From assembly GCF_001975225.1 (NCBI RefSeq), contig NZ_CP019445.1, positions 186,001-250,000 of the forward strand: a DNA stretch of 64,000 nt. Direction: 5' to 3'. The DNA is from Kosakonia cowanii JCM 10956 = DSM 18146. Its GTDB lineage: Bacteria > Pseudomonadota > Gammaproteobacteria > Enterobacterales > Enterobacteriaceae. Below the pieces are notes generated by a model. That model saw nothing but the letters and a program-made list of their open reading frames with translations, searched no databases and was not told the origin of the DNA. The translations under genes were made by a program, and so were the position numbers. Shown here piece by piece: positions 1 to 64,000 of this stretch. Each line of letters opens with the position of its first letter. The stretch's first letter is position 1.

Positions 1-289
1 CCATAAAAGTGGAGACCGACGTGCGGATCACGCTGCCGCCTTTGGCAATTCGCTGACGCGCCTGGCGCATCAGCTGGCGTAGCATCAGGCCGCTCTCATC
101 GACCATCGTCAGGCCAAGCTCATCCACGTCGCGGAAGTGGCGGTAAAATGACGTTGGCGCGATGCCCGCTTCACGAGCCACTTCCCGCAGGCTCAGGCTG
201 GTAAAACTTCGCTCAGCGCTCAGTTGGCTGAATGCGGCTTCAACCAGTGACCGCCGCGTTCTCTCTTTTTGTTGCGCTCTTACACCCAT
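1..289 (-). CDS. fabR: HTH-type transcriptional repressor FabR (3' part missing)
   Basis: TetR-family repressor of unsaturated fatty-acid synthesis genes (fabA, fabB), which senses long-chain acyl-ACP or acyl-CoA. About 96 N-terminal codons are visible; the rest lies beyond base 1. The start reads [15 protein letters not shown], followed by the TetR helix-turn-helix ([19 protein letters not shown], about residues 33-51) and the beginning of the ligand domain. ATG at 289 is chosen because it matches the known protein; an AAGGA lies about 13 bases upstream, and an in-frame GTG immediately before the ATG is possible. Divergent from sthA across a 199-bp gap, as in E. coli. Identity is certain; only the C-terminus is unseen. 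Confidence 0.95.
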
Positions 290-488
290 CACGATGTTTG
301 AATCCTTCCAGGGGCCCGCTGGCACTATACCAGAGAATAAATCCAAACCGATTGTACTGGATTGTGACGGATTGTTTACGCGCAGATTCTTCTTTTTCAG
401 CGGAAAAAAGCACAGTGATAATTGGGTTATCCCGTGGTTAATGTTAGTATTATGTTGCTTTTATGTATAAGAACAGGTAAGCCTTACC

Positions 489-1889
489 ATGCCACATTCC
501 TACGATTACGATGCAATAGTGATAGGCTCCGGTCCCGGCGGCGAAGGCGCAGCCATGGGCCTCGTTAAACAGGGAGCCCGGGTAGCGGTTATTGAGCGCT
601 ACCATAATGTCGGCGGCGGCTGTACGCACTGGGGCACCATCCCCTCGAAAGCGCTCCGTCACGCAGTCAGCCGTATTATCGAATTTAACCAAAACCCGCT
701 CTACAGCGACCATACCCGCCTTCTTCGCTCCTCTTTCTCCGATATCCTGAACCATGCCGAAAGCGTGATTAACCAGCAAACGCGTATGCGTCAGGGTTTT
801 TACGAGCGTAACCACTGCGATATTCTGGAAGGCAACGCGCACTTTATTGATGACCACACGCTGGGGCTGGAGTGCCACGATGGCACCGTCGAAACGCTGA
901 CGGCGGAGAAGTTTGTCATCGCCTGCGGTTCGCGCCCTTATCACCCGGATGATGTCGACTTCGCGCACCCGCGCGTCTACGACAGCGACTCGATTCTCGA
1001 TATGCACCACGAACCTCGCCACGTGATTATCTATGGCGCAGGGGTTATCGGCTGTGAATATGCGTCCATCTTCCGCGGTATGAATGTAAAGGTCGATCTG
1101 ATCAACACCCGCGATCGTCTGCTGGCGTTTCTCGATCAGGAGATGTCCGACTCCCTCTCCTACCACTTCTGGAACAGCGGCGTGGTGATTCGCCACAACG
1201 AAGAGTATGAGCGCATTGAGCCATTAGATGATGGCGTCATCATGCACCTGAAATCGGGTAAGAAGTTGAAAGCGGACTGCCTGCTCTACGCGAACGGCCG
1301 CACTGGCAACACCGACAGCCTTCAGCTTGCCAATATCGGGCTGGAAGCGGATAGCCGTGGTCAGTTGAAGGTCAACAGCATGTACCAGACCGCGCTACCG
1401 CATATCTATGCCGTGGGTGATGTGATTGGTTATCCGAGCCTGGCATCAGCGGCTTACGATCAGGGGCGTATCGCCGCACAGGCGATGATTAAAGGCGAAG
1501 CTACCGCGCATCTGATTGAGGATATCCCGACCGGGATCTACACCATTCCGGAGATCAGCTCCGTCGGGAAAACCGAACAGCAGCTCACCGCCATGAAAGT
1601 GCCTTATGAAGTGGGCCGTGCGCAGTTTAAACACCTCGCACGGGCGCAAATCGTCGGCATGAACATTGGTACGCTGAAGATTCTGTTTCACCGCGAAACG
1701 AAAGAGATTTTGGGGATCCACTGCTTTGGCGAGCGCGCGGCCGAGATTATTCATATCGGCCAGGCGATTATGGAGCAGAAAGGTGGCGGTAACACCATTG
1801 AGTACTTCGTTAACACCACCTTCAATTACCCAACCATGGCGGAAGCCTATCGGGTAGCGGCACTGAACGGCCTAAACCGCCTGTTTTAA
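489..1889 (+). CDS. sthA: Soluble pyridine nucleotide transhydrogenase SthA
   Basis: Cytoplasmic FAD flavoprotein that moves hydride between NADPH and NAD+, mainly draining excess NADPH. 466 residues, the full family length. The N-terminal FAD fold shows [10 protein letters not shown] (about residues 13-22). The region equivalent to the disulphide of lipoamide-dehydrogenase-like enzymes reads [13 protein letters not shown]: one of the two redox cysteines is replaced by threonine, which is characteristic of SthA and distinguishes it from true disulphide reductases. A second Rossmann motif ([10 protein letters not shown]) binds NAD(P), and the C-terminal dimerisation domain is complete. Its 3' end overlaps the convergent oxyR gene by 18 bp. 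Confidence 0.97.
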
Positions 1890-2789
1890 GCCTTTGTCGA
1901 AATGACCATCCATCGCGCCGCGGATGGCCTCTGCCAGCTGCTCATAGCGGCTGCGCAGCGGCGAGCCCGGTCGATAAACCAGCCCAACGGTACGCTTCGG
2001 CTCCGGCTTAATGCACGGTAAGTAGACCACGCCATCACGTTTACGCTCGCGCGGTACGGCAAGCGCAGGCAGCAGCGTGATGCCGCTCCCGGCCGCGACC
2101 ATATTACGCAGCGTTTCCAGGCTGGTTGCGCGGAAATGGGTATCCTCATCCGCGCCCGCTTCAAAGCAGAAGCCCATCGCCTGATCGCGCAGGCAGTGCC
2201 CATCTTCCAGCATCAGCAGTTTTTCACCCGCCAGATCGGCCATCGGCACGCAGTCGCGGTTCGCCCAGGCGTGATCTTCATAAATCGCCAGCATCATCGG
2301 CTCGTCAAACAGCGGCACTTCAATAAAAGCTTCACTCTCTTTGACCAGCGCGAGGATCGCGCAGTCGAGCTTGCCGCTATCAAGCTGCGCCAGCAGCTGC
2401 TGCGTCTGCGCTTCGTGCAGATACATCTCAAGTTTCGGGAAGGTTTGATGCAGCAGCGGAATAATATGCGGCAGCAGATAGGGGCCTACGGTCGGGATCA
2501 GCCCGATATGCAGCGGGCCGGACATGGCTTCACCTTGCTGGCTTGCCATCTCTTTCAGCACCTTGACCTCGCGCAGTACCGTGCGCGCCTGGTCCACCAG
2601 CAGCAATCCAGCCTGGGTAAAGAGAACTTTGCGGCTGGTGCGCTCAAGCAGCATTACGCCCAATTCATCTTCCAGTTTGCGGATCTGCCCGCTCAGCGTA
2701 GGTTGGCTGACGTGGCACGAGTCGGCTGCACGGCGAAAATGGCGGTGTTCCGCTAACGCCACCAGGTATTCAAGATCACGAATATTCAT
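1872..2789 (-). CDS. oxyR: Peroxide-sensing LysR-type activator OxyR
   Basis: LysR-family regulator activated by a hydrogen-peroxide-driven disulphide; it turns on catalase, peroxiredoxin and iron-protection genes and the sRNA OxyS. 305 residues. The N-terminal winged HTH covers about residues 1-60 and the regulatory domain the rest. Counting from the chosen start, the two redox cysteines fall exactly at 199 and 208 (motif [10 protein letters not shown]). ATG at 2789 is preferred over the ATG two codons upstream because GGAGG lies six bases before it. The OxyR operator sits 20 bp upstream and oxyS is divergent, so autorepression is expected. Confidence 0.98.
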
Positions 2790-2809
2790 CTTCATCCTCC
2801 GTCGCCACG

Positions 2810-2846
2810 ATAGTTCATGGCGATAAATAGCATAGCAACGAACGAT
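2810..2846. promoter_or_regulatory. OxyR binding site between oxyR and oxyS
   Basis: Four half-elements with the exact OxyR spacing: ATAG (2810-2813), 7 bp, CGAT (2821-2824), 7 bp, ATAG (2832-2835), 7 bp, CGAT (2843-2846). The consensus is ATAG-N7-CTAT-N7-ATAG-N7-CTAT, so each second element has one mismatch. Position between the two divergent genes matches the E. coli site that represses oxyR and activates oxyS. Confidence 0.85.
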
Positions 2847-2884
2847 TATCCCTATCAAGCCTTCTGTACAATAATTGGCTCCAG

Positions 2885-2998
2885 GAAACGTAGCGGTACT
2901 GTGTTCTACCCTAACCAGTCACCCTTTTCACTACCGTTTCTCTCTGTACAACTAAAGCCAACGTGAACGTTTTGCGGACCCCGTGTCCGCTTTTTTTT
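2885..2998 (+). ncRNA. oxyS: OxyS small regulatory RNA
   Basis: Hfq-dependent sRNA induced by peroxide through OxyR. The 5' end GAAACG...AGCGG and the returning CGTTTC (2935-2940) form the first stem. The single-stranded linker ACTAAAGCCAACGTGAAC (2951-2968) is essentially identical to E. coli OxyS. The terminator stem GCGGACCCCGTGTCCGC (2974-2990) is followed by eight T. An AT-rich -10-like element (ACAATAAT, 2868-2875) precedes the start. The middle of the RNA (about 2896-2934) differs from the E. coli sequence as I remember it. Location next to oxyR and the OxyR site supports the call. The 5' end is set by homology, not measured. Confidence 0.9.
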
Positions 2999-3049
2999 GC
3001 ATAAAAAAGCCCGGCGTTACGCCAGGCTCACTCTGTTTCCACGCTTATC

Positions 3050-4423
3050 TCACACCAGGCGCGCTTTCGCTTCAGCAATTGCCTGCGCTACCTGCGTCGG
3101 GGAAACGCCCCCTTTCGCCGCGCGTTTATCCAGGCACGATTGCAGGGCAAGGATCGGGTAGACATCGTCGCCAATCACCGCACTGAACTGTTGCAGGTCG
3201 GCAAGCGCCAGCTCCTCCAGCGGTTTACCCTGACGAATCGCCTCCACAACCGCTTCACCCACAATGTGGTGTGCTTCGCGGAACGGCACGCCTTTGGCGA
3301 CCAGATAATCTGCCAGCTCGGTCGCATTGGCGTAACCCTGCTGCGCCGCTTCCTGGCAACGTGGGCGTTTGACCTGAATACCATCCAGCACCAGCGTCGC
3401 CATATGCAGGCAGTCAAGCCAGGTATCGAGCGCGTCGAACAGCCCCTCTTTATCTTCCTGCATATCTTTGTTGTAGGCCAACGGCAGCCCTTTCAGCGTC
3501 ATCATCATACCGGTCAGCGCACCCTGAACACGGCCGCACTTGCCGCGGATCAGCTCCAGCGCATCCGGGTTTTTCTTCTGCGGCATTAACGATGAGCCGG
3601 AAGTAACGCGATCGGAAAGCTCAACAAAGCCCGCTTCGCCGGAGTTGAAGAAGATCAGATCTTCGGCAAAACGCGACAGGTGCACCATGCCAATCGAGGC
3701 ATCGGAGAGCAGTTCAAGCACGTGGTCGCGATCGGAGACGCTGTCGAGGCTGTTACGGGTAGCCGACGCGAAACCTAACCAGCCCGCCAGCTGTTCACGA
3801 TCGATCTCATAAGCGGTACCCGCCAGCGCGCCGCAGCCCAGCGGGCTGACATCCAGGCGCTTCAGCGCATCCTGCAAACGGCTCTCATCGCGGGCCAGCA
3901 TCTCAACGTAGGCCAAAGACCAGTGCGCAAAAGTGACCGGCTGGGCGCGTTGCAGGTGCGTATAACCCGGCATGACGGCATCCTGATTATTCTCTGCGGT
4001 CACCACCAGCGCGCTCTGCAACTGACGGTTGGCCAGCAGCAGTTCACTGATGGTCTCTTTGCACCACAGCTTTAAATCCGTCGCGACCTGGTCGTTACGG
4101 CTGCGCCCGGTGTGCAATTTCTTGCCCAGTTGGCCCACTTTGTCGATCAGCTTACCTTCCACCCAGCTGTGAATATCTTCCGCGTCGCTTTGCAGGATCT
4201 GCTCCGGGTTGGCGCGCACCTCTTCCAGCAGGGTGTTCAGCGCCTCTTCCAGCTGCTGCTGCTCGGCGTCGGTCATTACGCCAACGGTGACTAACGCTTT
4301 GGACCAGGCCACAGAGCCAACGATATCCTGCTCCGCCAGGCGGTAGTCAAAGCGCAAAGAGTCGTTGAACTGTTTGAACCGTTGATCCGCTGCCTGAGTA
4401 AAACGCCCGCCCCAAAGTGCCAT
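3050..4423 (-). CDS. argH: Argininosuccinate lyase
   Basis: Last enzyme of arginine synthesis: splits argininosuccinate into arginine and fumarate in the cytosol; a homotetramer of the fumarase/aspartase superfamily. 457 residues, the family length, starting MALWGGRF. The superfamily signature [12 protein letters not shown] (about residues 280-291), carrying the catalytic serine in the flexible loop, is intact, as is the [13 protein letters not shown] substrate loop near residue 105. It is the last gene of argC-argB-argH and is separated from argB by 75 bp holding a REP element. The operon is probably ArgR-controlled from the boxes ahead of argC. Confidence 0.98.
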
Positions 4424-4450
4424 AATATGCTTCCTTCTTTTTCTACGTTT

Positions 4451-4483
4451 TGCCGGATGGCGCCTGCGCTTATCCAGCCTACA
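4451..4483. repeat. REP (PU-type) palindromic element between argB and argH
   Basis: TGCCGGATGGCGCCTGCGC followed by TTATCCAGCCTACA matches the enteric REP palindrome (GCCGGATGGCG...CTTATCCGGCCTAC). It fills most of the argB-argH gap; REP units inside operons usually stabilise upstream mRNA or modulate downstream expression. Confidence 0.85.
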
Positions 4484-4498
4484 TAAGTGTGTCTGTGA

Positions 4499-5275
4499 TT
4501 AAGCCAGAATACGGGTGCCGATTGGCGTGCCGTTAAACAGTGCCGGCAGTTGCTCGGCGTGACGCCAGGAGGCGATATCCACCGGACGACCCAGCGTGCG
4601 CGCTGCATCAAGCGCCGCATTCACTTTCACGATCATGCCATCGGTAATAATGCCCTGCGCAATCAGCTGCTCTGCTTTAGCCGCGGTCATCTCGGCAATG
4701 CGCTGGCCTTTGCCATCAAGAATGCCGCTCACGTCGGAGAGCAGAATCAGATCCGCGCCAAGGGTCGCCGCCAGCGCCGTTGCTGCCTGATCGGCGTTAA
4801 CGTTCATCAGCTTGCCTTCATCGGTCACGCCGATGGAGCTGACGACAGGCAGGAAACCGCCCTCCAGCAGGGTGTTAATCAGCGTCGGCGAGCCCGGCTG
4901 CGCTAAACCGACATGACCAAGCTCTTCATCCAGTTGGGTGACGCTGACGCTGTCGCCATCGCCAAGGAACAGACCTACCGAAGCGATATGGTGTTTCTTC
5001 GCCCACGCCAGCAGCGTTTTGTTGGCGGTGCCCGCCAGCGCGCCGGTAATGATGTCAATCTGATCGGCAGGCGTCACGCGCAGGCCATTCTTCTTCTTCA
5101 CCGGCAGATTGAGCTGCTTCATTAACTCATCCACCACGCAGCCGCCGCCGTGAACGATCACCAGCGGGCGCTGATGGGCTTCGCGGTACTGCACCAGGGC
5201 GGTAAACAAACGCTCCAGCGCTTCTTCGCTATCCAGCAGTACGCCACCGAGCTTAATAATTAATGGATTCATCAT
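4499..5275 (-). CDS. argB: Acetylglutamate kinase
   Basis: Second step of arginine synthesis: phosphorylates N-acetyl-L-glutamate with ATP. Amino-acid kinase fold, cytosolic homodimer. 258 residues from [16 protein letters not shown]; the KLGG motif at the N-terminus binds phosphate, HGGG (about residues 43-46) is the oxyanion-like glycine loop, and [12 protein letters not shown] binds acetylglutamate. The reading frame is open 20 codons further upstream, but that part overlaps argC and has no counterpart in the family, so 5275 is the start. It lies 13 bp after argC in the argCBH operon. Confidence 0.98.
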
Positions 5276-5288
5276 CACGCCTGTTCGA

Positions 5289-6293
5289 TTAGATAAGAGA
5301 CTGGGTTTCAGCATAGCCGAAACGAATATTGGCACACTGCATCGCCTGCGCCGCCGCGCCTTTCAGCAGGTTATCTTCCGTCGCCACCACAATCAGGTGC
5401 TCGCCCTGCACGGCAAAGCCGATGTCGCAGAATGGCAGGCCGACCACGTTTTTCAGCGCCGGGACGCCTTTTTCATACAGGCGCACCAGCGGTTTGCCGT
5501 CGTAAGCCTGTTTGAACACAGCTGCGATTTGCGCATGGGTCACGCCCGGTTTTAAGCGGCAGGTGATGGTTTCCAGGATCCCACGCGGGAAGCTTGCCAG
5601 ATGCGGCGTGAAGATCACGTCCGTACCGAGATGCGTGGCGATTTCCGGATGGTGGCGATGGTTGAAGATGCCGTACGGTTGCAGGCTCACTTCACAGAAG
5701 CTGTTAGAGAGCGCGGCTTTGCGCCCTGCACCGCTGACGCCGCTGGTGGCATTGATCACCGGCCACTGATTAAGATCCAGCAGGCCCGCATCGATCAGCG
5801 GTTTTAACGAGAGCTGCGCCGCCGTCGGGTAGCAACCTGGCACGGCAACCAGTTGCGCCTCTTTGATTTTGTCATGGTTCCACTCCGCCAGGCCGTAAAC
5901 CGCTTTTTCGAGCAGATCGGCATGCTGATGAGTAAAGCCATAGAAGGTTTCATAAAACGCGGGATCGTTCACGCGGAACGCGCCAGAGAGATCGAACACC
6001 ACGCAGCCAGCCGCCAGGCAATCCGGCACCAAATCGTGGCTCACTTCGTGGGCGGTTGCGAGGAACACCACATCCACACCGGTCAGAAAATCCTTGATAT
6101 CGGCCATCGGCTGCAGCGGCAGATCAACAATGCCCTTCAGCTGCGGATGTAAATCGGAGAGACATTTTCCTGCATCATTACTTTGCGCAGAAACCGTCAA
6201 AGCGGTTATGTTCATATGAGGATGGCGATTTACATAGGACACAAGTTCTGCGCCGGCGTAACCGCTGGCACCCACAATTAATGTGTTCAACAT
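5289..6293 (-). CDS. argC: N-acetyl-gamma-glutamyl-phosphate reductase
   Basis: Third step of arginine synthesis: NADPH-dependent reduction of N-acetylglutamyl phosphate to the semialdehyde. 334 residues, the short enteric form. Rossmann motif [11 protein letters not shown] begins at residue 8, and the catalytic cysteine is in PGCYPTAA (about residue 154). First gene of the argCBH operon; its start faces argE across the 170-bp region that holds two ARG boxes. Confidence 0.98.
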
Positions 6294-6398
6294 CGGTGCG
6301 GTCTACCTTCTTACGTCATGTTCGGATCTGGAAGGGTGCGTTCTCCCTCCCGCGTCGCTGAGCAAAGTCGCCTTACGGGTTCCCATACGCTCAACATT

Positions 6399-6437
6399 AT
6401 TGTATTTTTATGCACATTTACTGCATGAATATTGATA
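6399..6437. promoter_or_regulatory. Pair of ARG boxes (ArgR operators) between argC and argE
   Basis: Two 18-bp imperfect palindromes separated by 3 bp: box 1 at 6399-6416 (core TGTATTTTTATGCA) and box 2 at 6420-6437 (core TGCATGAATATTGA). The consensus core is TGAATWWWWATTCA, and pairs spaced by 3 bp are the normal ArgR hexamer target. The arrangement is the same as in the E. coli argE-argCBH bipolar operator, so arginine repression in both directions is expected. Confidence 0.85.
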
Positions 6438-6463
6438 CTATCACGAACTCAGGTATGTCAACA

Positions 6464-7615
6464 ATGAAAATGAATTTGCCGCCATTTATCGAGATCTACC
6501 GCGCCCTGATTGCCACTCCGTCGATCAGCGCAACGGAAGAAGCACTCGATCAGAGTAATGCGTCTTTAATCAATCTGCTGGCAGGATGGTTTGGCGATCT
6601 TGGGTTCACTGTTGAAGTGCAGCCGGTACCCGGCACACGTAACAAATTCAATATGCTTGCCAGCGTCGGTAGCGGCGCGGGCGGGCTGTTATTAACCGGC
6701 CATACGGACACCGTGCCGTTTGACGATGGGCGCTGGACGCGCGATCCCTTCACCCTGACCGAGCACGACAACAAGCTCTACGGCCTTGGCACAGCGGATA
6801 TGAAGGGCTTCTTCGCCTTTATTCTTGATGCCCTGCGTGACGTCGATGTGACAAAACTGAGCAAGCCGCTCTACATCCTCGCCACCGCCGATGAAGAGAC
6901 CAGCATGGCGGGCGCGCGCTACTTCTCTGAGAATACGCAGCTGCGCCCGGATTGCGCGATTATTGGCGAGCCGACCTCACTGCAGCCGGTTCGCGCCCAT
7001 AAAGGCCATATCTCCAACGCCATTCGCATTCTTGGTCAGTCCGGCCACTCGAGCGATCCGGCGCGCGGCGTCAACGCCATTGAATTGATGCACGATGCCA
7101 TCGGCCATATCCTGACCCTGCGCGACAACCTGAAAGCGCGTTATCACTACGAGGCGTTTACCGTTCCCTATCCGACGCTTAACCTGGGACATATTCATGG
7201 TGGTGATGCGGCAAACCGAATCTGCGCCTGCTGTGAATTACATATGGATATTCGCCCGCTGCCGGGGATGACGCTCGACGATCTCAACGGTCTGCTTAAT
7301 GAAGCGCTGGAGCCGGTCAGTTCGCGCTGGCCGGGCCGCCTGAATGTCTTTGAACTCCATCCACCGATCCCCGGTTACGAATGCCCGCCCGATCATCAGC
7401 TGGTGGAAGTGGTGGAAAAACTGCTCGGCGTCGAAACGGAGGTGGTGAACTACTGCACCGAAGCGCCGTTTATCCAGACTCTCTGCCCGACGCTGGTCCT
7501 CGGCCCTGGCTCCATTAACCAGGCGCACCAACCGGATGAATACCTGGAAACGCGCTTTATTAAGCCAACGCGCGAGCTTATTACTCAGGTTGTGCACCAT
7601 TTCTGTTGGCATTAA
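6464..7615 (+). CDS. argE: Acetylornithine deacetylase
   Basis: Removes the acetyl group from N-acetylornithine to give ornithine; a di-zinc M20-family metallohydrolase. 383 residues from [15 protein letters not shown]. Metal and catalytic motifs are visible: [11 protein letters not shown] (first His and Asp), GTADMKG (bridging Asp), ADEETSMAG (catalytic Glu pair) and GEPTSL. The frame is open for 18 codons further upstream but that stretch crosses ARG box 2, so ATG 6464 is used. Divergent from argCBH; followed by a strong terminator. Confidence 0.97.
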
Positions 7616-7637
7616 GCGCGACAAAACAGATGAATAC

Positions 7638-7660
7638 TCCCCTCTGCTGAGGGGATTTTT
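7638..7660 (+). terminator. Rho-independent terminator after argE
   Basis: Seven-bp stem TCCCCTC/GAGGGGA with a TGCT loop and a T5 tract, 22 bp after the argE stop. Confidence 0.85.
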
Positions 7661-7868
7661 ATGCGCCAAAATAGTGCATTTCATAAGCGAAACTTATCTG
7701 CAGCGAAGGGTGTTAACTTTCATAAATTCCCGTGATTTATTCGTTTGCTGAACCGATTTCGCCGCAATTGACGTAGTGAGTTTTACGTGGCTTTATAAAA
7801 GACGGTGTCTTATATCTGCTCAACGGCGGGTATAACAAAACAAAATGAGATGGGGTGTCTGGGGTAAC

Positions 7869-10520
7869 ATGAACGAACAATATTCCGCGTTGCGTAGTAA
7901 TGTCAGTATGCTCGGCAAACTGCTGGGAGATACCATCAAGGATGCACTGGGCGAGAACATTCTCGACCGCGTCGAAACAATCCGTAAGCTGTCCAAATCT
8001 TCTCGCGCTGGCAACGAAACCGACCGCCAGGCACTGCTCACTACCCTGCAGAATCTCTCTAATGATGAGCTGCTGCCGGTGGCCCGCGCATTCAGCCAGT
8101 TTCTGAATCTGGCGAACACCGCCGAGCAGTACCACAGCATTTCAGCGAAAGGCGAAGCGGCCAGCAACCCGGAGGTGATTGCCCGCACCATCAGAAAGCT
8201 GAAAGACCAACCTCATCTCAACGAATCCACCATTATCAATGCGATTGAATCCCTCTCGCTGGAGCTGGTACTGACCGCGCATCCGACGGAGATCACGCGT
8301 CGCACCCTCATCCACAAGATGGTGGAAGTGAATGCCTGTTTAAAACAGCTTGATAACAGCGATATCGCCGATTATGAGCGCCACCAGCTGATGCGCCGTC
8401 TGCGCCAGCTGATCGCCCAGTCCTGGCACACGGATGAGATCCGCCGCAATCGCCCAAGCCCGGTTGATGAAGCGAAGTGGGGCTTTGCGGTGGTGGAAAA
8501 CAGCCTGTGGGAAGGGGTACCAAACTACCTGCGCGAGCTGAACGAACAGCTGGAAGAGAACCTCAATTACAAGCTGCCGGTCGATTTTGTCCCGGTGCGC
8601 TTTACCTCCTGGATGGGCGGCGACCGTGACGGCAACCCGAACGTCACCGCCGATATCACCCGCCACGTTCTGCTGCTTAGCCGCTGGAAAGCGACCGATC
8701 TCTTCCTGAAAGATATCCAGTTGCTGATTTCCGAGCTGTCGATGGTTGAGTGTACCGATGAGCTGCGCGAACTGGCCGGTGCCGAAGGCGCCCGCGAGCC
8801 GTATCGTTACCTGATGAAAAAGCTGCGCGGCGATCTGATCGCGACGCAGAGCTGGCTGGAAGCGCGCCTGAAAGGGCAGAAGCTGCCGAAGCCTGCCGGG
8901 CTGCTGACGCAAAACGAGCAGCTGTGGGAGCCGCTCTACGCCTGTTATAAATCCTTGCAGGCCTGCGGCATGGGCATTATCGCCAACGGCGAACTGCTTG
9001 ATACCCTGCGCCGCGTGAAGAGTTTTGGCGTGCCTTTAGTGCGTATCGATATTCGCCAGGAGAGCACCCGCCACACCGAAGCGCTGGGCGAGCTGACCCG
9101 CTATCTCGGCATCGGCGATTACGAAAGCTGGTCAGAAGCTGACAAACAGGCTTTCCTGATCCGCGAGCTTAACTCCAAACGTCCATTACTGCCGCGCCAG
9201 TGGGAGCCAAGCGACGAGACCCGCGAAGTGCTCGACACCTGCCGGGTGATCGCCGAAGCGCCGCGCGGATCGATTGCTGCGTATGTGATCTCGATGGCGA
9301 AAACGCCGTCCGACGTGCTGGCCGTCCATCTGCTGTTGAAAGAGGCCGGGATCGGCTTCGCCCTACCGGTTGCACCGCTGTTTGAAACCCTTGATGACCT
9401 GAACAACGCCAATGACGTGATGAGCCAGCTGCTCAATATCGACTGGTATCGCGGCTTTATTCAGGGCAAACAGATGGTGATGATTGGCTACTCCGACTCC
9501 GCGAAAGATGCGGGCGTGATGGCCGCCAGCTGGGCGCAGTACCAGGCACAGGACGCATTGATCAAAACCTGTGAGAAAGCGGGCATTGAGCTGACGCTGT
9601 TCCACGGTCGCGGTGGATCTATTGGTCGCGGCGGCGCACCGGCGCACGCGGCGCTGCTCTCGCAACCCCCTGGCAGCCTGAAAGGCGGCCTGCGCGTCAC
9701 CGAGCAGGGCGAGATGATCCGCTTTAAATATGGTCTGCCGGAAGTGACCATCAGCAGCCTCTCGCTGTACACCAGCGCGATTATGGAAGCCAACCTGCTG
9801 CCGCCGCCGGAGCCAAAAACCGAATGGCGTCACATTATGGATGAGCTGTCGGCTATCTCCTGCGAAATGTACCGTGGTTATGTGCGCGAAAACAAAGACT
9901 TTGTGCCCTACTTCCGCTCGGCAACGCCGGAGCAGGAGCTGGGCAAGCTGCCGCTGGGTTCGCGTCCGGCAAAACGTCGCCCGACCGGCGGCGTCGAGTC
10001 GCTGCGCGCTATTCCGTGGATTTTCGCCTGGACGCAGAATCGCCTGATGCTGCCGGCCTGGCTCGGCGCGGGTGCGGCGCTGCAAAAAGTGGTGGAAGAT
10101 GGCAAACAGAGCGAACTGGAAGCGATGTGCCGCGACTGGCCCTTCTTCTCCACGCGCCTTGGCATGCTGGAGATGGTCTTCTCGAAAGCAGATCTGTGGC
10201 TGGCAGAGTATTACGATCAGCGCCTGGTGAAACCGGAGCTGTGGCCGCTGGGCAAAGAGCTGCGTAAGCTGCTGGCGGCTGATATCAAAGTGGTGCTGGA
10301 TATCGCCAACGACTCCCATCTGATGGCCGATCTGCCGTGGATTGCTGAATCTATCCAGTTACGTAACATCTACACCGACCCGCTCAACGTGTTGCAGGCC
10401 GAGCTGCTGCAACGCTCGCGTCTGGCAGAAGAGCAGCAAAAAGAGCCTGATAGCCGCGTCGAGCAGGCGCTGATGGTGACCATCGCTGGCGTCGCCGCCG
10501 GGATGCGTAACACCGGCTAA
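7869..10520 (+). CDS. ppc: Phosphoenolpyruvate carboxylase
   Basis: Anaplerotic enzyme that adds bicarbonate to PEP to form oxaloacetate; a cytosolic homotetramer activated by acetyl-CoA and fructose 1,6-bisphosphate and inhibited by aspartate. 883 residues from [12 protein letters not shown], the E. coli length. Signature regions are intact: [12 protein letters not shown] (catalytic His near 138), the [14 protein letters not shown] loop (about 580-593) and the C-terminal [18 protein letters not shown]. Eight extra in-frame codons upstream are not used because the known N-terminus begins at 7869. Single gene with its own terminator; supplies aspartate-family precursors used by the nearby arg and met genes. 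Confidence 0.98.
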
Positions 10521-10547
10521 TCTTCTCGCGTTAGTTTTGTTAACCGA

Positions 10548-10589
10548 TTGCAGCATTTTTATCTTTTGGGTAAAAATGCTGCAAATTTT
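10548..10589 (+). terminator. Terminator after ppc
   Basis: Long perfect stem TTGCAGCATTTTTA / TAAAAATGCTGCAA with a 9-base loop, followed by ATTTT. The arms are almost symmetrical, but the gene on the other side (eptC) points away. Confidence 0.85.
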
Positions 10590-10746
10590 GGTTGTCATCT
10601 ATCCTTCACATTCCTTATATTCCTCGCGAAATTCTCACATCCTGGTGAGTCTTCACCACAATAAACCCGCCTGAATAGTGACATTCAGGTTTGCTTAAGC
10701 TTTAGCCGCTATGTTTTAGCGCTATTTATTCGCACAGGCACTTCGT

Positions 10747-12480
10747 ATGCGCTCCACACAATCTCATGCTAAACAACCGTTTAGTGTGAAAGCCCTTGGA
10801 TGGGCTCTGCTCTATTTTTGGTACTTCTCCACGGTTCTGCAGGTCGCTATCCTGGTTAGCGGATACAGCGGCACCAACGGTTTTCGCGACTCCATTCTCT
10901 TCAGCTCGCTGTGGTTGATCCCGGTCTTCCTCTTCCCACGCTATACGCGCGCCATCGCGGCAGCTATTGGCGTAGTGTTGTGGGCCACTTCGCTGTCGAT
11001 GCTCTCCTACTACGTCATCTACGGGCAGGAGTTCTCGCAAAGCGTGTTGTTTGTAATGTTCGAAACCAACACCCATGAAGCGAGCGAGTTTTTAGGGCAA
11101 TACTTCAGCCTGAAGCTGGTGCTGATTGCGCTGGCCTACACCGCGGGCGCGATCTTCCTCTGGACTCGCCTGCGTCCGGTTTACATTCCTAACCCGTGGC
11201 GCTGGGTTGTCTCTTTCGCCCTGCTGTATGGGCTGATCCTCAATCCGATTGCGATAAACATGCTGAAATATAAGCAGGATCTCCCTAAGGCTGCCTCAGG
11301 ATTAGCCTCCAAGCTGGAGCCTGCCGCGCCGTGGCAGCTGGTGATGGGTTATGTGCAGTATCGTAACCAGTTGAACAGCCTCAACAGGCTGCTCGACAGC
11401 AACCACGCTCTGCCGCCGCTGGCAAACCTGAAAGATGAGTCGGGCGATGCGCCGCGCACGCTGGTGCTGGTGATTGGTGAATCGACGCAGCGTGGCCGCA
11501 TGAGCCTGTATGGCTACCCACGCGAAACCACGCCGGAGCTGGATGCGCTGCATAAAAGCGATCCGCGGATGAGCCTCTTTACTAACGTAGTGACGTCACG
11601 TCCCTATACCATTGAGATCCTGCAACAGGCGCTGACGTTCGCCGATGAGCAGCATCCGGATCTCTATCTGACGCAGCCCTCGCTGATGAACATGATGAAG
11701 CAGGCCGGGTACAAAACCTTCTGGATCACCAACCAGCAGACGATGACCGAGCGCAACACCATGTTGACCGTCTTTTCAAAACAGACGGATGTGCAGTTCT
11801 ATATGAACCAGCAGCGTACGCAGAGCGCCCGTGAATATGACACCAACGTGCTGAAGCCGTTTAAAACCGTGCTCGCCGATCCTGCGCCGAAAAAGTTCAT
11901 CATTGTGCACCTGCTCGGGACGCATATTCGTTACGACTTCCGCTACCCGCAAGGCTGGGGCAAGTTTACGGATAAGCACGACCATCAACCGCCGGGGCTG
12001 GATGCCGATCAATCCGAGACCTACAACAGCTATGACGATGCCAACCGCTTTAACGATCATGTTGTCTCCTCGCTGATTAATGATTACAAAGCGACCGACC
12101 CGAACGGCTTCCTGCTCTACTTCTCCGATCATGGCGAAGAGGTGTATGACACACCGCCGCACAATATTCAGGGGCGTAACGAAGCGGAGCCGACGCGCCA
12201 TATGTACACCATTCCGTTTATCCTCTGGACGTCGGATAAGTGGCAAGCGGCGCATCCGCGGGATTTCTCCGCCGACCTCAACCGTAAATACAGCAGTTCG
12301 CAGCTGATCCACACCTGGTCGGATTTAGCTGGCCTGCGCTATGACGGCTATGACGCCACGCGCTCGGTGGTCAGCCCGCAGTTCGTTGAAGCGACGCGCT
12401 GGATCGGTAACCCGTATAAGAAAAACGCGTTACGGGATTACGACGCGCTGCCTTACGGCGATCTCCCTGCCAATCAGTAA
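10747..12480 (+). CDS. eptC: Phosphoethanolamine transferase EptC (CptA)
   Basis: Inner-membrane enzyme that adds phosphoethanolamine to heptose I of the lipopolysaccharide core, strengthening the outer membrane. 577 residues, as in E. coli. The N-terminal third has about five membrane spans (for example LYFWYFSTVLQVAILVSGY and LVLIALAYTAGAIFLW). The C-terminal periplasmic sulfatase-fold domain carries LVIGESTQRGRMSLYGYPR with the phospho-acceptor threonine, and FSDHGEEVYDTP with zinc ligands. A CCTGAA-N8-TTCAGG inverted repeat (10670-10689) lies in the 226-bp upstream gap; its function is unknown. Stands alone between two terminators. Confidence 0.95.
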   Translation: MRSTQSHAKQPFSVKALGWALLYFWYFSTVLQVAILVSGYSGTNGFRDSILFSSLWLIPVFLFPRYTRAIAAAIGVVLWATSLSMLSYYVIYGQEFSQSVLFVMFETNTHEASEFLGQYFSLKLVLIALAYTAGAIFLWTRLRPVYIPNPWRWVVSFALLYGLILNPIAINMLKYKQDLPKAASGLASKLEPAAPWQLVMGYVQYRNQLNSLNRLLDSNHALPPLANLKDESGDAPRTLVLVIGESTQRGRMSLYGYPRETTPELDALHKSDPRMSLFTNVVTSRPYTIEILQQALTFADEQHPDLYLTQPSLMNMMKQAGYKTFWITNQQTMTERNTMLTVFSKQTDVQFYMNQQRTQSAREYDTNVLKPFKTVLADPAPKKFIIVHLLGTHIRYDFRYPQGWGKFTDKHDHQPPGLDADQSETYNSYDDANRFNDHVVSSLINDYKATDPNGFLLYFSDHGEEVYDTPPHNIQGRNEAEPTRHMYTIPFILWTSDKWQAAHPRDFSADLNRKYSSSQLIHTWSDLAGLRYDGYDATRSVVSPQFVEATRWIGNPYKKNALRDYDALPYGDLPANQ

Positions 12481-12487
12481 GCGTGTA

Positions 12488-12518
12488 AAGCCATCCCATC
12501 GGGATGGCTTTTTTTTTA
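12488..12518 (+). terminator. Terminator after eptC
   Basis: Ten-bp stem AAGCCATCCC/GGGATGGCTT with a 3-base loop followed by a run of T, 7 bp after the stop. Confidence 0.9.
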
Positions 12519-12562
12519 GCCTGGCGCTATGGTGAGCCTGTTTTTTTCGTCGCAGGAACATC

Positions 12563-13408
12563 ATGAGTCACGATATTGCGTCTCTCCTCTCCCGCCTGAT
12601 CCACGGTCCGGCAACGCTCAGGCAGATCCGCTTTGCGGCGGTGAATGCAACCGCGCCTGCGCTTGCCTGCCAGGTCGATTTCCCGCGTCTTGAAATTGTG
12701 CTGGAAGGAGCGCTGACCGATGCGGCGATCGCCGGCGAGACAGCATTGATGATGCAACATGATGTGCTTTACGTTCCCGCTGGCGGCTGGAACAGCCCGC
12801 GCTGGCTGGCACCGGCGAAAAGCTTAAGCGTGCTGTTTGGCAAACAGCAGCTCTGCTTTAGCCTTACGCAGTGGGATGGCGAAGCCCTCCAGACGCTGAC
12901 CCGGCAGCACGTAGCCCGGCGCGGCCCGCGCATAGGCTCCTTCCTGCTGCAAACGCTGCACGAGATGCAGATGCAGCCAGAGGAGCAGCACACGGCGCGG
13001 TTGATTGTCACCAGCCTGCTGAGCCACTGCCACGATCTGCTCGGCAGCCAGATCCACACCGCGTCGCGCAGCCAGGCGCTGTTTGAAGCTATTCGTGACT
13101 ATATCGACGAACATTACGCCATGCCGCTCACCCGCGAGTCGGTCGCGCAGGCGTTCTATATCTCGCCCAACTACCTCTCCCATCTGTTCCAGAAAACCGG
13201 CGCGGTCGGCTTTAGTGAATATCTGACCCATACCCGGCTGGAGCATGCGAAAACGCTGCTTAAAGGCTACGACCTGAAAATCAAAGAGGTGGCGCACAGC
13301 TGCGGGTTTGTCGACAGCAACTACTTCTGCCGCCTGTTCCGTAAAAACACCGAACGCTCGCCCTCGGAGTATCGCCAGCACTACCACAGCCAGCTACGGG
13401 ACAAATAA
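12563..13408 (+). CDS. yijO: AraC-family transcriptional regulator YijO
   Basis: 281-residue AraC/XylS-type regulator of unknown target. The N-terminal half is a cupin-like sensor domain; the C-terminal 100 residues hold two helix-turn-helices, the first near SVAQAFYISPNYLSHLFQ and the second near IKEVAHSCGFVDSNYFCRLFRK, followed by the family ending RSPSEYR. Start ATG has AGGA six bases upstream. In E. coli yijO sits beside the frw/ptsA-fsaB-gldA genes; here only fsaB remains next to it, 214 bp downstream, so yijO is a candidate regulator of fsaB (inference). Confidence 0.88.
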   Translation: MSHDIASLLSRLIHGPATLRQIRFAAVNATAPALACQVDFPRLEIVLEGALTDAAIAGETALMMQHDVLYVPAGGWNSPRWLAPAKSLSVLFGKQQLCFSLTQWDGEALQTLTRQHVARRGPRIGSFLLQTLHEMQMQPEEQHTARLIVTSLLSHCHDLLGSQIHTASRSQALFEAIRDYIDEHYAMPLTRESVAQAFYISPNYLSHLFQKTGAVGFSEYLTHTRLEHAKTLLKGYDLKIKEVAHSCGFVDSNYFCRLFRKNTERSPSEYRQHYHSQLRDK

Positions 13409-13498
13409 TTCCGCGACTGGATTTTTGTACGCTTTTATACCCGCTTCTCTTCTACGCTCCGCGCCTGAATCCGCTTTTCATCGGAGTGCACTGCATTT

Positions 13499-13514
13499 TG
13501 TGAGCGCTGTCGCA
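13499..13514. promoter_or_regulatory. Candidate CRP site upstream of fsaB
   Basis: TGTGA-gcgctg-TCGCA, one mismatch from TGTGA-N6-TCACA, centred about 117 bp before the fsaB start. It would fit catabolite control of a sugar-phosphate aldolase but rests on motif alone. I saw nothing else definite in the 13409-13622 gap. Confidence 0.5.
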
Positions 13515-13622
13515 CTTCATCAGCATGCGTACATTTGTCCAGTGTTTGGCAGAATTGTTATATAGCCGCCGCCGCCTCGCAGACCGTATGCTTTCGCCAG
13601 ATCATATTGATGAGGAAGCAGG

Positions 13623-14285
13623 ATGGAACTCTATCTGGATACGGCCAATATCGCGGAAGTGGAGCGCCTTGCGCGCATCTATCCGCTGGCTGGCGTTACC
13701 ACCAACCCGAGCATTATTGCTGCCGGTAAAACTCCTCTGTGGGAGGTTTTGCCGCGTCTGCAACAGGCAATAGGCGCGAACGGGACGCTCTTCGCCCAGG
13801 TGATGAGCCGCGATGCAGAGGGCATGGTGAGCGAGGCGAAAAGGCTTCACCACGCGCTGCCGGGTATTGTGGTTAAAATCCCGGTAACGGGCGAAGGGCT
13901 GGCGGCGATTAAGCAGTTGAAAAAACAGGGGATCGTCACGCTCGGTACGGCGGTCTATAGCGCCGCGCAGGGCTTACTGGCTGCACTGGCGGGAGCCAAA
14001 TATGTCGCGCCCTATGTTAACCGTGTCGATGCGCAGGGCGGCGATGGTGTGCGCATGGTGCAGGAGCTGCAAACCTTGCTGAGTTTGCATGCGCCGGAGA
14101 GCAAGGTGCTGGCAGCGAGCTTTAAAACCCCGCGCCAGGCGCTCGACTGTCTGCTCGCCGGATGCGAGGCGATTACCCTGCCGGTCGATGTGGCGAAGCA
14201 GATGCTCAATACGCCCGCCGTTGAATCCGCCGTCGAGAAATTCGAGCAGGACTGGCAGGGCGCGTTTGGCTGCCTGAGCCTGTAA
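13623..14285 (+). CDS. fsaB: Fructose-6-phosphate aldolase (transaldolase-like)
   Basis: Class I aldolase that reversibly splits fructose 6-phosphate into dihydroxyacetone and glyceraldehyde 3-phosphate. 220 residues, the FSA length, much shorter than transaldolase B. Schiff-base lysine is in [10 protein letters not shown] (about residue 85); GVTTNPS (about residue 25) and [16 protein letters not shown] are conserved family blocks. AGGA-type ribosome site just upstream. The E. coli neighbours ptsA and gldA, which supply dihydroxyacetone chemistry, are absent here, so the gene stands alone. FsaA and FsaB are close paralogues; the yijO/metF setting points to fsaB. Confidence 0.9.
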
Positions 14286-14296
14286 TTTCCCCCGAA

Positions 14297-15202
<906 letters not shown>

Positions 15203-15239
15203 TTACCTCATCAATCACAAGTCATTATTCAGGGTGAGT

Positions 15240-15271
15240 GAACTTCTATACGTTTAGACGTCCAGATGTAA
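15240..15271. promoter_or_regulatory. Tandem met boxes (MetJ operator) upstream of metF
   Basis: Four contiguous 8-bp units, gaacttct / atacgttt / agacgtcc / agatgtaa, compared with the met box AGACGTCT. The two right-hand boxes are strongest (7 of 8 and 5 of 8). They lie 41-72 bp ahead of the metF start on the opposite strand and overlap the likely promoter. Confidence 0.85.
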
Positions 15272-15365
15272 AAATGACGGAAATCGTACAAAGCGTCAAC
15301 AGAAATATCTCGATTGTGTGTGAGGAGTTTTCAGCGAAGATGAAAAAGATTCATGAGGCGGGAAC

Positions 15366-15392
15366 ACTCCCCTCCCGGAGCGGGAGAGGAGT
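15366..15392. repeat. CCCTCTCC-type palindrome after metL
   Basis: Twelve-bp stem ACTCCCCTCCCG/CGGGAGAGGAGT with one mismatch and a 3-base loop, just beyond the metL stop. No clear U-tract on either strand. Belongs to a family of similar hairpins in this window (see findings). Confidence 0.7.
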
Positions 15393-15403
15393 TGCAGCGA
15401 GGG

Positions 15404-17836
15404 CTACAGCAGCTGTGCAAGGCGGTTAATATCGGACTGAATAGCGCCCGCGGTGACATCCCGGCCTGCGCCGGGCCCGCGGATCACCATCGGGTTATCG
15501 CGATACCAGCGGCTCTCAATCGCAAAGACGTTATCGCACGGCAGCAGCGCGGCCAGCGGATGCTCCGGGCGCACCGCTTCAACGCCAACGCGCGCTTTGC
15601 CATTGGCATCGAAACGGGCGACGTAACGCAGCACCAGCCCCAGCTCGCGGGCGGCTTCAAGGCGCTGGAGCATCTGCTCATTTAACGCCTCGCCATTCTC
15701 GAAGAAGTGATCGACGGATTCTGCTTCGCAGCCCGGCGGCACCAGCGACTCGACGCGCACCTGATCCGGCTCGATGTCATACCCCGCTTCGCGGGCGAGG
15801 ATCACCAGCTTGCGCATCACATCTTTACCGGAGAGATCGACGCGCGGGTCCGGCTCGGTCAGCCCCTGCTGCCACGCCTGATCCACCAGCTCGGTGAAGG
15901 GCACGCTGCCATCAAACTGCAGGAATAGCCAGGAGAGCGTACCGGAGAAGATACCGCTGATCGCCAGAATCGAATCGCCGCTGTCGCGCAGATCGCGCAC
16001 GGTGTGGTTAACCGGCAGACCCGCGCCGACGGTGGCGTTATAGAGCCAGTGGCGGCCAGTTTTTTCAAAGGCGTCATGGATCTGGCGGAAGCGATCGCTT
16101 TTGCTCGCGCCCGCCAGCTTGTTAGCGCTGATGACATGGAAACCGTGGCTGGCGAAATCGAGATACTGCTCCGCAAGCTGCTCGCTGGCGGTGACATCCA
16201 GCACCACTAAATCATCATACGGATGGGCACGCATCCACAGGAACAGCGACTCCTCATCCTGCTCTACCGCCTCATCATTAAAGAAGGCAAGCGCGCGGCT
16301 GGCATCCAGCCCGTCGTAGCTCAACAGGCTGCGGCGGCTATCAACCACGCCTGCCAGCACAAACTCAAACCCGGTGCGCGCCGAGAGCGCGCTCTGCTCG
16401 CGAGAGAAAAGCTCAAGCCAGCGCGAGCCGATATTGCCTTTACCAAACAGCACCAGACCAATGCGTTTTTCCGCGCGGAACAGCGACTGGTGCAGACCCT
16501 GGATCAGGCTCTCGGTCGGGCCGACGCGCAGCACGGCAACCAGGCTGATCCCTTCGTCCGATTGCCAGATAAACTCGACCGGCTGCCCTTTTAACTGCTG
16601 CCAGAAGCGGTGGCTGTGCAGCGGGTTGCGGCATACGCCCGCACCGACCATCGCCACCAGCGCCAGCCCCTGGCGTAAACGCAGCTCGCCCGGCAGACCC
16701 GCCTCATCAAGCAGTTTAAAGACGCTGTCGACCACTTCGGAGGTGTAGCAGAGTTGCAGCAGATTGCGGTCAGCGTGAACACCGACCGCCAGCGGACGCA
16801 CCTGCGCGCGCTTGAGAATAATGTCGATCTCTCTGTGCGCCAGCTTGAAGTCCTGCCCTGACGGCACGAGGAACTCAATCAGGCAGACATCATCATGGCT
16901 GGTAACAATGCGTGCCCCGGTGCCGGAAGCGAGCACGCGCTCAATGCGCGTTGAACCCTGTTCGGGGTTGTAGCTGCAACGCAGTTGCAGATCGATATTG
17001 CTGCCGGAAACCGGCTGTAATGTGCGGGCATGCAGTACCGGTGCGGCCAGGCGCGCCAGCTCGCTCGCTTCATCCAGACGCAACAGCGGCAGCAGACAGG
17101 CATCTTTCACTTTGCGCGGGTCGGCGCTGTAGACCCCGGCGACGTCGCTCCAGATGGTCACGCGCGAAACATCGCCCAGCGCGCCGATCTGCGTTGCCGA
17201 GTAGTCGGAACCGTTACGGCCAAGCAGCACGGTTTCGCCCGCGTCGTTGCGGCTGATAAAGCCGGTCACCACAATTCGTTTACCCGGATGCTGCGCCAGC
17301 TGCTGCTGCAATAAGGGGTAAGAGGCCCCTTCATTGACCTGCGGCTGCGCGCTGCGCTCGGCGCGGAGGAAGTCGCGGGCATCGAGCCAGGTGGCGTCAA
17401 GCTCCTGCTGATTCAGCACCGCTGCCATTAAGCGCGCGGACCAGATTTCACCGTGCCCCACTACTTCGGCATAAACGGCATCGTTGATGCCGCTGTCGAG
17501 CAGCGCGGCGAGGTGCTCCAGATCGTGAATAAAGGCGCTGGTCAGGCCATCGGCTACATCGGCAGGTAACAGGCCGTTAATTAATTCGAGCTGATAGCGG
17601 CGCAGCGATTGCTGCACCTGATGCGCAGAGAGGCGATCGGTCTGGCTCAGTTTAAGCCAGCTGATCAACTGGTTGGTGGTGCTACCGGCGGCCGAAACCA
17701 CCATCATGTCGCCCGGCTGCGAATACTCCGCCATGATCCCTGCTACGCGCAGATAACACTTCACATCCGCCAGACTACTGCCACCAAATTTGTGCAGCTG
17801 ACGAGCCTTCGTCCCTGCCTGCGCAATCACACTCAT
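15404..17836 (-). CDS. metL: Bifunctional aspartokinase II / homoserine dehydrogenase II
   Basis: Two steps of the aspartate pathway feeding methionine: aspartate phosphorylation and reduction of aspartate semialdehyde to homoserine. 810 residues, full length. N-terminal kinase domain begins with KFGGSSLAD (about residue 16); a central ACT-like region follows; the C-terminal dehydrogenase shows LVLFGKGNIGSRWLEL (NAD(P) fold, about 465) and the catalytic GIFSGTLSW block. Starts 2 bp after the metB stop; its ribosome site (GAGGGG) lies inside the end of metB, so the two are translationally linked. MetJ controls the pair. Confidence 0.97.
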   Translation of the reverse strand: MSVIAQAGTKARQLHKFGGSSLADVKCYLRVAGIMAEYSQPGDMMVVSAAGSTTNQLISWLKLSQTDRLSAHQVQQSLRRYQLELINGLLPADVADGLTSAFIHDLEHLAALLDSGINDAVYAEVVGHGEIWSARLMAAVLNQQELDATWLDARDFLRAERSAQPQVNEGASYPLLQQQLAQHPGKRIVVTGFISRNDAGETVLLGRNGSDYSATQIGALGDVSRVTIWSDVAGVYSADPRKVKDACLLPLLRLDEASELARLAAPVLHARTLQPVSGSNIDLQLRCSYNPEQGSTRIERVLASGTGARIVTSHDDVCLIEFLVPSGQDFKLAHREIDIILKRAQVRPLAVGVHADRNLLQLCYTSEVVDSVFKLLDEAGLPGELRLRQGLALVAMVGAGVCRNPLHSHRFWQQLKGQPVEFIWQSDEGISLVAVLRVGPTESLIQGLHQSLFRAEKRIGLVLFGKGNIGSRWLELFSREQSALSARTGFEFVLAGVVDSRRSLLSYDGLDASRALAFFNDEAVEQDEESLFLWMRAHPYDDLVVLDVTASEQLAEQYLDFASHGFHVISANKLAGASKSDRFRQIHDAFEKTGRHWLYNATVGAGLPVNHTVRDLRDSGDSILAISGIFSGTLSWLFLQFDGSVPFTELVDQAWQQGLTEPDPRVDLSGKDVMRKLVILAREAGYDIEPDQVRVESLVPPGCEAESVDHFFENGEALNEQMLQRLEAARELGLVLRYVARFDANGKARVGVEAVRPEHPLAALLPCDNVFAIESRWYRDNPMVIRGPGAGRDVTAGAIQSDINRLAQLL

Positions 17837-17838
17837 GT

Positions 17839-18999
17839 TTACCCCTCAGCGGCGATCCGGAAGCCATTTTCCAGATCGGCAATCAAATCTTCACTATCTT
17901 CAATACCGGTTGAGATGCGCAGCAGCGTCTCACCGATCCCAGCGGCGGCGCGTGCTTCCGGCGCCATGCCCGCGTGGGTCATGGTCGCGGCGTGGGAGAT
18001 TAAACTCTCAACCCCGCCTAACGATTCCGCCAGTGTAAACAGCGACAGTCCGCTCAGGAAACGACGCAGCGTCTGCTCATCGCCAGCCAGTTCAAAACTC
18101 AACATCGCGCCAAAGCCCTTTTGCTGACGCGCCGCAATCTCATGCCCCTGGTTATCAGGCAGAGAGGGATGGTACAGCTTTTTCACCAGCGGCTGAGTCT
18201 GCAAAAAGTCGACAATCGCCTGCGCGTTACGCTGCGCCACTTCCATGCGCGGCGACAGGGTGCGCAGCCCGCGCAGCAGCAAATAGCTGTCGAAAGCGCT
18301 GCCGGTGACGCCAATATTATTCGCCCACCATGCCAGTTCGGTGACGGTCGCCTCATCCTTCGCAATCACCACGCCGGCTACCACATCGGAGTGGCCGTTG
18401 AGGTATTTGGTGCAGGAGTGCAGCACCAGATCCGCCCCCAGCGCCAGCGGGTTTTGCAACGCCGGGCTCAGGAAGGTGTTATCCACCACGCTCACCGCAC
18501 CCGCTTCCCGCGCAAGCCCACAGATTTTCGCAATATCTACGACGCGCAACAATGGGTTACTGGGAGTTTCTACCAGCACCAGCTTCGGTTTTTCCGCCAG
18601 CGCCGCTTTCAGCGCCTGCTCATCGCCCTGATCGACAAACTTCACGCGGTAGCAGCCGCGCTTCGCCAGGCTATCAAACAGACGATAGCTGCCGCCGTAA
18701 CAGTCGTGCGGTGCCACCAGCAGATCGCCAGGCTTAAGGAACACCGTGGTCACCAGGTGAATTGCCGACATGCCGGTATTGGTCATCACCGCGCCTGCAC
18801 CGCCCTCCAGCTCCGCCAGCGCGCGCTGCACCACATCACGCGTAGGATTACCGCGGCGCGAGTAGTCGTGGGCGCGAGGTTCGTTAAAACCGGTGAAGTT
18901 ATAGGTACTGGAGAGGTGAATCGGGGGGACAACGCAACCGTACTGCTCGTCATCGTTCAATCCGCTACGCACTGCGATGGTGGCCTGTTTACGCGTCAT
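17839..18999 (-). CDS. metB: Cystathionine gamma-synthase
   Basis: PLP enzyme joining O-succinylhomoserine and cysteine to cystathionine, second methionine-specific step. 386 residues, full length. The PLP lysine lies in LHSCTKYLNGHSDV (about residue 198), with SVVDNTFLSPALQNPL just before it. The C-terminus SLGGVESLISHAA is typical of the gamma-family. First gene of metBL, divergent from metJ across the met-box array. Confidence 0.98.
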   Translation of the reverse strand: MTRKQATIAVRSGLNDDEQYGCVVPPIHLSSTYNFTGFNEPRAHDYSRRGNPTRDVVQRALAELEGGAGAVMTNTGMSAIHLVTTVFLKPGDLLVAPHDCYGGSYRLFDSLAKRGCYRVKFVDQGDEQALKAALAEKPKLVLVETPSNPLLRVVDIAKICGLAREAGAVSVVDNTFLSPALQNPLALGADLVLHSCTKYLNGHSDVVAGVVIAKDEATVTELAWWANNIGVTGSAFDSYLLLRGLRTLSPRMEVAQRNAQAIVDFLQTQPLVKKLYHPSLPDNQGHEIAARQQKGFGAMLSFELAGDEQTLRRFLSGLSLFTLAESLGGVESLISHAATMTHAGMAPEARAAAGIGETLLRISTGIEDSEDLIADLENGFRIAAEG

Positions 19000-19060
19000 G
19001 GTGAAGGCTTCCTGGCTTAATGGATGAAAAGTCAGGTCACAGAGTAAACACTGGAATAAT

Positions 19061-19108
19061 AGACGTCAATACATCTGGACATCTAAACTTCTTTGCGTAT
19101 AGATTGAG
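19061..19108. promoter_or_regulatory. Tandem met boxes between metB and metJ
   Basis: Five to six contiguous 8-bp units starting agacgtca / atacatct / ggacatct / aaacttct / ttgcgtat / agattgag. The first four match AGACGTCT best. They sit 62-109 bp ahead of metB and about 155-200 bp ahead of metJ, as in E. coli, where MetJ represses both genes. Confidence 0.88.
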
Positions 19109-19261
19109 CAATCGCATAATAGCCGTTAAAATTATATGCTTTCGTACGATATTGCAGAGCGATACACGGTGTCACCCCGATGACTCTACGGTAAACTACG
19201 CGCAATTACGGCCCGGCGCGACCGGGTATAGATCAATGACTGAGAGGATTAAAGGTATCTC

Positions 19262-19579
19262 ATGGCTGAATGGAGCGGCGAATATATCAGCCCATACGCT
19301 GAGCACGGCAAGAAGAGTGAGCAAGTAAAAAAAATTACGGTGTCCATTCCTCTTAAGGTGTTAAAAATCCTCACCGATGAACGTACCCGTCGTCAGGTGA
19401 ATAACCTGCGCCACGCCACCAACAGCGAACTGCTGTGCGAGGCGTTTTTACATGCGTTTACCGGCCAGCCTTTGCCGAATGATGAAGACCTGCGTAAAGA
19501 GCGCAGCGATGAGATCCCGGAAGAGGCGAAAGTGATTATGCGTGAAATGGGTATCGACCCGGATACGTGGGAATACTGA
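19262..19579 (+). CDS. metJ: Methionine repressor MetJ
   Basis: Ribbon-helix-helix dimer that binds met boxes with S-adenosylmethionine as corepressor. 105 residues, nearly identical to E. coli MetJ. The DNA-reading beta strand is [11 protein letters not shown] (about residues 23-33), followed by the two helices. Start ATG 19262 gives [15 protein letters not shown], the known N-terminus; the reading frame has no supported longer form. Divergent from metBL, with its own terminator. Confidence 0.98.
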
Positions 19580-19586
19580 TCGCAAT

Positions 19587-19619
19587 AAAAAGGGCGGAAA
19601 TCATATTCCGCCCTTTTTT
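19587..19619. terminator. Bidirectional terminator between metJ and a 26-codon gene
   Basis: Stem AAAAGGGCGGA/TCCGCCCTTTT-like with A-rich 5' and T6 3' flanks, so it can end transcription from metJ on the plus strand and from the small gene at 19639-19719 on the minus strand. Confidence 0.9.
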
Positions 19620-19638
19620 GATTTATCGCACCTGCTTA

Positions 19639-19719
19639 TCAGAAACGCGTCACTTCCGGATGCACTTCTGCCAGTGAGAGCAGGTAAGACATAAATACGT
19701 TTTTCATTGCTGTCAGCAT
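19639..19719 (-). CDS. Candidate 26-residue small protein with its own CRP site
   Basis: Not recognised. Reads MLTAMKNVFMSYLLSLAEVH then PEVTRF. An AAGGA lies eight bases before the ATG, and the gene ends 20 bp before the bidirectional terminator. A perfect TGTGA-N6-TCACA palindrome lies 84 bp upstream, and the rpmE terminator isolates it from the upstream gene. The peptide has a hydrophobic middle (VFMSYLLSLA) and an acidic end; it is too short for a confident membrane call. A second ATG at codon 5 is possible. In E. coli this interval holds yiiX instead. It could also be a small regulatory RNA with an incidental ORF. Confidence 0.55.
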   Translation of the reverse strand: MLTAMKNVFMSYLLSLAEVHPEVTRF

Positions 19720-19794
19720 ACAAATGATCCTTTTACGCTCAAATAGTGTGAGGAGATGTATGGCGACAGGGTATGCCTGTTTTTTGACCAGAGC

Positions 19795-19826
19795 AATATT
19801 TTTGTGAAGCTCATCACAAAAATATT
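19795..19826. promoter_or_regulatory. Perfect CRP-type palindrome between rpmE and the small gene
   Basis: The core TGTGA-agctca-TCACA (19803-19818) is a full CRP consensus, and the symmetry extends outward to 13-bp perfect arms (AATATTTTTGTGA and its complement). It lies after the rpmE terminator and 84 bp before the 26-codon ORF on the minus strand, so that ORF is the natural target. With an A/T-rich flank it could also bind FNR weakly, but the TGTGA core favours CRP. Confidence 0.85.
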
Positions 19827-19851
19827 CCCCCTGAGGCAAACCGCAGAGACA

Positions 19852-19877
19852 AAAAAAGCGCCTTTCGGCGCTTTTTT
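19852..19877. terminator. Terminator after rpmE
   Basis: Perfect stem AAAAAAGCGCC/GGCGCTTTTTT with a TTTC loop, 11 bp beyond the rpmE stop; symmetrical, so active in both directions. Confidence 0.92.
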
Positions 19878-19887
19878 CTTTGGCAAC

Positions 19888-20100
19888 TTACTTGCTGCCC
19901 GGGATGCTGAAGCGTTTGTTGAAACGGTCAACACGGCCACCAGTTGCAACATCACGCTGCTTACCGGTGAAGAACGGGTGGCATTTACCACACACGTCCA
20001 GGTTCAGATCGTGACCCAGAGTAGAGTGGGTTTCGATCACGTTACCGCAAGAACAGGTTGCAGTAATCGCTACGTAATTCGGGTGAATACCTTTTTTCAT
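19888..20100 (-). CDS. rpmE: 50S ribosomal protein L31 (zinc form)
   Basis: Small ribosomal protein at the central protuberance bridging to the 30S head. 70 residues. The four zinc cysteines are present: CSC near residues 16-18 and CGKC near 37-40, which marks the zinc-containing L31 rather than the zinc-independent paralogue YkgM. Divergent from priA and followed by a strong terminator. Confidence 0.98.
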
Positions 20101-20184
20101 GGGGAAACCTCAGTTTAAGGCCGCGTCGCTCTTCCAGCCCTAACGCCAGACACCACGCGAGTTGATATGTAAGTGAATCTTTGA

Positions 20185-22500
<2,316 letters not shown>

Positions 22501-22624
22501 TGCTGCGAGCCAGCGCGTAAAATAGAATGCCCGTCACACTTTTTGTGAAATTTCTGTAACCGATGCGCTTAACTATCTGATAAAAATGTGACTACGCCTG
22601 CGCCGTGCATGCGAGGAGAACAAG

Positions 22625-23650
22625 GTGAAACCGAAAAATCAGGTTGCGGCAGCAACCATGAAAGATGTTGCCATGAAAGCAAAGGTTTCTACGGCAACCG
22701 TATCCCGTGCATTAATGAACCCGGAAAAAGTGTCACAGGCGACCCGCAACCGCGTTGAGCAGGCCGCCATGGAAGTGGGCTACCTGCCACAGTCGATGGG
22801 CCGCAATGTGAAGCGCAATGAGTCCCGTACCCTGCTGGTGATTGTGCCGGATATCTGCGATCCCTTCTTCAGTGAGATTATCCGCGGCATCGAAGTGACC
22901 GCTGCGGAGCATGGCTACCTGGTACTGATTGGCGACTGCGCCCATCAAAATCAGCAGGAAAAGACCTTTATCGATCTGATCATCACCAAGCAAATTGATG
23001 GCATGCTGCTGCTCGGTTCACGTCTGCCGTTTGACGCCAGCATTGAAGAGCAGCGCAATTTACCGCCGATGGTGATGGCCAATGAGTTCGCGCCGGAGCT
23101 GGAGCTGCCGACGGTGCATATCGACAACCTGACCGCAGCCTTCAACGCTGTCTCTTACCTGCAAGAGCAGGGGCATCAACTGATTGGCTGTATCGCCGGC
23201 CCGGAAGAGATGCCGCTCTGCCACTATCGCTTACAGGGTTACGTGCAGGCGCCGCGCCGCGCGGGTGCGACGGTAGATAAGGAGTATATTACGCGCGGTG
23301 ATTTTACCTTCGAAGCCGGAGCGCAGGCGCTGGAGCAGCTTCTCTCCCTGCCGAAACCGCCGACGGCTCTCTTCTGCCATAGCGATGTGATGGCGCTCGG
23401 CGCACTGTCGCAGGCAAAACGCCGGGGCCTGAAGGTGCCGGAGGATCTGTCGATTATCGGCTTTGATAACATCTCGCTGGCAGAGTATTGCGACCCACCG
23501 CTCACTACCGTTGCGCAGCCGCGCTACGACATTGGGCGCGAAGCAATGCTGCTTCTGCTGGAGCAGTTGCAGGGCCACACGGTGAGCAGCGGCTCGCGAC
23601 TATTAGATTGTGAATTAATCCTGCGTGGCTCAACGCGAGCGCTAACGTAA
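22625..23650 (+). CDS. cytR: LacI-family repressor CytR
   Basis: Represses nucleoside uptake and catabolism genes together with CRP; cytidine is the inducer. 341 residues with a GTG start preceded by GAGGAG. HTH MKDVAMKAKVSTATVSRAL at about residues 12-30, hinge and periplasmic-binding-protein-like core follow, with the highly conserved FFSEIIRGIEVTAAEHGYL. Located between priA and ftsN exactly as in E. coli. Confidence 0.97.
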   Translation: MKPKNQVAAATMKDVAMKAKVSTATVSRALMNPEKVSQATRNRVEQAAMEVGYLPQSMGRNVKRNESRTLLVIVPDICDPFFSEIIRGIEVTAAEHGYLVLIGDCAHQNQQEKTFIDLIITKQIDGMLLLGSRLPFDASIEEQRNLPPMVMANEFAPELELPTVHIDNLTAAFNAVSYLQEQGHQLIGCIAGPEEMPLCHYRLQGYVQAPRRAGATVDKEYITRGDFTFEAGAQALEQLLSLPKPPTALFCHSDVMALGALSQAKRRGLKVPEDLSIIGFDNISLAEYCDPPLTTVAQPRYDIGREAMLLLLEQLQGHTVSSGSRLLDCELILRGSTRALT

Positions 23651-23745
23651 AGGCGGGGGCTTTCGGACGCCCTCTTCTGGTCAAAACCCCGTCGCTTAAG
23701 TAACATGGCGGGCTGTTAAACGAATATGAATACAGCGAAACGATA

Positions 23746-24738
23746 GTGGCCCAACGAGATTATGTACGCCGCAGCCAGTCGACTCCTGCGCGGCGAAAGA
23801 AGAGCACCTCAAAGAAAAAGCAGCGCAGCGCGCCTGCGGTCTCGCCAGCAATGGTCGCGATAGCGGCCGCCGTGCTGGTCGCCTTTATCGGTGGTTTGTA
23901 CTTTATTACGCATCATAAGAAAGAAGAGTCAGAATCCCTGCAGAACCAGAAAGTGACCGGTAACGGCCTGCCGCCGAAGCCGGAAGAGCGCTGGCGCTAT
24001 ATTAAAGAGCTGGAGAGCCGCCAGCCTGGCGTACGCGCGCCGACCGAGCCGACAGCCGGGGGCGAAGTGCAAAAACCGGAGCAGTTAACCGATGAGCAGC
24101 GCCAGCTGTTAGCCCAGATGCAGGCAGATATGCGCCAGACGCCGACGCAGCTCAATGAGGTGCCGTGGAACGAGCAGACGCCGGAGCAGCGCCAGCAAAC
24201 GTTGCAGCGTCAGCGCCAGGTTCAGCAGATGCAGCAGCAGCAGCAGCAGCAGTCTCAGTGGACGCAAAGCCAGCCGGTTCAGCAACCACGTACGCAGCCG
24301 CGCACCGTAGAACAGCAGCCTGCGCGCGTCGCCACGCCGCCACGCCAGACGCAGCAAGCGCAGCAGAAGCCGGCCACTAATTCGCAGCCCTATCAGGATC
24401 TGCTGCAAACGCCGCCGCACAGCAACGCCGCGCAGTCGAAAACGCAGCAGGCCGCGCCGGTAACGCGCGAAGCGGAAACGGCGAAGGCGCAGCCGACAGA
24501 GAAAAAAGATGAGCGTCGCTGGCTGATCCAGTGCGGCTCGTTCAAAGGCCAGGAGCAGGCGGAAACCGTCCGCGCGCAGCTGGCGTTTGAGGGCTTTGAC
24601 TCACGCATCACCAGCAATAATGGCTGGAATCGCGTTGTGATGGGCCCGCTGAAAGGCAAAGAGAGCGCCGAAGCCACCCTCGGCAAGCTGAAACTGGCCG
24701 GTCACGCAAACTGCATTCGACTTTCCGCCGGGGGTTGA
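23746..24738 (+). CDS. ftsN: Cell division protein FtsN
   Basis: Bitopic inner-membrane protein that triggers septal peptidoglycan synthesis by FtsWI. 330 residues with a GTG start, as in E. coli. Short basic cytoplasmic tail (RRSQSTPARRKK), one membrane span (about residues 35-55, MVAIAAAVLVAFIGGLYFI), a long glutamine-rich periplasmic linker including seven consecutive Q (about residues 163-169), and a C-terminal SPOR domain (about 255-328, WLIQCGSFKG...) that binds denuded glycan. Its stop codon overlaps the hslVU heat-shock promoter. Confidence 0.96.
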   Translation: MAQRDYVRRSQSTPARRKKSTSKKKQRSAPAVSPAMVAIAAAVLVAFIGGLYFITHHKKEESESLQNQKVTGNGLPPKPEERWRYIKELESRQPGVRAPTEPTAGGEVQKPEQLTDEQRQLLAQMQADMRQTPTQLNEVPWNEQTPEQRQQTLQRQRQVQQMQQQQQQQSQWTQSQPVQQPRTQPRTVEQQPARVATPPRQTQQAQQKPATNSQPYQDLLQTPPHSNAAQSKTQQAAPVTREAETAKAQPTEKKDERRWLIQCGSFKGQEQAETVRAQLAFEGFDSRITSNNGWNRVVMGPLKGKESAEATLGKLKLAGHANCIRLSAGG

Positions 24739-24761
24739 AACCCCCAAAATCTCCCCCATCT
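24734..24761 (+). promoter_or_regulatory. Sigma-32 heat-shock promoter of hslVU
   Basis: GTTGAAA (24734-24740) and CCCCATCT (24754-24761) separated by 13 bp, against the sigma-32 consensus CTTGAAA / CCCCATNT. The -35 element overlaps the ftsN stop codon. Sited 69 bp before hslV, as for the E. coli hslVU promoter. Confidence 0.85.
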
Positions 24762-24829
24762 ATAAATGCATTCTGCCCCGTACGCTGTGCGGGGCGCTGT
24801 ATGTGCTTTTGTAACCAAGGGGTCTGCTC

Positions 24830-25360
24830 GTGACAACAATCGTAAGCGTACGCCGTAACGGCCATGTCGTTATCGCCGGTGATGGCCAGGCCACACTGGG
24901 CAACACCGTGATGAAGGGCAACGTTAAAAAAGTTCGCCGTCTCTATAACGACAAAGTCATTGCAGGCTTTGCGGGCGGCACAGCGGATGCCTTCACGCTG
25001 TTTGAGCTTTTTGAACGCAAACTGGAAATGCACCAGGGTCACTTGGTGAAAGCCGCCGTCGAGCTGGCAAAGGACTGGCGTACCGATCGTATGCTGCGCA
25101 AGCTGGAAGCGCTGTTAGCGGTCGCCGACGAAACCGCGTCGCTGATCATCACCGGTAACGGCGATGTGATTCAGCCGGAAAATGACCTGATTGCCATTGG
25201 CTCCGGCGGACCATACGCCCAGGCCGCTGCCCGCGCACTGCTGGAGAACACCGAGCTTGGCGCGCGCGACATTGCTGAGAAGGCGTTGGGGATCGCAGGC
25301 GATATCTGCATCTACACCAACCACTTCCATACCATCGAAGAATTACCCGCTCAAGCGTAA
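24830..25360 (+). CDS. hslV: ATP-dependent protease HslVU, peptidase subunit HslV
   Basis: Proteasome beta-like threonine peptidase forming a double hexamer capped by HslU. 176 residues, GTG start. After removal of the initiator the catalytic Thr is exposed in [10 protein letters not shown]; the conserved GDGQATLG and TGNGDVI motifs are intact. It forms an operon with hslU (9-bp gap) under the sigma-32 promoter. Confidence 0.98.
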
Positions 25361-25369
25361 GGATCTCCC

Positions 25370-26704
25370 ATGTCTGAAATGACCCCACGCGAAATCGTCA
25401 GCGAACTGAATAAACACATCATCGGCCAGGACGCGGCAAAGCGCTCTGTGGCGATTGCTCTGCGTAACCGCTGGCGCCGTATGCAGCTCGATGAAGAGCT
25501 GCGTCACGAAGTGACACCAAAAAATATTCTGATGATCGGCCCGACCGGCGTTGGTAAAACCGAAATCGCCCGTCGTCTGGCAAAGCTCGCCAACGCGCCG
25601 TTTATCAAAGTGGAAGCGACCAAGTTCACCGAAGTTGGCTATGTCGGGAAAGAGGTGGATTCGATTATCCGCGATTTGACCGATGCCGCCGTGAAAATGG
25701 TGCGCAGCCAGTCAATTGACAGGAACCGCTACCGCGCCGAAGAGATGGCGGAAGAGCGCATTCTTGATGTGCTGATCCCGCCGGCGAAAAACAACTGGGG
25801 CCAGCCGGAACAGGCGGCAGAACCCTCTGCGGCGCGCCAATCCTTCCGTAAAAAACTGCGCGAAGGCCAGCTGGATGACAAAGAGATTGAGATCGATCTC
25901 GCCGCTGCGCCAATGGGCGTCGAGATCATGGCGCCTCCGGGCATGGAAGAGATGACCAACCAGCTGCAGTCGATGTTCCAGAACCTCGGCGGGCAGAAGC
26001 AGAAGCCGCGTAAGCTGAAAATCAAAGACGCGATGAAACTGCTGATCGAAGAGGAAGCGGCGAAGCTGGTGAACCCGGAAGAGCTGAAAGAGGAAGCGAT
26101 CGAAGCCGTTGAGCAGCACGGTATCGTCTTTATCGATGAGATCGACAAAATCTGTAAGCGCGGCGGTAACACCTCCGGCCCGGACGTCTCCCGCGAAGGC
26201 GTACAGCGCGACCTGCTGCCGCTGGTTGAGGGCTGCACCGTGTCGACCAAACACGGGATGGTGAAAACTGACCATATCCTGTTTATCGCGTCCGGCGCGT
26301 TCCAGGTTGCCAGCCCGTCAGATCTGATCCCGGAACTGCAGGGCCGTCTGCCGATCCGCGTTGAGCTGCAGGCGCTCACCGCGGAAGACTTTGAGCGCAT
26401 CCTCACCGAGCCAAACGCTTCTGTGACCGTGCAGTACAAAGCGCTGATGGCAACCGAAGGGGTGAATATCGAATTTACCGACGACGGCATTAAGCGTATC
26501 GCGCAGGCCGCATGGCAGGTGAACGAAAGCACCGAGAACATCGGCGCACGCCGTTTGCACACCGTGCTGGAGCGTTTGATGGAGGATATCTCCTACGACG
26601 CCAGCGATCTGGGCGGCGAAACCATTACCATTGATGCAGACTATGTGAGTAAACACCTTGATGCTTTAGTGGCGGATGAAGATCTGAGCCGTTTTATCTT
26701 ATAA
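25370..26704 (+). CDS. hslU: ATP-dependent protease HslVU, unfoldase subunit HslU
   Basis: AAA+ ring ATPase that unfolds substrates and feeds HslV. 444 residues, one more than E. coli. Walker A is [13 protein letters not shown] (about residues 57-69), Walker B is VFIDEIDKI (about 250), and a large intermediate domain lies between (about 110-240). The pore motif GYVGKEV follows Walker A. AAGGATC ribosome site. Second gene of the operon, closed by a terminator. Confidence 0.98.
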
Positions 26705-26733
26705 TCGCGCTCATACTCTTTTCATCACACTCG

Positions 26734-26757
26734 ATGGGGGCTTATGCCCCCATTTTT
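26734..26757 (+). terminator. Terminator after hslU, abutting menA
   Basis: Eight-bp stem ATGGGGGC/GCCCCCAT with a TTAT loop and a T5 tract. It ends only 13 bp before the menA start, and an in-frame ATG (26744) lies in the hairpin itself. Confidence 0.88.
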
Positions 26758-26770
26758 ATTGGCCGGACTT

Positions 26771-27700
26771 ATGAACGATACGCACTCTCTGAGCCTTACC
26801 CAGGCATGGCTGGAAAGCCTGCGACCGAAAACGTTGCCGCTGGCCTTTGCCGCTATCGTGGTGGGAACCGTGCTTGCCTGGTGGCAGGGCTACTTCGATC
26901 CGCTGGTGGCGGCGCTGGCGCTGATCACCGCCGGTTTGCTGCAAATCCTCTCTAACCTCGCGAATGATTACGGCGATGCCATTAAAGGCAGCGATAAGCC
27001 GGATCGCATCGGCCCGCTGCGCGGGATGCAGAAAGGGGCGATCTCCCTTGGGCAGATGAAGCGCGCGCTGCTTATCGTCATTGTGCTGAGCTGCGTGTCC
27101 GGGCTCTGGCTGGTAAGCGCCGCGACCCAGACGATGGCGGATTTTGTCGGCTTCCTCGCACTCGGCGGCCTGTCGATTATCGCCGCCATCACCTATACCG
27201 TCGGCAAGCGCCCGTATGGTTATCAGGGGCTGGGCGATATTTCGGTGCTCACCTTCTTCGGCTGGATAAGCGTGATGGGAAGCTGGTATTTGCAGGCGCA
27301 TACGCTGATTCCGGCGATCTTCCTGCCCGCGACCGCCTGCGGTTTGCTGGCGACGGCAGTGCTGAATATCAATAACCTGCGCGATATCGATAGCGATCGC
27401 GAGAACGGTAAACATACGCTAGTGGTGCGTTTAGGTCCGGTGAATGCCCGCCGTTATCACGCCGGTTTGCTGGCGGGCGCGCTGCTCTGCTTTGCGCTCT
27501 TCAACCTGATTTCGCTCCACAGCCTCTGGGGCTGGCTGTTTTTGCTTGCCGCACCGCTGCTGTTTAAACAGGCACGTTATGTGCTGCGTGAGCGCGATCC
27601 GCGCGCGATGCCGCCGATGCTCGAACGCACCGTGAAAGGCGCGCTGCTGACTAATCTCCTGTTTGTACTGGGGATTATTTTGAGCAAGACGCTCGCCTGA
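26771..27700 (+). CDS. menA: 1,4-dihydroxy-2-naphthoate octaprenyltransferase
   Basis: UbiA-family inner-membrane prenyltransferase that attaches octaprenyl diphosphate to dihydroxynaphthoate in menaquinone synthesis. 309 residues from [16 protein letters not shown]. Aspartate-rich motifs are [11 protein letters not shown] (about residue 72) and [14 protein letters not shown] (about residue 204); eight to nine hydrophobic spans follow. Ribosome site is weak. A start nine codons upstream (26744) would fall inside the hslU terminator stem and adds residues not found in E. coli MenA. Confidence 0.95.
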
Positions 27701-27792
27701 GTGCCAAAGAACAATTAAAAATTGATGCTTTTGCCAACAGCGCGCGATGCGCGATATACTTACGGCTCTCGCAGCAACTGAACGTAAATCCT

Positions 27793-28278
27793 ATGAAATA
27801 CGATACTTCTGAGCTTTGTGACATCTACCAGGAAGAGGTCAACGTCGTCGAACCGCTGTTCTCCAACTTTGGCGGTCGCTCCTCTTTCGGCGGGCAAATC
27901 ATCACGGTGAAATGTTTCGAGGATAACGGGTTGCTTTACGATCTGCTCGAACAGAATGGCCGTGGTCGCGTGCTGGTAGTCGACGGCGGCGGTTCTGTAC
28001 GCCGGGCGTTAGTCGACGCCGATCTCGCGCGTCTGGCGGCGCAAAACGAGTGGGAAGGGATGGTGGTCTACGGCGCGGTGCGCCAGGTGGACGATCTGGA
28101 AGAGCTGGATATCGGCATCCAGGCGATGGCCGCGATCCCGGTTGGCGCAGCGGGCGAAGGCATTGGCGAAAGCGATATTCGCGTCAACTTCGGCGGCGTG
28201 ACCTTCTTCTCCGGTGACCATCTTTATGCCGATAACACCGGCATTATTCTCGCCGAAGATCCTCTCGATATCGAATAA
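27793..28278 (+). CDS. rraA: Regulator of ribonuclease activity A
   Basis: Trimeric protein that binds the C-terminal scaffold of RNase E and lowers RNA decay. 161 residues, the E. coli length, starting [16 protein letters not shown]. Despite its methyltransferase-like family label it is not a MenG methyltransferase. Conserved GGRSSFGG and [15 protein letters not shown] blocks are visible. Follows menA by 92 bp; own terminator. Confidence 0.97.
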
Positions 28279-28281
28279 ACG

Positions 28282-28308
28282 AAAGGGCACCTGAAGGTGC
28301 CCTTTTTT
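28282..28308 (+). terminator. Terminator after rraA
   Basis: Stem AAAGGGCACC/GGTGCCCTTT with a TGAA loop and T6, beginning 3 bp after the rraA stop. Confidence 0.93.
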
Positions 28309-28345
28309 GTCGCTGCCGAATGCAATGGCGCTTAACTATTTTGCT

Positions 28346-28471
28346 TAATACGCGAAAGATTTCGTGTTGTGGCAAGGCGGCAAGCAAGTGAATCCCCGGG
28401 AGCATAGATCACTATGTGACCGGGGTGAGCGTGCGCAGCCAATGCCGCTACGGCACGAAAGATAAAGCGTA
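28346..28471. repeat. ERIC (IRU) element between rraA and zapB
   Basis: About 126 bp. The core GTGAATCCCCGGGAGCATAGA and the later GTGACCGGGGTGAGCG, followed by GCGCAGCCAATGC, match the central inverted repeat of enterobacterial repetitive intergenic consensus elements. The outer parts (ATACGCGAAAGATTTCGTG and its counterpart GGCACGAAAGATAAAGCG) are diverged. The element ends next to the zapB stop codon, so it would lie in the zapB 3'UTR. Boundaries are approximate. Confidence 0.85.
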
Positions 28472-28472
28472 A

Positions 28473-28718
28473 TTACACTTCTTCCATGCGGCCCAGCAGC
28501 GCCTGCAGACGCTCCTGCCAGCCGTGCTGCTGCTCGCGCAGCTGTTGGTTTTCGCGCTCCAGCTCTTCACGGCTCTGGTGTGCAGAATGAACGTCCTGCG
28601 ACAGGCTGTTGTTCTTCTCTTTCAATTCTTCGATTTCCATCTGCAGCAGCGTGATGGTATCAATCGCCTGCTGTACTTTTGCTTCCAGTTTCTCAAACAC
28701 TTCTAATGACATAGTCAT
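28473..28718 (-). CDS. zapB: Cell division protein ZapB
   Basis: Small all-coiled-coil protein that stimulates Z-ring assembly through ZapA. 81 residues from [15 protein letters not shown]; the whole chain is heptad-like ([30 protein letters not shown]). AGGAG lies four to five bases ahead of ATG 28718; the second ATG two codons later is an alternative. The frame is open further upstream without support. Divergent from glpF by 493 bp. Confidence 0.96.
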
Positions 28719-29211
28719 ACTTCTCCTGAGTGGCAAGGCGTTGATGGACTTACACCTCATTATTCGCCAGACAAATAGGTTACCCCTCTGCCCGCTAAAT
28801 TATGCGTGTCTTTAAGCGTCCTCGTCCCGCAGAGCGGCGACGCCTTAATACAATGAGCGGATTTCGCTTGTTACCGATTGTATGAATCGCGCCAGCCCCT
28901 GTCCAGCGTGGAGCGGCGCTGTTTGCGCTTTGCAACACTTTTCGTCCTCGTCCTGGTGCAATCCGCTTCGCTACCCCGTAATTGTTAATGCCCGGGTTAC
29001 AAAAATGATTCAGCTCTCATTTCGTATTGGTGCAAAAACGCGCGCCGCCGCTCGTAAACGCTCATTTTATTGACGCAGTACACACATTTCGATTTCGATA
29101 TTTCTCGTTTTTGCTCGTTAACGATAAATTAACACTATGTCTACAGGACATCATGGGGGTGCTGTTTCCCTCATGCCTACAATAACCATTAAACTTCTGC
29201 AGGATCCGATT
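28719..29211. promoter_or_regulatory. Long zapB-glpF intergenic region with glpFKX control sites
   Basis: A 493-bp gap. The right-hand 130 bp resemble the E. coli glpF promoter region: ACACACATTTCGATTTCGATATTTCTCG (two stretches, 29081-29107) and TGCTCGTTAACGATAAAT (29112-29129) look like GlpR operators, the latter with the inverted TCGTTAACGA core. CRP sites are expected here but I could not place one confidently. Between 28760 and 29060 I see no convincing gene, RNA or repeat. Confidence 0.65.
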
Positions 29212-30063
29212 ATGAGTCAGACACCAACCGTAAAAGGCCAGTGCATTGCCGAGTTTCTCGGTACCGGGTTGTTGATTTTCTTCGGCGTGGGATGTGTTGC
29301 AGCGTTAAAAGTGGCGGGTGCCACCTTTGGCCAGTGGGAAATCAGTATTATCTGGGGTTTGGGCGTGGCGATGGCCATCTACCTGACCGCAGGGGTTTCC
29401 GGCGCGCATCTTAATCCGGCTGTAACCATTGCACTTTGGCTCTTCGCGAGCTTTGACGGACGCAAAGTTGTTCCTTTTATTTTTTCTCAATTTGCCGGCG
29501 CGTTTTGCGCGGCTGCACTTGTTTACGGGCTTTACTACAATCTTTTCCTCGACTTCGAACAGACGCACAATATGGTACGCGGCAGCGTCGAAAGTCTTGA
29601 TCTGGCTGGTATCTTTTCAACCTACCCCAACCCGCACATCAATTTTGTGCAGGCCTTCGCTGTTGAGATGGTAATTACCGCTATTCTGATGGGCGTGATT
29701 ATGGCGCTGGGCGATGATGGCAACGGCGTGCCGCGCGGCCCAATGGCGCCGCTGCTGATCGGTCTGCTGATCGCGGTCATTGGTGCTTCCATGGGTCCGC
29801 TCACCGGCTTTGCCATGAACCCGGCGCGTGACCTGGGACCGAAGACCTTCGCCTGGCTCGCTGGCTGGGGTAACGTCGCCTTTACCGGCGGCAAAGATAT
29901 TCCCTACTTCCTCGTGCCGCTGTTTGGGCCGATTGTAGGCGCGGCGCTTGGCGCGTTCAGCTATCGCAAACTGATCGCCCGCCATCTGCCGTCTGGAACC
30001 AGTGAGGCTGCGAAAGAGAAAGGCACCGCCTCCACCACGGCTCAACAAAAAGCTTCGCTGTAA
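29212..30063 (+). CDS. glpF: Glycerol facilitator GlpF
   Basis: Aquaglyceroporin for passive glycerol entry; six membrane spans plus two half-helices. 283 residues from MSQTPTVKGQCIAEF. The two NPA motifs are present: GAHLNPAVTIA (about residue 68) and FAMNPARDLGP (about residue 203), the latter with the filter arginine. ATG 29212 has AGGA upstream; the frame runs 25 codons further but through promoter sequence. The C-terminal tail is diverged from E. coli. First gene of glpFKX. Confidence 0.97.
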   Translation: MSQTPTVKGQCIAEFLGTGLLIFFGVGCVAALKVAGATFGQWEISIIWGLGVAMAIYLTAGVSGAHLNPAVTIALWLFASFDGRKVVPFIFSQFAGAFCAAALVYGLYYNLFLDFEQTHNMVRGSVESLDLAGIFSTYPNPHINFVQAFAVEMVITAILMGVIMALGDDGNGVPRGPMAPLLIGLLIAVIGASMGPLTGFAMNPARDLGPKTFAWLAGWGNVAFTGGKDIPYFLVPLFGPIVGAALGAFSYRKLIARHLPSGTSEAAKEKGTASTTAQQKASL

Positions 30064-31593
<1,530 letters not shown>

Positions 31594-31602
31594 CCGCTCC
31601 AC

Positions 31603-31630
31603 TTATGCCCTCTCCCTGCCGGGAGGGGGC
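31603..31630. repeat. CCCTCTCC-type palindrome after glpK
   Basis: Twelve-bp stem ATGCCCTCTCCC/GGGAGGGGGCAT with a TGCC loop, 10 bp beyond the glpK stop, between glpK and glpX. No U-tract, so more likely an mRNA-stabilising or attenuating hairpin than a full terminator. Confidence 0.72.
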
Positions 31631-31700
31631 ATCTGCCTCACCCCCCTCCTCTTTTCACTGTGTTAAACTTCGCGCAATTTCTTTCAAAACTGAGTGTGTG

Positions 31701-32711
31701 ATGAAACGAGAACTTGCCATCGAATTCTCCCGTGTTACCGAAGCTGCGGCGCTGGCTGGCTATAAGTGGCTGGGGCGCGGCGATAAAAACACGGCGGACG
31801 GCGCAGCGGTACACGCTATGCGCATTATGCTCAACCAGGTCAACATTGACGGCACGATTGTCATCGGCGAAGGGGAGATCGACGAAGCGCCGATGCTCTT
31901 TATCGGTGAGAAAGTGGGCACCGGCAAAGGCGACGCGGTGGATATTGCCGTCGATCCGATTGAAGGGACACGCATGACGGCGATGGGCCAGGCCAACGCG
32001 CTGGCGGTGCTGGCGGTCGGTGACAAAGGCTGCTTCCTCAACGCACCGGACATGTATATGGAAAAGCTGATCGTCGGCCCCGGTGCCAGAGGCGCTATCG
32101 ATCTCAACCTGCCCTTAGCCGACAACCTGCGCAATATCGCCGCCGCGCTCGGTAAACCGCTCAGCGAGCTGACGGTCACCATTCTTGCCAAGCCGCGCCA
32201 TGATGCGACCATCGCCGAGTTACAGGCGCTGGGCGTGCGCGTGTTTGCCATTCCTGACGGCGATGTCGCCGCCTCGATCCTCACCTGCATGCCCGACAGC
32301 GAAGTGGATGTGCTGTATGGGATTGGCGGCGCGCCGGAAGGCGTGGTGTCGGCGGCGGTGATCCGCGCCCTGGATGGCGATATGCAAGGCCGACTGCTGG
32401 CGCGTCACCAGGTGAAAGGCGACAGCGAAGAGAACCGCCGTATCGGCGAGCAGGAGCTGAAACGCTGCCGCGGTATGGGCATTGAAGCGGGCAATGTGCT
32501 GCGCCTCGATGAGATGGCGCGCAGCGATAATGTTATCTTCTCTGCTACCGGCATCACCAAAGGCGATCTGCTGGATGGTATTACGCGCAAAGGCAATATG
32601 GCGACCACCGAGACGCTGCTGATCCGCGGTAAATCGCGCACCATTCGCCGGATTCAATCGATCCATTATCTGGATCGTAAAGACCCGGACGTACAACGAC
32701 ATATACTGTAA
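31701..32711 (+). CDS. glpX: Fructose-1,6-bisphosphatase class II
   Basis: Mn-dependent gluconeogenic phosphatase giving fructose 6-phosphate from the triose phosphates made by glycerol use. 336 residues from MKRELAIEFSRVTEAA. Metal and phosphate motifs GEGEIDEAPML and VDPIEGTRM (lithium-sensitive phosphatase fold) are intact. The frame is open 43 codons upstream, crossing the glpK end and the palindrome, and is rejected. Third gene of the glp operon. Confidence 0.97.
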   Translation: MKRELAIEFSRVTEAAALAGYKWLGRGDKNTADGAAVHAMRIMLNQVNIDGTIVIGEGEIDEAPMLFIGEKVGTGKGDAVDIAVDPIEGTRMTAMGQANALAVLAVGDKGCFLNAPDMYMEKLIVGPGARGAIDLNLPLADNLRNIAAALGKPLSELTVTILAKPRHDATIAELQALGVRVFAIPDGDVAASILTCMPDSEVDVLYGIGGAPEGVVSAAVIRALDGDMQGRLLARHQVKGDSEENRRIGEQELKRCRGMGIEAGNVLRLDEMARSDNVIFSATGITKGDLLDGITRKGNMATTETLLIRGKSRTIRRIQSIHYLDRKDPDVQRHIL

Positions 32712-32807
32712 GTCTATTTGTTGAATTGAGCTTTCCGGCCCGCACGGGCTGGAAATCTCAGGCGACAACCACCAGGATAAGGCAACGTTACAGAACAGGA
32801 GAGAACC

Positions 32808-33554
32808 ATGGCGGATTGGGTAACAGGAAAAGTCACAAAGGTGGAATTCTGGACCGATGCACTCTTCAGCCTCACCGTACATGCCCCCGTTCAACCCTTC
32901 ACTGCCGGACAGTTCGCCAAGCTTGGGCTGGAGATTGACGGCGAGCGCGTGCAGCGCGCTTACTCCTACGTCAACGCGCCGAGCAATCCCGATCTTGAGT
33001 TCTACCTCGTCACCGTTCCGGAAGGCAAACTGAGCCCGCGCCTGGCCGCCCTGCAACCGGGCGATGAGCTGTTAATTGTCAGCGAAGCCGCCGGCTTTTT
33101 CGTGCTGGAAGAGGTACCGGAGTGCGAGACGCTGTGGATGCTGGCGACCGGCACGGCCATCGGGCCTTATCTGTCGATGCTGCAAGAGGGGAAAGATCTT
33201 GAACGGTTCAAAAATATCGTCCTGCTGCACGCGGTGCGCTACGGCGCGGACTTAAGCTACCTGCCGCTGATGCTGGAACTGCAAAAGCGCTATGAAGGGA
33301 AGCTGCGCATTCAGACGGTGGTCAGCCGCGAGACGCTCTCCGGCTCTTTAACCGGGCGCGTGCCGGCGCTGATTGAGAGTGGCGCCCTTGAGGAAGCGGT
33401 AGGTCTGCCACTGACCGCCGAGACCAGCCATGTGATGCTGTGCGGTAATCCGCAGATGGTGCGCGACACCACACAGTTGCTGAAAGATACCCGGCAGATG
33501 GCCAAACACCTGCGCCGCCGTCCGGGGCATATCACCGCTGAGCACTACTGGTAA
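32808..33554 (+). CDS. fpr: Ferredoxin/flavodoxin--NADP+ reductase
   Basis: FAD enzyme passing electrons from NADPH to flavodoxin and ferredoxin, for radical-SAM enzyme activation and oxidative-stress repair. 248 residues. RAYSYVNAPSNPDLEFY is the FAD-binding RxYS block (about residues 50-66) and ATGTAIGPYLSML the NADP block (about 115). Strong AGGAGAG ribosome site. In E. coli it is a SoxS target; I did not identify a convincing soxbox. Confidence 0.97.
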   Translation: MADWVTGKVTKVEFWTDALFSLTVHAPVQPFTAGQFAKLGLEIDGERVQRAYSYVNAPSNPDLEFYLVTVPEGKLSPRLAALQPGDELLIVSEAAGFFVLEEVPECETLWMLATGTAIGPYLSMLQEGKDLERFKNIVLLHAVRYGADLSYLPLMLELQKRYEGKLRIQTVVSRETLSGSLTGRVPALIESGALEEAVGLPLTAETSHVMLCGNPQMVRDTTQLLKDTRQMAKHLRRRPGHITAEHYW

Positions 33555-33974
33555 TCAGCGGAACTTCACCTCGAGCGTCTCGCTGCCAAAACGGTTTTTG
33601 TCCTGGGTGCCGATCATCGCGCCCAGGTCGATCATCATTACCACAATAATCGCCACCGGGATCAGGCGTCCCACCGCCCACGCCAGCGTGCCGTCGAGCA
33701 TCGTCCAGTTACCTGACAGCAGCATCCACGCCAGCACCATCAGCAGCGCCCAGCCGCCGTGACGACCGCGATCGTGCAGCCGTTTGACCATCACGCAGGC
33801 GGTCGGCCAGATCAGGCAGACGAGAATAAACGCCGCCGTCTGAAAATCGAGCATGCCGCCATTCGCCAGCACAAACAGCAGGGTCATGCTCACCACCCAC
33901 AGCACCATCCAGATCCAGAAATCGCGGCGTCCAATGCGCCCCTTAAACGAAAACAACCACTGCTGTATGCCCAT
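33555..33974 (-). CDS. yiiR: DUF805 inner-membrane protein YiiR
   Basis: Function unknown. 139 residues with three or four hydrophobic helices; the N-terminus MGIQQWLFSFKGRIGRRDFW is the DUF805 signature (FSFKGRIGRRDFW), and KRLHDRGRHGGWALLM is the second conserved block. Its stop directly abuts the convergent fpr stop. Placement between fpr and yiiQ matches E. coli. Confidence 0.88.
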   Translation of the reverse strand: MGIQQWLFSFKGRIGRRDFWIWMVLWVVSMTLLFVLANGGMLDFQTAAFILVCLIWPTACVMVKRLHDRGRHGGWALLMVLAWMLLSGNWTMLDGTLAWAVGRLIPVAIIVVMMIDLGAMIGTQDKNRFGSETLEVKFR

Positions 33975-34087
33975 GTAAGGTTCCTTATTATCGTAATAGC
34001 GGCTAGTGTACCCTGGCGGCGGGAGTTTTTGACAAGGCCGCCCAATCTCGTTTTAATCGTCAGCACACTCTACAGAGGGGGATGTGA

Positions 34088-34687
34088 ATGAAAGCACGGC
34101 GTTACCACTTTTGGCTGCTCTTTTCCGCGCTGGCGTTCTGCGCGCCGGGTTGGGCAGAAGAGGCGCCAGCCGCCGTCACCGCGCCCTATTTACTGCCGGG
34201 CGCCCCCACCTTTGATGAATCGATCAGCCAGTTCCGGGAGAAGTTCAATACCGACAATCCCACGCTTGCGCTGAACGAGTTTCGCGCTGTTGATAGCCGC
34301 AGCGATCGCGCCAACCTGACGCGCGCGGCTACGCGCATCAACGATTATCTCTATGCCTCCACGGCGCTTGAGCGCGGCACGTTAAAGATCAAATCGATGC
34401 AGATCACCTGGCTGCCGGTGCAGGGGCCGGAGCAGAAAGCGACGAAAGCGAAGGCGCAGGAGTATATGAGCGCCTTTATCCGCGCCTTCTCTCCGACCAT
34501 GACCGCGGCGCAAAGCATGCAAAAAGTACAAAAGCTGCTGACCAATGGCAAAAGCAAGGCCTACTACGCTGAGACGGAAGGCGCGGTGCGCTATGTGGTG
34601 GCAGACAACGGCGAAAAGGGGCTAACCTTCGCGGTTGAACCGATTAAGCTGACGCTATCTGAACCTCTCGAAGGGAACAATAAATGA
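34088..34687 (+). CDS. yiiQ: DUF1454 periplasmic protein YiiQ
   Basis: Function unknown. 199 residues with a cleavable signal peptide (basic MKARRYHFWLL, hydrophobic core, likely cut after GWA near residue 22). The rest is soluble and strongly like E. coli YiiQ (APTFDESISQFREKFN, LNEFRAVDS, STALERGTLKIKS). Preceded by GAGGGGG. Transcribed with tpiA in the same direction, 107 bp upstream of it. Confidence 0.9.
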   Translation: MKARRYHFWLLFSALAFCAPGWAEEAPAAVTAPYLLPGAPTFDESISQFREKFNTDNPTLALNEFRAVDSRSDRANLTRAATRINDYLYASTALERGTLKIKSMQITWLPVQGPEQKATKAKAQEYMSAFIRAFSPTMTAAQSMQKVQKLLTNGKSKAYYAETEGAVRYVVADNGEKGLTFAVEPIKLTLSEPLEGNNK

Positions 34688-34794
34688 CAAAAAGCAAAGC
34701 CTTTCAGGGGAGGGATCTCTATACTGTTTCTCAGACCATGCTGCCCTGACGGGCGGCCATTTTCATTAATTCGCCAAGCGCGTGGAGAGTAAAA

Positions 34795-35562
34795 ATGCGA
34801 CATCCTTTAGTGATGGGTAACTGGAAGTTGAACGGCAGCCGCCACATGGTTAACGAACTGATTGCCAACCTGCGTACCGAACTGGCGGGCGTTTCAGGCT
34901 GCGGCGTGGCGATTGCGCCGCCGAACCTCTACCTGGATCTGGCAAAACACGCCGCTGACGGCAGCCACATCATCCTCGGCGCGCAGAATGTTGATACCAA
35001 CCTCTCTGGCGCGTTCACCGGCGAAACCTCCGCTGAAATGCTGAAAGATATCGGCGCTAAATACATCATCATCGGCCACTCTGAGCGTCGTACTTACCAC
35101 GCTGAATCCGATGAGCTGATCGCGAAAAAATTCGCCGTGCTGAAAGAGCAGGGTCTGGTTCCGGTGCTGTGCATCGGTGAAACTGAAGCGGAAAACGAAG
35201 CGGGTAAAACCGAAGAAGTGTGCGCTCGCCAGATCGATGCCGTGCTGAAAACGCAGGGCGCGAGCGCGTTCGAAGGCGTGGTTATCGCGTACGAACCCGT
35301 TTGGGCGATCGGTACCGGCAAATCCGCTACCCCGGCGCAGGCTCAGGCCGTGCACAAATTTATCCGTGACCACATTGCTAAAGCCGACGCGAAAGTGGCT
35401 GAGCAAGTGATCATCCAGTACGGCGGTTCTGTTAACGCCAGCAACGCGGCAGAACTCTTTGCCCAGCCGGATATCGACGGCGCGCTGGTTGGCGGTGCTT
35501 CCCTGAAAGCCGACGCCTTCGCAGTGATCGTTAAAGCTGCTGAAGCCGCTAAACAGGCGTAA
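34795..35562 (+). CDS. tpiA: Triosephosphate isomerase
   Basis: Interconverts dihydroxyacetone phosphate and glyceraldehyde 3-phosphate; connects the glycerol and rhamnose routes in this window to glycolysis. 255 residues. Catalytic residues are visible in GNWKLNG (Lys), IIGHSERR (His) and [12 protein letters not shown] (Glu plus loop 6). TGGAGAG ribosome site. Codon use looks more biased than its neighbours, as expected for a highly expressed gene. Confidence 0.98.
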
Positions 35563-35569
35563 TGCTGCT

Positions 35570-35593
35570 ACCCTCTCCCGCCCGGGAGAGGGT
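35570..35593. terminator. Perfect CCCTCTCC-type hairpin between tpiA and the convergent transporter
   Basis: Eleven-bp perfect stem ACCCTCTCCCG/CGGGAGAGGGT with a 2-base loop, followed by a weak pyrimidine tract. Placed between two convergent genes, it could serve both. Confidence 0.72.
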
Positions 35594-35598
35594 CTCTT

Positions 35599-36903
35599 CT
35601 ACAATTTCCCCAGTACTTTAAACCACGCGTAATCAAGCGGCAGCAACAGCAGATAACTCACCAGCGCCAGCGCCAGGCAGAGCAGCATCCCCGCGCGCGC
35701 AGGCACTTTGCCGAGCGCCATCGCCACCACAATCGGCGAAGCCTGATAGGGCAATAGCGGCGTCGAATAGCCCAGCACCTGAATCATAATCACCGACAGT
35801 AGCGGAAAACCGGTGGCGTCAGCAAAGCTTTGCGCCAGCGTGGTAAACAGCGCCGGGACGCCGTTGGCGGTCATTATAAAATTGAGCGCGGTGGTAATGC
35901 CGGTGAGCGCGAGAAAACTGGTGAACGGGCGTTCGGCATCGAGCGGCATCACATGCAGCAGCGCATCGCCCACCGCGCTACCGATACCGGTTTGCGTCAC
36001 GGTGATCGCCAGCCCCAAAATCCCGGCGACATAGATGCAGGTGCGGATATTTACCCCGCTGGAGAACTCATCGCCGGAGATAAAGCCAACGCGCGGTAGC
36101 AGCGTAACGAAAGCGGCTGCCAGCCCGGTCCACGCCGGGCCAATGCCGTGCCAGCTCTCCGTTACCCACAGCGTCAGCACCACCGCCAGCAGCCACGCGA
36201 GCCGCTTCTCATCCCCGCTCATGGGCGTAGAAGGCAGCGCTTCGCGCATCGCCTGCGGTTTACCGGGAAAGAGCCAGCAGATCAGGCCAATCAGAATTGC
36301 ACCTTTCAGGATCCCCAGCACCGGCGTGTGCAGCAGCAGATATGGCAAATAGTTGAGATGGATACCGTAGGAGCCTTCCGCCGCGCCGCTCATCACCAGA
36401 TTGGGAACGTTGGCAGGCAGAATGGTTGCCGAAAGTTGAAAGGTGCCGAAGCCAACCGCCAGCGCCAGGCCATACCACGCGCGCGTGCCCTCATTGATGC
36501 CAGCGCGTGCCGCCATCGCCGCGACAATCGGCATTAACAGCGCAATTCGCCCCATGTTGGAGGGCATAACAAACGCCAGCGCATAGCTGAGCAGCACCAC
36601 GCTTGCCACCATCTGCGGCCAGGAGCCGGTCATCTTCGCCGACAGCGCCCGCGCCGCGCGATCCGCCAACCCGGTCTTACGGATAGCCACGCCAAGCACA
36701 AAACCGCTAAACACCAGCCAGAAAGCGGACGAAGCAAAACCGCCAAAAATCACCTCCGGCGGCGCGATTTTCGCGATCATCGCAGCGGTGAAAAAGAGCA
36801 GCGCAGTGATGAACTCCGGCAACAGCGACGTCGCCCAGAGAATAATAGTGATACCGACGATAACAGAGGGAAGGAACAGAGGGTGTGAAAGCCAGAGCGA
36901 CAT
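35599..36903 (-). CDS. SLC13/DASS-family anion transporter
   Basis: Inner-membrane permease of the divalent anion:sodium symporter family, which carries dicarboxylates, sulfate or similar anions; the substrate cannot be told from sequence. 434 residues with about twelve membrane spans. Family-like blocks: VMPSNMGRIALLMPIV and, in the second half, IMTANGVPALFTTLAQS and STPLLPYQASPIVVAM. The start has AGGAG six bases upstream. It interrupts the E. coli order tpiA-cdh, with no regulator or enzyme beside it, so it was probably inserted in this lineage. Confidence 0.82.
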   Translation of the reverse strand: MSLWLSHPLFLPSVIVGITIILWATSLLPEFITALLFFTAAMIAKIAPPEVIFGGFASSAFWLVFSGFVLGVAIRKTGLADRAARALSAKMTGSWPQMVASVVLLSYALAFVMPSNMGRIALLMPIVAAMAARAGINEGTRAWYGLALAVGFGTFQLSATILPANVPNLVMSGAAEGSYGIHLNYLPYLLLHTPVLGILKGAILIGLICWLFPGKPQAMREALPSTPMSGDEKRLAWLLAVVLTLWVTESWHGIGPAWTGLAAAFVTLLPRVGFISGDEFSSGVNIRTCIYVAGILGLAITVTQTGIGSAVGDALLHVMPLDAERPFTSFLALTGITTALNFIMTANGVPALFTTLAQSFADATGFPLLSVIMIQVLGYSTPLLPYQASPIVVAMALGKVPARAGMLLCLALALVSYLLLLPLDYAWFKVLGKL

Positions 36904-36976
36904 GCCTGTCTCCTGTAGATTTTTTCAGCAAGTCTACGGGGACAGGCAGAGTGAGTAAATGCGAATTATGGTGGGG

Positions 36977-37735
36977 TTATTTGAGGATCTCGCACTGATG
37001 ATCCTGAATCTCTTCCGCCGATGCGCGGTTTAACGCCAGCAGATTTCGCTCTGTCGCCAGCAGCACAAACGAGCCGTCCGACTGCTGCGCCAACGCCAGT
37101 GCAAAGCGACCCATATGTGCTTTCGCATCCGGCACCTCTTCCGCCAGCATCAGGAAGGGGCTACGCTGCGCCAGCTCTGCCGCCGTTACACGCCGGGCTA
37201 AATACTCATGCCCAAGCAGCCCGCCGGGAAACACCAGCCACTGGCTACTGATGCGCCCGGCATTCTCATCAAGCTTTTCGCGCACGTCGGTACGCAGGCA
37301 GGAGATATGAATATGGAAATGGTTCTGCGTGCGGCCAGAGCGGGAGTTAATCGCCAGCGAGACCGCCTCATCCGGGATCGGACTGCCGCGCCGAGTGCTC
37401 ATCACATCGCGTGATTGCCAGGACTGCCAGAAGAAGTTCGGCGTAGCAGACTTAAGCAGTACCGGGCTTTCGGTGCCGTTAACCAGATAGGTGGGCATTA
37501 ACAAATACTGCAACGGGCCGTTGCGGTCCTTCATTAACACATAGCCGTTTTTGAAATTAACCTGCTCGCAGGGTGCGGGGTTGTTGTGATTACGCATATT
37601 GGGCAGGCACTGCTGAAAGACGATTTGGCGCAACGCGTCCGGGTTGCTGGTGAACTTCATCCAAATCCATACACCTGCGGCTGCAACGACAATCAGGACC
37701 AGCAGGGCAATCATAAGACGTTTAACAGTTTTCAT
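36977..37735 (-). CDS. cdh: CDP-diacylglycerol diphosphatase
   Basis: Hydrolyses CDP-diacylglycerol to phosphatidate and CMP at the inner membrane. 252 residues from [13 protein letters not shown], with one N-terminal membrane anchor (about residues 7-25). The HIT-like catalytic histidine motif NHFHIHIS is at about residue 150. AAGGAAG ribosome site ahead of ATG 37735; the frame is open 30 codons more but without support. Between sbp and the inserted transporter, same strand. Confidence 0.94.
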
Positions 37736-37803
37736 TTTCCGCTTCCTTTGCTGAAAGAAACGGCATAATAGCGCAAAAATTAAACGAAGTGACACATCGA
37801 TTT

Positions 37804-37832
37804 TGCCGGATAGCACTGACGCCATCCGGCTG
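37804..37832. repeat. REP-like palindrome after sbp
   Basis: TGCCGGATAGC...GCCATCCGGCTG, an inverted repeat of REP type with a short centre, 16 bp beyond the sbp stop. Confidence 0.75.
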
Positions 37833-37847
37833 GTTTAACAGTAAAAA

Positions 37848-38837
37848 TTAGCGTTTGCTGATCTCATCAAAGGTGCCGCCGTTGGCGAAGTGCTCTTTCT
37901 GCGCCTTGCTCCAGCCGCCGAACACATCATCAATGGTGAACAATTTCAGTTTCGGGAATTCGCTGGCGTACTTCGCCGCAACCTGCGCATCACGCGGGCG
38001 GTAGAAGTTCTTCGCGGCAATCTCCTGCCCTTCTGGCGAGTAGAGATATTTCAGATAGGCTTCCGCCACTTTCTGAGTGCCCTTTTTATCCGCAACTTTA
38101 TCGACCACCGACACGGTCGGCTCGGCGAGGATAGATTCACTCGGGGTGACGATCTCAAACTTATCTTTGCCCAGTTCTTTGGTCGCCAGCAGCGCTTCGT
38201 TTTCCCACGCAATCAGCACATCGCCAATCCCGCGTTCCACGAAGGTGTTGGTCGCGCCGCGCGCGCCGGAGTCGAGCACTTCGACGTTTTTGTACAGCGC
38301 TTTAACAAACTCCTGCGCTTTAGCCTGATCGCCGCCGTTCTGATGCAGAGCGTAGCCCCAGGCCGCCAGGTAGTTCCAGCGTGCGCCACCGGAGCTTTTC
38401 GGGTTCGGCGTGATAACGGAGACGCCCGGTTTTACCAGATCGTTCCAGTCATGAATCTGTTTCGGGTTGCCTTTACGCACCAGGAAGACAATGGTCGAAG
38501 TGTAGGGTGCAGAGTTGTCGGGCAGGCGTTTGATCCAGTTTTTATCGATACGACCGCGTTCGGCAATCGCGTCGACGTCATAGGCCAGCGCCAGCGTCAC
38601 CACATCGGCGTCAATACCGTTGATAACCGAAGTCGCCTGTTTGCCGGAGCCGCCGTGCGACTGGCGGATCACCACATTGTCGCCGGTCTCCTGTTTCCAG
38701 TGCGCGCTGAACGCTTTGTTGTACTGCTCGTACAGTTCACGCGTCGGATCGTAAGACACGTTCAATAGTTGAATATCTTTTGCCAGTACGCTGCTGGAAG
38801 CCAGCAGCAGCGTTAAGCCCACGCCCCATTTATTCAT
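37848..38837 (-). CDS. sbp: Periplasmic sulfate-binding protein
   Basis: Delivers sulfate (and thiosulfate) to the CysUWA ABC importer. 329 residues from [20 protein letters not shown]; cleavage after VLA leaves [27 protein letters not shown] and [19 protein letters not shown] contact the anion. The 43 in-frame codons upstream are non-coding leader. Monocistronic; probably under CysB, but no site was identified. Confidence 0.97.
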
Positions 38838-38946
38838 TGCCCGCTCTCTTCGGTTGTCAATTTTGATGACACCAGCCTGCCAGAAAGGGATCCGATGATT
38901 AAAGAATAAAAAAAGATTGGCTATAACTTTGAGGAATATATTGCGG

Positions 38947-38975
38947 TAAAAAAACGCCCTCAGCAACGAGGGCGT
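38947..38975 (-). terminator. Terminator after pfkA
   Basis: Stem ACGCCCTC/GAGGGCGT on the minus strand with a 6-base loop and a T7 tract, 9 bp beyond the pfkA stop. Confidence 0.92.
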
Positions 38976-38983
38976 ATTGCGTA

Positions 38984-39946
38984 TCAGTAGAGCTTTTTGG
39001 CGCAGTCCAGCCAGTCGCCTTTGAACGGACGCTTCATGTTTTCAATCGCGTCGATGATGTCGTGATGCACCATTTTTTCGTTCTGGATGCCGACGCAGCG
39101 ACCGCCGTAGCCCTGCAGCAGCAGATCGATAGCGTAGGAACCCATGCGGGAGGCAAGTATGCGGTCGTAAGGCACCGGCGAACCGCCACGCTGGATGTGG
39201 CCCAGCACGGTCGCGCGAGTTTCGCGCTGCGTTTCGCTCTCAATATACTTCGCCAGCTCGTCGATATCGCAGATGTGCTCGGTGATCGCCACAATCGCGT
39301 GTTTTTTACCTTTGGCGATACCAGCTTTGATCTCGGCTACCAGGTCTTCGCGGTTGAACTCCACTTCCGGCAGAACGATAAACTCACACCCGCCGGCAAT
39401 GGCTGCGGCCAGGGTCAGATCGCCACAGTAACGGCCCATCACTTCAACGATGGAGATACGCTGGTGTGAAGAGGAGGTGTCGCGCAGGCGGTCAATCGCT
39501 TCAACCACGGTTTGCAGCGCAGTGAAGTAGCCGATGGTGTAGTCGGTACCGGCAACGTCGTTATCGATGGTGCCCAGCAGACCGATGCACGGGAAGCCCA
39601 TTTCGGTCAGGCGCTTCGCGCCCATGTAGGAGCCGTCGCCGCCGATAACGACCAGCGCGTCAATGCCGCGCTTTTTCATATTTTCGATAGCCACGGCACG
39701 GATATGCTCTTCGCGGAACTCCGGGAAGCGGGCAGAGCCGAGGAAGGTACCGCCGCGGTTGATCATGTCAGACACGCTGTAGCGGTCGAGCTGGATCATC
39801 CGGTCTTCATACAGGCCCAGGTAGCCGTCGTAGATACCTGCAACTTCCAGACCTTCTGTTAATGCTGCACGGACAACGCCGCGGATGGCGGCATTCATGC
39901 CTGGCGCATCACCGCCGCTTGTCAACACACCGATTTTTTTAATCAT
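38984..39946 (-). CDS. pfkA: ATP-dependent 6-phosphofructokinase I
   Basis: Committed step of glycolysis, activated by ADP and inhibited by PEP; homotetramer. 320 residues from [20 protein letters not shown]. Catalytic aspartate lies in [16 protein letters not shown] (about residue 127) and the ATP loop in GGDGSYMGA (about 102). The upstream frame extension is rejected since MIKK is the known N-terminus. A Cra palindrome lies 104 bp upstream. Confidence 0.98.
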
Positions 39947-40049
39947 GACTACCTCTGAACTTAGGAATGCAAAATAAAATTCTGTGGCCCGAAGCAACTC
40001 CCACGGGGAGCGAACAACAATGCTGCAAATAGTATCTCAATCCACTACT

Positions 40050-40065
40050 GCTGAATTGATTCAGG
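40050..40065. promoter_or_regulatory. Cra (FruR) operator upstream of pfkA
   Basis: GCTGAATTGATTCAGG, a near-perfect palindrome against the Cra consensus GCTGAAWCGWTTCAGC. The only gene reading away from it is pfkA, a known Cra-repressed gene in E. coli. Confidence 0.8.
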
Positions 40066-40147
40066 TCAGGCGAAATGGGGGTATTTTATACACAACCGCA
40101 CTGACTGACCCACACTTAAAAAACGCGTTACGAAAGCCTCTGCGGGC

Positions 40148-41032
40148 TTATCGTCCTTGAGGAACAACTGAGCACGGATCCTGATGAATAATCACATCGG
40201 AGCCGGGGAAACGGCGCAAAATCGCCTGCTCTACCTGTTCGGCGACAAGGTGCGCCTCAACCAGCGGCAGGTGATCGTCCATTTCCAGATGTATTTGAAT
40301 AAAGCGGGTCGGCCCTGACTGCCGCGTGCGAAGATCGTGAGCGCCTCTGACGCCCGGCCAGGAAGTGACAATATCAACAATTTCCTGACGCTCTCCATCG
40401 GGTAGTGCGCGATCTAGCAGCGCCTGTACCGCCTCATACCCCATACGCAACGCACTGTACAAGATATAGCCGCCGATACCCAGCGCAAACAGCGCATCCG
40501 CCCGGTGCCAGCCATACCACGCCAGCCCAAGCGCGATGAGAATAGCGCCGTTCATCATAACATCAGACTGATAATGAAGCATATCCGCGCGCACCGCCTG
40601 GCTGTGTGTTTTGCGCACAACCCAGCGCTGAAAGGTGACCAGAATCACAGTGCTGAGCAGCGCCACCAGCGTGACGGCAACGCCAATTCCCGCGGCCTGC
40701 AACGGCTCCGGCCGCGCAAGGTGCTGAATGCCGGTTAAAAAGAGGAACAGCGCGGAGCCCGAGATAAACATGCTCTGCGCCAGCGCGGCTAATGACTCCG
40801 CTTTGCCGTGCCCGAACGTATGCTCCTCATCTGCCGGTTGTAGCGAATAGCGCACCACCAGCAGGTTGGTGAGCGACGCGGCGATATCCACCAGCGAATC
40901 GACCAGCGCCGCCAGAATACTGACCGAACCGGTGTGCCACCAGGCGAAAATTTTAATCACCAGCAGCAGCGACGCCATGATGGTTGCCGCCATTGCCGCC
41001 CGTGTGACCAGCCGTCCATAAGATGCTTTCAT
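40148..41032 (-). CDS. fieF: Cation-efflux pump FieF (iron/zinc, CDF family)
   Basis: Proton-driven exporter of Fe2+ and Zn2+, a homodimer in the inner membrane. 294 residues, six shorter at the C-terminus than E. coli. Metal-site residues are visible in [11 protein letters not shown] (Asp45/Asp49 type) and [11 protein letters not shown] (His153/Asp157 type). Six membrane spans, then a cytoplasmic domain with [19 protein letters not shown]. Divergent neighbours absent; lies between pfkA and cpxP on the same strand. Confidence 0.95.
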
Positions 41033-41113
41033 ACACGCTCCTGCTTGTCGTTGGCGGAATTATAACGGATAGCAAAAGGAGCAATGGAGAAAATAGGGGC
41101 AGGAATTGCAGGC

Positions 41114-41171
41114 AAAAAAAACCCCCACATCATGTGGGGGAAGACAGGGATGGTGTCTATGGCAAGGAAAA
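41114..41171 (-). ncRNA. cpxQ: CpxQ, small RNA from the cpxP 3'UTR
   Basis: On the minus strand just after cpxP: TTTTCCTTGCCATAGACACC, then CATCCCTGTCTT, then a terminator stem CCCCCACAT/ATGTGGGGG with a T8 tract. This matches the roughly 58-nt RNase E product of cpxP mRNA that acts with Hfq to repress inner-membrane protein mRNAs. The 5' end (41171) is set by homology. Confidence 0.88.
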
Positions 41172-41181
41172 ACAGGGGTTG

Positions 41182-41679
41182 TTACCTGGTACTGCTACTA
41201 CTCATTACCGTCAACGGGGAGCTTTTTTGCATCTGCGCAACGTTACGCAGCTTTGCCATCCGTTGTTGGTGCTTCTGGTTTAAAACCGCTTGCTGCTCCG
41301 GCGTTAGCAGGTGGTACATCTGGTTGCGGACTTTCGCCATCTCAACCTGGCGAGCGACCTGCTCCTGCGCCATTTTTTCTGCCTGAGCGCGTACAGCGGT
41401 TTCATCAAATTTATCTGCGGTGACAAGGCTGTGCATTGTCTCCATTTCGCTAACATTAACAGGTGGCTGGTCGTGCCGCGCCTGTGTCATCAGATCCCGC
41501 ATCTGCTGGCGCTGATGTTCGGTCAGATTAATACCGTCGAACATATGGCTCTGAACACTGCGCTGTGCAATCCCTTCAGTCGGATGCCAGTTATCGCCTG
41601 TTACGGCTTCAGCAGCCTGGCTAACAGCGCTTAATGTCAGCGTTGAGGCCATGACGGCAGCGGTAACGATGCGCATCAT
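41182..41679 (-). CDS. cpxP: Periplasmic Cpx adaptor and inhibitor CpxP
   Basis: Binds and quiets CpxA, and is degraded with misfolded pilins under stress. 165 residues, signal peptide cut after SQA (about residue 22). Two LTxxQ motifs, LTEHQRQQM and LTPEQQAVL, define the Spy/CpxP family. Divergent from cpxR with a CpxR box between; its 3'UTR releases CpxQ. Confidence 0.96.
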
Positions 41680-41757
41680 TTACTCCAGTAACCTATTTGT
41701 CTCACGAGTGAACGAAAATCAGTCTACGATTCAGGCTGCAAACATGCGTCAGGGGGT

Positions 41758-41772
41758 GTAAAACAACGTAAA
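41758..41772. promoter_or_regulatory. CpxR box between cpxP and cpxR
   Basis: GTAAA-acaac-GTAAA is an exact CpxR consensus (GTAAA-N5-GTAAA). It serves cpxP and autoregulates cpxRA. Confidence 0.92.
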
Positions 41773-41827
41773 GTCATGGATTAGCGACGCTTGATGACGT
41801 AATTTCTGCCTCGGAGGTATTTAAACA

Positions 41828-42526
41828 ATGAATAAAATCCTTTTAGTAGATGATGACCGAGAGCTGACTTCCTTGTTAAAGGAACTTCTCGACATGGAAG
41901 GTTTTAACGTGCTCGTTGCCCATGACGGTGAACAGGCGCTCGACCTCCTTGATGACAGCATCGATTTGCTTTTGCTCGACGTGATGATGCCGAAGAAAAA
42001 CGGCATTGATACCCTTAAAGAGCTTCGCCAGACACACCAGACACCGGTAATCATGCTTACAGCCCGCGGCAGCGAGCTGGATCGCGTTCTCGGCCTTGAG
42101 CTGGGCGCGGATGACTATCTTCCGAAACCCTTTAACGATCGTGAACTCGTGGCGCGTATTCGCGCGATTTTGCGCCGCTCCCACTGGAGCGAACAGCAGC
42201 AGAACAGCGACAGCGGTTCGCCGACGCTGGAAGTGGACGCGCTTAGCCTCAATCCTGGCCGCCAGGAAGCGAGCTTTGACGGCCAGTCGCTGGAGCTTAC
42301 CGGCACCGAATTTACCCTGCTCTACCTGCTGGCTCAGCATTTAGGCCAGGTGGTGTCGCGTGAACACCTGAGCCAGGAAGTGCTGGGTAAACGTCTGACG
42401 CCGTTCGATCGCGCCATCGACATGCATATCTCCAACCTGCGCCGCAAACTGCCGGAGCGTAAAGATGGGCATCCGTGGTTTAAAACCCTGCGCGGCCGCG
42501 GTTATCTGATGGTCTCCGCTTCATGA
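41828..42526 (+). CDS. cpxR: Envelope stress response regulator CpxR
   Basis: OmpR-type response regulator. 232 residues. Receiver domain: DDD near residue 8, phospho-aspartate in LLLLDVMMPKK (about residue 51), Thr/Lys switch in MLTARG and LPKPF. Winged-HTH C-terminal domain from about 130 (LTGTEFTLLYLLA, RAIDMHISNLRRKL). Ribosome site CGGAGGT. Stop overlaps the cpxA start by four bases. Confidence 0.98.
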   Translation: MNKILLVDDDRELTSLLKELLDMEGFNVLVAHDGEQALDLLDDSIDLLLLDVMMPKKNGIDTLKELRQTHQTPVIMLTARGSELDRVLGLELGADDYLPKPFNDRELVARIRAILRRSHWSEQQQNSDSGSPTLEVDALSLNPGRQEASFDGQSLELTGTEFTLLYLLAQHLGQVVSREHLSQEVLGKRLTPFDRAIDMHISNLRRKLPERKDGHPWFKTLRGRGYLMVSAS

Positions 42527-43896
42527 TAGGAAGTTTGACCGCCCGCATCTTCGCCATCTTCTGGTTAACCCTGGCGCTGGTGTTGATGCTGGTATTGATG
42601 GTGCCAAAGCTGGACTCCCGCCAGATGACGGAGCTGCTCGACAGCGAGCAGCGCCAGGGTCTGATGATTGAACAGCATGTGGAAGCGGAGCTGGCTAACG
42701 ACCCGCCGAACGATCTGATGTGGTGGCGAAGGCTGTTTCGCGCCATCGACAAATGGGCGCCGCCCGGTCAACGTCTGCTGCTGGTCACCAGCGAAGGGCG
42801 CGTGATCGGCGCGGAGCGCAGCGAAATGCAGATCATCCGCAACTTTATCGGCCAGGCCGATAACTCCGATCATCCGCAGAAGAAAAAGTATGGCCGCGTC
42901 GAAATGGTTGGCCCCTTCTCCATTCGTGACGGGGAAGACAACTACCAGCTCTACCTGATTCGCCCTGCCAGCAATTCGCAATCTGACTTTATCAATCTGC
43001 TGTTCGACCGCCCGCTGCTGCTGCTGATTGTCACCATGCTGATCAGTTCACCGCTGCTGCTGTGGCTGGCGTGGAGCCTGGCAAAACCGGCGCGTAAGTT
43101 GAAAAACGCGGCGGATGAGGTGGCGCAAGGCAACCTGCGTCAGCATCCGGAGCTGGAAGCCGGGCCGCAGGAGTTTCTCGCCGCCGGGGCCAGTTTTAAC
43201 CAGATGGTGAGCGCGCTGGAGCGCATGATGACCGCGCAGCAGCGTCTGCTGTCGGATATCTCTCACGAGCTGCGCACGCCGCTGACGCGCCTGCAACTTG
43301 GCACCGCGCTATTGCGTCGTCGTAGCGGAGAGAGCAAAGAGCTGGAGCGCATTGAAACCGAGGCGCAGCGGCTGGACAGCATGATCAACGATCTGCTGGT
43401 GATGTCGCGCAACCAGCAGAAAAACGCGCTGGTTAGCGAAACGGTGAAAGCCAATCAGCTGTGGCATGAGGTGCTGGATAACGCCGCGTTCGAAGCCGAG
43501 CAGATGGGCAAATCCCTGACGGTCACCTTCCCGCCCGGGCCGTGGCCGCTGTATGGCAACCCCAACGCGCTGGAGAGTGCGCTGGAGAATATTGTCCGCA
43601 ACGCGCTGCGCTACTCCCACACTAAAATCGAAGTGAGTTTTGCGGTGGATAAAGAGGGCATCACCATCAACGTTGATGACGACGGCCCTGGCGTCAGCGC
43701 AGAAGATCGCGAGCAGATTTTCCGTCCCTTCTACCGCACCGACGAAGCGCGCGACCGCGAATCGGGCGGCACTGGCCTCGGGCTGGCGATTGTCGAAACG
43801 GCAATTCAGCAGCATCGCGGCTGGGTGAAAGCGGACGACAGCCCGTTAGGCGGTTTACGCTTAACCCTCTGGCTGCCGCTCTATAAACGCGCCTGA
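42523..43896 (+). CDS. cpxA: Envelope stress sensor kinase CpxA
   Basis: Membrane histidine kinase/phosphatase for CpxR. 457 residues: first span about residues 8-29, periplasmic PAS-like domain, second span about 164-185, HAMP domain, HisKA with DISHELRTPLTRLQ (His about 248), and HATPase motifs N (IVRNALRY), G1 (DDDGPGV) and G2 (GTGLGLAIVE). Translationally coupled to cpxR. Confidence 0.98.
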   Translation: MIGSLTARIFAIFWLTLALVLMLVLMVPKLDSRQMTELLDSEQRQGLMIEQHVEAELANDPPNDLMWWRRLFRAIDKWAPPGQRLLLVTSEGRVIGAERSEMQIIRNFIGQADNSDHPQKKKYGRVEMVGPFSIRDGEDNYQLYLIRPASNSQSDFINLLFDRPLLLLIVTMLISSPLLLWLAWSLAKPARKLKNAADEVAQGNLRQHPELEAGPQEFLAAGASFNQMVSALERMMTAQQRLLSDISHELRTPLTRLQLGTALLRRRSGESKELERIETEAQRLDSMINDLLVMSRNQQKNALVSETVKANQLWHEVLDNAAFEAEQMGKSLTVTFPPGPWPLYGNPNALESALENIVRNALRYSHTKIEVSFAVDKEGITINVDDDGPGVSAEDREQIFRPFYRTDEARDRESGGTGLGLAIVETAIQQHRGWVKADDSPLGGLRLTLWLPLYKRA

Positions 43897-43901
43897 TAAT
43901 G

Positions 43902-43930
43902 CGCCCTCTCCTGCCGGAGGGGGCGTTTTT
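43902..43930. terminator. Terminator between cpxA and yiiM (CCCTCTCC type)
   Basis: Ten-bp stem CGCCCTCTCC/GGAGGGGGCG with a TGCC loop and a T7 tract in the cpxA direction; directly abuts the convergent yiiM stop. Confidence 0.9.
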
Positions 43931-44602
43931 TTATCCGCGCAGCCGCCGGGCGTTATCCTCAACTTTGCCGCTCAGGCGTCGCTTCTGCATTGTGCGCGTC
44001 CAGCTTGCCGATAACCCCGCCGCCGCCAGCAGGCGCTGATACTGCTCATCATCAAACGGTTGATACCAGGCGATCGCCGCGGCCTCATGAACGCTGACAT
44101 CGCTTACCCTTGATACCAGCTCTAAAGGCGCGTCAGCGGCGACTTTGCCTGCGGCAATCACCCGATAGAGCCAGCCCACGCGGCCGCTCGCCTGCATCTG
44201 CGTGGCCATATCCTCAATGCCGAAGTGGTAGTTGAGCTTAAAGCAGGGCGAGCGTGGCTGCGTCACCTGAATCAGCGCCTCGCCCCAGCGAAAGATATCG
44301 CCGATAAAGACATTTTGTTCCGTCAGCCCGACGGTAGAGAGGTTTTCGCCGAAGGCGGGCGCGCAGAAAAGTGCGGCCTGTTGCGGGAAGGCTTGCGCCC
44401 AGTGCGTGTAGTGTTCACGCGGATAGTGGCACAGCGCGCGATCGGCCCCGCCGTGGTAGCTTTTCTCCGCCTGCTCATCGCCGGCAAGGCCCAGTTCGGT
44501 CAGGGTCAACTCCCCCTGAACCTGCAATTTGGCGATGGCGCTCGGTCGGCTGCCCTCATAATCCCTTATCTTGCCCCTGAAAACGTTAACCTGATGGCGC
44601 AT
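43931..44602 (-). CDS. yiiM: MOSC-domain protein YiiM
   Basis: MOSC-domain protein; E. coli YiiM uses molybdenum cofactor to reduce 6-hydroxylaminopurine-type N-hydroxylated compounds. 223 residues from MRHQVNVFRGKIRDYE. MOSC core from about residues 25-165, with the cofactor-binding cysteine in VTQPRSPCFKLNYHF; a C-terminal three-alpha domain follows. The frame extends 38 codons upstream but lacks homology. Start 44602 matches the family. Confidence 0.93.
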   Translation of the reverse strand: MRHQVNVFRGKIRDYEGSRPSAIAKLQVQGELTLTELGLAGDEQAEKSYHGGADRALCHYPREHYTHWAQAFPQQAALFCAPAFGENLSTVGLTEQNVFIGDIFRWGEALIQVTQPRSPCFKLNYHFGIEDMATQMQASGRVGWLYRVIAAGKVAADAPLELVSRVSDVSVHEAAAIAWYQPFDDEQYQRLLAAAGLSASWTRTMQKRRLSGKVEDNARRLRG

Positions 44603-44727
44603 CTTCCCTCCCGGAATTCCGTTGTTGGTCGCGTTATTAGAGCACACTTTTTTCTCACCCGAAGCGGCGAAAATGAGACATTCATGCGCGTGTCTGACGC
44701 CATGCCGTGTTATCACTTACCTTGAGT

Positions 44728-44746
44728 TTTGAAACGCAATTTCATT
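44728..44746. promoter_or_regulatory. KdgR-type operator before the DapA-family gene
   Basis: tttGAAACGCAATTTCatt matches 16 of 19 positions of the KdgR consensus AATRAAAYRNYRTTTYATT. It lies directly ahead of the GAGGAG ribosome site of the gene at 44765, where a bound repressor would block transcription. KdgR controls 2-keto-3-deoxygluconate genes in enteric bacteria; E. coli has kdgT at this locus. Confidence 0.7.
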
Positions 44747-44764
44747 AAACGAGGAGAGAGCGAC

Positions 44765-45667
44765 GTGGCCACTACAGTTCCATTTTCCGGCGTCTGGTGC
44801 CCTTCCATCACGCCGATGGATCGTGAAGGGAATATCGATCTGGCAGGCTTGGCGCAACACATTGCCCGCCTGAACGCGGCAAAAGTCGATGTCGTGCTGC
44901 TGATGGGCAGCATCGGGGAGTTTGCCTCGTTCTCGCTGGAGGAGCGCTTGATGCTTATCCGCGAAGCGCGGGAGATGTCGCCGGGTACGCTGGTAGCAAA
45001 CGTCTCCTCCCCCTGCTTTTCCGATGTGGTGCACATGGCGCAAGAGGCCAGGCGCGTCGGGTATGATGCAGTAATGGTGCTGCCACCCTATTACTACGGG
45101 CAGACCAGCGGGCAGTTATTGCACTATTTCCGCGCCATCGGCCAGGCGGTTGAAGGCAAGTGGTTCGCCTACAACTTCCCGGCGCGCACCGGCTGCGATT
45201 TAACGCCGGAACTGGTTGCCACCCTGGCCGCCGAGTTTCCTGATTTCGCCGGCATCAAAGATACGGTCGATTGCCAGTCACACACGCGGAACATGATCCT
45301 CGCCACCCAGGCGGTACGCGGCGATTTCGCCGTGTTGAGCGGCTACGACGAGTACTACATCCCGAACTTACTGGCAGGCGGCGCAGGGGTGATCTCCGGG
45401 TTGAATAACGTTATGCCAGAGCTGTTTGTGCAGGCGAGAGAAGCCTGGCGCACCGGCGATCTCGACGGGTTGAGTAAAGCGCAGCAGGAGATCGGCAAGT
45501 TTATGGCGATCTACGCCATCGGGGATGATTTCGTCACCACCATCAAAACCGTGGTATCACGTAAATTTGGCTACTCGACGCCCGTCTCGCGCAACGTCGG
45601 CGGCACGCTCAGCGACGCGCAGTGCGCCATTGTCGATCAGGTGTTTAGTATCACCTCGCGAAGGTAA
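44765..45667 (+). CDS. DapA-family (dihydrodipicolinate synthase-like) aldolase/lyase
   Basis: Class I pyruvate-dependent aldolase or dehydratase, TIM barrel, 300 residues. Schiff-base lysine is K165 in FAGIKDTVDC; the general-acid tyrosine is Y136 in FAYNFPARTG. The DapA GTTGE motif is replaced by GSIGE (residues 48-52), as in KDG-aldolase-like paralogues, so it is not the lysine-pathway DapA. GTG 44765 is chosen because GAGGAG lies nine bases upstream; a TTG start at 44729 is inside the KdgR site. Context suggests a 2-keto-3-deoxy-sugar-acid substrate (inference). No transporter or dehydratase is beside it. Confidence 0.8.
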   Translation: MATTVPFSGVWCPSITPMDREGNIDLAGLAQHIARLNAAKVDVVLLMGSIGEFASFSLEERLMLIREAREMSPGTLVANVSSPCFSDVVHMAQEARRVGYDAVMVLPPYYYGQTSGQLLHYFRAIGQAVEGKWFAYNFPARTGCDLTPELVATLAAEFPDFAGIKDTVDCQSHTRNMILATQAVRGDFAVLSGYDEYYIPNLLAGGAGVISGLNNVMPELFVQAREAWRTGDLDGLSKAQQEIGKFMAIYAIGDDFVTTIKTVVSRKFGYSTPVSRNVGGTLSDAQCAIVDQVFSITSRR

Positions 45668-45679
45668 ACCGCAGGCAAT

Positions 45680-45712
45680 AAAAAACCCCCGACGGCGAAG
45701 CCGGACGGGGGT
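45680..45712. terminator. Terminator between the DapA-family gene and sodA
   Basis: Stem AACCCCCG/CGGGGGTT with an inner GGC/GCC helix; the T6 tract is on the minus strand, so it mainly ends sodA and may also serve the plus-strand gene. Confidence 0.82.
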
Positions 45713-45745
45713 TGACCTCACGCAAGCGTGGGGGATCGTGCGAAC

Positions 45746-46366
45746 TTATTTTTTAGCGGCGAAACGTGCTGCTGCTTCGTCCCAGTTCACCACGTTCCAG
45801 AACTCTTTGATGTAGTCCGGGCGGCGGTTCTGGAATTTCAGGTAGTAAGCGTGTTCCCACACATCCAGACCGATGATCGGGAAGCCGGATGCGCCAGAGA
45901 TCGCTTCACCCATCAGCGGGGAGTCCTGGTTTGCGGTAGAGACTACAGCCAGTTTGTCGCCTTTCAGCACCAGCCATGCCCAGCCGGAACCGAAGCGGGT
46001 TGCTGCTGCTTTTTCAAATTCAGCTTTGAAGTTGTCCACGGAACCGAAATCGCGCTCGATAGCCGCTTTCAGATCGCCCTGCAGGGTAGTGCCGACTTTC
46101 AGGCCTTTCCAGAACAGGCTGTGGTTAGCGTGGCCGCCCGCGTTGTTGCGCAGTACGGTTTTCTTGTCGGTCGGCAGCTGGTCCAGTTTGGTGATCAGCT
46201 CTTCAACCGGCAGGCTTGAGAACTCCGGCAGGTTTTCCAGCGCGGCGTTAGCGTTGTTTACGTAGGTCTGGTGATGTTTAGTGTGATGGATTTCCATCGT
46301 CTGCTTGTCGAAATGAGGCTCAAGGGCATCATACGCATACGGCAGAGCGGGCAGTGTATAGCTCAT
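45746..46366 (-). CDS. sodA: Manganese superoxide dismutase
   Basis: Cytosolic Mn-dependent superoxide dismutase. 206 residues from [15 protein letters not shown]. Metal ligands are visible in [21 protein letters not shown] and [29 protein letters not shown] and the QDSPL segment are of the Mn type. Upstream frame of four codons is ignored. A Fur-type site and a strong -10 lie upstream. Confidence 0.98.
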
Positions 46367-46424
46367 TTTCATCTCCATTTTTAGTCTGGCGGCGGATTGT
46401 TAATGCCGCGTAAGCAGTCGGATC

Positions 46425-46461
46425 ATTATAGTTAATTACGTGATATTGAAAATGTTTATCA
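46425..46461 (-). promoter_or_regulatory. sodA promoter with Fur-like iron box
   Basis: On the minus strand GATAAACATTTTCAATATCAC (two pieces, 46441-46461) resembles the iron box GATAATGATAATCATTATC and the corresponding E. coli sodA sequence; TATAAT follows at 46430-46425. Fnr, ArcA and SoxS also act here in E. coli, but I could not place their sites. The rest of the 288-bp gap to rhaT shows no further clear element. Confidence 0.6.
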
Positions 46462-46654
46462 ATGCCGTAGTTTTTATAAGGTTATAAATTTTAGTTATGT
46501 TCTTGAAATTGTGAAGCTGCTCACCCCCATCATGCCCTGATTGCCAGCGCCAGGCGCAGCGCGGCAATCGTCTCAAGGTTAAATCGTTTACTGATTTTTA
46601 CACTCTGCGAGTCGGCGACCTCTGTCCCGGCCATAAAAACAAAAGGAGTGCACA

Positions 46655-47689
46655 ATGAGTAACGCGATTACGATGGGTATTTTGTGGCATTTGATAGGCG
46701 CGGCCAGTGCTGCCTGTTTCTATGCCCCGTTCAAAAAGGTCAAACAGTGGTCATGGGAGACGATGTGGTCGATAGGCGGCCTCGTCTCCTGGATAGTCCT
46801 TCCCTGGAGCATCAGCGCGCTGTTACTGCCCGATTTCTGGGCCTATTTCAGCTCGTTCAATGCCTCCACCCTGCTGCCGGTGTTTCTCTTCGGCGCAATG
46901 TGGGGCGTCGGCAATATCAATTATGGTTTAACGATGCGCTATCTCGGCATGTCGATGGGCATTGGTATCGCCATCGGCATCACGCTGATTGTTGGCACCC
47001 TGATGACGCCGGTGCTCAACGGCACTTTCGGCGTGCTGATCCATACCGAAGGGGGTCGGATGACGCTGCTTGGCGTGCTGGTTGCCCTGATTGGCGTCGG
47101 CATTGTGACGCGCGCCGGGCAGTTGAAAGAGCGCAAAATGGGCATCAAAGCCGAAGAGTTCAACCTGAAAAAAGGGCTGGCGCTGGCCGTCATGTGCGGC
47201 ATCTTCTCAGCGGGGATGTCCTTTGCGATGAATGCCGCCAAACCGATGCACGATGCCGCTGCGGCGCTGGGCATCGATCCGCTCTATACCGCGCTGCCAA
47301 GCTATGTGGTGATCATGGGCGGGGGCGCGCTGGTCAACCTTGGCTTCTGCATTATTCGCCTGGCAAAAGTGAAGAATTTGTCGGTCAAAGCGGACTTCTC
47401 GCTGGCAACGCCGTTGATTATCAGCAATATCCTGCTCTCAGCGCTTGGCGGGCTGATGTGGTATCTGCAATTCTTCTTCTACGCCTGGGGCCACGCCCGT
47501 ATTCCGGCGCAGTATGACTACATCAGTTGGATGCTGCACATGAGTTTCTACGTGCTGTGCGGCGGCATTGTCGGGCTGGTGCTGAAGGAGTGGAAAAATG
47601 CCGGACGCCAGCCGGTCAGCGTGCTGAGCCTCGGCTGCGTGGTGATCATTATCGCGGCCAATATCGTCGGCCTCGGTATGGCGAGCTAA
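46655..47689 (+). CDS. rhaT: L-rhamnose/proton symporter RhaT
   Basis: Inner-membrane secondary transporter for rhamnose and lyxose. 344 residues, ten hydrophobic spans, starting [17 protein letters not shown]. Conserved [19 protein letters not shown] and [27 protein letters not shown] ribosome site. Same position as in E. coli, convergent with rhaR. The window also has a rhamnose ABC importer, so uptake is duplicated. Confidence 0.97.
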
Positions 47690-48538
47690 TCAGGCGGCGG
47701 CGCGACTGCGATGACGCCACTGTCCTGGCGTCATCCCCACTTCGCGGCTAAAGACCACCGAAAAGTAGTTACTGTCCTCAAACCCGCACTGCATGGCGAT
47801 TTCACCAATCATCTGCTCCGAGTGCTGGAGCAGATACTGCGCGTGGCAGATGCGCAACTGGCGCAGATAGTGGTTGATGGTCATGCCGGTCTGGGAGCGA
47901 AACTGCTGGCGCAGGGCACGCTCGCTGCACTGCTCCTGCTCGCAAAACTGCTCAAGCACAAAGCTGCGATTCAGGCTGCCGGAAAGGGCGGTGATCAGCT
48001 TATCCAGCAGCGCTTCGCTGTGGGTAGCGGCAAGGTTATCGGCGGCGAAGCGGTGGCGTTTTAAGATCATCACCAGTTGGGCGAAGAGCATTTCTGCCAT
48101 CCCATTCGCCAGCGGATCGCTCTTATTGCTCTCATGCTCCAGTTGGGCAATCACCTGGCGGGCCTGCGTCATGCCGCTGCTGCCAATGCGCCAGTGCGGG
48201 CTCCACGCCCCGCCGCTAAAGCCTGGGATCAGCGCCGCCCAGTCCAGATTGAGCGTCAGCCGCTCCGGGCAGTAGATGATGTTCTGCAACACCAGATCGT
48301 TAACCGAGGCGTAAGAGTGGCAATCCTCGGCGCGGATATAAAAGAGATCGCCGCGCGTAATGCGATACGGGCGGTTGTTGAGCACATGCAGGCCATTGCC
48401 GCGCCACACCATCACCAGCTCATTAAACTCGTGAGTGTGTTCGGCAAACACATGTTGCGGGTAGCGATCCGCCACCGCCACCGCCTGACCGGCGCGCGGA
48501 AAAAAGTCGTCCCGACGAAGAATAAGCTGGCCTGTCAC
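47690..48538 (-). CDS. rhaR: Rhamnose activator RhaR
   Basis: AraC-family activator of rhaSR that responds to L-rhamnose. 282 residues with a GTG start; GGAGG lies seven bases upstream. Cupin sensor with [20 protein letters not shown] (about residues 31-50), two C-terminal HTHs ([14 protein letters not shown] and [20 protein letters not shown]). Shorter N-terminus than the longest E. coli annotation. Stop abuts the rhaT stop; cotranscribed after rhaS. Confidence 0.95.
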
Positions 48539-48611
48539 ATCATCACCTCCGCGTGCACTAACCTGACATTATTAGCCAAAGCGCAGCCAAAAATCGGTGA
48601 TTCTCTTCTCG

Positions 48612-49448
48612 TTACTGAAGCAGCGTATCGCGCCCCTGACGGATCTCGCGCGGAGACCAGCTAAACTCGCGGCGAAACAGGGTCGAAAAGTGGTTACTGT
48701 CGCCAAATCCGCAGCGAAAAGCGATATTCGTTACGCTCTCATCGCTGTGACGCAACATATGGCGGGCTTTAATCAGTCGCAGGCGGTTCAGGTAGCGCTG
48801 CGGTGTCATGCCGGTGGTCTGTTTAAGCTGGCGATGCAGCGTGCGCAAGGAGAGCGTGAAGCGCTCGGCAAGCGACGCCCAGCAGACATCTTCGGCGAAG
48901 TGATCCTCCAGCCACAGCAGCAGCTGGTTAAGCCGTGCGTCGCTGTTGCCCATCTCCGCCTGCTGGCTGCTACGGCGCAGCAGCACCAGCAGCTGCATAA
49001 AGAGTATCTCGCGGTTAGCAATATCGTGGGTTTCCAGTTCCGCGCCCTGCGCCTCCATCTGGCTGATAATGCCGCGCACCTGCCCCAGCGTCTGCTGGCT
49101 CACCCGCCAGTGCGACGGGTAATGCCCCTCCTGCTCCTGCGGTAACAGCTGGTTTAACCCGGCAAGGAACTGGAAAGCGTCCGGCGAGCGGTAGAGCACG
49201 TTGGTCAGGCAGAGATTATCGGTGTGTTCATAGAGATGGCGGTCATGATCGCGCACAAAGCAGACCGTGCCGCCGCTGATGGTGTAAGGCTGACCGTTAA
49301 AAACATGAATGCCGGAGCCATGCTCAACAATTACAATTTCATGAAAATCATGATGATGCTCAGGGAAAGCCGCCTGCGGCAGCCGCGGCTCAATGGCAAC
49401 CGGTGATTTACCTGGCGGAAAGAAATCGACGCTATGCAGTATGGTCAT
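48612..49448 (-). CDS. rhaS: Rhamnose activator RhaS
   Basis: AraC-family activator of rhaBAD and rhaT. 278 residues, the E. coli length, starting [15 protein letters not shown]-terminal cupin domain [23 protein letters not shown] 1 near [18 protein letters not shown] and HTH 2 near [22 protein letters not shown]. First gene of rhaSR, divergent from rhaB over the control region. Confidence 0.97.
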
Positions 49449-49749
49449 GATCGCCCCAGCAAATGAGAAACAGTCTCAAAATAGTAATTAAGGGCAGCCA
49501 ACCTCACCTTTAATTTTCGACGCCATTTCGCGCATAAGTTGCCCGTTTTTCAAGAAACGCCCGGAAAGATCGGGAAATGTGGCGAGAGTCACAATGGCGC
49601 AACGCCGCGTCATCACTGGAATTTGTGAACTCTCTCACGTTCATCTTTGCTTTCTTGCCAGCGCCCCCTTGCCGCTGTCAGTAGCAAGAAGGTAGACCCC
49701 ACGCCCCCTTTTTTAGACTGTCCGCAATGACTCTATGAAGGACCTCATC
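49449..49749. promoter_or_regulatory. rhaSR-rhaBAD control region: CRP and RhaS/RhaR sites
   Basis: A 301-bp divergent promoter region. CRP site 1 at 49624-49639 (TGTGA-actctc-TCACG) and CRP site 2 at 49578-49593 (TGTGG-cgagag-TCACA). Between CRP 1 and rhaB, two inverted 17-bp half-sites (ATCTTTGCTTTCTTGCC, 49643-49659; CTGTCAGTAGCAAGAAG, 49675-49691) with 15 bp between them match the RhaS operator. The RhaR site should lie near 49530-49560 but I could not define it. Nothing else seen in the gap. Confidence 0.8.
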
Positions 49750-51219
49750 ATGACTTTTCGCCACTGCGTCGCGGTTGATTTAGGTGCCTCCAGCGGACGG
49801 GTAATGCTGGCGCGTTACGATCGCCAGAGCCGGGCGCTGACGCTTCAGGAAATTCACCGCTTTGTTAACTGCTTACAGAGTGTTGATGGATTCGACTGCT
49901 GGGATATCGACCGCCTGGAAGCCGAGATCCGCAGCGGGCTGCAAAAGGTGTGCGAATCCGGCGTGCAGCCTGACAGCATCGGCATTGATACCTGGGGCGT
50001 CGATTATGTGCTGATTAACCGCGCGGGTGAACGCGTCGGTCTGCCAATCGCCTACCGCGACAGCCGCACCAACGGCATTATGCAGCGCGCTTTCCAGCAG
50101 CCGGGCCAAGCCGATATCTATCGCCGCAGCGGCATCCAGTTTCTCCCCTTCAACACTCTCTATCAGCTGCGCGCGCTGGCGGAGCAGCAACCGCACACCG
50201 TAGCGCAGGTGGAGCACGCTCTGCTGATCCCGGACTACTTCAGCTTCCGCCTGACCGGGCAGCTCAACTGGGAGTACACCAACGCCACCACCACGCAGCT
50301 GGTCAATATCAACACTGACAACTGGGACACGACGCTGCTCGACTGGGCCGGGGTGCCTGCAAGCTGGTTTGGCACACCGACCCATCCGGGGAATGTGATT
50401 GGTGACTGGATCTGCCCGCAGGGCAACGCCATTCCGGTGGTCGCCGTTGCCAGCCATGATACCGCCAGCGCGGTGATCGCCTCGCCGTTGGCCGATAACG
50501 ATGCGGCATACCTCTCTTCCGGCACCTGGTCATTGATGGGCTTTGAGAGCAAAACGCCCTACACCAGCGACGCCGCGCTCGCCGCCAATATCACCAATGA
50601 GGGCGGTGCCGAGGGGCGCTACCGGGTGCTGAAAAATATCATGGGTTTGTGGCTGCTACAGCGGGTGCTGAAAGAGCAGAACATCAGCGACCTGCCCGCA
50701 CTTATCGCCCTCACTGAACAGATCGCGGTCTGCCGCTTCATCATCAACCCCAACGATGAGCGCTTTATCAACCCGGCGAATATGAGTGCCGAGATCCAGG
50801 CCGCCTGCCGCGACGCGGATCAGCCGGTGCCGCAGAGCGCCGCCGAGCTGGCGCGCTGCATCTTCGACAGCCTCGCCCTGCTCTATGCCGATGTGCTGAG
50901 CGAGCTGGCAACCCTGCGCGGCAAGCCCTTTACCCGCCTGCATATTGTTGGCGGCGGCTGCCAGAACCAGTTGTTAAACCAGCTTTGCGCCGACGCCTGC
51001 GGTTTGCCGGTGGTCGCCGGGCCGGTTGAAGCCTCAACGCTCGGCAATATTGGCGTACAGCTGATGACGCTCGATGAGCTGACCAACGTCGATGAGTTCC
51101 GTCAGGTGGTGGCGGCTAACCACCCCCTGCTCACCTTTACCCCCGATTCTGATAATGAAATCGCCCGCTATGTCGCGCGTTTTCAGCAAAAACGACAGAC
51201 AAAGGAGCTTTGCGCATGA
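49750..51219 (+). CDS. rhaB: L-rhamnulokinase
   Basis: Phosphorylates L-rhamnulose at C1 with ATP; FGGY/actin-fold kinase. 489 residues from [25 protein letters not shown] seven bases upstream. Conserved [31 protein letters not shown] and [15 protein letters not shown]. The five codons before 49750 are not used. Its stop overlaps the rhaA start (ATGA). Confidence 0.98.
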
Positions 51220-52475
51220 CCACTCAACTTGAACAGGCCTGGGAGATTGCCAGAGAGCGTTTTGCCGCGGTCGGCATCGACGCCGAGGAGGCGCTGCGTC
51301 AGCTCGATCGCCTGCCGGTCTCGATGCACTGCTGGCAGGGCGACGATGTGGCCGGGTTCGAAAACCCGGAAGGCAGCCTGACCGGCGGCATTCAGGCCAC
51401 CGGTAACTACCCGGGTAAAGCGCGCAACGCCGCCGAATTACGCGCCGATCTTGAGCAGGCGCTGAGCCTGATCCCCGGCCCTAAACGCCTCAACCTGCAC
51501 GCGATTTATCACGAAGCCGATGCGCCCGTGGCGCGTAACGAGATCAAACCGGAGCACTTTAAAAACTGGGTTGCGTGGGCAAAAGCCAACAAACTGGGGC
51601 TCGATTTTAACCCCTCCTGTTTTTCGCACCCGCTCAGCGCGGATGGTTTTACCCTCTCCCACGCCAATGATGAGGTGCGCCAGTTCTGGATTGATCATGT
51701 TAAAGCCAGCCGCCGCGTCTCTGCCTCCTTCGGCGAGCAGCTCGGCACGCCGTCGGTGATGAATATCTGGGTGCCGGATGGCATGAAGGATGTCACCGTC
51801 GATCGCCTGGCCCCGCGCCAGCGTCTGCTGGCGGCGCTGGATGAGGCGATGAGCGAGAAACTGAACCCGGCCCACCATATCGATGCCGTGGAGAGTAAGT
51901 TGTTCGGCATCGGTGCCGAAAGCTATACCGTCGGCTCGAATGAGTTCTATATGGGGTACGCCACCAGCCGCCAGACCGCGCTCTGCCTGGATGCGGGCCA
52001 CTTCCACCCGACGGAGGTGATCTCCGACAAAATCTCCGCCGCCATGCTCTATGTGCCGCGCCTGCTGCTGCATGTCAGCCGCCCGGTGCGCTGGGACAGC
52101 GATCACGTGGTGCTGCTGGATGATGAAACCCAGGCCATTGCCAGCGAGATCATTCGCCACCAGCTGTTCGACCGCGTGCATATCGGGCTGGATTTCTTTG
52201 ACGCCTCTATCAACCGTATCGCCGCGTGGGTGATTGGTACCCGCAATATGAAAAAAGCGCTGCTGCGCGCCCTGCTGGAGCCGGTTGAACAGTTGCGCCA
52301 GCTGGAAGCCGACGGGGATTACACCGCGCGCCTTGCGCTGCTCGAAGAGCAGAAATCCCTGCCGTGGCAGGCGGTGTGGGAGATCTATTGCCAGCGCCAC
52401 GACACTCCCGCCGGTAGCCAGTGGCTTGAGAGCGTGCGGGCGTATGAGCAAGCGGTATTACGCCAGCGCCAGTAA
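51216..52475 (+). CDS. rhaA: L-rhamnose isomerase
   Basis: Converts L-rhamnose to L-rhamnulose; TIM barrel with two divalent metals, tetramer. 419 residues. Metal and substrate motifs include [25 protein letters not shown] and [17 protein letters not shown]. Translationally coupled to rhaB by the ATGA overlap. Confidence 0.98.
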
Positions 52476-52478
52476 CGC

Positions 52479-52546
52479 TGTGCCGGATGGCGGATTACAG
52501 AGAAACCGATTCACGTAGGCCGGATAAGCGCAGCGCCATCCGGCAA
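52479..52546. repeat. BIME (two REP units) between rhaA and rhaD
   Basis: TGCCGGATGGCGGATTA and, inverted, GTAGGCCGGATAAGCGCAGC then GCCATCCGGCA: a head-to-tail pair of REP palindromes filling the 94-bp gap. Confidence 0.92.
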
Positions 52547-52569
52547 CAGAACCAACAGGAACTCCATAC

Positions 52570-53400
52570 ATGCAGACCATTATTAACGCCTGGTTCGTCC
52601 AGGGGATGATCAAAGCGACGACCGACGCCTGGCTAAAAGGCTGGGACGAGCGCAACGGCGGCAACCTGACCCTGCGTCTCGACGATGCGGATATTGCGCC
52701 CTATGAAGCAGATTTTCACCCGCAGCCGCGCTACATTCCCCTCAGCCAGCCGATGCCGCTGCTCGCCAACACGCACTTTATCGTTACCGGCTCCGGCAAA
52801 TTTTTCCGCAACGTGCAGCTCGATCCAACGGCCAACCTCGGCGTGGTCAAAGTCGACAGCGACGGCGCCGGTTACCACATCCTGTGGGGGCTGACTAACG
52901 AAGCGGTGCCCACCTCCGAACTGCCGGCGCACTTCTTGTCCCACTGCGAGCGCATCCAGGCGACCGGCGGCAAAGATCGGGTGATCATGCACTGCCACGC
53001 CACCAACCTTATCGCCCTGACCTACGTGCTGGAAAACAGCTCGGATCTGATTACCCGCAAGCTGTGGGAAGGGAGCACCGAGTGCCTGGTGGTCTTCCCG
53101 GACGGCGTCGGCATTCTGCCGTGGATGGTGCCGGGCACCGATGAAATCGGCCGCGCCACCGCCAACGACATGCAGAAACATTCGCTGGTACTGTGGCCGT
53201 TCCACGGCGTTTTCGGCAGCGGCCCGACGCTGGATGAAGCTTTTGGCCTGATCGACACCGCAGAAAAATCTGCCGAGGTGTTAGTCAAAGTCTATTCGAT
53301 GGGCAGTATGAAACAGACCATCACCCGTGAAGAACTGATCGCACTGGGCAAACGCTTCGGCGTCAACCCGCTGCAATCGGCGTTAGATCTGTACCACTAA
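52570..53400 (+). CDS. rhaD: Rhamnulose-1-phosphate aldolase
   Basis: Class II zinc aldolase splitting L-rhamnulose 1-phosphate into dihydroxyacetone phosphate and L-lactaldehyde. 276 residues, two more than E. coli. Zinc ligands in [10 protein letters not shown] (two His, about residue 141) and, later, [13 protein letters not shown] (third His, about residue 212). Own ribosome site CAGGAA. The lactaldehyde produced is presumably handled by the dehydrogenase at 58176. Confidence 0.98.
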
Positions 53401-53432
53401 AAAAAACGCGCCCCGCTCACGCAGACGGGGCG
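53401..53432 (+). terminator. Possible terminator after rhaD
   Basis: Stem CGCCCCG/CGGGGCG at 53409-53432 without a good T-tract. It may attenuate rather than end transcription into the ABC genes. Confidence 0.5.
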
Positions 53433-53516
53433 AACTCTGTTCACCTGCAAAAAACCACTCCCAATGATTTCGGTAACACGAAAGCGAACGGGAGTGTCAT
53501 CCGTGGAGTACGAGCA

Positions 53517-54503
53517 ATGAAAACAAAAGCAAGCTTGATCCTCACCGTTGTCATGATGGCGTTATCCGGTTCCGCCATCGCCGAAGTGAAAATCGCCCTG
53601 GTGGCGAAATCGTTAGGGAATGGTTTTTTTGAAGCCGCCAACACCGGCGCGCAGGAGGCAGCGAAAGAGTTAGGCGACGTTAAAGTGATCTACACCGGGC
53701 CGACCACCACCACCGCGGAAGCGCAGATCGAAGTGCTGAACGGCTTGATCGCCCAAGGGGTAGATGCGATCGCCATCTCCGCCAACGATCCGGACGCGGT
53801 AGTGCCGGTGCTGAAAAAAGCGATGCAGCGCGGTATCAAAGTGGTGTCCTGGGACTCCGGCGTGGCGAAAGCCGGGCGGCAGATCCACCTTAACCCCTCC
53901 AATAACGCGCTGATTGGCGAAACCAACGTCAAGCTTGCCGCCGATGCGCTGAAAGCGCTGAATGTTGAGAAGGGCGATGTCGCCATTCTGAGCGCCACGC
54001 CCACCTCCACCAACCAGAATATCTGGATTGCGGAGATGAAAAAGGTGCTGCCGAAGTACCCCTCCGTCAATCTGGTCACCGTCGCCTATGGCGACGACCT
54101 CTCCGATAAAAGCTACCGCGAAGCGGTCGGCCTGCTGAAGTCTTATCCGGATCTGAAAGTAATTGTTTCCCCCTCCTCCGTCGGCATTGTCGCCGCCGCG
54201 CAGGCGGTGAAGGATCAGGGCAAAATCGGCAAAGTCTACGTTACCGGTCTCGGCTTGCCCTCTGAAATGGCGGGTGCCATCAAATCCGGCGCGAGTAAAA
54301 GTTTTGCCATCTGGAACCCGATCGATCTCGGCTATGCCGCCACCTATTTAGCAAACGATCTGGTGAAAGGGACGGCGACGAAAACGGAAGCCAGCATGGG
54401 CCGCTTAGGGAAAGTGACGCTGGATGCCGACGGCAATGGCGCGATGGCGCAACCGTTCGTCTACGATGCCAGCAATATTGATAAGTTCTCGAAGATGTTC
54501 TGA
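53517..54503 (+). CDS. Rhamnose ABC transporter, periplasmic binding protein
   Basis: Sugar-binding protein of the ribose/xylose-type (COG1879) class, closest in appearance to RhaS of rhizobial rhamnose importers. That name collides with the activator rhaS, so no symbol is given. 328 residues; signal peptide MKTKASLILTVVMMALSGSA cut after AIA. Conserved FFEAANTGAQEAAKEL, TGPTTTTAEAQIEVLNGLI, AISANDPDAV and VVSWDSG line the ligand cleft. GGAG eight bases ahead of the ATG. First of four transport genes in line after rhaD; rhamnose specificity is inferred from context. Confidence 0.85.
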   Translation: MKTKASLILTVVMMALSGSAIAEVKIALVAKSLGNGFFEAANTGAQEAAKELGDVKVIYTGPTTTTAEAQIEVLNGLIAQGVDAIAISANDPDAVVPVLKKAMQRGIKVVSWDSGVAKAGRQIHLNPSNNALIGETNVKLAADALKALNVEKGDVAILSATPTSTNQNIWIAEMKKVLPKYPSVNLVTVAYGDDLSDKSYREAVGLLKSYPDLKVIVSPSSVGIVAAAQAVKDQGKIGKVYVTGLGLPSEMAGAIKSGASKSFAIWNPIDLGYAATYLANDLVKGTATKTEASMGRLGKVTLDADGNGAMAQPFVYDASNIDKFSKMF

Positions 54504-54510
54504 CCCTTTC

Positions 54511-54530
54511 CCCTCTCCGACGGGAGGGGG
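54511..54530. repeat. CCCTCTCC-type palindrome after the binding-protein gene
   Basis: Eight-bp stem CCCTCTCC/GGGAGGGG-like with a GACG loop, 8 bp after the stop and 18 bp before the next gene. Such a hairpin commonly keeps the binding-protein mRNA more abundant than the membrane parts. Confidence 0.65.
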
Positions 54531-54548
54531 CAAAACCGGAGAGTTATC

Positions 54549-56060
54549 ATGACGGCATCCACCCCACTGCTGTCGCTTAAGGGCATCAGCAAGCGCTTTC
54601 CCGGCGTGCGCGCACTTGAGAACGTACAGCTTGATCTCTGGCCTGGCCACGTAACCGCCCTGATTGGCGAGAACGGCGCGGGCAAATCGACGCTGGTCAA
54701 AGTAATGACCGGCATTTATCAGCCCGATGAGGGCGAGATCCTCTATAAAGCGATCCCCATCTCTCTGCCGACACCCGATGCGGCGCACAGAGTGGGCATT
54801 ACCGCCATTCACCAAGAGACGGTGCTGTTCGACGAGCTATCGGTCACCGAAAATATTTTTGTTGGCCACTATCTCTATAAAGGGCTGCTGAAAAAGCTCG
54901 ACTGGCCCGCCATGCACCAGCAGGCACGGGCACTCCTCGCCCGGCTGGAGGTGCAGATCGATCCGCGCGCGACGCTTAAAACCCTCAGCATTGCCCAGCG
55001 GCATATGGTGGCGATTGCCCGCGCGCTCGCCTTCGATGCGCAGGTGGTGATCCTTGATGAGCCGACCGCCGCCCTCTCGCAGCACGAGATTCTGGAGTTC
55101 TACCACATCGTTGAGCGCCTGAAGCAGGAGGGGAAAGCGATCCTCTTTATCTCGCACAAGTTCGATGAAATCTTCGAACTGGCGGATCACTACACCATTT
55201 TGCGCGACGGCGTCTTTATCGAATCCGGTGCTATCAAGGAGATTACCGAAGCGCGGATGGTGACGCTGATGGTCGGGCGCGCCATCAGCCAGAGCTGGCC
55301 GAAAATCGCCTGCGAGCCGGGCGAGGTGGTACTGGAGGTAAACGATCTCTGCCATGCCACTGAGTTTGCCCATATCAACTTCAGCCTGCGCAAAGGGGAG
55401 ATCCTCGGCTTTTATGGCCTGGTGGGTGCCGGGCGCACCGAGCTGATGCAGGCGCTCTGCGGCGTAACGCGTCCCGCCTCGGGCGACATTATCCTCAATG
55501 GCAAGGCGGTACAGTTCCGCCAGCCGGCGGATGCGATTCAGGCCGGGATTGTCTGCGTGCCGGAAGAGCGCCAACAGCAGGGGGCGATCACCGCCCTGTC
55601 GATTGCCCAGAACATCAGCCTGCCGCAGCTGAGCACGCTCAACGCCAACGGGGTGCTGAATGATGCCAAAGAGTGGGCGCTGGCGGAGGAGTACGCCCGC
55701 CGCTTGCAGGTCAAAGCTTTTAGCTGGAAGCAGGCGGTTGAGACGCTCTCCGGCGGCAATCAGCAGAAGGTGGTGATCGGTAAGTGGCTCGCCACCCAGC
55801 CGCAGGTAATTATTCTCGATGAGCCGACCAAAGGGATCGATATCGGTTCGAAAGCGGCGGTGCACCAGTTTATGTCCGAACTGGTGGCGCAGGGGCTGGC
55901 GGTGATTATGGTCTCCTCCGAACTGCCGGAAGTGATGAGCATGGCGGATCGGGTGATCGTCATGCATGAAGGATTGATGGTCGCGCACTACCGGGCCGGA
56001 GAAGCGTCGGCAGAAACCATTGTCAGCGCCGCCAGCGGTGCCGGGCAGGAGGCCGCATGA
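54549..56060 (+). CDS. Rhamnose ABC transporter, ATP-binding protein
   Basis: Sugar-importer ATPase with two fused nucleotide-binding domains, 503 residues. Domain 1: Walker A GENGAGKSTLVK (about residue 40), signature degenerate (KTLSIAQRHMVAIA), Walker B VVILDEPTAAL. Domain 2: degenerate Walker A GLVGAGRTELM, good signature TLSGGNQQKVVIGKWL, Walker B VIILDEPTKGI. This pattern is normal for the RbsA/XylG class. GGAGAG ribosome site; stop overlaps the next start by four bases. Confidence 0.9.
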   Translation: MTASTPLLSLKGISKRFPGVRALENVQLDLWPGHVTALIGENGAGKSTLVKVMTGIYQPDEGEILYKAIPISLPTPDAAHRVGITAIHQETVLFDELSVTENIFVGHYLYKGLLKKLDWPAMHQQARALLARLEVQIDPRATLKTLSIAQRHMVAIARALAFDAQVVILDEPTAALSQHEILEFYHIVERLKQEGKAILFISHKFDEIFELADHYTILRDGVFIESGAIKEITEARMVTLMVGRAISQSWPKIACEPGEVVLEVNDLCHATEFAHINFSLRKGEILGFYGLVGAGRTELMQALCGVTRPASGDIILNGKAVQFRQPADAIQAGIVCVPEERQQQGAITALSIAQNISLPQLSTLNANGVLNDAKEWALAEEYARRLQVKAFSWKQAVETLSGGNQQKVVIGKWLATQPQVIILDEPTKGIDIGSKAAVHQFMSELVAQGLAVIMVSSELPEVMSMADRVIVMHEGLMVAHYRAGEASAETIVSAASGAGQEAA

Positions 56061-57061
56061 TGAACGCACTGCTTAAACATCGTGAAGCGCTGCTCGGCGG
56101 GGTGATTGTGCTGCTGATGCTGGCAATCGGCAGCCGCGTGCCTGCCTTTATCAGCCCCGGCAACCTGGTGGAGATGTTCAACGATACTTCCATCCTGATC
56201 ATTCTCGCCCTCGGGCAGATGTTGGTGCTGCTGACCAAAGGGATCGATCTGTCGATGGCGGCGAACCTGGCGCTCACCGGCATGATTGTCGCGCTGATTA
56301 ACTTCCATCACCCGGATGTACCGGTGTGGGCGTTGCTGCTGCTGGCAACTGCGCTCGGGCTGGTGATGGGGATCATCAACGGCCTGCTGGTGTGGAAACT
56401 GGGTATTCCGGCGATTGTGGTAACGCTCGGCACCATGAGCATCTACCGCGGCATTATCTTTCTCCTCTCCGGCGGCGGCTGGGTGAACGCCAACCAGATG
56501 AGCGCCGATTTCCTTGCCGTGCCGCGCAGTGGGCTGTTGGGGTTACCGGTGCTGAGCTGGTGCGCCATCGCCGCGCTGCTGCTGGTCGGCTACTTCCTGC
56601 GTTACAGCCGCAGCGGACGGGCGCTCTATACCGCAGGCGGCAACGCCACGGCGGCCTACTACACCGGTATCAACGCCGGCAAGATGCAGTTTGTCAGCTT
56701 CTGCCTTTCAGGCGCGCTGGCCGGGTTCTGCGGTTACTTGTGGATCTCGCGCTTCGCCGTCGCTTATGTCGATGTCGCCAACGGCTTTGAGCTACAAGTT
56801 GTGGCCGCCTGCGTGATTGGCGGCATCAGCACCATGGGCGGCAGCGGGCGCGTGCTCGGCTGTCTGTTTGGCGCGCTGTTCCTCGGCGTTATCAACAATG
56901 CCCTGCCGGTGATTGGCGTCTCGCCCTTCTGGCAAATGGCGATTTCCGGCACGGTGATCGTGATTGCGGTGCTGCTCAACGAGCGTGGCAATAAGCGCAA
57001 AGGGCGGTTGATCCTGCGCGATGCGGCGCTGGCCCGGCAGAAACAGGCGGTGAAATCATGA
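56057..57061 (+). CDS. Rhamnose ABC transporter, permease 1
   Basis: Inner-membrane permease of the ribose-type family, 334 residues, eight to ten spans. Family blocks GQMLVLLTKGIDLSMAANLAL, VVTLGTMSIYRGIIF, YTAGGNATAAYYTGI and GGISTMGGSGRVLG are all present. ATGA overlap on both sides couples it to the ATPase and the second permease. Corresponds to RhaP-type permeases. Confidence 0.88.
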   Translation: MMNALLKHREALLGGVIVLLMLAIGSRVPAFISPGNLVEMFNDTSILIILALGQMLVLLTKGIDLSMAANLALTGMIVALINFHHPDVPVWALLLLATALGLVMGIINGLLVWKLGIPAIVVTLGTMSIYRGIIFLLSGGGWVNANQMSADFLAVPRSGLLGLPVLSWCAIAALLLVGYFLRYSRSGRALYTAGGNATAAYYTGINAGKMQFVSFCLSGALAGFCGYLWISRFAVAYVDVANGFELQVVAACVIGGISTMGGSGRVLGCLFGALFLGVINNALPVIGVSPFWQMAISGTVIVIAVLLNERGNKRKGRLILRDAALARQKQAVKS

Positions 57062-58062
57062 GCAAAATTCTCACTTCTGAAGCGGTAAATAGCCCGGCTG
57101 CGCCGACGCCACTCTTGCGCCGTCTGCTCTGCTGGGAGGGGTTTTTACTGGCGGTGACGCTGGCGGTGTTTGTGGTGAACGCCCTCGCCTCGCCCTACTT
57201 CCTTAATATCTGGAACCTGTCAGATGCCACCTTTAACTTCACCGAGAAGGCGATCATCGTGTTGCCAATGGCGATGTTGATTATCGCCAGAGAGATCGAT
57301 CTCTCGGTCGCCGCCACCATCGCGCTCAGCTCAACGGCGATGGGCTTTTGTGCGCAGGCGGGCGTCGATACGCCGCTGTTAGTCTGCGTGGGATTGGGCG
57401 TCGGCTTGCTGTGCGGGTTGTTCAACGGCTTTCTGGTGACCCGATTTAACCTCTCGTCGATTGTTATCACCATCGGCACCATGAGCTTATACCGTGGCAT
57501 CTCCTACATCCTGCTGGGCGACCAGGCGCTCAACAGCTGGCCGGAGAGCTTCGCGTGGCTCGGCCAGGGCTACGTCTGGGGCGCGCTGTCGTTTGAGTTT
57601 GCGCTCTTTATTGTGCTCGGGCTGCTGTTTGCCTTTCTGCTGCATAAAACCAACTTTGGCCGCCGCACTTACGCCATCGGCAATAACCCGACCGCCGCGT
57701 GGTATGCCGGGATCAATGTCAAACGCCACAACCTGATCCTCTTTGCGCTGGTGGGGTTAATGGCGGGGCTGGCGTCAGTGCTGCTCACTTCGCGCCTCGG
57801 CAGCACGCGCCCGACCATCGCGCTGGGCTGGGAGCTTTCCGTGGTGACGATGGCGGTGCTCGGCGGCGTCAATATTCTCGGCGGCTCCGGCAGCATGGTC
57901 GGCGTGATTATCGCCGCCTTTTTGATGGGGCTGGTGACCTTTGGCCTGAGCCTGCTCAACGTGCCGGGGATCGTGATGTCGATTATTGTCGGCGCGATGC
58001 TGATCGTGGTGATTTCACTGCCGATCCTCACCCGGCGCCTGTTGCAGCGCAGGCGGCTGTAG
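57058..58062 (+). CDS. Rhamnose ABC transporter, permease 2
   Basis: Partner permease, 334 residues, same fold: LPMAMLIIAREIDLSVAATIAL, ITIGTMSLYRGISYILLGD, YAIGNNPTAAWYAGI and GGVNILGGSGSMVG. The two permeases are clearly paralogous and form a heterodimer in rhizobial systems (RhaQ type). Followed by a REP-like element before the dehydrogenase. Confidence 0.88.
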   Translation: MSKILTSEAVNSPAAPTPLLRRLLCWEGFLLAVTLAVFVVNALASPYFLNIWNLSDATFNFTEKAIIVLPMAMLIIAREIDLSVAATIALSSTAMGFCAQAGVDTPLLVCVGLGVGLLCGLFNGFLVTRFNLSSIVITIGTMSLYRGISYILLGDQALNSWPESFAWLGQGYVWGALSFEFALFIVLGLLFAFLLHKTNFGRRTYAIGNNPTAAWYAGINVKRHNLILFALVGLMAGLASVLLTSRLGSTRPTIALGWELSVVTMAVLGGVNILGGSGSMVGVIIAAFLMGLVTFGLSLLNVPGIVMSIIVGAMLIVVISLPILTRRLLQRRRL

Positions 58063-58075
58063 TGCAGGCATGGCT

Positions 58076-58128
58076 TGCCGGATGGCGGCTTACGTCAAAG
58101 CGCTAGCGGGAAAAATTTTATCCGGCGA
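58076..58128. repeat. REP-like palindrome between the permease and the dehydrogenase
   Basis: TTGCCGGATGGCGGCTTACG ... TTTATCCGGCGA, an outward-separated pair of REP half units in a 113-bp gap. Confidence 0.7.
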
Positions 58129-58175
58129 CAGGGAGCATTGCCGCCGGTCAGGATTCAACCAAATCAAGGAGAAAC

Positions 58176-59327
58176 ATGATGAGCTTTATGTTGGCACTGC
58201 CGAAAATCAGCCTGCACGGCGCGGGCGCAATTGGCGATATGGTGAAACTGGTGGCTGACAAACAGTGGGGTAAGGCGCTGATTGTCACCGACGGGCAGCT
58301 GGTGAAACTCGGTCTGCTCGACAGCCTGTTTACCGCGCTAAAGGCGCATAAGATGCCCTATCAGCTGTTTGATGGCGTCTTCCCCAACCCGACCGAAGCG
58401 CTGGTGCAGGAGGGGTTTGCCGCCTATCAGCAGTCAGGCTGTGACTACCTGATCGCCTTCGGCGGCGGCAGCCCGATTGATACCGCGAAAGCGATAAAAA
58501 TCCTCACCGCGAACCCCGGACCGTCAACCGCTTACTCCGGCGTTGGCAAAGTGAAACATGCCGGGGTGCCGCTGGTGGCAATCAACACTACCGCAGGCAC
58601 GGCGGCGGAGATGACCAGCAACGCAGTGATTATCGACAGCGAGCGCCAGGTGAAGGAGGTGATTATTGATGCCAACCTGATCCCCGATATCGCCGTCGAC
58701 GATGCCAGCGTGATGCTGGCGATCCCCGCCGCGGTCACTGCCGCAACCGGCATGGATGCCCTGACCCATGCGGTCGAAGCCTATGTCTCCGTGGGCGCGC
58801 ATCCGTTAACGGATGCCAACGCGCTGGAGGCGATTCGCCTCATCAACCTGTGGCTGCCGACCGCCGTTGCCGAGGGCGATAACCTTGAGGCGCGCGAACA
58901 GATGGCTTACGGGCAGTATCTGGCCGGTATGGCCTTTAACAGCGCCGGGCTCGGGCTGGTGCACGCGCTGGCCCACCAGCCGGGCGCGACCCACAATCTG
59001 CCGCACGGCGTCTGCAACGCCATCCTGTTGCCGATCATCGAAAACTTTAACCGCCCCCATGCGGTAACGCGTTTCGCCCGCATCGCGCAGGCGATGGGCG
59101 TTGATACCCGGGAGATGAGCGAGGAGGCGGCAAGCCAGCAGGCGATTGCTGCCATTCGCGCGCTGAGCGCCAAAGTCGGTATTCCCTCCGGCTTTAGTGC
59201 GCTGGGCGTGCGCGAAGCCGATATCGAAGGGTGGCTGGATAAGGCGCTCGCCGATCCGTGTGCGCCCTGCAACCCGCGCAGCGCCAGCCGCGATGAGGTG
59301 CGCGAGCTCTATCTGGAGGCATTATGA
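58176..59327 (+). CDS. fucO: Iron-containing alcohol dehydrogenase, probable lactaldehyde reductase
   Basis: Type III (Fe-ADH) dehydrogenase, 383 residues. NAD site [11 protein letters not shown] (about residue 96); [16 protein letters not shown] and [20 protein letters not shown] carry the Asp and three His metal ligands. In rhamnose operons this gene reduces L-lactaldehyde to 1,2-propanediol under anaerobic conditions. Sequence alone is about as close to YiaY as to E. coli FucO, so the symbol rests on context. AAGGAG five to six bases upstream; stop overlaps rhaM. Confidence 0.78.
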
Positions 59328-59638
59328 TCCGTAAAGCGTTTGTTATGCAGGTCAATCCCGATGCGCATGAGGAGTACGCGCGTCGCCATAACCCAATCTG
59401 GCCGGAGCTGGAAGCGGTGCTGAAAGAGGCGGGCGCGCACCATTACGCCATCTATCTCGATAAAGCGCGCAACCTGCTCTTCGCCACGGTGGAGATTGAA
59501 TCAGAAGCGCGCTGGGAGGCGGTTGCCCGCACCGAGGTGTGCCAGCGCTGGTGGAAGCATATGCGCGACGTGATGCCTGCCAATGCCGATAACAGCCCGG
59601 TGAGCGCCGAGCTGGAAGAGGTGTTCTATCTGGCGTAA
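59324..59638 (+). CDS. rhaM: L-rhamnose mutarotase
   Basis: Interconverts alpha and beta rhamnopyranose so that RhaA gets its preferred anomer. 104 residues, dimeric ferredoxin-like fold. [29 protein letters not shown] (two parts) contains the catalytic His in [23 protein letters not shown] is also conserved. ATGA overlap with the dehydrogenase. Last gene of the rhamnose block. Confidence 0.96.
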
Positions 59639-59646
59639 GCCGCTCC

Positions 59647-59678
59647 CTTCATCCCCTCAAGGCACGCAGGGGATGAAG
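59647..59678. terminator. Hairpin between rhaM and a convergent regulator
   Basis: Eleven-bp perfect stem CTTCATCCCCT/AGGGGATGAAG with a 10-base loop between convergent genes. No clear T-tract, but the strength and place suggest a shared terminator. Confidence 0.65.
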
Positions 59679-59680
59679 GC

Positions 59681-60229
59681 TCAATTCTGCTCGGCAACGA
59701 GGATCGCCTGCGTATCCGGCTCCAGCGCTTTAAAGATATGCTCGCGATCCGCCGGGTAACAGATGTAATCCCCTTCGTTTAACTCTTCAGGCGCTTCGGT
59801 CAGCCCGACCAGTGCCCGTCCCTGCGTCACAATAATGTGCTCAACGGAACCGGCGGGATGCGGATGGGAGATGCGATCCGCGCCGGGCTGCGTCAGCAGC
59901 AGATAGATATCGCGCCGCGCACCGGGCGGGCAGGTTGCCAGCAATATCGCCTGGTAGTGCGCCTGCTCGGCAACCACTTTGGTGCCTTCACCGCGGCGAA
60001 TCACCTGCGTTTGTGGGTTTTGCGGCTCCAGCAGGCGGGCAAACGGAATATCCAGCGCCACGCAGAGTGCCCACAGGGTTTCGAGGCTCGGATTGCCGTT
60101 GCCCGCTTCCAGCTGCGAGAGCGTCGATTTCGCAATCCCGGCGCGGCGGGCGATCTCCGCCAGCGAGAGCCCGGTCCGCTGCCGCTCACGCGCCAGGCTT
60201 TTGGCGATAATAGCGATGGGTTGTGTCAT
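59681..60229 (-). CDS. XRE-family regulator with C-terminal cupin domain
   Basis: 182 residues from MTQPIAIIAKSLARER. N-terminal helix-turn-helix with SLAEIARRAGIAKSTLSQLEAGN (two parts, about residues 22-45), then a cupin ligand-binding domain with GSVEHIIVTQGRALVG and GDYICYPADREH. ATG 60229 has AAGG five bases upstream; an ATG six codons earlier (60247) has none. Divergent from azlCD and therefore their likely regulator. Ligand unknown, perhaps an amino acid. Confidence 0.85.
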   Translation of the reverse strand: MTQPIAIIAKSLARERQRTGLSLAEIARRAGIAKSTLSQLEAGNGNPSLETLWALCVALDIPFARLLEPQNPQTQVIRRGEGTKVVAEQAHYQAILLATCPPGARRDIYLLLTQPGADRISHPHPAGSVEHIIVTQGRALVGLTEAPEELNEGDYICYPADREHIFKALEPDTQAILVAEQN

Positions 60230-60252
60230 ACCGGCCTTAATGTTCATTTAAT

Positions 60253-60301
60253 CGAACGTTATGTTCGTCTTGAAAAACGGTCTCAGGGTGTTCATTATAA
60301 T
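60253..60301. promoter_or_regulatory. Operator and promoter between the XRE-cupin gene and azlCD
   Basis: Inverted repeat CGAAC-gttat-GTTCG (60253-60267) with a further GTTCG at 60310-60314. TTGAAA (60270-60275) and TATAAT (60296-60301) form a possible azlC promoter with a long 20-bp spacer. The repeat lies just upstream of it, where the divergent regulator would bind (inference). Confidence 0.55.
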
Positions 60302-60330
60302 GGATACACGTTCGATATGGCTAAAAAGCG

Positions 60331-60993
60331 ATGTTCACACAACACTTTTCTTCCCTTACACGCGACACGGTTAGAGCGATTGGGCTGGTCTGCCTGGCGG
60401 TCGGCGTTGTCGGCGTCTCCTATGGTTCGCTGGCGATGGCCTACGGCTTTCCGCTCTGGGTGCCGCTGATGCTCTCAACGCTGGTGCTGGCAGGCGCCTC
60501 GGAGTTTATGTTTATCGGTATTGTGGCAAGCGGCGGTAGCCCGCTGGCGGCAGCGGTCGCCGGGCTGCTGGTCAATGCGCGCCATATTCCCTTCGGCGTA
60601 ACGGTGCGAGAACTGGTGGGTAAACGGGCCGCCGGATTATTGGGCTGCCACATTATGAATGATGAGAGCGTGGTGTTCGGGCTTTCACAGTCAACCCCGG
60701 AACAGCGCAAAGCCGCCTACTGGCTCTGCGGGCTGGGCGTGGCGCTGCTGTGGCCGGTTGGCGTGCTGATCGGCGCATCGGTCGGCACGTTTCTGCCCGC
60801 GCCGGAAACCATCGGTCTGGACGCGGTGTTCCCGGCGATTTTGCTGGCATTAGTGCTGCCAGCGCTGAAAAAGCGCACCACGCTGATACGCGCCTGCAGC
60901 GGCGCGGCGCTCTCGCTGGCGACAGTCCCCTTCGCGCCGGTGGGGTTACCGGTGCTGCTCTCACTGCTTGGTTTATTGACGAGGAAGCGATAA
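60331..60993 (+). CDS. azlC: AzlC-family branched-chain amino acid exporter, large subunit
   Basis: Inner-membrane protein of the LIV-E (YgaZ/AzlC) family that exports leucine, isoleucine, valine or related compounds together with AzlD. 220 residues, about six spans. VVGVSYGSLAMAYGF, GASEFMFIG and LLVNARHIPFG are the family motifs. Substrate is inferred from family only. The stop overlaps the azlD start by one base. Confidence 0.88.
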   Translation: MFTQHFSSLTRDTVRAIGLVCLAVGVVGVSYGSLAMAYGFPLWVPLMLSTLVLAGASEFMFIGIVASGGSPLAAAVAGLLVNARHIPFGVTVRELVGKRAAGLLGCHIMNDESVVFGLSQSTPEQRKAAYWLCGLGVALLWPVGVLIGASVGTFLPAPETIGLDAVFPAILLALVLPALKKRTTLIRACSGAALSLATVPFAPVGLPVLLSLLGLLTRKR

Positions 60994-61316
60994 TGGCAAG
61001 CGTTGCACTGACTCTTGGCGGTATCGCCATTCTCTCGGTAGGTACCTATCTGATGCGGCTCGGCGGCGCAAAACTGGGCGGGCGTCTGGCGCTGTCGGAA
61101 CGCGCACAGGGGCTGCTTTCGGATGCAGCAACCACGCTTTTGTTTGCTGTGGCGCTGGCCGCAATGCTCTATGAAGGGGATCACTTCGCCGGGATGGCGC
61201 GGGTTTCCGGCGTGCTGTTTGCGCTCTTTCTTGCCTGGCGCAAGATGCCGCTGATTGTGGTAATCCTGTCAGCAGCGGTGGTGACAGCGCTGCTGCGGCT
61301 GGCGGGTCTGCACTAA
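60993..61316 (+). CDS. azlD: AzlD-family small exporter subunit
   Basis: Small partner of AzlC, 107 residues with four hydrophobic segments. MASVALTLGGIAILSVGTYLMRL is a typical start (TYLMRLGG motif). ATG shares its first base with the azlC stop (TAATG). The much longer frame upstream is an out-of-frame overlap with azlC. Confidence 0.87.
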   Translation: MASVALTLGGIAILSVGTYLMRLGGAKLGGRLALSERAQGLLSDAATTLLFAVALAAMLYEGDHFAGMARVSGVLFALFLAWRKMPLIVVILSAAVVTALLRLAGLH

Positions 61317-61319
61317 AAC

Positions 61320-61345
61320 GAAAAAAGCGCCCGTAGGCGCTCTTT
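61320..61345. terminator. Terminator between azlD and the DUF1471 gene
   Basis: Stem AGCGCC/GGCGCT with a CGTA loop; T6 on the minus strand, shorter T-run on the plus strand, so it serves both convergent units. Confidence 0.85.
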
Positions 61346-61362
61346 CGACGATAGTGCTTAAC

Positions 61363-61572
61363 TTATTTGGTCAGTTCAGCGGTCATGTGAACCTGGTTGC
61401 CGTTATACGCTTCGGTGATCTGGTAAGAGGCGCCAGCCTGTTGTGCCTGGGCCGCGATTTTCGCTTCAGCACCGCTCAGGGTGGTGTCAGTTGCGGTCAC
61501 GGTTTGCGCAGCAAATGTACCGAAAGAGGAAGCGAGAGCGATAACTGCGACAAAAGTTTTGATGCTTTTCAT
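61363..61572 (-). CDS. DUF1471 (BhsA/McbA/YhcN-like) periplasmic protein
   Basis: 69 residues. Signal peptide MKSIKTFVAVIALASSFGTF cut after AA; the mature part QTVTATDTTLSGAEAKIAAQ has the DUF1471 fold signature ending with YNGNQVHMTAELTK. AAGGG nine bases upstream. Relatives are small stress-linked periplasmic or outer-membrane proteins affecting biofilm and permeability. Which of the many paralogues it corresponds to is unclear. Confidence 0.85.
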   Translation of the reverse strand: MKSIKTFVAVIALASSFGTFAAQTVTATDTTLSGAEAKIAAQAQQAGASYQITEAYNGNQVHMTAELTK

Positions 61573-61696
61573 GAGATAAACCCTTACGTTGTTTTGTTTA
61601 AGTGAGGCGCCGTGCCTCGATGAAAGTAATGATAGACCTCTACCTTCAAAACAAAAAGCGGAAGGATTTGTTAATCTCTTTCAGTTTTTTTGACGG

Positions 61697-62536
61697 TTAT
61701 TTAACACCCACCAGCCGCTGCGGATGGGTATAAATTGTCGCCCTGCCCGGCTTGCAAAAACCGACCAGCGTCAGGTTACAACGCTCTGCCACTTCTACCG
61801 CCAGCGTAGTCGCCGCCGAGACGGCAAAGAGGATTTCGACGCCGCACATCGCCGACTTTTGCACCATCTCATAGCTGGCGCGGCTGGAGACCAGCACCGC
61901 ACCGGAGGCCCACCTTTCACCGGCGCGTGCCCGGTGCCCGAGCAGCTTATCCAGCGCCACATGGCGACCCACATCTTCATGCCCCCCCGCCAGCTCGCCG
62001 GAAGGCAACAGCCACGCGGCGGCGTGGGTACAGCCGCTCAGCTGCCCGATCGGCTGCACATCAGTTAAGTGAGTGAGCGCGTTATCCAGCGTGGCTAAAT
62101 CAAAGGTCTGGGTGAACGGCAGCGGCACAATGGGCTTGCCGATATCATTGAGCTGCTCAACGCCGCAGACGCCACAGCCGGTGCGCCCGGCCAGCGCGCG
62201 GCGACGCTCTTTCAGCCCCATAAAACGGCGGCTGGAGAGGTCAATCTGCACTTCCAGCCCATTACAGGACGGCACAACCTCCATGCCGTAAATGTCGGCG
62301 GGGGTTTCAATAATCCCTTCGGATAAGGAGAAGCCGATGGCGAACTCCTCCAGATCTTTTGGCGATGCCATCATCACCACGTGGGAAATACCGTTGTAGA
62401 CCAGCGCAACAGGCACCTCTTCCGCCAGCATGTCTGGCTGGGGCTGCTGCAGGTTGTCACGCTTCCAGAGCACGACTTCGCGTACGCCTGTGACTGATGT
62501 TGCATTTTTGTGCTTTTTAGTATGCAAAATGTTCAC
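61697..62536 (-). CDS. fdhD: Formate dehydrogenase accessory sulfurtransferase FdhD
   Basis: Moves sulfur from IscS to the molybdenum cofactor before it enters formate dehydrogenases. 279 residues with a probable GTG start; the first 15 residues differ from E. coli. The catalytic CGVC loop lies in [12 protein letters not shown] (about residue 120), and [17 protein letters not shown] and [14 protein letters not shown] are conserved. Divergent from fdoG as in E. coli. Confidence 0.96.
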
Positions 62537-62689
62537 TTTGTATTAACTACCCTCGAACAAGCGTACCGACATTGTGGTATTCTCCGCGCATATCCTTCTT
62601 AAGCAGAGGGATATGCAGCAATTCTGAACCTTTGTGAAATTCACCGCAAAGAAAAAAACGATAAGAGTAATGTCAACCAGGAGTAACCC

Positions 62690-64000
62690 ATGCAGGTCAG
62701 CAGAAGGCAGTTCTTTAAGATCTGCGCTGGCGGTATGGCAGGTACAACGGCTGCAGCACTGGGCTTTGCCCCCAACATTGCACTCGCGGAGACACGGCAA
62801 TATAAGCTGTTGCGCACCCGCGAAACCCGTAATACTTGCACATATTGTTCCGTGGGCTGCGGGCTATTGATGTATAGCCTCGGCGACGGTGCAAAAAACG
62901 CCAAAGCGTCAATTTTCCATATCGAAGGGGATCCGGACCATCCGGTAAACCGCGGCGCGCTCTGCCCGAAAGGGGCAGGTCTGGTGGATTTCATCCACTC
63001 TGAAAGCCGCCTGAAATACCCGGAATACCGTGCTCCAGGTTCCGATAAGTGGCAACGCATCACCTGGGAAGATGCCTTTGAGCGCATCGCCAAACTGATG
63101 AAAGCCGACCGCGACGCCAACTATGTTGCGCAGAACGCCGAAGGCACCACCGTGAACCGCTGGCTGAGCACCGGGATGCTGTGCGCATCCGCTTCCAGTA
63201 ACGAAACCGGCTATTTAACCCAGAAATTTACCCGCGCCCTCGGCATGTTAGCCGTCGATAACCAGGCGCGTGTCTGACACGGACCAACGGTAGCAAGTCT
63301 TGCTCCAACATTTGGTCGCGGTGCGATGACCAACCACTGGGTTGATATGAAGAACGCCAATCTCATCGTGGTGATGGGAGGGAACGCGGCAGAAGCGCAT
63401 CCGGTGGGATTCCGCTGGGCGATGGAAGCCAAGATCCACAATGGCGCGAAGCTGATTGTTATCGATCCTCGCTTTACGCGAACCGCCTCGGTTGCGGATT
63501 TTTATACGCCGATTCGTTCCGGTACTGACATCGCTTTCCTGTCAGGCGTGTTGCTGTACCTGCTGAACAACGAAAAATATAACCGCGAATATACCGAAGC
63601 CTATACCAACGCCAGCCTGATCGTGCGTGAAGATTTTGGCTTCGAAGATGGCCTGTTCACCGGCTATGACGCGGAAACACGCAAGTACGACAAAACCACC
63701 TGGAACTACGAGCTGGATGAGAAGGGCTTCGCTAAGCGCGATAAAACGCTGACTCACCCGCGCTGCGTGTGGAACCTGCTGAAACAGCATGTTTCCCGCT
63801 ATACGCCAGATGTGGTTGAAAACATCTGCGGGACGCCAAAAGCGGACTTCCTGAAGGTGTGCGAGTACATCGCGGAAACCAGCGTGCATGATAAAACCGC
63901 CTCGTTCCTCTATGCACTGGGCTGGACGCAGCACTCCGTCGGCGCGCAGAACATCCGTACCATGGCGATGATCCAGCTGCTGCTCGGCAATATGGGGATG
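62690..64000 (+). CDS. fdoG: Formate dehydrogenase-O major subunit, selenoprotein (5' part)
   Basis: Catalytic alpha subunit of the periplasm-facing aerobic formate dehydrogenase: oxidises formate, holds molybdopterin and a [4Fe-4S] cluster, passes electrons to FdoH. 437 codons are visible, ending at the window edge in frame. Twin-arginine signal SRRQFFK at residues 4-10; cluster cysteines in CTYCSVGC (about 50) and later LCPKGAG. Codon 196 (63275-63277) is TGA, in QARV-U-HGPTVASL, and the frame continues intact afterwards, so it is selenocysteine and not a break. The ORF should not be annotated as a 195-residue protein. Distinguished from fdnG by its place beside fdhD. Confidence 0.95.
63275..63315 (+). 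promoter_or_regulatory. Selenocysteine UGA codon with bacterial SECIS hairpin
   Basis: UGA followed within 14-25 bases by a hairpin with GCAA/TTGC arms around a GTC apical loop (63293-63303), like the SelB-binding GGUC loop of fdhF and fdnG mRNAs. Recodes UGA with SelB and tRNA-Sec. Confidence 0.75.

Follow-up and report, generated by a model that had tools for sequence, protein, structure and literature searches.

The window, a 64-kb stretch of Kosakonia cowanii DNA, carries a compact unit on the minus strand of the interval between rpmE, its upstream neighbour, and the convergent gene metJ. At the corresponding place of E. coli K-12 the gene order is rpmE-yiiX-metJ. The initial annotation had read this interval as a self-contained miniature gene, and each part it listed has been found: the two hairpins, the CRP palindrome, the AAGGA sequence and the 26-codon ORF. 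It named no promoter; the elements given in Table 1 were assigned by comparison with relatives. Judging from the position of the -10 element, transcription would start at the A at 19761, leaving a leader of 42 nt.

Table 1. Features of the unit and of its neighbours in the window
Feature	Position	Strand	Remarks
rpmE (ribosomal protein L31), upstream neighbour	19888..20100	-	ORF translation
L31 leader	20107-20159		Rfam match
rpmE terminator hairpin	19852..19877	-	hairpin analysis
CRP palindrome, 13-bp arms	19795..19826		arms 19795-19807 and 19814-19826, 13 nt each, 100% complementary, 6-nt spacer; core TGTGAAGCTCATCACA at 19803-19818
-35 element TTGCTC	19791..19796	-	17 bp from the -10 element; comparison with relatives
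-10 element TACCCT	19768..19773	-	not among the consensus scan hits; TATTCT in the K. cowanii locus and in G011
Putative transcript, ~175 nt	19587..19761	-	sequence reading
AAGGA ribosome-binding sequence	19728..19732	-	8 nt before the ATG at 19719
26-codon ORF MLTAMKNVFMSYLLSLAEVHPEVTRF and TGA	19639..19719	-	coding 19642-19719, stop 19639-19641
Terminator hairpin, T-runs on both strands	19587..19618		shared by the unit (-) and metJ (+)
metJ, convergent downstream neighbour	19262..19579	+	match to relatives

Over its 64 kb, the window has a single TGTGA-N6-TCACA motif, where shuffles lead to an expectation of 0.01. The 32-bp palindrome pattern, with up to three mismatches allowed, has likewise a single occurrence, against none in 100 shuffles. 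The perfect 13-bp arms emphasized by the initial annotation are real in the window, but their length is not a conserved trait: among the 25 readable copies of the unit, the window's included (a 26th copy is masked), the perfect part of the arms ranges from 4 to 15 bp. The terminator scan lists only the metJ-side hairpin, a count of one that is not above the shuffle mean of 1.8. Under a strict script test, 22 of the 25 readable copies show a hairpin with a T-run after the stop codon; in the copy of G133, a terminator is not evident within 75 nt after the stop. Elsewhere in the window, Rfam matches SECIS_3 (63272-63330) and a ClpQY promoter (24776-24832).

Distribution and surroundings of the unit

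The peptide gene is present in 26 of 29 whole genomes belonging to four genera of the family: Kosakonia (13 of 15 genomes), g166 (10 of 10), g92 (2 of 3) and g120 (the single genome). Genus g166 is probably Kluyvera, because its peptide recurs in database entry P0013, which bears the name Kluyvera sichuanensis. Named records containing the peptide are those of K. quasisacchari, K. oryziphila, K. pseudosacchari, K. sacchari, K. cowanii and Enterobacter sp. Bisph1, and the window is 95% identical over 7.2 kb to the K. cowanii locus. A sample of the family (392 genomes, 154 genera, E 0.003) gave 14 matches. Thirteen cover the whole peptide or almost all of it, all in these four genera; the fourteenth, in G157, is partial, lies inside a 447-aa frame and was taken as due to chance. 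For the order, 394 genomes were sampled and 173 had some match at E 1; the best one listed beyond the window's own genome has an E of 0.0089, is partial and contains a TAG. In the class sample (369 genomes, 124 with a match at E 1), the best among the matches listed has an E of 0.0056 and is also partial. The matches of these two samples outside the window's genome were likewise taken as chance. The 218-bp unit has no DNA match in the E. coli, plasmid or phage collections.

Two of the Kosakonia genomes have a clean empty site. In G002, the segment 19619..19836 (218 bp) is replaced by 6 bp, and G006 has 7 bp where the window has 216 bp, the same segment as in G002 to within 2 bp. The behaviour is thus that of a self-contained module, dispensable and able to be absent as a block. 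Its dispensability follows from its absence in 3 of 29 genomes and from an in-frame TAA in one Kosakonia copy, that of G009.

The content of the rpmE-metJ interval varies among relatives; one protein of each kind was tested with Pfam and NCBIfam, the others being assigned by resemblance. In g166, the interval can contain a KdgM-type porin, a GPH sugar symporter, a LacI-type regulator, a LacY-type permease, a sucrose-6-phosphate hydrolase and a fructokinase. Six loci of this Kluyvera group (L151, L152, L154, L160, L162 and L164) harbor a sucrose-use cluster between the unit and metJ, composed of the LacI-type regulator, the LacY-type permease and the sucrose-6-phosphate hydrolase, with a fructokinase-like frame in four of the six; the tests covered proteins of L151 and L160, and the remainder were identified by resemblance. 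These neighbours fit a carbon theme. Sugar genes need not be neighbours of the unit, however, since they are absent from the interval in the window. In g92 and g120, a YiiX homologue shares the interval with a KdgM-type porin, joined by another MFS_2-type transporter in both g92 genomes that carry the unit. The proposal that the unit stands in place of yiiX is not supported as a simple exchange: the unit and a YiiX homologue coexist in these two genera. The rpmE gene was recognised in 13 of 14 longer stretches carrying the unit (one being partly masked), and in all 13 the unit is read in the direction of rpmE. In Kosakonia G003, an IS200/IS605-type transposase is located between metJ and the unit (L166:2833-3324).

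Selection on the 26-codon frame

The 26 copies differ mostly at synonymous positions. Calculated as uncorrected proportions over all 26 copies with codon 1 left out, within-group pN/pS is 0.079 in Kosakonia, 0.037 in g166 and 0.032 in g92 and g120 together, and between groups it is 0.20-0.26. Variable columns number 9, 4 and 24 at codon positions 1, 2 and 3, respectively (chi-square ~17.6, 2 df, calculated by hand). The frame itself is interrupted in one copy of 26, the other two forward frames in 26 and 12 copies, and the antisense frames in 10, 26 and 24 copies. The interruption is the TAA of G009, at codon 18, in a locus whose CRP core and terminator are intact; it may be a recent loss of the protein. 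The pattern that would have spoken against a protein, a frame broken by stop or frameshift while the CRP site is kept, is seen in this one copy of the 26. The C-terminal PEVTRF is found in all 26 copies and HPEVTRF in 25; in G009 it lies beyond the stop. Over nine typed variants, the invariant columns include K6, N7, V8, S11, Y12, S15, E18 and P21-F26. The prevalence of synonymous change indicates a conserved protein gene whose frame is under strong selection at the protein level, as the initial annotation had proposed.

The start is less uniform than the end. In four Kosakonia copies codon 1 is TTG, and an ATG lies three codons upstream of it, giving 29 residues; three other copies have ATG at both places. 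By a script test, 18 of the 25 readable copies have an SD-like sequence before codon 1, and seven lack it.

A non-coding RNA, or a chance ORF below a CRP site serving something else, would account for the copy with a stop, for the three genomes of 29 without the unit and for the seven copies devoid of an SD-like sequence. It is nevertheless highly improbable in view of the synonymous bias and of a C-terminal tail kept across four genera despite differing neighbours.

Database searches place the peptide outside annotated families: three variants match no Pfam or NCBIfam family at E 1, and the window's peptide matches no PHROGs family at E 1. A 66-aa over-long frame gives an NCBIfam match (E 0.0034) at 16.3 bits against a cut-off of 876, which is considered to be chance. 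The expectation that standard gene callers miss the gene is only partly true. Entries of 26-30 aa exist in databases, one of them the 29-aa hypothetical protein DFO56_11322 of Kosakonia sp. AG348, and entries of 57-62 aa (P0012-P0028, Kluyvera-type group, one of them attributed to Kluyvera sichuanensis) start in or upstream of the CRP site. Since the extra residues of the latter include the translated operator and -10 element (ITKIL and IICPSND, for example), their start sites are probably wrong. The locus thereby exemplifies how a tiny gene can be passed over by gene callers or be lengthened across the promoter that drives it. To note, a clear 57-aa member of the family, P0010, is labelled Vagococcus sp. 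WN89Y, a Bacillota name, perhaps from a mislabelled or contaminated assembly.

The predicted structure of the 30-aa form, based on six sequences, comprises a helix (residues 2-23) and a short helix (25-28), with a mean pLDDT of 87 and a pTM of 0.44. An amphipathic character is not claimed for the helix, as its moment is within the shuffle range (674 of 5000 shuffles as high). Among the papers searched, none was found with the string HPEVTRF, nor any combining rpmE, metJ, CRP, small protein and Enterobacteriaceae; for papers on Kosakonia, small protein, sRNA and CRP, the titles do not point to the rpmE-metJ locus. The peptide family is unnamed, while its kind, a CRP-controlled tiny protein gene, is already known.

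Promoter architecture and probable direction of CRP control

The operator and the promoter are conserved together. The core [TC]GTGA-N6-TCAC[AG] is present in all 25 readable copies, being exact in 21 and differing by no more than a single end letter in the others, which bears out the importance first attached to the palindrome. The TTG of the -35 element is also kept in all 25. The arrangement CRP centre-14 bp-TTGnnn-17 bp-TAnnnT is found in 24 of them, G009 having one base more. Between the CRP centre and the ORF there are 87 to 92 bp, depending on the copy; the spacing of operator and promoter is thus more strictly conserved than the remainder. In the window, the assigned promoter has 6 of 12 sigma70 consensus bases and is not listed by the consensus scan; its assignment rests on conservation in relatives. 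In several genomes, the sequence following the -10 element (TTTCGC, TTTCAC or TTGCCC) complements the stretch before the ribosome site. A leader hairpin was rejected on the ground that its 5' arm lies in the discriminator, upstream of the presumed start, and is thus probably not in the RNA.

If transcription starts at 19761, CRP would be centred at -49.5, a position that bears on the sign of control. According to a passage of Hollands et al. (PMC2859248) citing Gaston 1990, CRP placed near -50 activates class I/II promoters very weakly. In the parts of Venkat et al. consulted (PMC8672173), CRP represses vcdRP through a site upstream of the -35 element, and AzuCR and Spot 42 are cited as CRP-repressed; an excerpt of another report (PMC6049941) describes AzuC as over-expressed in glucose. 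Repression by CRP and induction by glucose would accordingly be expected here: weak sigma70 activation from about -49.5 and the near-identical geometry of azuCR, reported as CRP-repressed, favour it. The initial annotation had anticipated a transcript in the absence of glucose, and the same two observations point the other way. The azuCR parallel has a limit, as a second TGTGA motif lies between the azuCR -35 and -10 elements and is absent here; azuCR repression may thus not depend on the upstream site.

The opposite sign, the same small protein gene being activated by CRP and made without glucose, is rather unlikely. The weak -35 and -10 elements would also fit an activated promoter, and the E. 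coli aer promoter is activated by CRP from -49.5 (PMC2859248). The aer promoter is sigma28-dependent, however, and the conserved elements here are sigma70-like. A sigma28 promoter, tried because of the aer position, was rejected for the window: of the 25 copies, three have a match to the sigma28 consensus that beats mononucleotide shuffles at 0.05; these belong to the Kluyvera group, and none of the Kosakonia copies fits. A possible though doubtful extension is that the ~175-nt transcript also base-pairs with mRNAs, making it a dual-function RNA. Its layout resembles those of AzuCR and VcdRP, both reported as dual-function in the parts of PMC8672173 consulted, and in the Kluyvera group the leader is more conserved (pairwise identity 0.861, nine copies) than synonymous sites (1 - pS = 0.73, ten copies). 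In Kosakonia, by contrast, leader identity is 0.693, not above the 0.71 of synonymous sites; leaders differ between genera when compared by eye, and Rfam gives no family at gathering score in the unit.

A weak gapless resemblance between the peptides would also allow common descent with AzuC. That the peptide is a diverged AzuC paralogue, born from an azuCR duplication, is quite unlikely, even though the promoter geometry is nearly identical and the peptides align without gaps at one offset in all 18 pairs, a score reached by 8 of 5000 column shuffles. AzuC was chosen after the fact for this comparison; a score this high is reached by 39 of 3000 random 28-aa windows taken from long frames and, among 245 small ORFs in the window, by one. 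The NCBIfam AzuC model does not match three variants of the peptide at E 1, as compared to 2.9e-21 for Kosakonia's own AzuC, and the AzuC helix is polar (mean Eisenberg -0.2) whereas that of the new peptide is hydrophobic (+0.4). Suggestive in column shuffles, weak against real protein windows and failing the model, homology with AzuC is kept only as a rival explanation.

Proposed role and comparison with known systems

The explanation retained, which has slightly better than an even chance, is that of a one-gene, azuCR-like unit repressed by CRP and encoding a conserved protein of 26 to ~29 residues that tunes a partner in carbon metabolism. cAMP-CRP bound at about -49.5 would hinder RNA polymerase. 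When cAMP is low, on glucose or other preferred sugars, the promoter would be released and the ~175-nt RNA produced. The predicted hydrophobic helix with its fixed C-terminal tail may then bind and tune a protein of carbon uptake or central metabolism. A metabolic partner is proposed by analogy with AzuC, which raises GlpD activity, and VcdP, which raises GltA activity, as stated in the consulted parts of PMC8672173. A fuller version sees in the four genera (Kosakonia, Kluyvera and two others) a second, independent regulator of the AzuCR type. It would be a dual-function RNA induced by glucose, and its peptide, with the HPEVTRF tail, would activate or inhibit a central-carbon enzyme or a sugar transporter. 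Taken as a whole, this version is unlikely.

CRP-controlled genes for proteins of fewer than 30 residues are few, and the two with partners named in the parts of PMC8672173 consulted have metabolic enzymes as their targets. With its fixed spacing of operator and promoter, the new family may be a further case in which to ask if such a layout arose repeatedly as a coupling between sugar state and enzyme activity. E. coli K-12, being without a match to the unit, could serve as a host for promoter tests.

Among known systems, Spot 42 (spf/spfP) shares with the unit an RNA with an annotated small ORF and, according to the same excerpt of PMC8672173, reported repression by CRP. Its ORF is different, and the 120 bp before the K-12 RNA, inspected by eye, contain no TGTGA-N6-TCACA. 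VcdRP of Vibrio cholerae, whose 29-aa VcdP activates GltA, resembles the unit in encoding a tiny protein and in having its CRP site ahead of the -35 element. The VcdRP RNA is described in the consulted parts of PMC8672173 as longer than 300 nt and pairing via a four-cytosine stretch; it is likened to the unit by layout and not by the sequence of VcdP.

In AzuCR, the protein differs: AzuC (28 aa, NF033642) is a distinct peptide, and against the 30-bit cut-off of its model the Kosakonia AzuC scores 74.8 bits, while the three variants of the new peptide give no match at E 1. The azuC gene of Kosakonia lies at a separate locus in all 14 genomes searched of the 15 (G000:C1:4073002-4073082 for the window's genome), and 12 of these 14 loci keep the E. 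coli-like spacing, with both the operator and the spacer TGTGA. At the azuC loci of the window's genome (L108) and of G011 (L112), the upstream CRP operator is off the core pattern and the spacer TGTGA is kept. The E. coli azuCR promoter reads centre-14-TTGATT-16-TATTAT, with the CRP centre at -48.5 from the annotated start; its spacer is 16 bp long instead of 17 bp and holds the second TGTGA that is absent from the new unit. The two units share a CRP operator 14 bp before a TTG -35 element, a sigma70 -10 element, a 42-nt leader (its start annotated in E. coli and deduced here), an ORF of 26-28 codons and a terminator right after the stop.
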